From: a virus | DNA length: 41,783 nt | IMG/VR virus record: IMGVR_UViG_3300048928_000058 | Span: 1 to 41,783 of that record | Strand: one strand, 5' to 3' | In this document: in pieces, positions 1-41,783 of the stretch | Numbering within the stretch: the stretch's first letter is position 1 | Layout of the letters: every line of letters begins with the position of its first letter | Translations under genes and position numbers: made by a program | Notes under the pieces: model-generated | What the model saw: the letters and a program-made list of their open reading frames with translations, nothing else | The model's database searches: none | Told to the model about the DNA's origin: nothing

Positions 1-96
1 CAGGTATGGGGTGCGCTGGGCGCGGGCGGTGAGCCAGGCGGCAACCGCCGGGCGCGCAAGCAGTTTGGCGACCAGGCGCCAGAACAGGTTGATCAC
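1..96 (-). CDS. Partial phage protein, N-terminal 32 codons (hypothetical)
   Basis: An open frame enters from the left edge and begins with GTG at 96. It is preceded by an AAGGA-type Shine-Dalgarno in the 44-nt gap after the methyltransferase stop. The visible residues start V-I-N-L-F-W-R-L-V and continue with an Ala/Arg-rich stretch ending in AQRTPYL. The style (short basic-hydrophobic start, then ...RAQRTPY) resembles conserved hypothetical proteins I know from Pseudomonas prophages, but no function can be assigned. It is the most downstream visible gene of the leftward early operon. The rest lies outside the window. Confidence 0.6.
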   Translation of the reverse strand, partial: MINLFWRLVAKLLARPAVAAWLTARAQRTPYL

Positions 97-140
97 GGGG
101 AGTCCTTGCCGGGCCATGCCCGGGCGGTGGAGTGGGGGAG

Positions 141-1064
141 TTATGCGGCCGCCATCAACGCTTCGATGATCCGTTGGCCTGCGAGCGGCGGTACCGCGTT
201 TCCAGTCATGTGCATAGTCAGCCGGTGGTTATCCGGGCGCTGCGTGTCTTTGGGGAAGGACTGTGCGGCCATAGCCTCGTCGGCGCTGATCATGCGCATC
301 CGGTCACCGTCGACCACGGCCCATCGGTCCAGGGTGGTGATGGTGCCGATCGGTCGGTCCAGACTGCGTCCGGTGAGCCCTGAGCCAGAACCGTAGTAGG
401 GCATCACGAACCGTTCGCCAAATCGTTCTCGGCCATTTTTCACGCGAGTTAGCGTCGACTCGGCACGGCCGGACTTGATGATCGGTGACCACTTACCCAC
501 GTTGAAGTCGATAATCTCGCTGGCCGGCACATGCTGGTGCTGCTGAAGCTGCAGGTGGAGCGGGGCCTTGCTGCGCGAGCAGACCATGAACAGACGCACC
601 CGATGCTGAGGTACGCCCAAGTCAGCGCAGTCCACGATGTGCGGAGCCAGCGAGTAACCAAGGCGATGCATTGCGTCGGCCCAGGCCGGGTACAGGATCC
701 AGTCCATGAACTCCGGCACGTTCTCAATGACGGCGAAGTCAGGCCGGTTGACCTCTGCGTTCGCCACCGGCGCCCAGGCCGTTGAGCGAGAGTTGTCGTG
801 CTGTGGGTTACCTGACGCCTTTCCGCGCGCCTTGGTGTGGCCCTGGCAGCACGGAGAGGCCAGCATCACGTCATGCTTTGGCACCTGCGACCAGTCAGCC
901 TGATGCAGGTCTTGGCACACATGCAGAGTTTCCGGGTTGTTCCTGGTATGCCACTCCACGGCGGCGGGCCAATGGTTGGCTGCCCATAGAACATTGAGCC
1001 CGGCATTTTTCCCGCCGCGCGTCCATCCGCCAAATCCTGAAAATAAGTCGATTGCTGTGTTCAT
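141..1064 (-). CDS. Phage C5-cytosine DNA methyltransferase (Dcm-type)
   Basis: This 307-residue protein has the ordered motifs of DNA (cytosine-5) methyltransferases. Motif I, the SAM loop DLFSGFGG, is at residues 6-13. Motif IV, SPCCQGH, starts near residue 70 with the presumed catalytic Cys72; PCC replaces the usual PPC or PCQ. Motif VI, ENV, is at 114-116. Motif VIII, QHRVR, is at 153-157. Motif X, GNAVPP, lies near the C-terminus. It would methylate phage or host DNA, commonly to evade restriction. No endonuclease gene is visible beside it, so it looks like an orphan enzyme. It is near the distal end of the leftward operon. The variable region between motifs VIII and X, which sets the target, is short and does not reveal the recognition sequence. 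Confidence 0.93.
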   Translation of the reverse strand: MNTAIDLFSGFGGWTRGGKNAGLNVLWAANHWPAAVEWHTRNNPETLHVCQDLHQADWSQVPKHDVMLASPCCQGHTKARGKASGNPQHDNSRSTAWAPVANAEVNRPDFAVIENVPEFMDWILYPAWADAMHRLGYSLAPHIVDCADLGVPQHRVRLFMVCSRSKAPLHLQLQQHQHVPASEIIDFNVGKWSPIIKSGRAESTLTRVKNGRERFGERFVMPYYGSGSGLTGRSLDRPIGTITTLDRWAVVDGDRMRMISADEAMAAQSFPKDTQRPDNHRLTMHMTGNAVPPLAGQRIIEALMAAA

Positions 1065-1121
1065 GCGGGATGCTCGGTCAGGCGCCGCCCTCCGGTTACC
1101 GGATGCAGCGAGTAGGGTGGG

Positions 1122-1433
1122 TTATTCGTCGTGGCAGATGCGAAGGGCTTCGCGGCTGTAGGCGAGCTGCAGTTTTTCCGACACGTTTTCGGGTATCACG
1201 TATTCGTGTCGCGGCGGTGCGAGAAACTGAGCCGATCCCGCCGGGCCCAGGCCGTGCAGGTGGTGAATCATCAAGGTCATGGCCTCGCCCTGTTCCTCGA
1301 TCCCGTTCCAGGCCATCAGGTCAGCCAAAGCTTGGCGGGTGCCGGCCATGGTGTGGAGTCGCAATTCTTCCTCGCCGCGAGTCTTTCGCCTCGCCGCAGT
1401 CTTTGCCGATCGTTCTTTCTGCGCGGCAGCCAT
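1122..1433 (-). CDS. Conserved hypothetical phage protein, 103 aa, basic N-terminus
   Basis: The frame begins at ATG 1433 with GAGG six bases upstream. The first 20 residues are rich in Lys/Arg/Ala, followed by a predicted helical body (RQALADLMAWNGIEEQGEA) and an Ala/Pro stretch. This middle segment resembles the short helical segment of the 68-residue protein at 9026-9232 (both have a 'W-N-G/N-G-W ... A' core before a helix), hinting at a small DNA-binding or regulatory fold. That is inference only. It lies in the leftward operon between a double-HTH protein and the methyltransferase. I do not recognise a named family. Confidence 0.7.
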   Translation of the reverse strand: MAAAQKERSAKTAARRKTRGEEELRLHTMAGTRQALADLMAWNGIEEQGEAMTLMIHHLHGLGPAGSAQFLAPPRHEYVIPENVSEKLQLAYSREALRICHDE

Positions 1434-1502
1434 GGCCTACCTCTTCTATTCCGCTGGCCGGCAGTGCGAGCCAGATTTGACGTTTGCGTTGCTGGGTGCG
1501 GG

Positions 1503-2099
1503 CTATGCGGCGCATCGTTTTCCGCCTGGAGCCGACAATGGATAGTCGATCGCGTGATTTGCGAGGATGCGGGCCAGGGTCTTCGTGTTGATCCCGAGCT
1601 TCCCGCATACCTTCCGGCGGCTGATGCCGAGCTCCATGAATGCCTTGATGCGCTCTGCCAGCTTTGCATCACGATCGGCGAGGGCTTTCATGTGCTCGGG
1701 GTTGCCATGCCTGCCACGCGGCGAGGTTTTGAACTTGAAGCTGAATTCCCGCGACATATTCAGCAGCGACCGGCGGCTGACACCGATCATCGTGGCGATT
1801 TCGCCCTGGGTGTGATGCAGAGCCAGCTCCATCACCTTCGCCAAGCGTTTCTTGCGCGCTTCGATCTGCTCTTCAAGCTTGGTGGGAAGCCTTTCCGGTA
1901 CCGTTTCGACCCGGCGCCGCACAAAAGGCTTCGGCGCGGGCGGCATCTGGTTACTGTAGGTGATGGGTTTGGGGATGTAGCCGCTGGCCGGGCCTTCTTC
2001 GATCTGCCCGCCGGCTGCCAGGAACTGCTCGACCTGGGCAGCAAGCTCGTTCGATGCTGGCCGAAGGCGTTCTACTTCGTTCTGTAGGATGCTGATCAT
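1503..2099 (-). CDS. Phage protein with helix-turn-helix-like segments (198 aa)
   Basis: ATG 2099 is preceded by AGGAG. Residues about 1-80 are a Pro-rich, poorly structured region. Two helix-turn-helix-like segments follow: HTQGEIATMIGVSRRSLLN around residues 96-115, and a second with KVCGKLGINTKTLARIL around 163-180. Tandem HTH units of this kind occur in invertase-, transposase- and sigma-type DNA-binding proteins, but there is no catalytic domain, so a DNA-binding regulator or replication accessory role is more likely. An intrinsic terminator (2121-2147) separates it from the SSB gene upstream, so it would be reached mainly by antiterminated transcripts. Confidence 0.8.
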   Translation of the reverse strand: MISILQNEVERLRPASNELAAQVEQFLAAGGQIEEGPASGYIPKPITYSNQMPPAPKPFVRRRVETVPERLPTKLEEQIEARKKRLAKVMELALHHTQGEIATMIGVSRRSLLNMSREFSFKFKTSPRGRHGNPEHMKALADRDAKLAERIKAFMELGISRRKVCGKLGINTKTLARILANHAIDYPLSAPGGKRCAA

Positions 2100-2120
2100 G
2101 GTGATCTCACTCCTAGTCGG

Positions 2121-2147
2121 AAAGAAAAAGGGCGCTCATTGGCGCCC
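2121..2147 (-). terminator. Intrinsic terminator in leftward operon
   Basis: A six-base-pair stem (GGGCGC/GCGCCC, loop TCATTG) is followed on the minus strand by TTTTTCTTTCC. It lies just after the SSB gene and before the HTH gene. It would attenuate leftward transcription unless the transcript is antiterminated by the upstream boxA/hairpin. Confidence 0.75.
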
Positions 2148-2167
2148 ATAAGTCAGTGGTGCTGTGA

Positions 2168-2821
2168 TCACTCGAAGGGGATGTCATCCCAGTCTTGAGG
2201 TGGCTGATAGTCAGCGCCGTAGTTTCCTGCCGAGGACGCCTGGCCCTGGCTACCTTTTGGCCGGCGATCAACCACTGGCTTTTTGGCGATCTGTTGAACC
2301 ATCTTTTCCAGCTTGGCCGGCGTAGTGCAGCGCTGATCCAGAATTTCAGACGCAGTCTTTTCAGACTCGGCGCTGAATGGCGCGAAGATCACTGGCCGCT
2401 CCATGCCAGTCGTGCTGTTCTTTTCGATTTCCATTTGCAGCAGCAGGCCAATCGGCTTGCCGATGAACTCAGCGAAGCTCGGCACGGTCACCTTTACGCG
2501 CTGGCCGGCATCCTTGTCCCACTTCTCCACTTCCATTGGCTTTGGCGCAGCCACAGCACGCAGCTGCATGCACGCCATGAGCGCGTTCAGAAGCGCGTGG
2601 CCGCCATCGTTGCGCTTGCCGTGCTGGTAGGACAGGTTGAGGTAGAACTGAGCTTCAGCGCCGTCTCGAGACTTGAAGGTGAAGCCGATCCCGGTAGAGC
2701 CGGTTTCGGCCTTCTCCATATACTCGGCACGGTTGAAGGCGCCTATGTACTTGCCTGCCTCGTCGATAAATGCCGACTTGTTGTCGGCAGAGCGCGCCGC
2801 GTTTGCGTCAAGATTGAACAT
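2168..2821 (-). CDS. ssb: Phage single-stranded DNA-binding protein, Sak4 partner
   Basis: This 217-residue protein ends in the acidic tail DDIPFE, nearly the hallmark DDIPF tip by which bacterial and phage SSBs recruit partners. A Gly/Ser/Gln/Pro linker (about 190-208) precedes the tail. The N-terminal 150 residues carry a beta-rich region (for example GIGFTFKSRDGAEAQFYLNL) that fits an OB-like core, though classical SSB motifs are not obvious. The gene lies directly downstream of a Sak4-type ATPase. Pairing of Sak4 with a phage SSB is documented for phage recombination modules. The function is therefore inferred from tail plus context. The start ATG 2821 follows the Sak4 stop by 11 bases. 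Confidence 0.75.
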   Translation of the reverse strand: MFNLDANAARSADNKSAFIDEAGKYIGAFNRAEYMEKAETGSTGIGFTFKSRDGAEAQFYLNLSYQHGKRNDGGHALLNALMACMQLRAVAAPKPMEVEKWDKDAGQRVKVTVPSFAEFIGKPIGLLLQMEIEKNSTTGMERPVIFAPFSAESEKTASEILDQRCTTPAKLEKMVQQIAKKPVVDRRPKGSQGQASSAGNYGADYQPPQDWDDIPFE

Positions 2822-2832
2822 GATGTTTTTCC

Positions 2833-3480
2833 TTAGGCGGCCTGGATGGCCTGGGGTGGCTTGATTTCGTAATACTCGACTATGGCCGCATCGACTGCAG
2901 CCAAGTCGTTCTCGACGTAGTTGTCGTCAAACATGCCCATCGGCGCCTTGGTTGTGTCCGCGCCGTTGTTGCGGGTGCTGAATAGGTGCTGCCCATCCTG
3001 AACAACGGCGCGCAGGACGATGGTTACCATGCCTTCCAGGGTGATCTTCTCGTCCAGCATCTTTCCTATCGTCTTCATCTTGATCTGGCCCGCGTCCGTT
3101 TCTTCGGTGTGGCTGAGGATGTAGACGCGAACATCGTCTGGCAGGCGAAGCAGTGCTTCAAAGATGTTCCAGGTGTGCCGACCGATCTCAGTGAATTTGT
3201 CGAACCCCTTTTCCTCGCTTCTGCGCATGAACTCGTTTGCGAGGATGTACTGGAAGTCGTCGATGACGATGATCTTGCGGTCATGCTTGGTAGCCTGGAC
3301 ACAGCGGCCTATAACCTTCTGCCAATCGTCCGTGACATAAGGCTTCCAGGCCTTCGCGCCCTTGAACGGTAAAGGCTTAGGGATCACCTGGATCAGGGCA
3401 ACCGAGGTTGGAGGGAGATTGCGCAGCGAAGCGCTTTTACCGCTACCTGATTTGCCCAAGATGAGCGTTACGGTTGCCAT
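2833..3480 (-). CDS. sak4: Sak4-type RecA-like phage recombinase ATPase
   Basis: I start this gene at ATG 3480 because GAGG lies eight bases upstream and the protein then begins MATVTLILGKSGSGKS, with the Walker A loop at residues 9-16. An upstream in-frame start would add 36 low-complexity residues that overlap the small gene before it. Walker B is the hydrophobic run KIIVIDDF. About 215 residues and a single ATPase core match the AAA_24/Sak4 group of phage single-strand annealing proteins, which work with a cognate SSB; such a protein is encoded next. The role would be phage recombination and genome circularisation or repair in the cytoplasm. Confidence 0.85.
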   Translation of the reverse strand: MATVTLILGKSGSGKSASLRNLPPTSVALIQVIPKPLPFKGAKAWKPYVTDDWQKVIGRCVQATKHDRKIIVIDDFQYILANEFMRRSEEKGFDKFTEIGRHTWNIFEALLRLPDDVRVYILSHTEETDAGQIKMKTIGKMLDEKITLEGMVTIVLRAVVQDGQHLFSTRNNGADTTKAPMGMFDDNYVENDLAAVDAAIVEYYEIKPPQAIQAA

Positions 3481-3490
3481 GGTGGCTACC

Positions 3491-3637
3491 TCAGTTTGGT
3501 TGGTTGTCCCACTGCCGCTGGATGCGGCGGGCTTCTGCTTCGTACTCTTTGCGTTGCTCGCCGGCGAACCGATCAGGCGAGAAGGCACCGACCATCATCC
3601 AGTCGAACTGGGCGGCTAGTTTTGGTGATGTGCTCAT
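3491..3637 (-). CDS. Small hypothetical protein, 48 aa
   Basis: This short frame starts at ATG 3637, with GAGG about seven bases upstream. It ends with TGA at 3491, ten bases before the Sak4 start. The product begins MSTSPKLAAQFDWMM, continues with a Phe/Pro/Asp segment (GAFSPDRFAGEQR) and ends with a charged helix (KEYEAEARRIQRQWDNQ). Tight packing between two leftward genes and a good ribosome site argue it is translated. No family is recognised; it may be a small partner of the recombination pair. Confidence 0.7.
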   Translation of the reverse strand: MSTSPKLAAQFDWMMVGAFSPDRFAGEQRKEYEAEARRIQRQWDNQPN

Positions 3638-3644
3638 GTCTGCC

Positions 3645-4754
3645 TCAGTAGGCGATGGTTACTGATGGGATCTTTCGTTGAGCGATCAGCTTAACCGCCT
3701 GCCTGGCGCAAGCTTCAGGCAGGCCGCCTGCGATGAATGCTTCCAAAGCAGCGCGGTTGATCTTGCCCTGATGCACTTTGTCGGCTTCACGGGCTTCCGC
3801 CTGACGCAAGATTTCATCCGCCGCTGCATCGGCACGAGCCTTCTCATCTAGCAAGGCCTGTTCAACTGCCTTCTTCTGATCCTCAATCGCTTGCAGTCGG
3901 TCTCGTTCTGCCTTCTGACCTGCCTCGACCTTTTCGCGCTTCGCCTGTTCAGCCTTGCGCTCAGATTCGGCGGCGGCCAGCTTCAAGTCGGTTTCGCGCT
4001 TCTCGGCGGCCAACTTTTCATCGCGGACGCGCTGCTCTTCGGCTTCACGTTCAAGCCTGGCCTTTTCTTCCGCCGCCTTGGTGGCCTGCTCGGCAGCTTC
4101 GCGAGCAATCCGGTCCTCGTTGTCCTTCTTGTCGCGGGCTTCCTTCTCAAGGCGCAGGCGGTTCAATTCAGCTTGTTCGGTCTCGTACTGAATGCGCTCG
4201 GTGTGCAGGGCTCGCAGCTTAGCCAGTATCTTGTCCTTTACTTGTGCGGCTTCTGACAGGAACTCTTCCCATGTCTGGTCGATTGCAAGGGCTTCCAGCT
4301 CGGCGATCAAGCGAGCAACTTCGGACGAAGACGGCGTCTCAGTGAACTTGGCCATTTCATCAATCTGGTAAATGGCCTCGTTGTGCTTAGCTACCCTTGC
4401 ATCTTCATCTGCCTGCCAGTCGTCCAGCGGCTTGCGAACTTCCTTCTGCCATGACTCCAGCATGTCCCACACACGCTTACGCTCGGCGTCGATCAGCTTC
4501 GGGATCTCCTTTTGCTTTGCGGAGATTTCTTTGCCCACCGCCTCGAGTGCGTTTTTAGATTTAGCGATCTGGTGCGCCATAGATGCATAAGCTTTGCGGC
4601 CTTTGTCCGTTTTCAGATCGGGCAGCACCTTGTTGAACTCATCGACCTTTGCGCGGACCTGCTGAAGCCATGGGTCAAGGCCATTGACTGTGCTGAATAC
4701 GGTGAGCGCGGTTTCTTTCGGCGGCACTACTGCCAATTCTGTTTCAGCGGACAT
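3645..4754 (-). CDS. Long coiled-coil phage protein (369 aa), early recombination region
   Basis: The protein is dominated by heptad-rich, highly charged helices from about residue 185 to 330 (Lys/Glu/Ala/Arg). A helical N-terminal part contains a PLDDWQ segment. The compact C-terminal end (RAALEAFIAGGLPEACARQ then VKLIAQRKIPSVTIAY) resembles the conserved ends of proteins annotated near recombination genes in lambdoid phages. It sits upstream of sak4 and ssb in the same leftward operon, with a 7-nt gap to the small gene. A scaffold or modulator role in recombination is possible but inferred. No catalytic motif is visible. Confidence 0.8.
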   Translation of the reverse strand: MSAETELAVVPPKETALTVFSTVNGLDPWLQQVRAKVDEFNKVLPDLKTDKGRKAYASMAHQIAKSKNALEAVGKEISAKQKEIPKLIDAERKRVWDMLESWQKEVRKPLDDWQADEDARVAKHNEAIYQIDEMAKFTETPSSSEVARLIAELEALAIDQTWEEFLSEAAQVKDKILAKLRALHTERIQYETEQAELNRLRLEKEARDKKDNEDRIAREAAEQATKAAEEKARLEREAEEQRVRDEKLAAEKRETDLKLAAAESERKAEQAKREKVEAGQKAERDRLQAIEDQKKAVEQALLDEKARADAAADEILRQAEAREADKVHQGKINRAALEAFIAGGLPEACARQAVKLIAQRKIPSVTIAY

Positions 4755-4819
4755 GGGGGTTCCTTGCCGCGATGCTCGCAGCGATTGATGGCATGGGTTA
4801 TTGAGTAATTGCGCCCGCG

Positions 4820-5080
4820 CTACGATGCCAGTAGATATTGGCGCTCATAAGCAGCCAAGCGCTGGGCCACCGCGTGCTGTTGAAGTTCGCGTCGCCGGGT
4901 AGATACGGCGTTGATTAGCACCTGCATCAGCTCAACCGATTCCTCAGTGCTGATGTGGCCCTGCCCGACGTTGGCCTGGATCAGGCCTTCGCAGAAGTCT
5001 TCGCTTGGGCAACGCGATTTGCACACCTGGGTGATTTGGTGCTGGATCATCTCTATGGCGCGTTCGTGGTACGTGGTCAC
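4820..5080 (-). CDS. Hypothetical phage protein, 86 aa, GTG start
   Basis: The start is GTG at 5080, overlapping the stop of the previous gene as GTGA, with a strong AGGAGGTG about five bases upstream. The product has a C-x3-C-x5-C pattern near residues 20-29 (CKSRCPSEDFC) that could bind metal, followed by helical, Arg/Gln-rich sequence. Family unknown. Translational coupling to the upstream gene is likely. Confidence 0.75.
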   Translation of the reverse strand: MTTYHERAIEMIQHQITQVCKSRCPSEDFCEGLIQANVGQGHISTEESVELMQVLINAVSTRRRELQQHAVAQRLAAYERQYLLAS

Positions 5081-5307
5081 TCGACACCTCCTACTGGTGG
5101 GCAGATCAATTCCATCTGCGCCATGGCCGCTCCAATACGCAGCTTTAGGCTGGCGCGCTCTTTGATGCGGCGGGCCTCTCGCTCGGCCAGGTCATCCGCC
5201 GTGTATTCATGGAACAGGTCGGCGTGCTGCTTCTTGCCGAAGTTTGGCAAGTCCCAGCGCCTATCGGACTCCCTTGCCTGGGCGCTATCCGCGTAGCTGG
5301 TTGGCAT
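5077..5307 (-). CDS. Hypothetical phage protein, 76 aa
   Basis: The product is hydrophilic and helical. It has a Trp/Asp/Pro segment (RRWDLPNFGKKQHADLF) followed by a charged region rich in Arg/Glu/Ala. It overlaps the previous gene by 23 bases and the next by four (GTGA). No recognised domain. The tight overlap on both sides is the main evidence that it is a real gene. Confidence 0.7.
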   Translation of the reverse strand: MPTSYADSAQARESDRRWDLPNFGKKQHADLFHEYTADDLAEREARRIKERASLKLRIGAAMAQMELICPPVGGVE

Positions 5308-5551
5308 GACGAGTCTCCAGGCTGCGGGCGAGGGCGCAGGCTTCGTTGTGGTTGCGGCGAAACCCCTTCACCTTGCCGGTGGTGGAATCGACGACGTGGA
5401 AGAAGTCGCGGCCGGTAGGCCTGACTACCATCCGGAAGGCGACCACTGGCTCAGGCCGGCCGATCAGCCGGTACAGCTCAATGGTGGCGAGACGGGAACG
5501 CTGATGCAGGCCGTCGACGATGTCGCGGCGCATTTGGATGTCAGGGTGCAT
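5285..5551 (-). CDS. Hypothetical phage protein, 88 aa
   Basis: I start at ATG 5551, which has TGGAGG six bases upstream and gives MHPDIQMRRDIVDGLHQRSR. A longer in-frame option would add 28 Pro/Ser-rich residues overlapping the neighbour. The sequence has a beta-like middle (EPVVAFRMVVRPTGRDFFHV) and a stretch 'STTGKVKGFRRNHNEAC' that suggests a small folded domain. No family is recognised. It belongs to the run of small leftward early genes. Confidence 0.7.
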   Translation of the reverse strand: MHPDIQMRRDIVDGLHQRSRLATIELYRLIGRPEPVVAFRMVVRPTGRDFFHVVDSTTGKVKGFRRNHNEACALARSLETRHANQLRG

Positions 5552-5570
5552 GGTCGCCTCCAGGGTGGCG

Positions 5571-5807
5571 TTATTCGGTGGGCGGGGCGGGGAGGGGCTG
5601 CCAGTGGGTCGGCTTGATCTTGTGACCCCAGCCAACTGCGACGTACCAGATGTCGTCGTAGTCGAGGCTTTCAGGGGATGCGCACCGCTTCTGGTGGTTG
5701 AGTTCCGCAGTGGTGAGTTGCTGCGTGCCGAGGACCGTCACAAAGCAGACCAGGACTTTTTCGTTGTAATCGGGCAGCCTGTCGCTGCACTTGATCCAAT
5801 CGCTCAT
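5571..5807 (-). CDS. DUF551-family phage protein
   Basis: The 78-residue product has the two ends typical of DUF551: an N-terminal W-I-x-C-x-D-R-L-P segment followed by V-L-V, and a C-terminal THWQPLPAPP. DUF551 proteins are small, common in early regions of tailed temperate phages, and have no established function. The start ATG 5807 has TGGAGG six bases upstream. It is followed by another small gene after 19 bases. Confidence 0.85.
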   Translation of the reverse strand: MSDWIKCSDRLPDYNEKVLVCFVTVLGTQQLTTAELNHQKRCASPESLDYDDIWYVAVGWGHKIKPTHWQPLPAPPTE

Positions 5808-5828
5808 GGCGACCTCCAGTGTTTGGGG

Positions 5829-6110
5829 TTAGGCGGCGAGCTTTAACGCCTTGTTTAGCGCGCGCTCAAAGCTCTCGAAATAGAAGGTTTTCTCAGGCTT
5901 GAACACGCCGCCGACGTAAAGCATCGTTGCAGCCGGGTCAGCAGGGCCGCGACCACCAACGAATTTCCGAGGGCGAGTATCGGCAATCAAGATCCCACCT
6001 TCAGGCATGCGCTCAAGCAGTCCAAGAATGGTCACGCCAGCAGCCCTGCAGGCTTCGACTCGCTCAGGCTTAAGGGCTAGTAGCCCAGTAGATTTGGCGA
6101 AAAGTTTCAT
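5829..6110 (-). CDS. Hypothetical phage protein, 93 aa
   Basis: I use ATG 6110, which has GGAGAG about six bases upstream; an upstream ATG at 6134 would only add MNQRMERV. The product begins MKLFAKSTGLLALKPERV and has a Gly-rich central turn (TRPRKFVGGRGPADPAA) and a helical C-terminus (FERALNKALKLAA). It shows alternating beta/alpha character but no known catalytic motif. It is the first gene after the internal terminator at 6213-6240. Confidence 0.7.
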   Translation of the reverse strand: MKLFAKSTGLLALKPERVEACRAAGVTILGLLERMPEGGILIADTRPRKFVGGRGPADPAATMLYVGGVFKPEKTFYFESFERALNKALKLAA

Positions 6111-6212
6111 GACTCTCTCCATTCGTTGGTTCACCTGTATTCGTCAACACTCATGCCTACCGCTGGTTGCCGATGGGCGCGGGAGAGGAGTGCTGACGTA
6201 ATAGAGGCGCAT

Positions 6213-6240
6213 AAAAAAGCCCGAACAATGCCCGGGCTTT
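6213..6240 (-). terminator. Intrinsic terminator in leftward operon
   Basis: An eight-base-pair stem (AAAGCCCG 6216-6223 with CGGGCTTT 6233-6240) is followed on the minus strand by a run of six T. The plus strand also ends in CTTTTA, so it could act weakly in both directions. It lies between the first gene after the leftward promoter and the following genes. Confidence 0.75.
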
Positions 6241-6289
6241 TACCTTCGTACGTGACTGCCGGGCGCATTTGGCGTCGGGCAGCTATTGG

Positions 6290-6298
6290 TTAGTCCAT
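6290..6298 (-). other. Two-codon minigene ATG-GAC-TAA with strong Shine-Dalgarno
   Basis: On the minus strand, GGAGG (6312-6308) is followed after nine bases by ATG GAC TAA. A good initiation site for a two-codon frame recalls the bar minigenes of lambda (AUG AUA UAA), which also lie in the leftward transcript and stall translation by trapping peptidyl-tRNA. It may equally be the start of a gene lost by mutation. Confidence 0.35.
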
Positions 6299-6557
6299 GA
6301 TGGTGATCCTCCGTGTAGGGGTTCAGCTGCGGCGGTGCGCTCTGGCAGCTGTGTGCAGGTGGGCGGGTATGGCCGCAGTTTCGTCCGCATCGGGGTGTGA
6401 TCTGGCCGGGGCTCAACCGGCATTCGGCGGAAGGGGTAGCCCTGTAGGCGACCTGTTGGCACATCCGCTGCCCGAGACTTAGCCTCAGATCACACGCCGA
6501 TGCGCTCTCATAGAGAGGATCGGGCAGTTAACGACAGGCTGTCGTGGCGCTGGTTGT

Positions 6558-6830
6558 TCAGTCTTCGTCGCTCGCTTCGATCATCTTTTCGATGTCGGCG
6601 GCGACCGGCTTTTTCCAGTTCTTGATCTGGCCTGTCTCCAGGTCAATGTTCAGGATCAGGTAGTCGCCGTAATGCTCACCAGGGAAGAATTCCGGCACAT
6701 AGCCTTCATAGCTGCCGACCTCTTCGCCCTGGGCGTCTTTCAGGCCAGCAGCGAACCCGTCGCGGACCTTGATGTGCAGGTGCAGCTCAGTCACATCCAC
6801 CTGCACCGTTTTCTGCTGATTGATTTGCAT
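6558..6830 (-). CDS. Conserved Pseudomonas-phage early protein, 90 aa
   Basis: I start at ATG 6830 (GGAG eight bases upstream), giving MQINQQKTVQVDVTELHLHI; the in-frame extension to 6905 lacks such a site. The middle contains EGYVPEFFPGEHYGDYLIL then NIDLETGQIKNWKKP, a beta-rich pattern I associate with a conserved hypothetical protein found behind the early left promoter of many Pseudomonas temperate phages. Function unknown. It is the first gene of the leftward operon, after a 320-nt leader carrying the boxA/hairpin. Confidence 0.85.
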   Translation of the reverse strand: MQINQQKTVQVDVTELHLHIKVRDGFAAGLKDAQGEEVGSYEGYVPEFFPGEHYGDYLILNIDLETGQIKNWKKPVAADIEKMIEASDED

Positions 6831-7049
6831 GCTGCTGTCTCCGGGTTGATTTCCCGTCAGGCCCTCTTGCGAAGGCCTGCCAGTGAAATCTGTTGTCTCC
6901 ACCACGCAACACTTCCGAGTCGTCTCTCACCGGCGTCGCACATTTCGTGTTCGATGCTTTTCCGGTTTGGAAGCGTGGTTTCGCGTACTCACATGAGGGA
7001 GTACGGCAGCTATCCAGAGGCTGCATGGGCGGCGATTTAGCTTCTTCCG

Positions 7050-7069
7050 ACCCAGGTAATGGCCTGGGT
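7050..7069 (-). promoter_or_regulatory. boxB-like hairpin downstream of boxA
   Basis: The minus strand reads ACCCAGG-CCATTA-CCTGGGT, a perfect seven-base-pair stem with a six-base loop. It lies 22 bases after the boxA in the direction of transcription. The boxA-then-hairpin order is that of lambda nut sites. The loop does not resemble the lambda GNRA pentaloop, so any N-like factor would be different. Confidence 0.5.
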
Positions 7070-7091
7070 ACGTCGCGGTGGTCACGTCTGG

Positions 7092-7104
7092 TTGTTAAAG
7101 AGCG
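7092..7104 (-). promoter_or_regulatory. boxA antitermination element in leftward leader
   Basis: The minus strand reads CGCTCTTTAACAA, which contains the NusB/S10-binding boxA core GCTCTTTAACA of rRNA leaders and extends the lambda nut boxA CGCTCTTA. It lies about 50 nt downstream of the predicted leftward promoter, in the untranslated leader. Its presence explains how transcription could pass the terminators at 6213-6240 and 2121-2147. Confidence 0.7.
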
Positions 7105-7151
7105 GCAGGCCCTGAGGCCCTGGCGAGTCCCTGTTTGGGCTCGATGGGGCC

Positions 7152-7180
7152 AATATGTACCAATGGTTCATATTGGTCAA
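7152..7180 (-). promoter_or_regulatory. Leftward early promoter (PL-like)
   Basis: On the minus strand, TTGACC (7180-7175; five of six consensus) is followed after exactly 17 bases by CATATT (7157-7152; four of six). It lies directly downstream of the terminator of the repressor unit, points at the early operon and is embedded in palindromes that look like operators. This is the expected arrangement for a repressor-controlled PL. Confidence 0.65.
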
Positions 7181-7198
7181 GTACCAAAAGTACATATT
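7152..7198. promoter_or_regulatory. Nested palindromic operator at the leftward promoter
   Basis: Two inverted repeats are nested: AATATGTAC (7152-7160) with GTACATATT (7190-7198), and inside them ACCAAT (7159-7164) with ATTGGT (7172-7177). The inner one contains GTTCATATT (7166-7174), which recurs between the repressor and cro genes at 8514-8522 and, with one change, at 8457-8465. The repressor and/or Cro are the likely ligands. Confidence 0.55.
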
Positions 7199-7212
7199 TT
7201 TATTGGAGGCAC

Positions 7213-7237
7213 AAAAAAGCCCGCTCAATGGCGGGCT
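7213..7237 (-). terminator. Terminator of the repressor/immunity transcript
   Basis: A seven-base-pair stem (AGCCCGC 7218-7224 with GCGGGCT 7231-7237, loop TCAATG) is followed on the minus strand by six T. It lies 20 bases past the stop of the gene at 7257-7700 and just upstream of PL, so it insulates the immunity unit from the early operon. Confidence 0.85.
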
Positions 7238-7256
7238 CAGTTACGCGCTGCGCTGG

Positions 7257-7700
7257 TCAGGTCTTGCGCACTCGATCTGTAAATCTGTCAGCAATGCTTC
7301 TAGGCCCATTCAGCCGATTCACAATTTCTGTCCACGAGTCGCGCTCACATTCGGCGCATATAGCAGCATGTCGCTTTTCAACGCCTGTGGTGTTCTCGGC
7401 AATGTGTCGTATGACAAGGAGAAACCTGTGGAAATCAGATCCGTTTGTGTGGATAGGACCTATTTCGGAAGCCATCATCGAAGTTGTTGCCATGCGATCA
7501 GAAAATGCAGTGCAAGGTATCCATATGCCCTGCCACGCCTCCCTGATTATAGTTGGCGGTCGCTTAGACCTGTCCCAGTGGGTATCACCATGCCTTTCGA
7601 GAATTCTAAAAGGAGTACGCAGTTGCATAGTGGCGCAGAACTTGAAGTGAGTTACTAAATCAGTAGCTGGCCAATCCTGTGTGCTAGCCTTGTATTCCAT
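7257..7700 (-). CDS. Unrecognised protein co-transcribed with the repressor (147 aa)
   Basis: I start at ATG 7700, which has AGAGG about six bases upstream; a longer frame would run into the repressor gene. The stop is 20 bases before a strong terminator and the start is 16 bases after the repressor stop, so the two genes form one transcript that would be active in the lysogen. The protein opens MEYKASTQDWPATDLVTHF and carries scattered Trp/His/Cys, including CAECERDSW near residue 120. It has no membrane segment and no recognised domain. Its position is where phages place exclusion or defence functions, but no function is proven. It is visibly AT-richer than the replication genes. Confidence 0.8.
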   Translation of the reverse strand: MEYKASTQDWPATDLVTHFKFCATMQLRTPFRILERHGDTHWDRSKRPPTIIREAWQGIWIPCTAFSDRMATTSMMASEIGPIHTNGSDFHRFLLVIRHIAENTTGVEKRHAAICAECERDSWTEIVNRLNGPRSIADRFTDRVRKT

Positions 7701-7716
7701 TACAAACCTCTTCGAT

Positions 7717-8454
7717 TTACAGCATCCCGCCGCGCCAAACCACACGCCCGATGATGCGAACCTCATTTATCTCCCCATCACGCAGGGTCTCGTCGCCGTA
7801 GCGCGTCTTGTCCGGGTTGTCGCTTCGAATGATCCAACCTTCGAAGTCCGACTTCACTAAGCGTTTCACAATCGTTCCCTTCGATTCGCTCTGCATCGCG
7901 AATATCTGACCGTCCTTCGGCTCAACCCTTGACTCATCCACCAGCAGTACGTCGCCGTCGTTGATGGTCGGCTCCATGCTGTTGCCGCTGGCGTAGATCA
8001 CATCCAGGTGCTTCTGGTTTAGGTTGTTTGCGCGCAGCCAGGCCGACTTGAATGCCATGACGCCGCGGATCTCGACATGCGGGTTGTCGTCGCCATCACC
8101 GGTTGATCCGCGCGCCGTCAGCTGGAGGACGCCGGTATAGCCGGGTTCGTCGTTTAGATCGAAGCTGCGCGGGGGAGTGCGGCCTTCATCAGTGACAGCG
8201 ACAGGCGACTCGCGCATTTCGCCGCGGCCGTATTCCAACCACTCAACCCTTACGTTAAGCGCCGTGGCCAAGGCGAGCATCTTGGCGCCCCCAGGCATTG
8301 ATTCTCCGTTGAGCCACTTACTACAGGCCTTCGGAGTCACCTTCGCCATTTTTGCTAGGCGAACACCCGCCCCCCACTCTGGAATCCCGGCCTCAGACAG
8401 GGATTGCTTTAAGCGCGCTACGAACGAATTTCGAATTTCTTCTATTTGAACCAT
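7717..8454 (-). CDS. Phage repressor, HTH plus S24 peptidase-like domain (CI-type)
   Basis: This 245-residue protein has an N-terminal helix-turn-helix (about 28-50, VRLAKMAKVTPKACSKWLN) and a C-terminal S24 domain. The catalytic Ser159 is in GNSMEP and the general-base Lys197 in GTIVKRL; their spacing of 38 is close to LexA (37). It would repress the early promoters to maintain lysogeny. The linker between the domains (about 80-135) shows no Ala-Gly or Cys-Gly dipeptide, the usual autocleavage site, so RecA-stimulated self-cleavage is not assured. It faces the Cro-like gene across an 83-bp divergent switch region. Confidence 0.95.
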   Translation of the reverse strand: MVQIEEIRNSFVARLKQSLSEAGIPEWGAGVRLAKMAKVTPKACSKWLNGESMPGGAKMLALATALNVRVEWLEYGRGEMRESPVAVTDEGRTPPRSFDLNDEPGYTGVLQLTARGSTGDGDDNPHVEIRGVMAFKSAWLRANNLNQKHLDVIYASGNSMEPTINDGDVLLVDESRVEPKDGQIFAMQSESKGTIVKRLVKSDFEGWIIRSDNPDKTRYGDETLRDGEINEVRIIGRVVWRGGML

Positions 8455-8456
8455 GG

Positions 8457-8522
8457 GTTCATGTTCTCACGCGCTTGCATGTACTTTCAGTTCCGACATA
8501 AGATGTACCGTAAGTTCATATT
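8457..8522. promoter_or_regulatory. Divergent immunity switch with operator-like repeats
   Basis: The region between repressor and cro carries GTTCATGTT (8457-8465) and GTTCATATT (8514-8522), matching the GTTCATATT inside the leftward operator, plus a GTAC...GTAC inverted arrangement (8481-8484 and 8505-8508). The repressor promoter could not be assigned confidently. Confidence 0.5.
8475..8502 (+). promoter_or_regulatory. Rightward early promoter (PR-like), tentative
   Basis: TTGCAT (8475-8480) is followed after 16 bases by CATAAG (8497-8502), each four of six consensus positions. It lies about 35 nt upstream of the cro start and between the GTTCAT repeats, as expected for a repressed PR. 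Confidence 0.4.
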
Positions 8523-8537
8523 TGACTCGGAGGCCTT

Positions 8538-8777
8538 ATGCGGCCGCTCAAGAAATCGATTGATGATGCTGGTGGTGTTCCGTCCGTGGCGTTGGCCTGC
8601 GGGAAGACTCCGCGCGCTATCTACAAATGGCTTGTTGCCGACGCCTTGCCGCGCACCGAGTACACCGGCGAAACCCAATACGCCAAGAAGATTGCAGAAC
8701 TGGCTGCCGCCAATGGCAAGCCGTTCGAACCCGCCTGGCTGCTTGCCGAGGCGCACCCAAAAAAATCAGCCGCTTAA
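8538..8777 (+). CDS. Cro/YdaS-type small transcriptional regulator
   Basis: This 79-residue protein begins after CGGAGG (six-base spacing). It has a short helix-turn-helix (SIDDAGGVPSVALACGKTP, then RAIYKWL) like the YdaS/Cro group, where the pattern 'alanine-cysteine-gly-k-t/s ... W' is typical. It is the first gene rightward from the switch, opposite the repressor, so it is the presumed anti-repressor that shuts down repressor synthesis during lytic growth. Confidence 0.9.
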   Translation: MRPLKKSIDDAGGVPSVALACGKTPRAIYKWLVADALPRTEYTGETQYAKKIAELAAANGKPFEPAWLLAEAHPKKSAA

Positions 8778-8805
8778 CCCATTCATCAGCCAGGAGAACA
8801 GAAGC

Positions 8806-9006
8806 ATGTACATGGACCCCAATCAAAAGCGCGCCATTCCGGTGAAGGTTCGTTTCGAACCAGTGCTTGATCGGATTCTGCGCAAGGCCGCAAGCAAGAC
8901 CCGTATGCAGCACGCCACGTATCTCTACGAAATCATCGAGTGGGCAGTTTCCAACGGTGTCATCGAAGAGCTCATGCAGGACAAACAAGAAGATATCGCG
9001 GGCTAG
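8806..9006 (+). CDS. Small early regulator-like protein, 66 aa
   Basis: I start at ATG 8806, ten bases after AGGAGA; the longer in-frame extension overlaps cro. The product begins MYMDPNQKRAIPVKVRFEP and continues with two helices (LDRILRKAASKTRMQHATY then LYEIIEWAVSNGVIEEL). A short strand followed by two helices resembles the ribbon-helix-helix (Arc-like) fold. In position it corresponds to the cII slot of lambda, but there is no sequence evidence that it is CII. Family unassigned. Confidence 0.8.
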   Translation: MYMDPNQKRAIPVKVRFEPVLDRILRKAASKTRMQHATYLYEIIEWAVSNGVIEELMQDKQEDIAG

Positions 9007-9025
9007 AGGCCTTTTGGAGGCCCGA

Positions 9026-9232
9026 ATGAGCATTGAGCTTGAAAAGTTGCCGCCTAAAACGCGGCTAGCAGTGGAGGGGTTGATGCGCCAGAACGGGTGG
9101 AGTTTTGCCCAGGCCATCAACGCAATGATGGAAACATCAATCGCAAGTGGGGCGCTTTCAGAAGTCGGCAGGAAGAAGGCGAAGGTCCTTCAGTTGGTTA
9201 CCCCAATGAGGGCCTCTGGCAGGGACTCTTAA
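9026..9232 (+). CDS. Small early phage protein, 68 aa
   Basis: ATG 9026 has TTGGAGG seven bases upstream. The product contains PPKTRLAVEGLMRQNGWSF followed by AQAINAMME, a short helical DNA-binding-like core, and a basic C-terminus. It follows the previous gene by 19 bases. The segment resembles part of the 103-residue protein at 1122-1433. Function unknown; a small regulator is plausible. Confidence 0.75.
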   Translation: MSIELEKLPPKTRLAVEGLMRQNGWSFAQAINAMMETSIASGALSEVGRKKAKVLQLVTPMRASGRDS

Positions 9233-9265
9233 GGGTAATCCAGAGGGCCTCTGCCAAATTCAAGG

Positions 9266-9294
9266 CAAAAAAAAGCCGGGGTAGTGACCCGGCT
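9266..9294 (-). terminator. Hairpin with A-run, possible minus-strand terminator
   Basis: AGCCGGG (9274-9280) pairs with CCCGGCT (9288-9294). On the minus strand it is followed by eight T; on the plus strand it is followed by CTCTTC, which is weak. No leftward gene needs it here, so it may stop antisense transcripts or act weakly as a rightward attenuator after the small regulators. Confidence 0.45.
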
Positions 9295-9320
9295 CTCTTC
9301 AACACGTTGTGGAGCAAATC

Positions 9321-10118
9321 ATGCACCATCAAACAGAAACGATCAATACCCCAATCGATTCCGCGCCACTTTTGTCGATTGCTGAAAACGTGGCGCGCGA
9401 AAAGATGAGCAGCTTTGACCTGCTCGACCTAGTCAATTCAGCCCGCGCTCAGTTCGGCGAAAGTGAAGTTCGCAGAAATGATTTCACCGCGCGGTGCCGG
9501 GATGAGCTCGACGGCGAATACTACGAAACTTTCGTAGTAAGGAATCAGCGCGGGCCGGCCTCCGAAGGGCTGATGCTGACGAAGGACCAGTGCCTATTGG
9601 TATCCATGCGCGAGTCGAAGGCAGTTCGCCGCAGCGTAGTCGCCAAGATCAATGCACTGGAGGCGCCCGAGCTCTCCACCATCCAAATCCTGCAGATCGC
9701 CATGGAGTCTGAAAAGGCCCGCTTGATGCTCACCGCCCAGGTCGAGCAGCAGGCCACGAAGATCCACTCGCTGGAGAACCTGTTCAAGGAAGGGATGACC
9801 CACACCCAGTTCTGCAAGGGCCTCAATGGGGTCAACGTCATGCAGGTGGGCAACTACCTGGAAGGCCGCAACTGGCTCTACAACGAGAGCAAGTCAGGTC
9901 TGCGCCACCGTGTGGGCTCGTACGCCCGCGACAAGTACATGACCGAGCACCAGGTCGAAGTCACCCCGCACGGCAAAGAGCCGTTCATCTCCTACACGCC
10001 CATCCTGCTGAAGAAGGGCGCCGCACGCCTGTACGACCTGTACCTGGCTGGCGAGCTGCCCATGAAGAAGACCTGGGACGGCCTGTTCACTCACGACAAA
10101 GCACTGAGGGCCGCGTAA
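9321..10118 (+). CDS. rha: Rha-family phage regulatory protein
   Basis: I start at ATG 9321 (GGAG seven bases upstream) rather than the in-frame GTG at 9309. This 265-residue protein has a Rha domain in the first half, including the signature around LMLTKDQCLLVSMRESKAV and the following K-INALE. The second half has a coiled segment and a KilA/ANT-like basic domain (FCKGLNGVNVMQVGNYLEG). Rha proteins are temperate-phage regulators that can interfere with growth in some hosts. Its stop overlaps the start of the replication gene by one base (TAATG), indicating coupling. Confidence 0.85.
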   Translation: MHHQTETINTPIDSAPLLSIAENVAREKMSSFDLLDLVNSARAQFGESEVRRNDFTARCRDELDGEYYETFVVRNQRGPASEGLMLTKDQCLLVSMRESKAVRRSVVAKINALEAPELSTIQILQIAMESEKARLMLTAQVEQQATKIHSLENLFKEGMTHTQFCKGLNGVNVMQVGNYLEGRNWLYNESKSGLRHRVGSYARDKYMTEHQVEVTPHGKEPFISYTPILLKKGAARLYDLYLAGELPMKKTWDGLFTHDKALRAA

Positions 10119-10684
10119 TGGCCGGGGATTGGATCAAAATGCGAATAGACCTTCAGACGCATCCGAAAGTATTCCGCATGGTGTCCGCATTGCAAGCGGA
10201 CAGATTGCGGATTATCGGCGGACTGCATATTGCGTGGAGCATCTTCGACACCCACTCAAGCGATGGCGTGCTGGTGGGTTACACCGTGGAAGCTATGGAT
10301 GCTGTGGTGGGCTGGCCTGGCTTCACGCAGGCGATGATCGACGTGGAGTGGGCTTCGGTAAATGACGGTGGAAGCCTCGTAATGCCTCGCTTTGACGAGC
10401 ATAACGGGGCCAGCGCCAAGCGCCGTGCGAACGACTCCGAGCGCAAGCGCAACGAGCGGAAAAGTTCTGTCCGCAATTTGTCCGCTTCGGATGCGGACAG
10501 TTTGCGGACCAGAGAAGAGAAGAGAAGAGAAGAGAAGAGAAGAAAGAGCAAGATCAAAAGCAAGGTGCTGGCGCACCGGCGAAGCCTGGCAAGTTCGACC
10601 CCCTCACTGCCAAACCAGAGAACGTGTCCGTCAAAGCCTGGGCCGACTGGTGCCAGCACCGCAAGGAAATACGCAAGCCGCTGA
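10118..10684 (+). CDS. Phage replication initiator (O-like), truncated by frameshift
   Basis: The first 120 residues (MAGDWIKMRIDLQTHPKVF..., a winged-helix-type region ending in a basic linker) match the N-terminal half of replication proteins found before DnaC-like loaders in Pseudomonas phages. After a pentanucleotide tract encoding REEKRREEKRR the frame runs into Ser/Pro-rich nonsense (SKIKSKVLAHRR...) and stops at 10684. The natural C-terminal half is encoded in another frame downstream. As written the protein is 188 residues with a spurious end. It may be phase-variable, freshly mutated or a sequencing artefact. Confidence 0.75.
   Translation: MAGDWIKMRIDLQTHPKVFRMVSALQADRLRIIGGLHIAWSIFDTHSSDGVLVGYTVEAMDAVVGWPGFTQAMIDVEWASVNDGGSLVMPRFDEHNGASAKRRANDSERKRNERKSSVRNLSASDADSLRTREEKRREEKRRKSKIKSKVLAHRRSLASSTPSLPNQRTCPSKPGPTGASTARKYASR
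10511..10543 (+). repeat. Pentanucleotide repeat tract AGAGA x6 plus AGA
   Basis: Thirty-three bases of perfect five-base periodicity (six AGAGA units and a partial seventh) lie inside the replication initiator gene. Because five is not a multiple of three, gain or loss of a unit shifts the frame. Removing exactly one unit joins the N-terminal frame to the C-terminal frame at codon 10543. Confidence 0.95.
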
Positions 10685-10902
10685 CCGCCAAGAGCTGTGA
10701 GCAGCAGGCCAAGGCCTTGGTGGGCCATTCAGCCCCCGATCAGGTGCTGGCTACCTCGATCAGCAACGGTTGGACCGGGATATTCCCGGACAAGCTCTCC
10801 AACAACGTCCACCAGTTCCCCCAGTCGCGCCACACCGGTTTCGCAGAGCGCGACTACACCGCAGGCCTGATTCAGCGTGAGGACGGTTCCTATGCGATCT
10901 GA
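10543..10902 (+). pseudogene. C-terminal part of the replication initiator, out of frame
   Basis: From 10543 this frame reads KEQDQKQGAGAPAKPGKFD, then PLTAKPENVSVKAWADWCQ and a helical domain ending TAGLIQREDGSYAI. That is the expected C-terminal domain of the initiator. It lies in the -1 frame relative to the 10118 start. Internal initiation at GTG 10624 is possible but there is no strong ribosome site. It overlaps the start of the next gene by 11 bases, as a native gene end would. Confidence 0.75.
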
Positions 10903-11701
10903 GCCAGCCGAACAGCCGTCGCCGGAGCTTCCGCCAGGCACTCGAGTTCAGCCTGCCACCTGCGAGACCCACGGCGACTTCGAGCAGAAGGTATTCCCTG
11001 TCCTGGGCAAGGAGCTGAAGAGCGCCTGCCCTGAGTGCAGCCGGATCACTCGCGAGAAGACCGAGGCCGCCGAGCAGGCCAGCAAGGCACTGGAAATCCG
11101 CATGGCGATGGAGCGCAAGCTCGGCGCCGCGCTGATCCCCAAGCGATTTGCGGGTAAAACCCTGGATGGGTACGTCGCCGCCACGTCAGAGCAGCGTAAA
11201 GCGCTGAACACCTGCCGCCGGTATGCCACTGAGTTCAAGCAGATCGCCGAGGCCGGCCGTTGCCTGCTGCTCCTGGGCAAGCCCGGTACCGGCAAGACGC
11301 ATCTGTCCGTGGCCATCGCCAACGAAATCATGGCCAAGTCGAGCGCCACGGCGGTGTACCGCACCATCGGTTCCGTGCTGCAGGCGATCCGAGCCACGTA
11401 CGACCGCAGCAGCGACCAGAGCGAAACCCAAATCCTGTCGAGCCTGATCAGCCCCTCGCTGCTCATCCTGGACGAGATCGGCGTCAGCAAGGAGAAGCCC
11501 AGCGACTTCGAGCTGACCACGCTGTTCGCAATCATCAACGGCCGATACGAACAGATGCGCCCCACAGTGATCGTTTCCAACCTGGAAGCCAAGGCGCTGC
11601 CGGATGCCATTGGCGACCGGTGCATTGATCGGCTTCGGGAGGGCGGGGTGATCGTCATCCCGTTTGAGTGGGAATCACAGCGCGGCAAGGAGGGGTTTTA
11701 A
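10892..11701 (+). CDS. DnaC-like replicative helicase loader ATPase
   Basis: I start at ATG 10892, which overlaps the upstream stop and has GAGG nine bases before it. The 269-residue protein has an N-terminal C-x2-H...C-x2-C metal-binding pattern (C24, H27, C46, C49), a Walker A GKPGTGKT (129-136), a Walker B LLILDEIG with D194/E195, and a C-terminal Arg-containing segment (DRCIDRLREGG). These are the marks of DnaC/IstB-type AAA+ loaders that place the host DnaB helicase at the phage origin. It follows the initiator gene, the usual O-P-like order. Confidence 0.93.
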   Translation: MRSEPAEQPSPELPPGTRVQPATCETHGDFEQKVFPVLGKELKSACPECSRITREKTEAAEQASKALEIRMAMERKLGAALIPKRFAGKTLDGYVAATSEQRKALNTCRRYATEFKQIAEAGRCLLLLGKPGTGKTHLSVAIANEIMAKSSATAVYRTIGSVLQAIRATYDRSSDQSETQILSSLISPSLLILDEIGVSKEKPSDFELTTLFAIINGRYEQMRPTVIVSNLEAKALPDAIGDRCIDRLREGGVIVIPFEWESQRGKEGF

Positions 11702-11703
11702 CC

Positions 11704-11796
11704 ATGGGCCAATACGGTTATTTGTTTGCCGCCGCGTTCATCGCGTTTGCACTGATTCCTGTCTGCGTCGTCATGTATTTCAGGAGTAAGCCATGA
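11704..11796 (+). CDS. 30-residue single-pass membrane peptide
   Basis: Directly after the loader, ATG 11704 follows AAGGAGGGG (overlapping the loader stop region). It encodes 30 residues: MGQYGY, then a hydrophobic helix of about 18 residues (LFAAAFIAFALIPVCVVMY), then FRSKP. It ends with ATGA overlap onto the next gene. Good ribosome site, coupling on both sides and a clean transmembrane segment argue it is real. Function unknown. Confidence 0.7.
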   Translation: MGQYGYLFAAAFIAFALIPVCVVMYFRSKP

Positions 11797-12434
11797 CCGA
11801 CTACACCGAACTGAAGCGGCTTGCCGACGAATTGATCGCTGCGAATGATCTTTTCAACGAAAGCCCGCAGGACAACGAGGTTGGCGATGTTTGGAGCTTG
11901 GCTAACGACCGATTTACCGAAGCTGCGTCGCCTGAAGCCATCCTGGCCCTGATCGCCGAGAACGAGAGGTTGCGCGCCGACTGTTCAAGCATGCGCGGCA
12001 GCCTTAAGGCATATTCAGCGACCACCAAAAAGCTCGTTAAGGACGGATCAAGGGCAGCCCGTGAGCGAGACCAGGTCCGCGCCGAAGTCGCCGGCCTACG
12101 TACCGGCTACGAAGCCTACGAGCGGGTGAATGCTGAGCTGAAGGCTGAGAACGAGCGGCTTAACGATGAGTACGACAAGGCCTGGCGCCACGACCTCAAC
12201 GACAATAAAAACGTCCAGGTATTAGCTGCTGAGGTGGCATGTCTTTCTGCTGAGAACAAGGCGCTGCGCAATGCCTTGGCCGAGTGCACCAACTCCTTGC
12301 AAGGGGAAATGCTCCAGAAGTTTGGCGGCCAACTGCCGGAAGACATGCACCCAGTTACGCGCCGCGAGTACGACCGAGATATTGCGGAGGTTTCGGGATA
12401 TCGCGCCGCCCTGGGCCAGGGAGAGCAGTCATGA
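11793..12434 (+). CDS. Ead/Ea22-like coiled-coil phage protein
   Basis: The 213-residue product starts MTDYTELKRLADELIAAND. It contains ASPEAILALIAENERL and further heptads (AELKAENERLNDEYDKAW), the pattern of the Ead/Ea22-like family found in early regions of lambdoid phages. A long coiled coil is the main structural prediction. The function is not established. It is coupled to the membrane peptide upstream and to the next gene by ATGA overlaps. Confidence 0.85.
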   Translation: MTDYTELKRLADELIAANDLFNESPQDNEVGDVWSLANDRFTEAASPEAILALIAENERLRADCSSMRGSLKAYSATTKKLVKDGSRAARERDQVRAEVAGLRTGYEAYERVNAELKAENERLNDEYDKAWRHDLNDNKNVQVLAAEVACLSAENKALRNALAECTNSLQGEMLQKFGGQLPEDMHPVTRREYDRDIAEVSGYRAALGQGEQS

Positions 12435-12658
12435 CTATCGACTCAATCGCTCTATGGCTTGGCTACGGCTCAATGATCGTCGGCGGCCTTTTGATCCTCG
12501 CGGCGATGCTGTTCGTTGTCGGGTGCGCCCTTGCTGCTATCGCAAACAAGAGCCTCCGCGCGCTGATCCGTATCTACGACCTGAAGACGTTGCGCGCGAC
12601 CATGCGGCAGCTTGAGGCGGAAGGGAAGGTCAGCAAAAAAACGGGAGTTCAGTCATGA
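12431..12658 (+). CDS. Small membrane protein, 75 aa
   Basis: A hydrophobic segment near residues 8-38 (IALWLGYGSMIVGGLLILA, then AMLFVVGCALAAIA) gives one long or two short transmembrane helices, followed by a basic cytoplasmic tail. ATGA overlap with both neighbours. No family recognised. Confidence 0.75.
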   Translation: MTIDSIALWLGYGSMIVGGLLILAAMLFVVGCALAAIANKSLRALIRIYDLKTLRATMRQLEAEGKVSKKTGVQS

Positions 12659-12900
12659 CCTACGCCAAACCAGAAAGCTACACCGACGCAGACTGGGAAA
12701 TGGTCCAGGGCTACATGCGCGGCAAAGACTCGCTACCGCCGCAGCGCCGGAACGCTGCCTACATGCATGGGCACCGCAATGGAGTGTCGGATGCGGCTGG
12801 CGTGCCGCATGAGCGAGCCAATGTCCTGATCCGTCGGGCGAACATGATCCCAGGCATCACGCCAATGGCGCCGATAAATGCGGGTGGGCGCCATGACTAA
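12655..12900 (+). CDS. Small hypothetical protein, 81 aa
   Basis: The product begins MTYAKPESYTDADWEMVQGY and is soluble, with a His-rich middle (YMHGHRNGVSDAAGVPHER). It starts in an ATGA overlap and its end overlaps the DUF1367 gene by eight bases. No function can be assigned. Confidence 0.7.
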   Translation: MTYAKPESYTDADWEMVQGYMRGKDSLPPQRRNAAYMHGHRNGVSDAAGVPHERANVLIRRANMIPGITPMAPINAGGRHD

Positions 12901-13408
12901 GCCAGCCAAACCCCGCCCAATGCCCGTGTACCTGGTGCTGCGCCGCTTGGTTGACCCTGCCACCGGCAAGGAGGTCGCCGCGTTCGTGCCGTCCTCCGAC
13001 GCTGACCGGTCGATCCTGCGCGAGCGGGAATTCAAGATGAACGCGAAGATCCGCGCCGACCTCAAGCAGCCACGCAACCCACGGTTCAATGGGCTCGTTC
13101 ACGGCCTGGGCCGTGTGTTGAGCCAGAACATCGACCGGTTCTCAGGCAAGCAGTCCCATGACGCGATCAAGGCCCTGCAACTGGAGTCGGGTGTGTACTG
13201 CGATGAGGAAGCGTTCGACATTCCGGGCCTGGGCCAGCTCACCCGCAAGACACCACGCAGCCTTTCCTACGACTCGATGGGGGAGGAGACATTCCAAGAC
13301 TTCTGGCGACAGTGCTGCGCGTACCTGGTGCTGCACGATTGGCCGACGCTCACGGAAGAGCGCCTGACCGAAATGGCCGAGTTCGAAGCATTCAAGGAGG
13401 CCGCATGA
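12893..13408 (+). CDS. DUF1367-family phage protein
   Basis: I start at ATG 12893 (MTKPAKPRPMPVYLVLRRLV). The body matches the DUF1367 layout: a short N-terminal strand, a basic region, the segment GLVHGLGRVLSQNIDRFSG, then GQLTRKTPRSLSYDSMGEE and a C-terminal WPTLTEERLTEMAEFE helix. DUF1367 genes are common in the nin-like regions of lambdoid phages with unknown function. Ends in an ATGA overlap with the next gene after an AAGGAGG. Confidence 0.85.
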   Translation: MTKPAKPRPMPVYLVLRRLVDPATGKEVAAFVPSSDADRSILREREFKMNAKIRADLKQPRNPRFNGLVHGLGRVLSQNIDRFSGKQSHDAIKALQLESGVYCDEEAFDIPGLGQLTRKTPRSLSYDSMGEETFQDFWRQCCAYLVLHDWPTLTEERLTEMAEFEAFKEAA

Positions 13409-13674
13409 GCCATAACTTCAAGCCGGGCGACCTGGCGCTGACGCTGATCAGTCTTCCCGCCGCAGCCGCTGGCTCAGTGGTTCAGTTGGACGAGCGCGTG
13501 ATGGCGAATCAGATTTTAAAGATCGAGGGCGTGGGCACATTTCTGTCCAAAGACACCGGCTGGCTCTGTTCGCGAGAAGGGCAGCCTCACATCCTCGCCT
13601 ATGCCGACAGAAGTCTGATGCCCCTTCGCGGTGACTTCACCCATGAGCAGCAGAAAGCCAAGGAGGCTGTATGA
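13405..13674 (+). CDS. Small hypothetical protein, 89 aa
   Basis: ATG 13405 follows AAGGAGG by six bases. The product has a beta-rich pattern (FKPGDLALTLISLPAAAAG ... VVQLDE) like small SH3- or KOW-type domains, but no family is certain. Coupled on both sides by ATGA overlaps in the nin-like region. Confidence 0.75.
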   Translation: MSHNFKPGDLALTLISLPAAAAGSVVQLDERVMANQILKIEGVGTFLSKDTGWLCSREGQPHILAYADRSLMPLRGDFTHEQQKAKEAV

Positions 13675-14408
13675 GCCAGGTAAAACGGTTTGAGATGAAT
13701 GCCGCTGGCCGAGACTTCGCGGTTGGTGACATTCACGGGCACTTCACCAAGCTACAGGCCGCGCTTGATGCGGCTGGGTTCGATCCTGCAGTTGACCGAC
13801 TTTTCAGTGTTGGCGACATGGTTGATCGCGGGCCAGAGTCACTCGATGTGGATGAATGGGTTCTCCGCAAGCCCTGGTTTCATGCGGTTCGGGGCAACCA
13901 CGAGCAGATGACGGTTGATTCTCACGCTGCTGGTCGCGCCAGCGATCAGTGCGGGATGCACTTCATCAACGGCGGCCAATGGTTTTACGGACTTTCCAGT
14001 GTGGAGCAGGGCTGCTACGCAAGCATCCTGCAAGACCTGCCACTGGTAATTGAGGTTGAAACGGCTCGGGGCATCATTGGCATCGTTCATGCCGACGTGC
14101 CACGCGGTAGCTGGGCAGAGATGATTTGTGCGCTTGATGGCCCAGCAGCGGAGGCCGAGCACATCGCTGCGATGCTTCAGTGGTCCAGGAAGCGCATCAC
14201 CGACGAAAACAAAGGGGGCGTGGCCGGCGTAAGGGCAGTGATTGTAGGGCACACCCCTCTGCGTCAGCCCGCGATTCTCGGCAACGTCTACCACATCGAT
14301 ACCGGTGGATGGATGGACGGGCACTTCACGCTGCTGAACCTCCAGACGCTTGAATGCATCCCGCCAATCAACCCAAAGCTCCACTGGGATTGGGAGGCGA
14401 AGGCATGA
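13671..14408 (+). CDS. Serine/threonine protein phosphatase (lambda PP-like, metallophosphatase)
   Basis: This 245-residue protein carries the PPP-family signature set: GDIHGH (19-24), GDMVDRG (48-54) and RGNHE (74-78), then GHTP in the second half. It binds two metal ions through these Asp/His/Asn residues. It corresponds to lambda NinI/orf221 phosphatase and to host PrpA-type enzymes, and lies in the nin-like region. Phages may use it to alter host signalling; the target is unknown. Confidence 0.95.
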   Translation: MSQVKRFEMNAAGRDFAVGDIHGHFTKLQAALDAAGFDPAVDRLFSVGDMVDRGPESLDVDEWVLRKPWFHAVRGNHEQMTVDSHAAGRASDQCGMHFINGGQWFYGLSSVEQGCYASILQDLPLVIEVETARGIIGIVHADVPRGSWAEMICALDGPAAEAEHIAAMLQWSRKRITDENKGGVAGVRAVIVGHTPLRQPAILGNVYHIDTGGWMDGHFTLLNLQTLECIPPINPKLHWDWEAKA

Positions 14409-15040
14409 AGCGCACCCCACTACAGCGCAGGACCCCGCTCACGTCCGGCGGTGCACGCCGCAAGCGCTGCCCATCGTGCCGGGTGATGTTCACTCCAGTC
14501 CGCGCTGCGCAAGCCGTGTGTGGAGAGATCGAGTGCGCCATTGCTCACGGGCAGTCGGAGAAGGGCCGGGCGATCGCCGGCAAGGCCCTCGCCGAAGTAG
14601 GACGCCGCGACATCAGGGTCCGCAAGGAGAAGCTGAAGAGCAGGGCTGACCACCTGCGCGAAGCCCAGGCCGCAGTGAACGAGTATGTGCGCCTGCGTGA
14701 CGCTCACCTGCCGTGCATCAGCTGCGATTCGACGCCGAACGACAACGACCTCATGACCGGCAGCCGCTGGGACGCTGGGCATTACCGATCCGTTGGCGCC
14801 TGCCCGGAGCTGCGCTTCGAGCCGCTGAACATCCACCGGCAGTGCGTGAAGTGCAACCGCAACCTATCCGGAAATGCCGTGGAGTACCGCATCCGCCTGG
14901 TGCTGCGCATCGGCGCCGAGAAGGTCGCTTGGCTGGAAGGCCTACACCCGCCATGCAAGTACACCGTGGATGACATCAAGGACATCAAGGCCAAGTACCG
15001 CGCAATGACCAGAGAACTGAAGAAAGGGGAAGCCGCATGA
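14405..15040 (+). CDS. ninG: NinG/Rap-type recombination endonuclease
   Basis: I start at ATG 14405 in an ATGA overlap; the earlier in-frame start overlaps the phosphatase by 50 bases. The 211-residue protein begins MKRTPLQRRTPLTSGG with a C-x2-C pair (RCPSC). Its C-terminal half has the NinG signature: CISC, then RWDAGHYRSVGACPELRFE, NIHRQCVKCN and LSGN. Lambda NinG (Rap) is a Holliday-junction resolvase-like nuclease that boosts recombination. Co-occurrence with Sak4 and SSB indicates an active phage recombination pathway. Confidence 0.92.
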   Translation: MKRTPLQRRTPLTSGGARRKRCPSCRVMFTPVRAAQAVCGEIECAIAHGQSEKGRAIAGKALAEVGRRDIRVRKEKLKSRADHLREAQAAVNEYVRLRDAHLPCISCDSTPNDNDLMTGSRWDAGHYRSVGACPELRFEPLNIHRQCVKCNRNLSGNAVEYRIRLVLRIGAEKVAWLEGLHPPCKYTVDDIKDIKAKYRAMTRELKKGEAA

Positions 15041-15582
15041 CCTATCGCAACGTTGTTTCAGCAGTAGTTCGCGCCCTTGCGGCCGAGACCATCAGTTCCG
15101 CCGGCGGCTGCGACTTTGAGCCAAAGGTGCAATGCGCCAAGCAGAAGGGGGAGATCGTCGGCAAGGAGGCGGCCTTTCTCCAGGACTGCTGGGTATTCGG
15201 TCGGCTGCATAAGGCGCTGTCTGCCGAGCACTGGCGCGCCCTGGTGGCGAAGTTCTCTACGCACACCGAGCGCAAGCACGCGGCAATTGCAGAGCTGACC
15301 CGGGTGATGCGCTCACCAGCGCCGGAACGCTTCCTGCACTGTGCCGTGGTGACCTGGGCCTTGCCTCGACTGCCGGGTGTGGACGGCAAACGCTCCACCA
15401 ACGTGCTGCCTGCCGGCTGGTACGAGATGGATAACTGGTCGAACGAGCCGCACCCGATCAAGACGCAGGAGCGGTGGAGGCGGGACATTCGCAAGGCGCT
15501 GGAGAGCAGCGTGGACCTTGCTCTGGTCGAGGCTCAGCACATTCTCGAACAAGAAGGCCTTGTGATATCAGAAGTCGCTTGA
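15037..15582 (+). CDS. Phage protein at the Q position, function unknown (181 aa)
   Basis: This ATGA-coupled gene is the last before the terminator at 15658-15683, exactly where lambdoid phages keep the late antiterminator. The sequence is helical, with conserved-looking segments CWVFGRLHKALSAEHWRAL and LPAGWYEMDNWSNE, and a C-terminal helical end. Similar genes in Pseudomonas phages are annotated as hypothetical. There is no zinc motif typical of lambda Q. An antiterminator role is inference from position only. Confidence 0.75.
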   Translation: MTYRNVVSAVVRALAAETISSAGGCDFEPKVQCAKQKGEIVGKEAAFLQDCWVFGRLHKALSAEHWRALVAKFSTHTERKHAAIAELTRVMRSPAPERFLHCAVVTWALPRLPGVDGKRSTNVLPAGWYEMDNWSNEPHPIKTQERWRRDIRKALESSVDLALVEAQHILEQEGLVISEVA

Positions 15583-15793
15583 CGGGTAGTGATCCATTGA
15601 GCCATTATCCACCCATCCTGTCGTACTTGCGCATGTAGGTGATGCAAGAGACAAACAAACCCGGTCACCGCGCCGGGTTTTTTATTGCCTAAGTTTCCCC
15701 AAGCCCTCAGAGCCTCTGACTTGTCACGCTGATGAGGGACCTATTCAGGGCCTCTGCACATGCAGGGCCTTTTCTCGTTATGAGGCGCATCGA
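15583..15793 (+). other. Early/late junction, non-coding
   Basis: About 210 bases hold the terminator at 15658-15683 and then a second hairpin-like stretch (about 15750-15775, CTCTGC...GCAGGG followed by CCTTTTCTCG). A late promoter would be expected here but none with good -10/-35 spacing was found. Confidence 0.5.
15658..15683 (+). terminator. Intrinsic terminator after the rightward early genes
   Basis: AACCCGG (15658-15664) pairs with CCGGGTT (15673-15679), followed by six T. A classical stop for the early transcript before the late genes, likely overcome by antitermination. Confidence 0.85.
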
Positions 15794-16495
15794 ATGTCCG
15801 GCTCTATCCAATCCAGCAACTACGTGCCGGGCGTTTCCGGCTGGAAATTCAATGCCCTCACTGGCGAGTTCGAGATCCATACTTCAACCTCAGCCAGTAT
15901 TCCAGAGCCCCAGCCAATCACCGTCACTGCTGGCGATTGGTCGGAGTCTGAGCTTCCGTCCAATGCGCTGGAGCGCTATGCGTTCTTGGGCTCCGAAATC
16001 CAAAAGATTCCCCTCGACTGCCGGGAAAGCGCCGAGATATCCATCTCGGATCATTCCTGTTGCCCGGGTGACTATTCTGATGTGCGTACCACGATTACGT
16101 ACGTCCGGCGGGAGACGCCGAGTGAGGTAGAAGCCCGCATGAAGAGGGGGTCGGCATCGGCCATGATGGATGGCCTGGTGGGCGGGAACTTCAGCATCTA
16201 CCACGACGGCCAGCTTCGTGTTCGGCTGAGAAGCCTTGAAGCGCCAAGCCCGTTTGTGGTTGCCGACGGCAAAATTTATCTGCGAGAGGACCTGGTCGAT
16301 AAAGGCTCGGTGAAGCACTTTACCGTTTCTCCACAGTACTCAGTAAAGGTTCAGCGAGGCGCGAACGGTGCGCCATATTTCGCAGGCTATGGAATCCCTA
16401 GTGCGGGCCTTTCACAGAGCATCGTGAAGGCTTCCTGTGTAGAAATCCTGCCTGACGGAATGGTGAGGATCACCCCAGCGTCCGCCAAGCCTTAA
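15794..16495 (+). CDS. Tail-tip-related protein with J-type C-terminal motif, outside the tail operon
   Basis: Residues 7-28 read SSNYVPGVSGWKFNALTG then EFEI. This matches the layout of the J protein's C-terminal region in this window, residues about 1232-1252 (STNY, then G-x-x-GW, then G-TFEIN). The rest of the 233 residues (for example MKRGSASAMMDGLVGGNFS and ADGKIYLREDLVDKGSVKH) resembles beta-rich tail-fibre or host-range proteins. It may be a detached tail-tip accessory or decoy protein. It lies between the early terminator and the holins, so it would be expressed late. GAGG precedes the start by about nine bases. Confidence 0.75.
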   Translation: MSGSIQSSNYVPGVSGWKFNALTGEFEIHTSTSASIPEPQPITVTAGDWSESELPSNALERYAFLGSEIQKIPLDCRESAEISISDHSCCPGDYSDVRTTITYVRRETPSEVEARMKRGSASAMMDGLVGGNFSIYHDGQLRVRLRSLEAPSPFVVADGKIYLREDLVDKGSVKHFTVSPQYSVKVQRGANGAPYFAGYGIPSAGLSQSIVKASCVEILPDGMVRITPASAKP

Positions 16496-16512
16496 CAGCT
16501 CCACATTTTTTG

Positions 16513-16541
16513 GGCCTTGACATGATCGAGGCCTTTTCGTT
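16513..16541 (+). terminator. Intrinsic terminator after the tail-tip-like gene
   Basis: GGCCTTGA pairs with TCGAGGCC (one wobble), loop CATGA, followed by TTTTCGTTTT. It separates the tail-tip-like gene from the lysis genes. Confidence 0.7.
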
Positions 16542-16627
16542 TTCGGCTCCACCACACCCATTGCTCCGAGCTGGGAGTGCTGTGTGAGCCGATTCAATTC
16601 CCAAACATGCCCCACGGAGTCGAGCGC

Positions 16628-16966
16628 ATGGAGTATCTACAGCGCCTGCTCGACAAGATCGACAGGTTCGAATTGTTGATTGCGGGCCTGATTGGGGCTG
16701 TTGTTGCGAGCTGGTGGCACAAGGACGACTTGTCCGACTGGCGCGCCTGGATGGTGTTCTTGGTCACTGGTGTGGCCTGCTCCCTGTACCTGACGAGCAT
16801 GGTCAGCGCCTACCTGAATGTCACTGAGCCTAAGATCGTTGCCGGGATTGGTTTTCTCCTGGGCACGTTCGGCGGTTCACTCCTGGCAGCAATCAACCGA
16901 GCCATCAAAGCCGCTGACCTCTGGGCGCTTATTCGCCAGCGGTTCGGGGGAGGCAATCCACCATGA
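16628..16966 (+). CDS. Phage holin, three membrane segments
   Basis: I start at ATG 16628 because GGAG lies eight bases upstream; a GTG at 16577 would only add 17 residues. The 112-residue protein has hydrophobic segments at about 17-31, 41-58 and 72-92 (VFLVTGVACSLYLTSMV, then IVAGIGFLLGTFGGSLLAA) with short charged loops and a basic C-terminus. This is the layout of three-segment (class I-like) holins that permeabilise the inner membrane to release the endolysin. The endolysin and spanins are far away at the other end of the late operon. Confidence 0.8.
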   Translation: MEYLQRLLDKIDRFELLIAGLIGAVVASWWHKDDLSDWRAWMVFLVTGVACSLYLTSMVSAYLNVTEPKIVAGIGFLLGTFGGSLLAAINRAIKAADLWALIRQRFGGGNPP

Positions 16967-17307
16967 ATCTTGAACTGATCAACTCCATCGCCTGCGGCCT
17001 TATTGCGCTGTGGGCCACCTGGTGCGTACTGAGCGGCAAGGTGAGAGACGGCATCCTGGGTAAGCTGATCTATTCGGCGATCGCCATCAGCGGTTTCGTC
17101 GTGATGACCCGCAGCCAGAACATCTTCTTTGGTCCGACCAGTGCTGGCCTGACGCTGCATGTGTCCCTGGCCCTGGCCGGCGCCCGCCATATTTTCATGG
17201 TCACGTACTGGCAGCTGGTAAAAGCCTGGCTGTGTCGCACGCTAAGCTGTGAGCACTGCATGGGATGCCCGAAGGCGCCTGAAGGCATCGATCGCCGCAA
17301 GCAGTAA
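16963..17307 (+). CDS. Second holin-like small membrane protein
   Basis: ATGA-coupled to the holin. It has two to three hydrophobic segments (LINSIACGLIALWATWCVL near the N-terminus; LIYSAIAISGFVVM; then a less hydrophobic region) and a Cys-rich, charged C-terminus with C-x2-C-x2-C spacing (CEHCMGC). It could be an antiholin or accessory holin. No antiholin-specific motif is visible. Confidence 0.75.
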   Translation: MNLELINSIACGLIALWATWCVLSGKVRDGILGKLIYSAIAISGFVVMTRSQNIFFGPTSAGLTLHVSLALAGARHIFMVTYWQLVKAWLCRTLSCEHCMGCPKAPEGIDRRKQ

Positions 17308-17310
17308 TCC

Positions 17311-17344
17311 GCGCCACGTTTTCGAATGCGCCAAATCGTGGCGC
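17311..17344 (+). repeat. Perfect 8-bp inverted repeat between holin and Ntn genes
   Basis: GCGCCACG (17311-17318) and CGTGGCGC (17337-17344) are exact inverse complements, 18 bases apart, with no T-run. It is in the short gap before the protease-like gene and not far upstream of the terminase. It may be an mRNA hairpin or part of a packaging-site region. Confidence 0.6.
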
Positions 17345-17363
17345 GCAATCATGAGGGATCCAG

Positions 17364-17798
17364 ATGACGACCATTGCCTACAAAGACGGCGTGATCGCCT
17401 ATGACTCCCGGATCACTTGTGGCAGAACTGTCACCTATGACGACTACGAAAAGTGCCACGAGGTGAAAGGCGTCAAGTTTTTCATGTGCGGCAAGACCTG
17501 TGATTACACGACGTTGCAGGACGCCTACTTTGGTGCAGCGGTTACCAAGGAAGTCGACGCTTCAGCAATCGTCGCTGATGGCGAGGGACTTTGGTGCGTG
17601 GGCGCCGGCGTTGAGGATGGATTCTGGAAGAGTCCAATCCCGTCGAGCGCGATTTACGCAATCGGCTCAGGTGCAGATCACGCGATCACCGCCATGGATA
17701 TGGGCGCCACTGCGTACCAGGCGGTTCAGATGGCGGCCAAGCGCGATACCGGCACCGGCGGGATGATCCGAACCGCGAGCATCAAAACTATCGAATAA
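17364..17798 (+). CDS. Phage Ntn-hydrolase/HslV-like protein
   Basis: This 144-residue protein begins MTTIAYKDGVIAYDSRIT, matching the N-terminus of HslV/proteasome-type Ntn hydrolases (Met removed, Thr nucleophile, then IA-x-D-x-x-x-A-x-D-S-R). Its C-terminal half has AIGSGADHAITAMDMGATAYQ and a Gly-Gly strand, again HslV-like (conserved 'GSG...A..A...G...A'). Similar phage proteins are known next to terminase genes. A peptidase or chaperone role in head maturation is plausible but unproven. Confidence 0.75.
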   Translation: MTTIAYKDGVIAYDSRITCGRTVTYDDYEKCHEVKGVKFFMCGKTCDYTTLQDAYFGAAVTKEVDASAIVADGEGLWCVGAGVEDGFWKSPIPSSAIYAIGSGADHAITAMDMGATAYQAVQMAAKRDTGTGGMIRTASIKTIE

Positions 17799-17800
17799 CC

Positions 17801-17860
17801 ATTGAATGACGTTCGAACGACGTTGAATGACCATTCATTCGCGAAACACCCCATGAATGA
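17801..17860 (+). repeat. Palindrome and repeats just upstream of terS (possible packaging/operator site)
   Basis: A perfect 10-bp palindrome CGTTCGAACG (17810-17819) is flanked by TTGAATGAC on each side (17802-17810 and 17823-17831), with a further inverted TCATTC (17835-17840). Repeats of this kind immediately before the small terminase gene resemble terminase-binding (cos/pac) regions. No cleavage site can be proved here. Confidence 0.4.
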
Positions 17861-17869
17861 GGCTTAGCC

Positions 17870-18427
17870 ATGGCCCTATGCGGCGCAAAGAAGCGCAGCA
17901 ACGGGGAACCATGCAAGCGACATGCTGTTCCGGGTTCCTCTCGCTGCAAGCTACACGGCGGGGCTGCCACCAAGGCCAACAAAGGCAATCAGCACGCCCG
18001 CAAGCACGGAATCTATTCGGACACTCTGACCGCTGATGAGCATGGCCTCTGGGATGACATCGGCATCGGGACGCTCGACGACGACATCAAGATCGCCAAG
18101 CTCCAGTTGCGTCGGGCGCTGATGGCCCAAGCCAAGGCTGAAGCGGGTGACGGGCTTGTTCTGGATATGGAGAGCATCCACACCCAGGCGACCGACCCGG
18201 TTGAAGAGGGCCAAGAGCCGAAAGATCCAGGCCGTCCATCAATGACAACGCAGCGTCGACGCCAGGGCTATGAGGACATCATCAACCGCCTGCTGGGCCG
18301 TATTGGTGACCTTGAGTCCAAGCGCGCCGACATGATCAAGAAACTCGACCCTGAAGACGAAGGGCCATTGCCTCAGCGCATCGAGGTAGTGGTGACTGAC
18401 GCGAGACGCCCGAATGCCGAGCCTTAA
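17870..18427 (+). CDS. Putative terminase small subunit (HGG-type)
   Basis: The 185-residue product begins MALCGAKKRSNGEPCKRHA and contains CKLHGGAAT. This C-x-x-H-G-G pattern is found in small terminase-like or HGGxSTG-domain phage proteins placed directly before terL. It has a long helical middle and an acidic C-terminus. Its last 14 bases overlap the large subunit gene. The role would be DNA recognition for packaging. The HGG family is inferred from motif plus position. Confidence 0.75.
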   Translation: MALCGAKKRSNGEPCKRHAVPGSSRCKLHGGAATKANKGNQHARKHGIYSDTLTADEHGLWDDIGIGTLDDDIKIAKLQLRRALMAQAKAEAGDGLVLDMESIHTQATDPVEEGQEPKDPGRPSMTTQRRRQGYEDIINRLLGRIGDLESKRADMIKKLDPEDEGPLPQRIEVVVTDARRPNAEP

Positions 18428-19712
18428 CGTACCTCAAGCCCAGTTCCTGGCGCTGCCTCACAAGTTCCGCGCCTTCGTGGCCGGGTTTGGCTCTGGCAAG
18501 ACCTGGGTAGGTTGCTCGGCGCTTGGGAAACACTTTTGGGAGTGGCCGCGCATCAATGCCGGCTACTTCGCTCCGACATACGCCCAGATCCGCGACATCT
18601 TCTACCCGACAATGGAGGAAGTTGCGCACGACTGGGGGCTTCGAACTGAGATCAATCAGTCGAACCATGAGGTGCACGTCTACAGTGGCCGGCAATACCG
18701 CGGCACCGTGATATGCCGATCCATGGAGAAGCCTCAGACAATCGTCGGTTTCAAGATTGGTCACGCGCTGGTCGATGAGCTCGACGTGATGAGCTTGGTC
18801 AAGGCGCAGCAGGCCTGGCGAAAGATCATCGCCCGTATGCGCTATAACGCCCCAGGCTTGCGCAACGGGGTGGACGTAACGACGACGCCTGAGGGCTACA
18901 AGTTCGTTTACCAGCAGTTCCTTAAGCAAGTGCGCGACAAGCCTTCGCTGGGTGATATGTACGGCCTGGTGCAGGCCAGCACGTTCGACAACGAGCTGAA
19001 CCTGCCACCTGACTACATCCAGTCGCTGATGGAGTCCTACCCGCCGCAGTTGATCCTGGCCTATCTCAACGGCCAGTTCGTCAACCTGACGTCCGGGTCT
19101 ATCTATCACTCGTACGATCGCAAGAACAATCAGTGCTTCGACACTGTGCAGCCTGGCGAGCCCCTGTTTATCGGCATGGACTTCAACGTCGGCAAGATGG
19201 CGGCGATCACGCACGTCAAGCGAGAAGGGTTGCCTAGGGCGGCTGATGAGCTGGTAGATGGTTACGACACGCCGGACATGATCAGGCGCATCAAGGAGCG
19301 CTACTGGCGTTACAACGGCAAGGATTACGAGAAGACCTGTGAAATCAGGATATACCCGGATGCCTCGGGCGGTTCGCGCAAGTCGGTGAATGCCAGCGAG
19401 ACTGACATTGCCATTCTTCGGCAGGCCGGTTTCACGGTGATAGCGCCAGCAGCGAATCCACCGGTGAAGGACCGTATCAACGCAATGAACGCCATGTTCT
19501 GCAATGCCCAGGGCGAGCGCCGGTATCTGGTGAATCCGTTCACATGCCCGACATACGCCGACGGCCTTGAGCAGCAGGTGTGGGCGCCCAATGGCGAGCC
19601 AGACAAGACGGCGGGTGTAGACCATGCGAACGACGCCGGCGGCTACTTCATCCACCACGATTACCCGATCATCAAGCCGATGACCCACATCCCTGTCACC
19701 TTCACCTTCTGA
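18414..19712 (+). CDS. terL: Terminase large subunit (packaging ATPase-nuclease)
   Basis: The 432-residue protein has an ATPase domain with Walker A GFGSGKT (24-30) and Walker B HALVDELD with D121/E122. The RNase-H-like nuclease domain follows, with acidic residues in GMDFNVG (D256), YPDASGG (D316) and DHANDA (D403/D407). It cuts and translocates phage DNA into proheads through the portal. The start ATG 18414 overlaps terS; the portal gene follows after seven bases. Confidence 0.96.
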   Translation: MPSLNVPQAQFLALPHKFRAFVAGFGSGKTWVGCSALGKHFWEWPRINAGYFAPTYAQIRDIFYPTMEEVAHDWGLRTEINQSNHEVHVYSGRQYRGTVICRSMEKPQTIVGFKIGHALVDELDVMSLVKAQQAWRKIIARMRYNAPGLRNGVDVTTTPEGYKFVYQQFLKQVRDKPSLGDMYGLVQASTFDNELNLPPDYIQSLMESYPPQLILAYLNGQFVNLTSGSIYHSYDRKNNQCFDTVQPGEPLFIGMDFNVGKMAAITHVKREGLPRAADELVDGYDTPDMIRRIKERYWRYNGKDYEKTCEIRIYPDASGGSRKSVNASETDIAILRQAGFTVIAPAANPPVKDRINAMNAMFCNAQGERRYLVNPFTCPTYADGLEQQVWAPNGEPDKTAGVDHANDAGGYFIHHDYPIIKPMTHIPVTFTF

Positions 19713-19719
19713 GGCCGAT

Positions 19720-21189
19720 ATGCCCAACTACAGCGCCATCAGGCAAGAGTACAGCGATGCCTTGCCCGGTTGGCAGCTGGTCAAGCGTTGCGTAAAGGGG
19801 CCGAGAGAGGTCCGCAAGTATGACGAATATCTGCCGATGCCTGACCCGCTCAACCTATCGGACGAGAACCGGGCCCGATACGAGCAACTGAAGAAGCGCG
19901 CCATGTTCCTGAACGTGGTGGGCCGCACTCGCACCGGCCTGCTGGGCGCCGTGTTCCGCAAGACTGCCGAAATCAGCCTGCCCACGGCCATTGAGTACCT
20001 GAAAGAGAACGCCAGCGGCGACGGTGCGAGCCTGGAGCAGTTGAGCAAGGAGTCGACCGGCGAATGCCTTGATACTGGGCGCGGTGGCTTGCTGGTGGAC
20101 TTTCCAAAGGTCCAGCTACCAGAAGGCCAGGTCGCGCTCACCGTGGCTCAGGCGGCGAACTCACGCGCCTTCATCCACTTCTACTGCGCCGAGAGCATCA
20201 TTAACTGGCGAGAGGACGTGATCGACGGCGTGCGCCGGCTGACGCTGGTGGTGCTGCACGAAAAGATCAATGAGCCAACGCCCGATGGCTTTGAGTTCAC
20301 CGCCAAGGACCAATACCGGGCCCTGATGCTGCGTGATGGGAAGTACGTGCAGAGCGTGCACAGTGCTGATGATCCAGAAGGCGAAGAGACAGAACCAAAG
20401 GACAAGGTCGGCCTGCCGTTCTATCACATCCCGTTCCACTTCTTCGGTGCCGAGAACAACGACGCAAGCATCGACAAGGCGCCGCTGGAAGATCTGGCCG
20501 AGGTGAACATTCTCCACTATGGCAACAGCGCCACTGTGGAAGAGTCCGGCTTCATCGCATCGCAGCCCACTCTGTTCATCACCACTGACATTGATCCGGA
20601 CAGCTTCATCAAGCTCAACCCGAACGGCATGCAGATCGGCTCGCGCAGGGGGCACAACCTGGGTAAAACCGGCAGTGCCACGTTTCTTCAGGCCGATGAA
20701 AGCCAGCTTGCCCGCGAGCTGATGAAGGACAAAGAGCAGCAGATGCTCATGATCGGCGCTCGCATTGTCCAGCAGGGCAGCGGCGCGGAGACGGCAGAGG
20801 CCGTGCGCATCCGTTACAGCTCTGATAACTCTGTCTTGGGCACGATCGCCGGCAACGTGAGCGAGGCTGTGCGCCTGTCCCTGTTCGACGCCCAGCGCTT
20901 CATGGTTGGGGATGTGGACGAGGAAGGCACGGTGTTCTGGCTCAACCAGGAGTTCTTCGACGACGTCATGGACGCCCAGGCGATCCTGGCCCAGATGCAG
21001 CTCTGGCAACAAGGGATCATCGCCAAGAGCGACTTGCGCACCAACCTGCGCCAGTCCGGCGTGCTGGATTCGGATCGCACGGACGAAGACATCGACTCTG
21101 ACCGCGAGGAAGAGGCGCCGGTGGTGGGTAGCGAGCCTGTGACCGATGAGCCGCCAGCCAATCAGCCTCCAGGGGTGAACGATGAGTAG
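19720..21189 (+). CDS. Portal protein, DUF4055 type
   Basis: At 489 residues, this protein sits between terL and the minor head protein. The layout (basic start, then EYLPMPDPLNLSDENRARY, and later ARELMKDKEQQMLMIGARI and an acidic C-terminus) is that of the DUF4055 portal family of tailed phages. It forms the dodecameric DNA channel at one vertex and interacts with terminase and connector. Its last eight bases overlap the next gene. Confidence 0.9.
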   Translation: MPNYSAIRQEYSDALPGWQLVKRCVKGPREVRKYDEYLPMPDPLNLSDENRARYEQLKKRAMFLNVVGRTRTGLLGAVFRKTAEISLPTAIEYLKENASGDGASLEQLSKESTGECLDTGRGGLLVDFPKVQLPEGQVALTVAQAANSRAFIHFYCAESIINWREDVIDGVRRLTLVVLHEKINEPTPDGFEFTAKDQYRALMLRDGKYVQSVHSADDPEGEETEPKDKVGLPFYHIPFHFFGAENNDASIDKAPLEDLAEVNILHYGNSATVEESGFIASQPTLFITTDIDPDSFIKLNPNGMQIGSRRGHNLGKTGSATFLQADESQLARELMKDKEQQMLMIGARIVQQGSGAETAEAVRIRYSSDNSVLGTIAGNVSEAVRLSLFDAQRFMVGDVDEEGTVFWLNQEFFDDVMDAQAILAQMQLWQQGIIAKSDLRTNLRQSGVLDSDRTDEDIDSDREEEAPVVGSEPVTDEPPANQPPGVNDE

Positions 21190-22225
21190 TGAAGGCTACC
21201 TGACGGATGCCACCACCCGGCACCAGGTCTACGTCCAGCGTTATGCCGGCGACAACCTGAAGCGGGTGGCGGCCTTCATCAGCAGGGCCATCAAGACGGC
21301 AAAGGACCGCGTGTCAGCAGGGCTGAGCGATTACGGCACCAGACGCTACACCTCGCAGATAGAAACGCTCCAGGGCGATTTGCGGGGAATCTACGACGAC
21401 ATGAAGGGCCGGGCCCAGCTTGATCTTGGTGAGTTTGCTGCATACGAGGCTGAGTTCAACGCAACGATGCTGGGCAAGGTCGTGAAGCTGGTTGTTCAGC
21501 TCAACGTGCCTTCAGCTGAGATGGTGAGCGCCGCAGCGCTGGCCGACCCGCTGATCCTCGAAGCGCGAAAGGGCGCCCAGCGGATCAGTATCGGCGGAGC
21601 GCTCGACCAGTTCGGCACCAAGAAGGCGGCCGAGATCATCGGCGAGATCCAGATTGGCTCTAGCCTGGGCGAGACAAGCCAGCAGATCGGCCGACGCCTC
21701 ACCAGCATTCACCAGCTGCATCAGGATCAGGCTTCATCCCTGGTGCGGACGATGACCAACCACGTAGCCAGCACGGCGCGCATGGAGACGCTCAAGGCCA
21801 ACGACGACATCCTGCAGGGCTGGCGGTGGATATCCACGCTGGACAGCAAGACGTCGCACATGTGCCAGGCCAGAGACCAGCACCTGTACGGCTGGGATGA
21901 CCCCAAGCCACCAGGTCACTGGAATTGCAGGTCAAGCGCGCTGCCCGTGCTGAAAGATGAGTTTGCTCGCGAGATTCCAGGATCTACCAGGCCCTCAATC
22001 GGCCCTGACGGTGTGACGCTGGTATCCAGCAAGACGAGCTATCAGGACTGGCTGTCGCGCCAACCTGCCGCCTTCCAGCGAGACATCCTTGGACCGAACC
22101 GCTACGCGCTATTCAGCAAGGGTGAGCTGACCCTCGACAAGTTCGTCGACGACAACGGCAAAACACTGACGCTGAAGCAACTGAAAGACCTTGAACCGCT
22201 GGCCTTCGAGCGAGCGGGACTATGA
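21182..22225 (+). CDS. Minor head protein, SPP1 gp7 / Mu gpF family
   Basis: The 347-residue protein contains the typical C-terminal domain: RTMTNHVASTARMETLKAN, followed by GWRWISTLDSKTSHMCQAR, then W-DDPKPPGHWNCRS. This is the 'H...C...H-x-N-C-R' signature of phage Mu F / SPP1 gp7 head morphogenesis proteins. It is made with the portal and enters the prohead. The following terminator ends the segment at 22228-22251. Confidence 0.92.
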   Translation: MSSEGYLTDATTRHQVYVQRYAGDNLKRVAAFISRAIKTAKDRVSAGLSDYGTRRYTSQIETLQGDLRGIYDDMKGRAQLDLGEFAAYEAEFNATMLGKVVKLVVQLNVPSAEMVSAAALADPLILEARKGAQRISIGGALDQFGTKKAAEIIGEIQIGSSLGETSQQIGRRLTSIHQLHQDQASSLVRTMTNHVASTARMETLKANDDILQGWRWISTLDSKTSHMCQARDQHLYGWDDPKPPGHWNCRSSALPVLKDEFAREIPGSTRPSIGPDGVTLVSSKTSYQDWLSRQPAAFQRDILGPNRYALFSKGELTLDKFVDDNGKTLTLKQLKDLEPLAFERAGL

Positions 22226-22227
22226 AC

Positions 22228-22251
22228 AGCCGGCCATGAGCCGGTTTTTTT
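22228..22251 (+). terminator. Short intrinsic terminator before the scaffold gene
   Basis: CCGGC (22230-22234) pairs with GCCGG (22240-22244), loop CATGA, followed by seven T. The short stem suggests partial termination, giving lower or separate control of the following capsid genes. Confidence 0.7.
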
Positions 22252-22293
22252 ATGCCCGCGGCTGAGCCAACGGCAAATCATCCGGGGGATGAC

Positions 22294-22989
22294 ATGAAAT
22301 ACCTGATCGACAAGGCTGCATACGACGCACTCGAACCATCCTTGCAAGCTCTCTACAAGGCCCAGGGCGAAAGCTATGTCCTGGCCGTGGAAGGACTGCC
22401 CACTGGTAGCGAAGACCTGGAAGGCCTGAAGCGCCAGAACCAGACGCTGCTGGATGAAGCCAAGGAGGCAAAGCGCCTACGCCGTGAGGCTGACGAAAAG
22501 CTCGAGCGCGAAAAGCTCGACGCTGCCAAGGCAAAGGGCGACTTCGAACAGCTATATGCCAGCAGCGAGCAGGCCCTTGCGGCTGAGCGCGCTCGCTTGG
22601 CTGAACTGACCACCAGCATCGAGCGGCGTGATCTGACCTCGGCGGCCAGCAAGATCGCCACCGGCATCGCCGACGGCGAGAACGCCGAGATCCTGGCTGA
22701 GTTCGTACAGCGCCGCCTGAAGATCGTAGAAGGCCAAGTCAAGGTCACGGACGCCTCCGGCAACCTGACCATCGCAACACTTGAAGACCTGGCGAAAGAA
22801 TTCCAGCAAGCGCCGCGCTACGCCTCACTGGTGCGCGGCACGCAAGCGAACGGCGGCGGGGCTGCCGGGGGTAAGGGTGGCGGGGCCACCAAAACGTGGG
22901 ACCAAATGAGCGGTATGGAGCGTGTTGAGCTCCGCCGAAACAACCCCGCCGAGCATGCGCGCATGAAAGCCGCTGCTGAGGCCAATTAA
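22294..22989 (+). CDS. Phage scaffold protein
   Basis: I start at ATG 22294 (MKYLIDKAAYDALEPSLQA). The protein is almost entirely helical, with charged coiled segments rich in Ala/Lys/Glu from about residue 45 to 130, a Gly-rich hinge near 205 and a basic C-terminal helix (RVELRRNNPAEHARMKAAA). It lies just before the major capsid gene, the standard position and composition of scaffold proteins that guide prohead assembly and leave before maturation. Confidence 0.85.
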   Translation: MKYLIDKAAYDALEPSLQALYKAQGESYVLAVEGLPTGSEDLEGLKRQNQTLLDEAKEAKRLRREADEKLEREKLDAAKAKGDFEQLYASSEQALAAERARLAELTTSIERRDLTSAASKIATGIADGENAEILAEFVQRRLKIVEGQVKVTDASGNLTIATLEDLAKEFQQAPRYASLVRGTQANGGGAAGGKGGGATKTWDQMSGMERVELRRNNPAEHARMKAAAEAN

Positions 22990-23003
22990 AAGGATATTCC
23001 GCA

Positions 23004-24032
23004 ATGCCTACCATTCTCTCCGATGTGGTCTTCCGCGACGAACTGCGCGATTACATCACCGTCAACAGCGTTGAGCGCACCGCGTTCTTCCAGTCGGGCA
23101 TCCTGACCAGCAACAGCGACATGACCACGCTGCTGGCCAGCCCGTCCAACACCTTCACCATTCCGTGGTGGGTTGACCTGGATGCGTCCATCGAGTCGAA
23201 CTACTCGAACGACGTGTACACCGACATCGCGGTACCGCTTTCGGTCACCAGTGCTTCCATGCAGGCGCGCGCCGCGTACCTCAACGAAGGCTGGAACTGC
23301 ATGAACTTGGTGAAGAACATCACCAACCAGGACCCGCTGGAGTTCGTCGCCGGTCGACTGATCTCCTACTGGCAGCGCGTGGCCCAGCGCCGCACCATCG
23401 CCACAGCGGTCGGTATCTACAACGACAACATCGCTTCCAACGGCGGCGACATGGTCGTGGACGCCGGCGGCATCATCGGCCCGGCTGCGGTGATTCGCGC
23501 CAAGGGCACCATGGGCGACTACAGCGGCCAGCTGGGCGGCCTGAGCGTGATCGCCATGCACTCGGCGGTGCACACCGAGCTGTCGATCCAGAACCAGATC
23601 GACTTCACTCCGATCGCCGACCAGATCCCCGAGTTCGGGCGGTTCCAGGGTATGCGTGTTGTGCTGGATGACGGCCTGCCAGTAATCGGCACCGGTGCCA
23701 GCGCCAAGTACCTGTCCATCATCTTTGGCCCTGGTGCAATCGGCTTTGCCGAAGAAACCCCACCAGGTGAAGACGGCTTGGAATATGACCGCGCGCCAGA
23801 TCGCGGCAACGGTGGTGGTACTGAAACCCTGTGGACCCGCCGCAACTTCGTTGTGCACCCGCTGGGCTTCTCGTTCGATAGCGTGACCATCACCGGCACG
23901 CCGACCACCACTCGCCCAATCTCGGCGAACTGGGCGGACCTGGCCCTGGCTACCAACTGGAGCCGCAAGTTCGCTCGCAAGCAGGTGCCTATGGCGTTCA
24001 TCACCTCCCTCGTTACCGCTCCAGCAGCGTAA
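23004..24032 (+). CDS. Major capsid protein
   Basis: The 342-residue product follows the scaffold by 14 bases. It is rich in beta-type segments with Thr/Asn/Val and begins MPTILSDVVFRDELRDYI. Composition, length and position (scaffold, capsid, connector genes) identify the shell protein. There is no protease or signal sequence. Codon use is strongly GC3-biased, as expected for the most highly made phage protein. Confidence 0.9.
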   Translation: MPTILSDVVFRDELRDYITVNSVERTAFFQSGILTSNSDMTTLLASPSNTFTIPWWVDLDASIESNYSNDVYTDIAVPLSVTSASMQARAAYLNEGWNCMNLVKNITNQDPLEFVAGRLISYWQRVAQRRTIATAVGIYNDNIASNGGDMVVDAGGIIGPAAVIRAKGTMGDYSGQLGGLSVIAMHSAVHTELSIQNQIDFTPIADQIPEFGRFQGMRVVLDDGLPVIGTGASAKYLSIIFGPGAIGFAEETPPGEDGLEYDRAPDRGNGGGTETLWTRRNFVVHPLGFSFDSVTITGTPTTTRPISANWADLALATNWSRKFARKQVPMAFITSLVTAPAA

Positions 24033-24040
24033 GCGGGCGT

Positions 24041-24063
24041 GCGGCGGGTGAGTTGCCCGCCGC
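24041..24063 (+). other. Strong hairpin after capsid gene without U-run
   Basis: GCGGCGGG (24041-24048) pairs perfectly with CCCGCCGC (24056-24063), loop TGAGTTG. The lack of T residues argues against an intrinsic terminator. It may stabilise the capsid mRNA 3' end. Confidence 0.6.
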
Positions 24064-24087
24064 GCAGCACTGATCCAGGAGAAAATC

Positions 24088-24297
24088 ATGACCGTTCAAA
24101 AAGACAATCACATCGACCCGAACATCAAGGCCCGCTGGGGTTTCGGTGGCACTGAAGGCGCCGTAACTGTAGGTCCACAAACCGTGGGCCAGACCGGCGG
24201 CGTTGACTCGGCGCGTACCGAGTCGGATGAAAAGGCGGCGCGCAACAACGGCGGCGGTGAAAATAGCGAAGCAGCGAAGGCCACAAAAGGCAAGTAA
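24088..24297 (+). CDS. Small Gly/Ala-rich protein after capsid, 69 aa
   Basis: The product is hydrophilic and rich in Gly/Thr/Asn/Ala (for example RWGFGGTEGAVTVGPQTVG). ATG 24088 has CAGGAG about seven bases upstream. It could be a decoration or capsid-accessory protein by position; no motif proves this. It is followed by a perfect palindrome GGGGCCTAGGCCCC (24303-24316). Confidence 0.65.
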   Translation: MTVQKDNHIDPNIKARWGFGGTEGAVTVGPQTVGQTGGVDSARTESDEKAARNNGGGENSEAAKATKGK

Positions 24298-24337
24298 CAC
24301 CCGGGGCCTAGGCCCCACTCATTCAAGCGGAGGCCAG

Positions 24338-24727
24338 ATGGCTACCTACATCACTGTGGCGGACGTTGACGCCATCCTGGGCTCGGCATGGGCGCCAGAT
24401 GACAAGAAGGCCCGCGCAGTGCTGCAGGCGAATGCCTATCTGACCTCGCTCAATCTGTCCGGCGTCGATATGGGCGCCATCCCGGACGAGGTGAAGCAGG
24501 CCGGCGCCGAACTGGCGGTCGTCGCCTCGCAGGGCAAGCTGTACCAGCAGCACACCGAGGGATCGTTGGAGGCCAAGACGGTGAAGGCGGGATCGGTAAC
24601 CACCAGCAAGACCTTCGCGTCTATCGACACAACCAAGTCCAGCTCGCTGCCCGACGGCGTGCAGTTCGCCCTGGGCCTTCTCGGTCCCTGGCGTACCAGC
24701 GCTTTCAGCTTCAACGTATACAGGTGA
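24338..24727 (+). CDS. Head-tail connector-type protein (DnaT-like in other phages)
   Basis: ATG 24338 has GGAGG about five bases upstream. This 129-residue protein starts MATYITVADVDAILGSAWA and is helical with an LPDGVQFALGLLGPW end. Genes of this size and position are annotated as gp6-like connectors or as 'DnaT-like ssDNA-binding' proteins in related phages; the latter label is probably misleading. Role: head completion. Confidence 0.75.
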   Translation: MATYITVADVDAILGSAWAPDDKKARAVLQANAYLTSLNLSGVDMGAIPDEVKQAGAELAVVASQGKLYQQHTEGSLEAKTVKAGSVTTSKTFASIDTTKSSSLPDGVQFALGLLGPWRTSAFSFNVYR

Positions 24728-24730
24728 CCC

Positions 24731-25090
24731 ATGGGCCTACGTGAAGAGATCCAGGCGGACCTGGCTGAGGCTTTCGATACTGACCTCGCCGATGCTGTTC
24801 AGCCATTCGCCGGCGGCGTGACACTGCCCGGCACGTGGGACCCGGTCACAGAGGCCGCAGGGCCGCCCGTTGTGATTGCCTACACCGGGCGTGGCGTGTT
24901 CGACGCCTTCAAGATGGCTCAGGTAGATGGCGTGAATATCCGCGCCACTGACCAGCTGCTGATCGCGCTGACCAACGAAACCATAGGCGGCGTCCCGGAC
25001 ATCGGGCACAAGATCAACGGCTTCGACGTGGTCAACGTGCAGACTGACCCGGCGGGCGCGCACTACGAGATCCAACTGAGGAAAGTCTGA
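24731..25090 (+). CDS. Head closure protein, putative
   Basis: The 119-residue protein follows by three bases and starts MGLREEIQADLAEAF. It is beta-rich, with a Pro/Gly start (FAGGVTLPGTWDP) and segments VIAYTGRGVFDAFKM and VVNVQTDPAGAHYEIQLRK, like small lambda FII-type head-to-tail joining proteins. The next gene's start overlaps its stop by one base. Confidence 0.7.
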   Translation: MGLREEIQADLAEAFDTDLADAVQPFAGGVTLPGTWDPVTEAAGPPVVIAYTGRGVFDAFKMAQVDGVNIRATDQLLIALTNETIGGVPDIGHKINGFDVVNVQTDPAGAHYEIQLRKV

Positions 25091-25665
25091 TGGCCGCCAA
25101 AGCAGGCTGGAGCCATAGCCTTACGGACTTCGCCGACCAGGCGGGCGAGGACATTACCCAGATGGCGCGCGTCATCGCGATCGCCATGCTTACCGAGGTC
25201 GTCAATCGCTCGCCAGTGGGAAATCCTGACCTGTGGAAGGCGAACATTGCGCTGAAATCGAAGAACGTCTCCCTGGCTGATGCATACGACGCCAACGTCG
25301 ACGTGCGCAACGCCAGCAACACCGGGCGCAAGAAATTCAAGAAGCTGACCCAGCGCGAGCGCAAAGAAAACTTCTTCGTGGACGCCAAGGCGGCTGGCAA
25401 AGGCTACATCGGCGGCACGTTCCGCGGTAGCCACATGGTTTCCATTGGCGCCCCGGATTTAACGGTCGTCGAAAACGTAGACCCGTCCGGCCGCGAGACC
25501 ATCAACAAAGGCGCGATGCTCATCAGGGCATCGGGCCAGTTCCCAGTCATCTACATCCAGACGAACAGCCCCTACGGCGAGATGCTGGAACTGGGTCATT
25601 CCACCCAGGCGCCCGGCGGCGTTTACGACCTGGCCTTTATCGGCGTGAGCGAGGCCTACAAATGA
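25090..25665 (+). CDS. HK97 gp10-like neck/tail-completion protein
   Basis: The 191-residue protein has the gp10-type layout: a helical N-terminus with VVNRSPVGNPDLWKANIAL and a C-terminal beta part with NSPYGEMLELGHSTQAPGG. HK97 gp10-like proteins join the neck to the tail and are placed just before the tail terminator. The stop overlaps the next gene's start (ATGA). Confidence 0.85.
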   Translation: MAAKAGWSHSLTDFADQAGEDITQMARVIAIAMLTEVVNRSPVGNPDLWKANIALKSKNVSLADAYDANVDVRNASNTGRKKFKKLTQRERKENFFVDAKAAGKGYIGGTFRGSHMVSIGAPDLTVVENVDPSGRETINKGAMLIRASGQFPVIYIQTNSPYGEMLELGHSTQAPGGVYDLAFIGVSEAYK

Positions 25666-26057
25666 CCTACGAGCAGATCAGGGCGCTCATCACTGCGCGC
25701 ATGGTGGCCTTCACTGGCGTTGAGCAGGCACGGATTGACTACCCGAACCAGCCGGCCGTGTTCACGCCGCCGGACGACGGGCTGTGGTGCCGCGTGAATA
25801 TTCAGTACGCCTCGGCCTTCATGGCCGGCATGGCCGACCACCCATACACACGCAAGCCCGGGCAGATCAGCATTCAATGCTTCGCCAGGGAGCGCACCGG
25901 TACAAAAGCCATAACGGAATTGGCCGACGCGCTCGAGGCGCACTTCGCCTACTGGATGTCCGGCGACCTCGAATGCATGGAGGCCAGCCAGGCCGTCGCC
26001 GGTGAGTTCGAGGGGTTCTACCAGATCAACGTGAACATCCGGTTCCGCGCCGGCTGA
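25662..26057 (+). CDS. Tail terminator protein (DUF4128 / gpU-like)
   Basis: This 131-residue protein follows the neck protein and precedes the tail-tube gene, the position of lambda gpU. Its pattern (MTYEQIRALITARMVAFTG at the start, then W-CRVNIQYASAFMAGMAD and QINVNIRFRAG at the end) fits the tail-terminator fold. It caps the tail tube and fixes its length. Confidence 0.8.
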   Translation: MTYEQIRALITARMVAFTGVEQARIDYPNQPAVFTPPDDGLWCRVNIQYASAFMAGMADHPYTRKPGQISIQCFARERTGTKAITELADALEAHFAYWMSGDLECMEASQAVAGEFEGFYQINVNIRFRAG

Positions 26058-26072
26058 GCCAGGCAACACCAA

Positions 26073-26098
26073 CCACCCGCCACTGAGCGGGTTTTTTT
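26073..26098 (+). terminator. Intrinsic terminator before the tail-tube gene
   Basis: ACCCGC (26075-26080) pairs with GCGGGT (26087-26092), loop CACTGA, followed by seven T. The same loop style recurs at several phage terminators. Confidence 0.75.
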
Positions 26099-26121
26099 AT
26101 GCCCAAACAAAGGTGGAAACC

Positions 26122-27042
26122 ATGTCCAGCGGCGCAAAAGTTGTAAGCCACATCATCAAGGAGGTGACGCCAGGCGTTACCCCCACCGGCACCTGGGACA
26201 CGCTGCGCCTGACCGGCAATGCCCTGACCCCAACCGTCAACACCGAGGTGAGCGACGAAATCACCGACACCCGCCTGAGCCAAGGCTCGGTGGCCACCAG
26301 CATCGATATCGGCGGCGACCTGACGGCGGAGTTCTCGTTCGGCTCGTTTGACCAGCTGCTAGAAGCCGCATTCTATGGCGTGTGGACCGCTGACGTGCTG
26401 CGTGTGGGCGATACCCGTAACACCTTCAGCATCGCCAAGGGCTACAACGATGTCGGCGTCTACGGCCTGTTCAAGGGTGCCCACGTATCCACGTTCGCCC
26501 TGGACATCCCGTCCGAAGGCAAGGTCACGGCCACTTTCAACATGGCCTGCCTCGACTACACCGACGGCGAAGTGCCGATCGTGGTGTCGCCTAATGCCCC
26601 TACCACCACCCCGTTCCTGTCGAACAACAACGTCGGCACGATCTTGGTCAATGGACAGTCCCTGGAAGGCGTGGCCTGTGTATCGTCCATGACCATCGCC
26701 CTGGACAACAGCCTGCAAACCCAGCGATGCCTGGGCTCTGAGAGCCTGGGGCCTGGTGCCCACATCGCCACCGAGGCGGCGATCACCGGCAGCATCACCC
26801 TGGCCTGGTCCAAGCGTGCATGGCAGCTGTGGAAGAACACCTTCACCCGCACCCCGATCGCGGTGGTGTTCCCTATCACCGACGCCCTGGGCAACAAGTA
26901 CACCTTCAACTTCCCGGCTGTGGAAGTGGACGGCGAATTGCCGAACGGCGGAAAGCGCGACCTGATCGAGGTTACGCTCAACTACACCGTTGCCAAGCTC
27001 AGCCCGACCATCACCCGTGAAGCGGCTGACCCTACACCGTAA
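26122..27042 (+). CDS. Major tail tube protein
   Basis: I start at ATG 26122 (GGTGG about five bases upstream), giving MSSGAKVVSHIIKEV; a GTG nine bases earlier is a weaker option. The 306-residue product is beta-rich and Thr/Val/Ser-rich, with TGSITLAWSKRAWQLWKNT and a C-terminal Ig-like-looking region. Size, position (after terminator protein, before the G/GT chaperones) and composition fit the tail tube of long-tailed phages. Confidence 0.88.
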   Translation: MSSGAKVVSHIIKEVTPGVTPTGTWDTLRLTGNALTPTVNTEVSDEITDTRLSQGSVATSIDIGGDLTAEFSFGSFDQLLEAAFYGVWTADVLRVGDTRNTFSIAKGYNDVGVYGLFKGAHVSTFALDIPSEGKVTATFNMACLDYTDGEVPIVVSPNAPTTTPFLSNNNVGTILVNGQSLEGVACVSSMTIALDNSLQTQRCLGSESLGPGAHIATEAAITGSITLAWSKRAWQLWKNTFTRTPIAVVFPITDALGNKYTFNFPAVEVDGELPNGGKRDLIEVTLNYTVAKLSPTITREAADPTP

Positions 27043-27050
27043 ACCCCTTT

Positions 27051-27090
27051 GACTGCCTCGGCTTGAACGCCGGCCGGGGCGGTCCTTTTA
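27051..27090 (+). terminator. Imperfect terminator after tail tube
   Basis: GACTGCC (27051-27057) pairs with GGCGGTC (27078-27084, one wobble), with inner CGGC/GCCG pairing, followed by CTTTTATT. A moderate terminator that would make tail-tube messages more abundant than those of the following genes. Confidence 0.55.
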
Positions 27091-27114
27091 TTGGCGTGGC
27101 GTTGAGGATTTATC

Positions 27115-27588
27115 ATGGCTCTGCAACTGACCAAGAAAGACCAGGCGGCCGCCGGCGCGCGATGGGTGGAGTTCGACAAGGATACGAAGGTGCTCCTGGC
27201 CGGCATCGACAATGCCGAGTACCAGGTTGGCCTGGAGCGAATGCGGCGCCGTATCGCGCGCAATGACGCGCGTTTCGAGGAAGGTCAGGTAGGCGTAGTA
27301 GCCGGGGAGCTTACTGAGCACCAGAATCACGCCATGCTGCTGGCTCACTTCATCGTGAAGGACTGGTCGGGCGTTCTGGATGCCGAAGGCAATCCACTGA
27401 AATACGGCCCTTCGGTAGCTGCGGAGCTGCTTGAAAACAGCCTGGAATTCTTCTTGTTCGTGCTTCGCGGCGGATCGAGCGTTGCCACTGAAAGCGCCGA
27501 AGAGCTGAAAGACACCGTGGGAAAGCCGTTGCCCGATTCGAGTGGGAAAAAGAGTGGGCGGGCCGCCAGGCCGAGAAGCGGAGCCTGA
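27115..27588 (+). CDS. Tail assembly chaperone G
   Basis: The 157-residue protein (MALQLTKKDQAAAGARWVE...) directly follows the tube gene and is the G-type chaperone that binds the tape measure. It contains the lambda-type slippery heptamer GGGAAAG at 27519-27525. Past that point the unshifted frame ends in a Ser/Arg-rich tail (KKSGRAARPRSGA). Confidence 0.88.
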   Translation: MALQLTKKDQAAAGARWVEFDKDTKVLLAGIDNAEYQVGLERMRRRIARNDARFEEGQVGVVAGELTEHQNHAMLLAHFIVKDWSGVLDAEGNPLKYGPSVAAELLENSLEFFLFVLRGGSSVATESAEELKDTVGKPLPDSSGKKSGRAARPRSGA

Positions 27589-27848
27589 TCTATAGCCGAC
27601 TGGGCTTTGAGCTGCCAGACGAGCCTGGGAATGACCCTATCACGGCGTACCTGCTGAACACCTTCCGCAATGTCGCCCGAGGGCGGCGCTTCCTGTCGAC
27701 CATGGCCGGGGCATTCCCGCTGCCGTTATCCGCTCGGGAAATCTCCGACTGGCTGGACTCGCACCCGTCGCCGCTGCCACGCGATGAGATTGATGCGGTG
27801 ATGTTCGCCCTGGATGCGGTTTGCCTGGACGACGACAACGATGATTGA
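27115..27848 (+). CDS. Tail assembly chaperone G-T fusion made by -1 frameshift
   Basis: At GGGAAAG (27519-27525, zero frame GTG GGA AAG) a -1 slip turns the reading to GCC GTT GCC..., giving AVARFEWEKEWAGRQAEKR and then a helical T domain ending CLDDDNDD at TGA 27846-27848. The fusion would be 244 residues (137 plus 107). This is the conserved G/G-T arrangement of long-tailed phages; the ratio of the two products matters for tail assembly. Confidence 0.9.
27519..27525 (+). promoter_or_regulatory. Programmed -1 frameshift site GGGAAAG
   Basis: The heptamer G GGA AAG is in the correct phase (zero-frame GGA AAG) and identical to the phage lambda G-T site. The T frame is open from this point to 27848. 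Confidence 0.92.
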
Positions 27849-27885
27849 CAACCAACATGACGCGGCATGGCCGCAGGAGAATGGA

Positions 27886-28044
27886 ATGAGCAGCACACGT
27901 GAAGATATTGCAAGAGAAGTGGCTGATCTGAAGCGTGAGGTGCAGGAGCTAAAGGCCCGACTCCTTGCTGAGTCGGGCCAAAGAGCGATCGCAGACGAGA
28001 GCCTATCGAGTCGTATTGCGATGCTTTCTGTCGCCACTCATTAG
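27886..28044 (+). CDS. Short coiled-coil protein after G-T, 52 aa
   Basis: I start at ATG 27886 (GGAG about seven bases upstream); an earlier ATG at 27841 overlaps the T stop and would add 15 residues. The product is helical with heptads (DIAREVADLKREVQELKAR). Its stop TAG (28042-28044) overlaps the TAA of an antisense gene in TTAG. Function unknown. Confidence 0.65.
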   Translation: MSSTREDIAREVADLKREVQELKARLLAESGQRAIADESLSSRIAMLSVATH

Positions 28045-28226
28045 CAGGTGTGCTCCTTCGCCGCCTCTTCCTTGGCCAGCTGTTCGATTTGAGCGATGGT
28101 CAAGGAGTTGATCGGCGCCGTTGGCTTTACCCAGATTTGAGTTTGAGTGCCTGTAGCATTGCTTTTTAAAGAAACCAACAGACGACCGTCTTCCGCGATA
28201 CCTACGTTTGTAATATGGAATGACAT
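28041..28226 (-). CDS. Small antisense moron-type protein, 61 aa
   Basis: This is the only leftward gene inside the tail operon. ATG 28226 has TGGAGG five bases upstream. The product starts MSFHITNVGIAEDGRLLVS and ends in a helix (AQIEQLAKEEAAKEH). It converges on the coiled-coil gene with a four-base overlap of stops. Opposite orientation within a late operon is typical of moron genes that are expressed in the lysogen. Function unknown. Confidence 0.75.
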   Translation of the reverse strand: MSFHITNVGIAEDGRLLVSLKSNATGTQTQIWVKPTAPINSLTIAQIEQLAKEEAAKEHTC

Positions 28227-28369
28227 TTGACCTCCAGGTCATAAGCGCGCCGATATTGGCGCTATCCCGGTCCTTGGGCTTGCAGGCGTAGGACTGGGAA
28301 ATCCTTGTGTGTGGCAGGAGGCTACTACTGGCCGATGGTCGGGCGTTACTGGGGATTCGTACAGGCGGC

Positions 28370-28399
28370 TTGGGTGCGCCCCGTGGATGGTGGTAGATT
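28370..28399 (+). promoter_or_regulatory. Candidate promoter of the superinfection-immunity gene
   Basis: TTGGGT (28370-28375) and TAGATT (28394-28399) are 18 bases apart, each four of six consensus matches, and end about 20 bases before GGGAGGTGG and ATG 28425. Together with a downstream terminator this gives a self-contained moron unit. Confidence 0.4.
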
Positions 28400-28424
28400 G
28401 CCGCTATCTATAAGGGAGGTGGTT

Positions 28425-28772
28425 ATGTCTGAAGGTTCCGGGACGCTGGCGATAGTGCTTTTTTTCATTGCGGTAATTATTTACTTCTTGCCCTCATTCA
28501 ACGCTTCCAGCAGGAAGCATCCCAACACATCATCGATTTTCCTTCTCAATCTTTTTCTGGGGTGGACGCTGATTGGATGGGTAGCATCGCTAGTTTGGTC
28601 AGCGTCTTCTATCGCGAAGCCCTCGCCTGTCGTCACGCCCGTATCGCATACGGCGCCGGCCGAAATCGGCGATAAGTACCAGCAGATCGAAAGGCTCGGA
28701 TCACTAAAAGAGCGCGGCCTTATCTCGGAAGATGAGTATCAAAACGAAAAAATAAAGCTACTCAACAGCTAG
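28425..28772 (+). CDS. Superinfection immunity protein with SHOCT domain
   Basis: I start at ATG 28425, after GGGAGGTGG. The 115-residue protein has a first transmembrane segment (about 6-23, GTLAIVLFFIAVIIYFL). The Imm_superinfect-type segment LLNLFLGWTLIGWVASLVW follows as a second membrane helix (about 40-60), then a Pro/Ser linker and a C-terminal SHOCT-like helix (KYQQIERLGSLKERGLISE). Proteins of this type (T4 Imm family) block entry of superinfecting phage DNA at the inner membrane. A longer upstream frame is unlikely. It sits between G-T and the tape measure and has its own terminator. Confidence 0.88.
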   Translation: MSEGSGTLAIVLFFIAVIIYFLPSFNASSRKHPNTSSIFLLNLFLGWTLIGWVASLVWSASSIAKPSPVVTPVSHTAPAEIGDKYQQIERLGSLKERGLISEDEYQNEKIKLLNS

Positions 28773-28788
28773 TCTGAACAGTACTCCC

Positions 28789-28811
28789 AGCCCGCTCAAT
28801 GCGGGCTTTTT
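28789..28811 (+). terminator. Terminator of the superinfection-immunity gene
   Basis: AGCCCGC (28789-28795) pairs with GCGGGCT (28801-28807), loop TCAAT, followed by five T. It is the 3' end of the moron unit, 17 bases past the stop codon, and precedes the tape measure by 18 bases. Confidence 0.85.
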
Positions 28812-28829
28812 ATTGCCCGGAGAAAAGTA

Positions 28830-31736
28830 ATGACCCAAACATCTCGCCTCGTCCTTGAGATTGATAGCCGGGATGCCGAGCAAAAAGCATCCGATGCGCG
28901 TAAAGCACTTGAGGCGCTTGAGAGCGTCGGGCTTCGAGTAAAGCCTGCGATGGACAAGGTCGGAAGCGGTCTTGATGGTGCGGGGAGTAGTGCGGTAAGC
29001 GCGACCAAAACATTTTCTAGCCAAAGGGCTGAAATTGAACAGCTTCTTGGCAGAATTAACCCTCTCACCAAGCAATTGGGCGATCTAGACAAGCAAGAAG
29101 TGGAGCTTGCTCGGCACCGCAAGGCAGGAACCATCGACCTTGATACATACACTGAGTATCAGCAACGGATCTCGGCCACGCGCAATGATCTGACACGCTT
29201 CAGCGACTCACTGACTCGTACTGGCAACACGGCCAAGCAAACAGCAGCAGCGTTGCGCGGCGTTCCAGCCCAGTTTACGGATATCGCCGTATCCCTACAG
29301 GGCGGCCAAGCACCGCTTACTGTTTTTCTGCAGCAGGGCGGGCAGTTGAAAGATATGTTCGGAGGGGTCGCGCCGGCCGCAAAGGCTCTCGGAGGTTATA
29401 TTGCGGGCCTGATTAACCCTTTTACAATTGCCGCCGCTGCGGTTGGAACGCTCACGTTCGCCGCATACAAGGGATACGAGCAGGCCGAGCTTTACAGGAA
29501 AGCGTTAACTCTAACGGGCAACGCCGCTGGCAAGACCTCTGACGACTTGATTGCTTTATCAGGAGCGCTTGCGGGCGGACGGAATTTCTCTGAAGCAAGC
29601 GAAGCGGTTCTGGCGCTTGCAGGGAACGGTAGGTTAGTAGGCGAAGCATTTACGGAAGTTGCCCGGGCATCGACGGAGCTCGCCGTAGCTACAGGCAAGA
29701 GTGCTGCAGATATCGCTGACCAGCTTTCGAGTACAAAAGGCAAGGTGGCCGACCTCGCGGCCGAATACAGCGAAAAATATGGAGCTATCACCAAAGCTGT
29801 TTTTGAGCAAGTCAGGTCATTAGAGGAGCAGGGCGACAGGATGGGCGCCGTGAAGGTGTTGGCTGGCGCGTTAGCCAATGAAATGGCGGCACGGAACAAG
29901 GAAATGATTGAGTCAACTCGCGGCCTTTCGAGGGCGTGGGATGAAGTAAAGAGCAGCATGGGAGGGGCGTGGACGGAGCTGAAGGCGGGATTGTCTGCAA
30001 GCCCTGAAATGTTCAAGCTTCAGCATCTCCAAAGTCAACTGCAGGACGCTCAACAAATTGGCGATGCAGCATTGATATCTGGTCTGGAAAAGCAAGTGGC
30101 TTTGGCTCAGCAGATAGTCGACTCGAAAACGCAAGCAACCGAAAAAACCTCAAGCGAACTTCAAGAGCGCAAAGCTCTGGTCTCTGCAGACCAAAAATGG
30201 TTTGAGTTAACGAAAAAGGAAATGTCAGATCAGGCCAAGCTTGCCAAGGATATTGCCGATGCTCGCAAGCTTGGAGTTGAAGCGGGGCGGTCCCAAGCAG
30301 AAATAGACAAAGTTGTTGGGGACATTCAAGACAAGTACGACAAAAAACAAGCCAAGCCCAAGGCCTACCGCGAAGACGCCGGCATGAAGGCGCTGGACGC
30401 CGCCCGCCAAACGCAGGCCGTCCTGCTACAGCAGAACGCCTCGCTGAACGCCCAGGGCATCGCCACGGAGAAGGTTGGCACCCAGGCCCAGACCCTGATC
30501 AAGTGGGAGCAGCAACTCGCCGACATCAAAGGCAAGAAGACGCTCACCGCGGACCAGAAGTCGCTGCTGGCTAGCCAGGACCTGATCACCGCCCAGCTTA
30601 AGAAGAACGTGGCACTTGAGCGTGAAGCCCAGATCAGCCGAGACATTCAGCAGGCGCAGAAGGATCAGGTTCAACTGCTGACGTTAACCGGTCAGCTGCG
30701 GGAGGCCAACAGCCTCAAGTCCTCGCTTGATGATGCGGCCCAAATGGCTGAGTACGAGCGCCAGGGCAACACCGAGGCCATGAAGCGGCTCGAAACCCTG
30801 ATCAAGATTCGTGACATCAACCTCAAGGCATCCCAGAAGCCTGGAACCATCGAGGGCGTTTCGCAGGCTCCGCAGGTCACCGGCATTGACGCATCTGTTG
30901 GCGGCGCCTACAGCGAAATCCAGAGACTGAACGAAGAGTCAGCGAAGGTTGACGCCTGGCGCACGATGGAGCTGGAAAAGCAGAAGGCCTATCTCGACCT
31001 CAAGGCTATCAACGAGGAGACCTATGCCGAGCGCGTCAACAACATCAACCAGCAGGGCCGGGACAACCAGGCGAAGATCGAGCGCGCCAAGAACTCGGCG
31101 GTACTGACGTCGAGCGCCGACTTCTTCGGCAACATGACCGCGCTCAGCCAGTCGGGCAACAAGAAGCTGGCGGCGGTAGGGAAGGCGGCGGCAATCGCGC
31201 AGGCTACCATCCAAGGGTATGTGGCAGTCCAGAACGCCCTGGCGGTTCAACCTTACCCGCTCGGCATGGCCCTGGCCGTCTCTGCTGGTGTTGCCGCTGC
31301 TGCCAATGTGGCAGCTATCGCCGGGATTGGGTTCTCTGGTGGAGGCTACACAGGGCCCGGGGGCGTTAACGAAGTCGCCGGCACCGTGCACAAGGGCGAG
31401 GTGGTGTGGAGCCAGAAGGATATCCAACGCTACGGGGGTGTCGCCGCTGTCGAGGCTCTGCGCAACGGCAACGTGTCTGCAATTCCGGCAGCGCCGACGG
31501 CTCAGGGCAGCGGGCAGATGTCTTCTATGTCCAGCTCGCCGCCCCAAATTCACATCACAGTGAATGGGGATGGGTCGAGCGGGTCGGCCAACGCGACGGC
31601 AGGCTACGAGCAGATGGGCCAGGCAGTCTTGGCCACCGTGCGGTCAGAGATGCCAAAGGTGGCCAGGGCCGTGATTCAGCAAGAAAAGGGGCAGAACGGC
31701 CTACTTGACCCAAGCAACCGGAGGAACGCGGCATGA
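28830..31736 (+). CDS. Tail length tape-measure protein
   Basis: At 968 residues this is the expected size for the tail-length ruler. The N-terminus has coiled heptads (SRDAEQKASDARKALEALE). The lambda-H-like segment QAPLTVFLQQGGQLKDMFG lies near residues 155-175, and hydrophobic segments follow (GGYIAGLINPFTIAAAAVG). The C-terminal end has SGGGYTGPGGVNEVAGTVH and KGEVVWSQKDIQRYGG, typical of lambda tape measures. It is mosaic: the first half (to about 30350) is clearly AT-richer than the second half. It wraps in the tail tube and contacts chaperones G and G-T. Confidence 0.95.
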   Translation: MTQTSRLVLEIDSRDAEQKASDARKALEALESVGLRVKPAMDKVGSGLDGAGSSAVSATKTFSSQRAEIEQLLGRINPLTKQLGDLDKQEVELARHRKAGTIDLDTYTEYQQRISATRNDLTRFSDSLTRTGNTAKQTAAALRGVPAQFTDIAVSLQGGQAPLTVFLQQGGQLKDMFGGVAPAAKALGGYIAGLINPFTIAAAAVGTLTFAAYKGYEQAELYRKALTLTGNAAGKTSDDLIALSGALAGGRNFSEASEAVLALAGNGRLVGEAFTEVARASTELAVATGKSAADIADQLSSTKGKVADLAAEYSEKYGAITKAVFEQVRSLEEQGDRMGAVKVLAGALANEMAARNKEMIESTRGLSRAWDEVKSSMGGAWTELKAGLSASPEMFKLQHLQSQLQDAQQIGDAALISGLEKQVALAQQIVDSKTQATEKTSSELQERKALVSADQKWFELTKKEMSDQAKLAKDIADARKLGVEAGRSQAEIDKVVGDIQDKYDKKQAKPKAYREDAGMKALDAARQTQAVLLQQNASLNAQGIATEKVGTQAQTLIKWEQQLADIKGKKTLTADQKSLLASQDLITAQLKKNVALEREAQISRDIQQAQKDQVQLLTLTGQLREANSLKSSLDDAAQMAEYERQGNTEAMKRLETLIKIRDINLKASQKPGTIEGVSQAPQVTGIDASVGGAYSEIQRLNEESAKVDAWRTMELEKQKAYLDLKAINEETYAERVNNINQQGRDNQAKIERAKNSAVLTSSADFFGNMTALSQSGNKKLAAVGKAAAIAQATIQGYVAVQNALAVQPYPLGMALAVSAGVAAAANVAAIAGIGFSGGGYTGPGGVNEVAGTVHKGEVVWSQKDIQRYGGVAAVEALRNGNVSAIPAAPTAQGSGQMSSMSSSPPQIHITVNGDGSSGSANATAGYEQMGQAVLATVRSEMPKVARAVIQQEKGQNGLLDPSNRRNAA

Positions 31737-32071
31737 TTGAGGTATTCACCTGGTGCCCGGAAAAAGGCACGACCGGTGATGACGACACGGACATCCTCGT
31801 CTCTCAGTTTGGCAACGGCTACAGCCAGCGCCTTTCGGTCGGCATCAACAATATCTCCACCTCCTGGCCGGTGACGTTCATGGGGAAGACTGACTACATC
31901 CTCCCCATTCGCGACTTCTTTGTGAGACACAAGGGCGTCACCCACTTTCTGTGGACGCCACCCTTGCACGAGCAGGGCGCGTTTATCACGGATGGGGGGT
32001 GGAGCCTGCAACCGCTCGGCGCTGGCGTATACATCCTTTCCACAAAATTCCAGCAGGTGTTTAACCCATGA
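31733..32071 (+). CDS. Minor tail protein M
   Basis: The 112-residue protein has the lambda gpM pattern (FGNGYSQRLSVGINN, then FLWTPP and CQV-like end KFQQVFNP) and lies between the tape measure and L, with ATGA overlaps at both ends. It is part of the tail tip. Confidence 0.9.
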   Translation: MIEVFTWCPEKGTTGDDDTDILVSQFGNGYSQRLSVGINNISTSWPVTFMGKTDYILPIRDFFVRHKGVTHFLWTPPLHEQGAFITDGGWSLQPLGAGVYILSTKFQQVFNP

Positions 32072-32754
32072 TCACCTTGGACAACCAAAAACTAGAGCCT
32101 GGGGCGCTCATCCAGTTGATCGAACTGGATGGCGAGGCGCGCGGCATGGGGATTTTGCGTTACCACGCGCACCAGCAGTCCACGCCGATCATTTGGAAGG
32201 GTGAGATTTATGTGCCCAGGCCGTACCAGACCGGCGGCTTCGGTCGAAGCGTCGAGGGCAACAACTCGACGCCAATGCTGAAGATAAGCAACATCGATGG
32301 GACCATCACAGCGCTGTGCCGGCTATTCCAGGGGCTGAGCGGCGTCAAGCTGACGGTTCGGCAGACGTACGCCAAGTACCTGGATGCTGCGAACTTTCCA
32401 GAGGGGAACCCAGCGGCCACTCCAATGGAAACGGTCGACATCTCGTACATCAATCAGGTCACGAGCCTGCTGCGCGAAGAGGTGGTGTTCTCGCTGGCGC
32501 CGCCCACGGCCGTAAAAGGCCAGCGCCTCCCTGGCGGGCTCATCATGAACCGGTGCGAGTGGTGCCTGTGGGGTGAGTACCGCGGACCGGACTGCAACTA
32601 CACCGGGATCAAGATGTTTGACCTCGACGGCAACCCGGTGGACGACCCGGCGCTGGATCGCTGCGGCGGCCGGCCGAGCGATTGCGAATTACGTTTTGGC
32701 AAGGGCAACCCCTTGTCGTTCGGTGGCGCACCAGGCGCCGCGCTCATCGGATAG
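32068..32754 (+). CDS. Minor tail protein L with iron-sulfur type cysteines
   Basis: The 228-residue protein follows M. It carries five conserved-looking cysteines in the C-terminal third (C163, C166, C176, C199, C206; NRCEWC, then PDCNYTG, DRCGG and DCEL). Lambda gpL binds a [4Fe-4S] cluster through cysteines of such a region, so this is likely a tail-tip Fe-S protein. Confidence 0.92.
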   Translation: MITLDNQKLEPGALIQLIELDGEARGMGILRYHAHQQSTPIIWKGEIYVPRPYQTGGFGRSVEGNNSTPMLKISNIDGTITALCRLFQGLSGVKLTVRQTYAKYLDAANFPEGNPAATPMETVDISYINQVTSLLREEVVFSLAPPTAVKGQRLPGGLIMNRCEWCLWGEYRGPDCNYTGIKMFDLDGNPVDDPALDRCGGRPSDCELRFGKGNPLSFGGAPGAALIG

Positions 32755-32761
32755 GCAAACC

Positions 32762-33514
32762 ATGAACAAAGTGATGCTGAAACAAATCCATGCGCACGCC
32801 GAGGCGGAATTTCCCAAGGAAAGCTGCGGCGTGGTGATCCGTGAGGCTGGGCGGTTGAAGTATGTTCCATGCCGCAATGATGCCAAGACACCGAGCGAGC
32901 ATTTCATCATCAATCCCGAGGATAAGTGTGACGCTGAGGACCGCGGCGAGGTGACGATGATCATTCACTCTCATCCTGACGTGCCGCCCGTGCCGAGCAT
33001 GACCGATCGCGTCAGCTGCGAATTGCACGAAAAGCCCTGGGGCATTGTGAGTTGGCCGTCTGGCGAATACTTCGAGTTCAAGCCAGACGGTTACCAGGCT
33101 CCACTGGTGGGCCGCGAGTTCGGTCACGGCCTGCTCGACTGCTACGCATTGTGCCGCGATTACTACGAGCGCGAGCACGGCATTAAGCTGCCGAACTACC
33201 AGCGGCGGGATGGCTGGTGGAACGACGGTGAAAGCCTGTACGAAAAATACTACGAAGAGGCCGGGTTTTACCCGGTTTCGATGCCACGCAAAGGCGACAT
33301 GATCGTAATGCAGATCAACGCCCCAGCTCCGAATCACGCCGGCATCTACCTGGGCGACGGCGTGCTGAATACCGTCCCAGACCTGCACCCGGCGCCCGGT
33401 ACATTCCTGCATCACCGTTACAACAAGAAATCCACACGCGACGTCTATGGCGGCATGTGGGCCGACTATACCGTGCTGATTCTTCGGCACCAGCGTGTTC
33501 CGGAGGCCGACTGA
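32762..33514 (+). CDS. Tail tip protein K: JAMM metalloprotease plus NlpC/P60 domains
   Basis: I start at ATG 32762, just after L. The 250-residue protein has an N-terminal Mov34/JAMM motif (E20, then HSHP at 69-72, S79 and D82) and a C-terminal NlpC/P60 domain with Cys127 (LLDCYAL) and His192 (NHAGIYLGDG). This two-domain architecture is that of lambda gpK, a tail-tip assembly and possibly peptidoglycan-acting protein. The stop overlaps the next start (TGATG). Confidence 0.94.
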   Translation: MNKVMLKQIHAHAEAEFPKESCGVVIREAGRLKYVPCRNDAKTPSEHFIINPEDKCDAEDRGEVTMIIHSHPDVPPVPSMTDRVSCELHEKPWGIVSWPSGEYFEFKPDGYQAPLVGREFGHGLLDCYALCRDYYEREHGIKLPNYQRRDGWWNDGESLYEKYYEEAGFYPVSMPRKGDMIVMQINAPAPNHAGIYLGDGVLNTVPDLHPAPGTFLHHRYNKKSTRDVYGGMWADYTVLILRHQRVPEAD

Positions 33515-34110
33515 TGGCGATGAGAGCAGCGGTTCAAGCGCAGCCCCTGGTGGTACTGGTTATGCTTTATGGAGTGCTTGGCGCCAGGTTCGGGCGAGTT
33601 CATCACTTGGCTGTCGCGTCATGCGCTGAGGCGATACATGCCTTGTGCGTGAAAATCCCAGGGTTTAGGCGGTTCATGAGGCTCTCCGAGGAGCGCGGCC
33701 TGACTTACGCCGTTTTTCGAGGAAAGCAAAACTTGTCGGAAAACGAGGTCGCCATGCGCCAGGATACGGTGGAGCCAATACGCATCGCCCCCATCGTCAT
33801 AGGTAGCAAGGGTGGTGGGCTTTTCGCCACCATCGCCGGCCTGGCCCTGATCGTGATCGGCGCATTCACTGGCCAATATTACCTGGCTATCGCCGGTGCC
33901 GGGCTGATGCTCGGCGGCATCGCCATGAGCATGTCCCCGTCGCCCGTTGGCGTGCTGGACAAGGAGGGCGACGGCAACAAACCCTCATATGCCTTCGGCG
34001 GCGCGGTTACCACCACCGCCCAGGGCCGCTGTAAACCACTTCTCTATGGCGAGCGCGATATCGGCGGCGCCCTCATCTCGGCAGGTGTCTTCTCGGAAGA
34101 CCAGCAGTAA
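33514..34110 (+). CDS. Tail assembly protein I
   Basis: The 198-residue protein begins at ATG 33514 with GGAGG about seven bases upstream. It has a hydrophobic middle (LFATIAGLALIVIGAFTGQ, then YYLAIAGAGLMLGGIAM), Gly-rich turns and the C-terminal KPSYAFGGAVTTTAQG with LYGERDIGGA. This matches lambda gpI, which acts in tail-tip assembly and is not in the finished particle. Confidence 0.9.
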   Translation: MAMRAAVQAQPLVVLVMLYGVLGARFGRVHHLAVASCAEAIHALCVKIPGFRRFMRLSEERGLTYAVFRGKQNLSENEVAMRQDTVEPIRIAPIVIGSKGGGLFATIAGLALIVIGAFTGQYYLAIAGAGLMLGGIAMSMSPSPVGVLDKEGDGNKPSYAFGGAVTTTAQGRCKPLLYGERDIGGALISAGVFSEDQQ

Positions 34111-34119
34111 GGAACGGAT

Positions 34120-37100
34120 ATGTCCAAGACCGCAACAGCGCCTGCTGCGAAGCATCGGCGCCGGCCTGCTGCAGCCCGCGTTTCCGGGTCCAAGGGAGGC
34201 GAGCAAAAGCCATACACCCCATACAAGGCGCCCGATAGCGCTCTGTCTATTGCTACCGTAAAGCTCCTGTATGCCCTTAGTGAAGGCCCTATCGTGGGTC
34301 TGGTCGACGACAAACGGTCAGTGAAGCTCAACGGCACGCCTCTGATATCGCCAGACGGTAGTGAGAACTTTCCCGGAACAACGTGGGACTTTCGCCCCGG
34401 CACAGTAGATCAGGAGTACATGCCGGGCTTCCCAGCTATTGAAAATGAGGCGTCCCAGGGCTTGCCTATTGAGCTGAAATCGGACAACGCCTGGACCCGC
34501 GCCATTACTGATCAGCAGTTGTCGGCTGTTCGTGTGCGGCTGTCATGGCCTCAGATTTGGCAGATAAAAACCAACGGCGACCAAATCGGCTACCGCATTG
34601 ATTATGCGATTGACCTGTCCGTAAATGGTGGGAGCTACCAAACGGTCCTTTCGGCAACCCTTGATGACAAAGGGACAACCGAATACGAGCGCGCCCATCG
34701 AATCGATCTGCCCGAAGGCTTCACCAGTGCACTGGTACGCGTGCGCCGCCTGACCCCAAACCGCAACGACTCCAACTTCGCAGACCTGATGCGCATCAAG
34801 GGGTTGACGGAGGTCATCGACAAGAAGTTGCGCTATCCGAACCTGGCGCTGGGGGGGCTGCAGTTCGATGCGAAGCAGTTCCAAGACACGCCAAAGGCCA
34901 GCTTCCTGATGCGCGGCCGGATCGTTCAAGTCCCCACCAACTACAACCCGGGGGCGCGCACCTACACCGGCGATTGGAACGGCACTTTCAAGCTCGCCTA
35001 TACCAATAACCCAGTCTGGGTATGGCGCGACCTGCTGTTGCATCGTCGGTATGGCCTTGGCCGACGCATTACCGCCGATATGGTGGACCATTGGACACTG
35101 TACGAGATCGGCCGCTATTGCGATGTGATGGTGCCGGACGGCAAGGGCGGCACGCAGCCGCGCATGACGACCAACGTTTACATCCAGGATTCAGTTGAGG
35201 GCTACGCGCTTCTTTCGGACCTGGCCAGCGTATTTCGTGGTAGCAGCTGCTGGAATGGCTCAAAGGTCACAATGGTGGCGGATATCCCCGGGAACGAGGA
35301 CGGATACGTTTTCACCCGTTCGAACATCGTTGGCGATTTTGAGTACGTGGCCGCCGCCTATCCGGACAGGCACACGCGCGCCAAGGTCGCCTGGGACAAC
35401 CCGGAGAACGAGTTCAAAACGCAACCTGCACCGGTTACCAACGATGAGTTGATCGGTGTGCTGGGCCATCGCATGCTAGATATCTCGCGATTCGGCTGCA
35501 CCGTGGAAGGGGAAGCAATCCGCCACGGTATTTGGGCGCTAAAGTCCGAGCAATATGAGGAGTGGTCGGTAACCTTCACTGCCGGCATGGAAGGCCGCAA
35601 CGTCGAGCCCGGACAGATTATCTGTGTGGCTGATGAGCTGTTTTCGGGTCGTGCGAATGGCGGCCGTATTGCAGCGGCGACCAAGCGCGTGATCACGCTG
35701 GACATCGACGCAGAGGTGCACGAGGAAGACCGTTTAATCCTAAACCTGCCGAGCGGTAAGTCCGAGGGGCGTATCGTTAAATCCGTTTCCGGCCGCCTGG
35801 TAACCGTCATGGCGGATTATTCTGAGCTGCCTGAGCGAGAATGCAGTTGGTCGGTAGAAAGCGCTGACTTGGCCGTAATGCGCTTTCGTGTGCAGACCAT
35901 AGAGCCGCAAGGTCTGCATCAGTTCAAGATCGCAGCTACACAGCATGAGCCTTTGAAGTACTTGTCGATCGACACCGGGGCTAGGATTGACCCGCAGCCT
36001 ACAAGCGTCATACCGCCCGGTGTTATGTCGCCGCCAGCAAACATAACTCTCAGTTCGCGCAGTGTGGTTTCGCAAGGGATTGCAGTCACCAGCATGCGTA
36101 TTACCTGGGATTCCGTGCCTGGGGCAATCGCCTACAACGTTGAATGGCGCAAGGACAGCGGCAACTGGATCCGTCTGCCACGCACCGGAACCCTTGGTGC
36201 AGATGTCGAGGGCATCTACAGTGGCCGCTACGTTGCGCGGGTCAGTTCGGTCAACGCAATGGACGTGGCTTCTATCTGGGGGACCAGTCAAGAGGTGCTG
36301 CTGACCGGCAAGACCGGCCTTCCGCCGGCGGTGTCGTTCCTGACCACCAAAAGTGAACTGTTCGGGATCAGCATCAAGTGGGGTTTCCCAGCTGGTGCAG
36401 AGGATACCCAGCGAACCGAGCTGTGGTATGGACCAGCGAACAATCTCGCGGCGGCGACCAAGCTGGCCGACCTGGCATATCCGCAGGCCGATTACCGGAT
36501 GCAGTCCCTGCTGGCAGGCGCAACCTTGTTCTTCTGGGCACGCCTGGTGGACCGTACCGGTAACATCGGGCCGTTCTACCCGGTGGTGAATGGAGTCATG
36601 GGCCAGTCCAGTTCGGACGCCGGGGCCATCCTCGAGCAAATCAAAGGTCAGATCGATGAAACCTCGCTGGGGCAATTGCTCAATGCGCGAATCAACCTGA
36701 TCGACGGCAACGGCCCAGGCTCGGTCAATGGAAGAATCGCAGCGACCAAGGCAGAACTGGAGCAATTGATCGACCAAGTCGTCGATGCCCTGGAATGGGT
36801 TCCGGACAAGGCCTATCTCAAGGGTGACATCGTTCGTCAGGGGCAGAACCTGTACCAGGCGATCGCCCCGGTACCGGCGAACACTCCACCACCGAGCGCC
36901 AACTACTGGTTCAACATGGGCTCCATTGCGGAGACCACGCGGGCTATGGCTCTGCAAATCCAGCAGAACAGCACCAGCATCACCGAGATCGGTACAGAGG
37001 TAACGTCGCAGGCTTCGCAGTTAAGTGCGGTCAAGGCCACAGTGAACGATCCAGCGACGGGCGTGAATGCCACGGCTACAGGGTTAAGCACGCTCAAGGC

Positions 37101-37983
37101 GACGGTGACCACGCTCAACGGAAAGGTAACCACGACCGCAGAGCGTGTTGACGGCATTTACCTGCAGGTCAACCCGCCTCTACAAGGCGATGACAGCGCC
37201 CTGATGGGATCTGAAGCCAGCTATGTCGGCGTGTGGTCCACCCAGTCCGCCCTGATCGAGGGCGACCTGGTGCAGGGCCAGCGCACCGACTCGGTAGAAG
37301 TGAAGGTGGCCAGCAACGCAGCTGCGGTCGTATCGGAGCAGACCGCTCGCATCAACGCTGACGGTGCACTTTCCAGCCGAATCGACACCGTTACTGCGCA
37401 GACTTCGGGTAATGCTGCGGCAGTGCAGGCGGAGATCGTTGCAAGAACGAGCGCTGATCAGGCGCTTGGTCAGCGTATCGATACGGTTCAGTCGACAGTG
37501 GGCGGTAACACTCTCGCAATCCAGACCAACGCAACGGCAATCCAGACGGTAAACGGCAAGGTGACGGCGAACTGGTCGGTGCGAATGCAGTACGAGACCG
37601 CAACCGGACTCTACAAGTACGCCGGCATCGGCCTTGGGCTGGAGAACGGGCCGGGCGGCCTGCAGACGCAGTTCATCATCGATGCTGACCGTTTCGCTAT
37701 TGGCCAGGCCGGAACCGTGCCATTTGCGGTGACGGGCGGGCAGACCTTCATCCAGGCCGCTTTCATCCAAGACGGCACGATCACGAACGCGAAGATCGGG
37801 GCTTACATCAGCTCGACCAACTATATCGCAGGCCAGCAAGGATGGATTCTCAACAAGGACGGCACTTTCGAGATAAACGGCGTGGTTCCCGGCCAAGGGC
37901 GTTCCATCATGACAAACCGGTCGTTGCGGTTCTGGGATGTGAACAACATCAAACGCGTTCAGATTGGAGATCTTAGTGAATGA
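34120..37983 (+). CDS. Host-specificity/central tail fibre protein J
   Basis: At 1287 residues the protein follows I by nine bases. The N-terminus (PYTPYKAPDSALSIATVKL, then LLYALSEGPIVGLV and WDFRPGT) is typical of lambda J. A fibronectin-III-like region lies near 645-730. A DUF1983-like coiled region with repeated 'ARINADGALSSRIDTV'-type units follows. The C-terminus carries the STNYIAGQQGWILN, then TFEIN segment. It contacts the receptor and would define host range. Its stop overlaps the start of the next gene (ATGA). Confidence 0.95.
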   Translation: MSKTATAPAAKHRRRPAAARVSGSKGGEQKPYTPYKAPDSALSIATVKLLYALSEGPIVGLVDDKRSVKLNGTPLISPDGSENFPGTTWDFRPGTVDQEYMPGFPAIENEASQGLPIELKSDNAWTRAITDQQLSAVRVRLSWPQIWQIKTNGDQIGYRIDYAIDLSVNGGSYQTVLSATLDDKGTTEYERAHRIDLPEGFTSALVRVRRLTPNRNDSNFADLMRIKGLTEVIDKKLRYPNLALGGLQFDAKQFQDTPKASFLMRGRIVQVPTNYNPGARTYTGDWNGTFKLAYTNNPVWVWRDLLLHRRYGLGRRITADMVDHWTLYEIGRYCDVMVPDGKGGTQPRMTTNVYIQDSVEGYALLSDLASVFRGSSCWNGSKVTMVADIPGNEDGYVFTRSNIVGDFEYVAAAYPDRHTRAKVAWDNPENEFKTQPAPVTNDELIGVLGHRMLDISRFGCTVEGEAIRHGIWALKSEQYEEWSVTFTAGMEGRNVEPGQIICVADELFSGRANGGRIAAATKRVITLDIDAEVHEEDRLILNLPSGKSEGRIVKSVSGRLVTVMADYSELPERECSWSVESADLAVMRFRVQTIEPQGLHQFKIAATQHEPLKYLSIDTGARIDPQPTSVIPPGVMSPPANITLSSRSVVSQGIAVTSMRITWDSVPGAIAYNVEWRKDSGNWIRLPRTGTLGADVEGIYSGRYVARVSSVNAMDVASIWGTSQEVLLTGKTGLPPAVSFLTTKSELFGISIKWGFPAGAEDTQRTELWYGPANNLAAATKLADLAYPQADYRMQSLLAGATLFFWARLVDRTGNIGPFYPVVNGVMGQSSSDAGAILEQIKGQIDETSLGQLLNARINLIDGNGPGSVNGRIAATKAELEQLIDQVVDALEWVPDKAYLKGDIVRQGQNLYQAIAPVPANTPPPSANYWFNMGSIAETTRAMALQIQQNSTSITEIGTEVTSQASQLSAVKATVNDPATGVNATATGLSTLKATVTTLNGKVTTTAERVDGIYLQVNPPLQGDDSALMGSEASYVGVWSTQSALIEGDLVQGQRTDSVEVKVASNAAAVVSEQTARINADGALSSRIDTVTAQTSGNAAAVQAEIVARTSADQALGQRIDTVQSTVGGNTLAIQTNATAIQTVNGKVTANWSVRMQYETATGLYKYAGIGLGLENGPGGLQTQFIIDADRFAIGQAGTVPFAVTGGQTFIQAAFIQDGTITNAKIGAYISSTNYIAGQQGWILNKDGTFEINGVVPGQGRSIMTNRSLRFWDVNNIKRVQIGDLSE

Positions 37984-38312
37984 GTTCTGGTATGCGTGTG
38001 TGGGATGGTGCTGGACGGTTACAGCTCGATGAAACTTCATTCACGATGCGGGTTGTTTATACCGCAATTATCTCACCTTCAACTTGGGGTACTGCGAAGT
38101 ATCTGGATATAGCTGTTGCGGGTATTACGCCTCAGAACGCAGCAGCTTTCCCCACCCCAATTGGGGCGGTGGGGACATTCAATAACGCTCAAGTTGAACC
38201 AGAAATTTTGAATGGAATAGTAAGGGTCTGGAGGACGATTCGCGGAGATCCGTATGGAAACTCCGCGCTTACAAGTTTTCAGCAGCGACTGGTAGTCGTG
38301 AGGTTTAAATAG
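37980..38312 (+). CDS. Small tail-tip accessory protein, 110 aa
   Basis: ATGA-coupled to J. The product (MSSGMRVWDGAGRLQLDET) has a 'W-D-x-x-G-x-L-x-L-D' start seen in phage tail-fibre accessory proteins, then beta-rich Thr/Asn/Ala segments. It is much AT-richer than J. Likely a tail-tip or fibre-associated protein; no receptor-binding domain is certain. Confidence 0.7.
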   Translation: MSSGMRVWDGAGRLQLDETSFTMRVVYTAIISPSTWGTAKYLDIAVAGITPQNAAAFPTPIGAVGTFNNAQVEPEILNGIVRVWRTIRGDPYGNSALTSFQQRLVVVRFK

Positions 38313-39011
38313 ATGGCTGACTCTTACGGCTTACTTTTTACGGCTGGTGACGATAATCGAACGGTTATTGATTCTGAGTTTTCTCGGATGTCAACTTTGT
38401 ACAAAGGCACCTACGTTGCCAATGAGTCAAGTGGCGCATCCTCGCTTACGCTATTTCCAGCGGCAATAGCGACGCAAGAGCAGCCGTTAGTGTTCATTCG
38501 TCCGAACAGCGCAAACGGTGTCATTGGCATGAGCAATCTGGAGATATTAGGCTCTCCTGGGAGCTGGACAGGCTTCAGGGTTCGGCGCTTCAGCGACTAC
38601 ACCATTCAGCCGTCCGGGCGTTGGTTTGTGGCTAATTTCGTGACGCAGCCGCTTGCTACATATGGGGCGCGGTTCTGGAACGCTTCGGGAGCTCCGGTTT
38701 TCGATTCCGCATCACCGCCCGCTATTTTTGTTAGGTCTAGCAACACTTGGACTTACACGGGTAGCGGACAGACCGGCCAGGGCCTTTCTATTTCATATTT
38801 CAGTGCGCCATTCAACATGCAAGAAGACGAGTACTTCATGATTAATAATTTTATCATGAGTGCGGTAGGTGGCACCTCAGGTAATGGGTATAGACAAATT
38901 TCAGCAATGTGGGACTACCCGGCCAAACTCATTAAAATCGGTCTTATAGTAAATGGTGGCAATACTGTTTCGACCGGGTTAACAGTAATGATTGGAAAAA
39001 CCATTCAGTAA
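38313..39011 (+). CDS. Putative tail fibre/receptor-binding protein, 232 aa
   Basis: The product starts MADSYGLLFTAGDDNRTVI directly after the previous stop. It has a beta-rich, aromatic and Ser/Asn/Thr-rich body (for example SWTGFRVRRFSDYTIQPSG). It is the most AT-rich gene of the tail region, which suggests recent acquisition, as is common for receptor-binding proteins. Its role is inferred from position and composition. Confidence 0.65.
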   Translation: MADSYGLLFTAGDDNRTVIDSEFSRMSTLYKGTYVANESSGASSLTLFPAAIATQEQPLVFIRPNSANGVIGMSNLEILGSPGSWTGFRVRRFSDYTIQPSGRWFVANFVTQPLATYGARFWNASGAPVFDSASPPAIFVRSSNTWTYTGSGQTGQGLSISYFSAPFNMQEDEYFMINNFIMSAVGGTSGNGYRQISAMWDYPAKLIKIGLIVNGGNTVSTGLTVMIGKTIQ

Positions 39012-39022
39012 GGAATATTTTT

Positions 39023-39529
39023 ATGGCAAGGCAAGAGATAAACATTGGTACAGCGCCAACGGGCGTTGGTGGCGACACAACACGCAGCACCGCTGTGAAA
39101 ATCAATGCAATGACGACGGAGCTTTACGCGCGTAATGCACAGCTGGGCACAGCCTCAAACACGAATATCGGCACAGAGATCGGCAATGTAATGGGTGTCG
39201 GGGCTTTCGGGCTTGGCGTTCCCTACACTCCTGGACTTACTTTGCGCACTGATGTTCTTGGTAGCCAGGTTGCACAGACTGGTATTTCTAGATACTCAGC
39301 CGACACTGCCGGGCGGCCACCTTTTGGGTCCGGCTATGGCGTCCTTCAGCATTTTGCAGCCTTCAATGATGGCACTTACAACTTCGGTGCGTTGGTTGCC
39401 ATTGATTATGCAGCTACAGAGATGATGATGTGTCGTCTTACCGGTTCTGCCGGATGGTCACCATGGGCGAAGTTCTATAGCACCGCAAACACCACCCGTG
39501 CCGCAGACGGCACTTTGAAGGCGATATGA
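39023..39529 (+). CDS. Tail fibre protein, 168 aa
   Basis: It follows 11 bases downstream. The N-terminus (MARQEINIGTAPTGVGGDT then TRSTAVKINAMTTELYAR) and the pattern 'NDGTYNFGALVAI...GSAGWSPWAKFYSTANTTR' resemble phage fibre ends with a knob-like domain ('pyocin knob'). It ends in an ATGA overlap with the next gene. Confidence 0.7.
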   Translation: MARQEINIGTAPTGVGGDTTRSTAVKINAMTTELYARNAQLGTASNTNIGTEIGNVMGVGAFGLGVPYTPGLTLRTDVLGSQVAQTGISRYSADTAGRPPFGSGYGVLQHFAAFNDGTYNFGALVAIDYAATEMMMCRLTGSAGWSPWAKFYSTANTTRAADGTLKAI

Positions 39530-39900
39530 AAATGACGAGAGCGGCTATCAACGTGCTGGGCGCAACGGGCGCAACCTATGACTTCGTCACCCAGGGCAAC
39601 ACCGCCGTGACTTCGGCCCGGCTGTCCAAGGGCATCTATCAAATCACCGGCTCGCTGGGCATGGTCCCATTCCCACCCATTGACGACGGCTGGGGTTACA
39701 CCGTCAACCAGGTAGACGGCAAGGCGGATGTGGAGACTGATTTCGGTGATGGCCTGCTGACCGTGACGGTCACCAAGGGTGGTCAGCCCTACGACCTCAA
39801 GCACATGATCACCTTGCATATCCTGGTGCCTGACGTGCCGGTGGTGAGCCTGCCTCAGTCTCTGTCATCGCCTGACGAGGCCCCGCCCGTCGAAGCCTGA
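39526..39900 (+). CDS. Phage tail-associated protein, 124 aa
   Basis: The product (MKMTRAAINVLGATGATYD) is beta-rich with Gly/Thr/Val, GMVPFPPIDDGWGYTVNQV and a Pro-rich C-terminus. Proteins of this sort lie between tail fibres and endolysin in Pseudomonas phages and may be fibre chaperones or structural tips. It is GC-rich again, unlike the two fibre genes before it. Confidence 0.65.
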   Translation: MKMTRAAINVLGATGATYDFVTQGNTAVTSARLSKGIYQITGSLGMVPFPPIDDGWGYTVNQVDGKADVETDFGDGLLTVTVTKGGQPYDLKHMITLHILVPDVPVVSLPQSLSSPDEAPPVEA

Positions 39901-39920
39901 TCATTGATGATCCAAAGCCG

Positions 39921-39943
39921 GCCGCCATTGAGCGGTTTTTTTT
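39921..39943 (+). terminator. Short intrinsic terminator before endolysin
   Basis: CCGC (39922-39925) pairs with GCGG (39932-39935), loop CATTGA, followed by eight T. The stem is short but the T-run is long. It is the last of the 'CATTGA'-loop terminators. Confidence 0.55.
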
Positions 39944-39958
39944 CGCCTGGAGAAAAGC

Positions 39959-40492
39959 ATGCCGATCACCGAGCAGCAGTTGCTGCAGATACTACCTAAC
40001 GCCAGCCGCAATGCCGGCGTTTTTGTTCCTGTGCTGAATGCGGCCATGGGCCAGCACGCGATCGTGTCCCCGCTGCGCATCGCCGCATTTATCGCCCAGG
40101 TCGGGCATGAGTCGGGCCAGTTGCGATACGTGCGGGAGATTTGGGGGCCAACGAAACAGCAGGCCGGGTACGAAGGTCGTGCCGATTTGGGCAACACCGT
40201 GAAGGGGGATGGGTCCAAGTACCGCGGGCGCGGCCTGATCCAGGTCACCGGGCGCGCGAATTATGCCGCGTGCGGCGAAGCCCTGGGCCTCGACCTCATC
40301 AACAAGCCTGAATTGCTTGAGTTGCCCCAGCACGCCGCCATGTCAGCGGCTTGGTTCTGGTCGACCAAGGGCCTGAACACGCTGGCGGATCAGGGTCAGT
40401 TCGAGAAGATCACCAAGCGCATCAATGGTGGGCTCACCGGACAGGCCGACCGCCAGGCGCTGTACGACAAAGCGCTGAAGGTGCTGGCATGA
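39959..40492 (+). CDS. Endolysin, glycoside hydrolase family 19 (chitinase-like)
   Basis: ATG 39959 has GGAG about seven bases upstream. The 177-residue protein has catalytic Glu51 in QVGHESG, a second acidic residue near 60 (REIW), and YRGRGLIQVTGRANY with the rest of the GH19 core. It has no signal peptide, so it depends on a holin. It cuts peptidoglycan sugar bonds at lysis. The stop overlaps Rz (ATGA). Confidence 0.95.
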   Translation: MPITEQQLLQILPNASRNAGVFVPVLNAAMGQHAIVSPLRIAAFIAQVGHESGQLRYVREIWGPTKQQAGYEGRADLGNTVKGDGSKYRGRGLIQVTGRANYAACGEALGLDLINKPELLELPQHAAMSAAWFWSTKGLNTLADQGQFEKITKRINGGLTGQADRQALYDKALKVLA

Positions 40493-41019
40493 CGGCGGTG
40501 CAGAAGCTGGCCGGCCTGGTCGTGATGATCCTGGTCCTCATGGCCGCCGCCGTCGGCGTTACCTGGCAGGTTCAGGGCTGGCGGCTGGGCAAGCAGCTTT
40601 CGGAACAGCTATCCGCGCAAAGCGCTGCGCACCAGATCCAGATCAACGCCATCACCAACGAGGCATGGCGGCAGCAGAAGGCCGAGCAGGACAAGCGCCT
40701 GGCCACCGAGCACCAGATTGCGGTGCAGGACCAACAACACGCTCAGGAACTATCCAATGCCCAACGTAACCAAGCTGCTCTGCGCGGTCGCCTTGCCACT
40801 GCTGATGTCCGGCTGTCAGTCCTTCTCGACGCCACGGACACAGCCAGTCGCTGCGACGTGCCTACCGCCACCGGCGCCGTCGGCGTGGTTCATGCAGCCC
40901 GTCGAGCCCAACTTGACCCAGCGCATGCGCAACGAATTGTCGCCATCACCGACGACGGTGACAACGCCATAATCGCTTTACGTGCGTGCCAGGCGTATGT
41001 CAGGGCTGTGGCTCCTTGA
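40489..41019 (+). CDS. Rz: Inner-membrane spanin Rz
   Basis: The 176-residue protein has a single N-terminal transmembrane segment (about 6-27, KLAGLVVMILVLMAAAVGV) and a long periplasmic coiled coil (AHQIQINAITNEAWRQQKA...), as in Rz i-spanins. It follows the endolysin. It contains Rz1 nested in another frame. Confidence 0.9.
   Translation: MTAVQKLAGLVVMILVLMAAAVGVTWQVQGWRLGKQLSEQLSAQSAAHQIQINAITNEAWRQQKAEQDKRLATEHQIAVQDQQHAQELSNAQRNQAALRGRLATADVRLSVLLDATDTASRCDVPTATGAVGVVHAARRAQLDPAHAQRIVAITDDGDNAIIALRACQAYVRAVAP
40757..40972 (+). CDS. Rz1: Outer-membrane spanin lipoprotein Rz1, nested in Rz
   Basis: Starting at ATG 40757, entirely inside Rz in the +1 frame, this frame gives MPNVTKLLCAVALPLLMSG-C with a lipobox LMSGC at residues 16-20, followed by a Pro-rich 50-residue tail. 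A short lipoprotein embedded in Rz is diagnostic of the o-spanin. AGGAA lies upstream of the start. Confidence 0.93.
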   Translation: MPNVTKLLCAVALPLLMSGCQSFSTPRTQPVAATCLPPPAPSAWFMQPVEPNLTQRMRNELSPSPTTVTTP

Positions 41020-41359
41020 GCGACCGGAGCTCCAACAGAAGTCTCTGGTTTTCCCTGACAAGGTGGTCTCTCTGATCTGTGATTATCGCCATTCCATTGA
41101 GCTTTCGGCCCTGCTCTGAATTTTCCAAGTTCAAGGACGCCACTTTGTCTACGGCCACCTTCAAAGCCTTCTCCGCACGATCCTTTCCCGTCATCAGCAG
41201 GTCGTTCATCTGGACCAACCCGGCGATATTTGCTCGCGCTCTGCTCAGCATGCGTTCGGTGTGAGCCAGTTCTTCCACAAGGATTGAGCACTGGTGCTGG
41301 TACATTTCCAGCGGAGAGGGGCAGGCGAGCCAATCATCGGTGTCCATTTCAACGTTCAT
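41000..41359 (-). CDS. LexA-box-controlled coiled-coil protein of unknown function (119 aa)
   Basis: A leftward gene near the right prophage end. Its product (MNVEMDTDDWLACPSPLEM ...) is a helical coiled coil with segments CSILVEELAHTERMLSRAR and KVASLNLENSEQGRKLN. A LexA-type operator lies 16 bases upstream of the start. Its 3' end overlaps Rz by 20 bases on the opposite strand. The start has no strong Shine-Dalgarno. No family is recognised; SOS-linked control is inferred from the box. Confidence 0.7.
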   Translation of the reverse strand: MNVEMDTDDWLACPSPLEMYQHQCSILVEELAHTERMLSRARANIAGLVQMNDLLMTGKDRAEKALKVAVDKVASLNLENSEQGRKLNGMAIITDQRDHLVRENQRLLLELRSLKEPQP

Positions 41360-41375
41360 AGGTAAAACTCAAATA

Positions 41376-41391
41376 CTGTATGTGCGTACAG
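41376..41391 (-). promoter_or_regulatory. LexA (SOS) box
   Basis: CTGTATGTGCGTACAG is CTG-N10-CAG with a nearly perfect palindrome, matching the LexA operator consensus CTGTATATATATACAG at 13 of 16 positions by eye. It lies just before the leftward gene at 41000-41359. Confidence 0.85.
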
Positions 41392-41491
41392 TAATCGAGG
41401 TTTAGCATTGGCGCGATTCAAGCCGACGAGCTGTAGCCATGTGAGTTTGGTATTTGGTTTGGCGGTAGGCCGGGGGAGGGGAATCAAGGCG

Positions 41492-41521
41492 TGGGACAAT
41501 CCTGGGACACTGGATGTCCCA
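41492..41521. repeat. TGGGACA repeats near attR (putative integrase arm sites)
   Basis: TGGGACA occurs at 41492-41498 and 41503-41509, and inverted (TGTCCCA) at 41515-41521; the last two form a hairpin. Short repeated sequences about 100 bp from an att core are the usual form of arm-type sites of tyrosine integrases. Confidence 0.5.
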
Positions 41522-41614
41522 AATAGCGATGAATCCAGATGATGCATGATTTGGTGAAAGCCAATGAAAATAGGGGGTTTGTCAATTTCGACCAGAAAAA
41601 CGGCAGATCAACAA

Positions 41615-41662
41615 CGGATTGCAAATCCGCCTACGCCGGTTCGATTCCGACCTCGGCCTCCA
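41615..41662 (+). other. attR: 3' fragment of tRNA-Cys gene
   Basis: The 48 bases from CGGATTGCAAATCCG (anticodon arm, GCA anticodon) through CGCCGGTTCGATTCCGAC to CTCGGCC-TCCA are the 3' part of a tRNA-Cys. There is no matching 5' half just before it. This is the standard right attachment site of a phage integrated at a tRNA gene; the intact gene should be at attL, outside the window. Confidence 0.85.
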
Positions 41663-41668
41663 CTCTTG

Positions 41669-41702
41669 AAAACCCCGTAGATTAGCGTCTACGGGGTTTT
41701 TT
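41669..41702 (+). terminator. Host intrinsic terminator after tRNA-Cys
   Basis: A 13-base-pair perfect stem (AAAACCCCGTAGA with TCTACGGGGTTTT, loop TTAGCG) followed by more T. It belongs to the host tRNA transcript. Confidence 0.9.
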
Positions 41703-41733
41703 ATTGTTTGCGATTTATGGTTCCTTGATGATC

Positions 41734-41780
41734 GTTCCCACGCTCTGCGTGGGAATGCATCCCGTGACGCTCTGCGTCAC
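41734..41780 (+). repeat. Host hairpin repeat of Pseudomonas type (REP-like)
   Basis: Two hairpins, GTTCCCACG-CTCT-GCGTGGGAA (41734-41754) and GTGACG-CTCT-GCGTCAC (41764-41780), share the CTCT loop. This is a pattern I know as a common interspersed repeat in P. fluorescens-group chromosomes. It marks host DNA outside the prophage. Confidence 0.75.
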
Positions 41781-41783
41781 CTG

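Follow-up and report, generated by a model that had tools for sequence, protein, structure and literature searches.

We propose that the AGAGA repeat in the replication initiator gene of this virus belongs to a lambda-type replication origin situated inside that gene, and that the 33-nt allele observed here is a slip in unit number and not an established switch; we put the probability of this reading at roughly 0.85. The window, by which we mean the whole stretch of 41,783 nucleotides that was analyzed, is a lambda-like siphophage of 41.8 kb with structural and packaging genes (terminase, portal, tape measure and J fiber) and genes for a CI-like repressor, SSB, a Sak4-like annealing protein, NinB and NinG. 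The frame-shifting repeat had been described in an earlier note on this sequence, which missed the iteron array beside the repeat and with it the probable origin context proposed here. The main interest of the locus is the origin, together with a possible frame-neutral joint, rather than the frameshift.

Table. Features of the initiator region, in window coordinates.
Feature	Position	Strand	Basis or remark
Distal box array inside the N-domain	10172..10223	.	motif scan; synonymous entropy
Proximal iteron-like array	10469..10509	.	motif scan; synonymous codons invariant
(AGAGA)6AGA tract, putative purine-rich unwinding element	10511..10543	+	33 nt; same site in relatives
A-rich flank with conserved GATCAA	10544..10570	+	after tract
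Initiator ORF as it stands	10118..10684	+	188 aa; N part matches phrog_2509, 2e-58
Initiator C-terminal domain, -1 frame, undecayed	10543..10902	+	phrog_678, 5e-25
DnaC/IstB-like helicase loader	10877..11701	+	phrog_50, 3e-76; PF01695, 1e-14

Coordinates and ORFs bear out the description given in the earlier note of an initiator whose C-terminal half is put out of frame by six units plus AGA. The assignment to a replication initiator also holds. Both parts of the protein match initiator families: the N part a family of replication initiation proteins, and the shifted C part, which starts with KEQDQKQGAGAPAKPGKFDPLTAKPEN, a family of O-like initiators. The ORF as it stands comprises an N-terminal domain, probably the origin-binding one, a repeat linker and a 46-aa out-of-frame tail. 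The loader ORF overlaps the end of the initiator, so that a helicase loader gene adjoins the initiator gene as it does at the lambda origin. For the predicted in-frame initiator the mean pLDDT is 74, falling below 60 at the linker. A fold search of this model against the PDB gave no significant match (best E 0.27), the weak matches including winged-helix proteins and plasmid initiators, and a sequence search of the PDB returned low-complexity matches only.

The tract is exactly (AGAGA)6 followed by AGA, and has the top TRF score of the 12 tandem arrays in the window. It opens a 38-nt purine run (10511–10548), a length well above chance expectation: no other purine or pyrimidine run in the window exceeds 14 nt, and the maximum in 100 dinucleotide shuffles was 23. 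The 60-mer starting at 10507 has the lowest stability within 9300–12400 and lies at the 0.48 percentile of the window, so that, as judged by the stability calculation, an easily melted tract lies beside the boxes, as in an intragenic origin of the lambda type. A distinct turn of the GC skew is lacking at 10.5 kb, a point against the origin reading.

Four iteron-like boxes abut the tract: GTCCGCA (10469), GTCCGCT (10480), TGCGGAC (10492) and TGCGGAC (10503), two direct and two inverted, at spacings of 11, 12 and 11 bp. The distal array lies 297 bp upstream of the proximal one and consists of TTCCGCA (10172), GTCCGCA (10183), AGCGGAC (10195), TGCGGAT (10206) and GGCGGAC (10217), spaced by 11, 12, 11 and 11 bp; it could be a looping partner or an autoregulatory site. 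As repeats within an initiator gene, the boxes are candidate binding sites of the kind found in lambda. A gene-wide scan, carried out with a closer and a more distant set of relatives, revealed two islands of very low synonymous variation, and these are the two arrays; at the distal array synonymous entropy is 0.02–0.15 in the two sets, compared with 0.5–0.9 in most of the gene. Codons of the proximal boxes and the tract are frozen (GTC 73/73, TCC 76/76, GCG 75/75, GAC 75/75, CGG 72/72 and AGA 76/76) among 76 relatives that were all fetched by protein search and none by DNA pattern, and in the same relatives the codons a few positions upstream of the proximal boxes show free synonymous variation. 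Relatives that keep the respective residue of the flank use GAT in 67/67 and CAA in 51/51 cases. Some loci could have been found through the peptide EEKRREEK, which makes a bias possible for the tract, not for the boxes.

Genes with this N-domain were collected from viral and genome loci by protein similarity, and in nearly all of them an AGAGA tract 10–33 nt long occupies the same place. The hosts of these tract-bearing relatives are Pseudomonas, enteric bacteria, Xanthomonas and Burkholderiales, and the relatives include phages that infect Salmonella, Klebsiella and Pseudomonas syringae as well as Burkholderiales prophages. The site is occupied even where N-domain identity falls to 31%: Rac YdaU, TL-2011b, CP2, VW-6S and BUCT554, at 31–43% identity, have AGAGA or the hexamer AGAGGA there. 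In a few relatives, among them PAN70, Carin1, SAC and a Vibrio phage, the purine runs are only short or broken. Other N-domain clades have boxes of other types (GTAACGC/GCGTTAC, GCGTGAC or GTCTAC), which likewise abut the tract, and in eight phages of the GTAACGC clade a second box pair is present at nt 148–166 of the gene. Only two E. coli genomes have the epsilon15-like AGAGA form. In the Rac-type ydaU of E. coli (L503, L504, L505 and L507) the AGAGGA tract measures 15, 21 or 27 nt among strains, so length varies and frame does not; the frameshift annotated in L503 must lie elsewhere, since its tract has lost one in-frame hexamer, and in L507 ydaU is interrupted shortly after the tract.

Clustering of the relatives yielded 6 N-groups and 28 C-groups. 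Box types differ in all pairs that share a C-group and differ in N-group (169/169), as expected of sites specific to the N-domain; pairs with the same N-group and different C-groups share the box in 3170 of 5145 cases, and most of the others differ by a single base in the last box. Two loci (L169 and L177) have near-identical C-domains and different N-domains, boxes and repeat units. The C-domain of the window occurs on other N-domains, in each case with other iterons (ACGGGGTGCA; GGTCGGAAAAATATCCGA; GTAACG) and often with a different short junction repeat (AGATAC; AATCAGGGTACCAGT), which places the tract with the N-domain and its boxes. In the relatives compared, differing C-domains attach just after the repeat. 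On this comparison of sequences, the N-domain, its clade-specific boxes and the purine repeat co-occur and travel as one unit. The loci with the same C-domain and other N-domains, iterons and junction repeats (L117, L121, L129, L133, L152, L126 and L094) are predicted to contain further intragenic origins. Two loci depart from the common layout: in L251, from a MAG, the N-domain ORF is 127 aa long and stops immediately ahead of the AGAGA tract, and L263 has a 43-nt AGAGA tract and no detected N-domain of this family.

In the closest relative (L005/L111, 94% DNA identity) the tract measures 28 nt and the gene encodes one continuous protein of 259 aa, which confirms the arithmetic of the earlier note, by which removal of one unit restores a continuous product. 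In the comparison of unit number in related phages suggested there, tract length does vary, and out-of-frame alleles are rare, amounting to 5 of about 270 distinct loci (about 2%). These are the window, L004, L048, L067 and L321; each is out by one unit, L048 being one unit short, so both directions are seen. Judging by its contig name, L004 is probably an isolate genome. In all five the C-domain is undecayed and open over its full length, and in the two pairs compared the differences are mostly silent (window versus L111, C-domain: 18 synonymous and 2 nonsynonymous codons; L048 versus L095: 12 and 0), which suggests that the slips are recent or reversible. The start phase of the tract is nearly constant among relatives, and the tract lengths of intact ORFs cover all residues modulo 3 (166, 68 and 30 loci); pure 5n+3 tracts of 23, 28, 33 and 38 nt are all seen in genes that are intact and differ in their C-regions. 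AGAGA repeats read as REEKR, free of stops, whichever of the three frames is used, so a change in tract length can fit the joint to any C-domain. Based on these observations, the out-of-frame alleles look like sporadic one-unit slips, rare among relatives, and not like a dedicated switch. A further clade (L421, L480 and L488) was considered as out of frame and rejected: its members share a conserved short N-domain ORF that closes, beyond the tract, with a tail of 16 conserved residues, the next ORF lying in another frame, and from this arrangement the clade has a naturally split initiator.

The earlier note had raised slippage-mediated phase variation of phage replication; in that case the unit number would be under selection as a means of turning replication on and off. 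A pure pentanucleotide tract of variable unit number, with one-unit expansions and a contraction, fits that idea, and undecayed C-domains in out-of-frame alleles are what reversible switching would leave. Phase-variable loci usually show mixed on and off states, however, and at this locus the two states are not both common given the low share of out-of-frame loci; moreover, many enteric relatives carry the hexanucleotide AGAGGA, which is unable to shift frame, so frame shifting is not the conserved property, and the boxes beside the tract are frozen to the same degree. We regard a switch as improbable. A miscounted repeat, through faulty assembly or sequencing, would agree with the single contig, available without reads, with phage genes that are otherwise intact and with a closest relative in frame; since ordinary reads are longer than the 33-nt tract and one-unit out-of-frame alleles occur in four other contigs, in both directions, we consider such an error rather unlikely.

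Full-length protein might also be made from the 33-nt allele by programmed -1 ribosomal or transcriptional slippage, both frames being open from the tract to 10681 and the C-domain being conserved. The frameshifting at tandem AGA codons invoked in the earlier note does not suit this allele: such codons push ribosomes +1, the wrong direction for an allele that needs -1; the overlap (10511–10681) contains no X_XXY_YYZ slippery heptamer; and relatives are in frame without slippage. This route is therefore very improbable. Equally, the position of the tract between two domains, where pLDDT is low, would suit a sequence retained purely as a charged protein linker (REEKR) and made uniform by slippage, but other tracts at the site encode EEEEE, and the adjoining box codons are frozen to the same degree though they are not repetitive. 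A linker as the sole reason is accordingly improbable, although a need for charge at the protein level could keep part of the tract, not its codons.

In the preferred reading, an origin within the initiator gene, the N-domain would bind the boxes, strain would be released in the weak purine tract adjoining them so that the tract melts, and the C-domain and the DnaC-like loader would place the helicase at the melted tract. We infer these steps from the least stable 60-mer and from the lambda origin, where iterons are followed by a purine run. The position of the tract beside an iteron array, as a probable part of the origin, would account for its presence: it would be retained for its DNA, with the REEKR product a tolerated charged linker. 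The 33-nt allele would be a recent one-unit expansion (or an assembly slip) whose product, the N-domain alone, should bind the origin without loading the helicase. Tentatively, the repeat may be both an unwinding element, possibly triplex-forming, and a frame-neutral joint for recombination between N and C modules, with the frame tuned by slippage; N-domain/origin modules would then have recombined with unrelated C-domains, and phages with the initiator transiently off would arise as a by-product. Triplex formation is on record for the AAGAG repeats of Drosophila (PMC6316130). Our literature search found no paper on this repeat in phages and none describing this origin.

If the origin reading holds, it predicts the replication start of temperate phages and prophages in a large group, covering epsilon15, Rac, phiPSA1 and many Pseudomonas, Xanthomonas and Burkholderiales elements, and provides a recognizable signature for such origins, namely boxes plus an AGAGA or AGAGGA tract. 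It would also explain why these initiators contain a REEKRREEK linker, and it suggests a route by which initiator domains could be swapped between phages without loss of reading frame.

The lambda origin is reported to consist of iterons plus an AT-rich tract needed for unwinding, in the middle of gene O (PMC7466680); in the lambda sequence that we examined, four iterons precede a purine run inside that gene. Like lambda, the window has iterons and then a purine-/AT-rich tract midway through the initiator gene, with the helicase loader gene next, and its iterons adjoin the part that encodes the initiator's N-terminal half. However, the N-domain belongs to another family, matching phrog_2509 and phrog_9474, whereas lambda O matches phrog_277 and others; without homology to O, it would work like lambda O and not be a member of the O family. 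Lambda has four 18-bp iterons, compared with boxes of 6–7 bp at 11–12 bp spacing, two direct and two inverted, in the window, and lacks the tandem pentamer/hexamer tract, the second box array in the N-domain and the DnaC/IstB-like loader. Rac YdaU/YdaV and the epsilon15-type initiators share the phrog_2509 N-domain and the boxes plus AGAGA or AGAGGA tract; Rac differs in its GTAACGC boxes and AGAGGA hexamer. The Rac prophage is reported to carry an active origin, oriJ (PMC3945230), which we predict from sequence to lie in ydaU; our literature search found no source placing it there. With phase-variable genes based on simple sequence repeats, the locus shares a short coding tandem repeat in which one unit changes the frame; unlike in those genes, the out-of-frame state is rare, the pentamer is not required in relatives, and the adjoining boxes are conserved as DNA.
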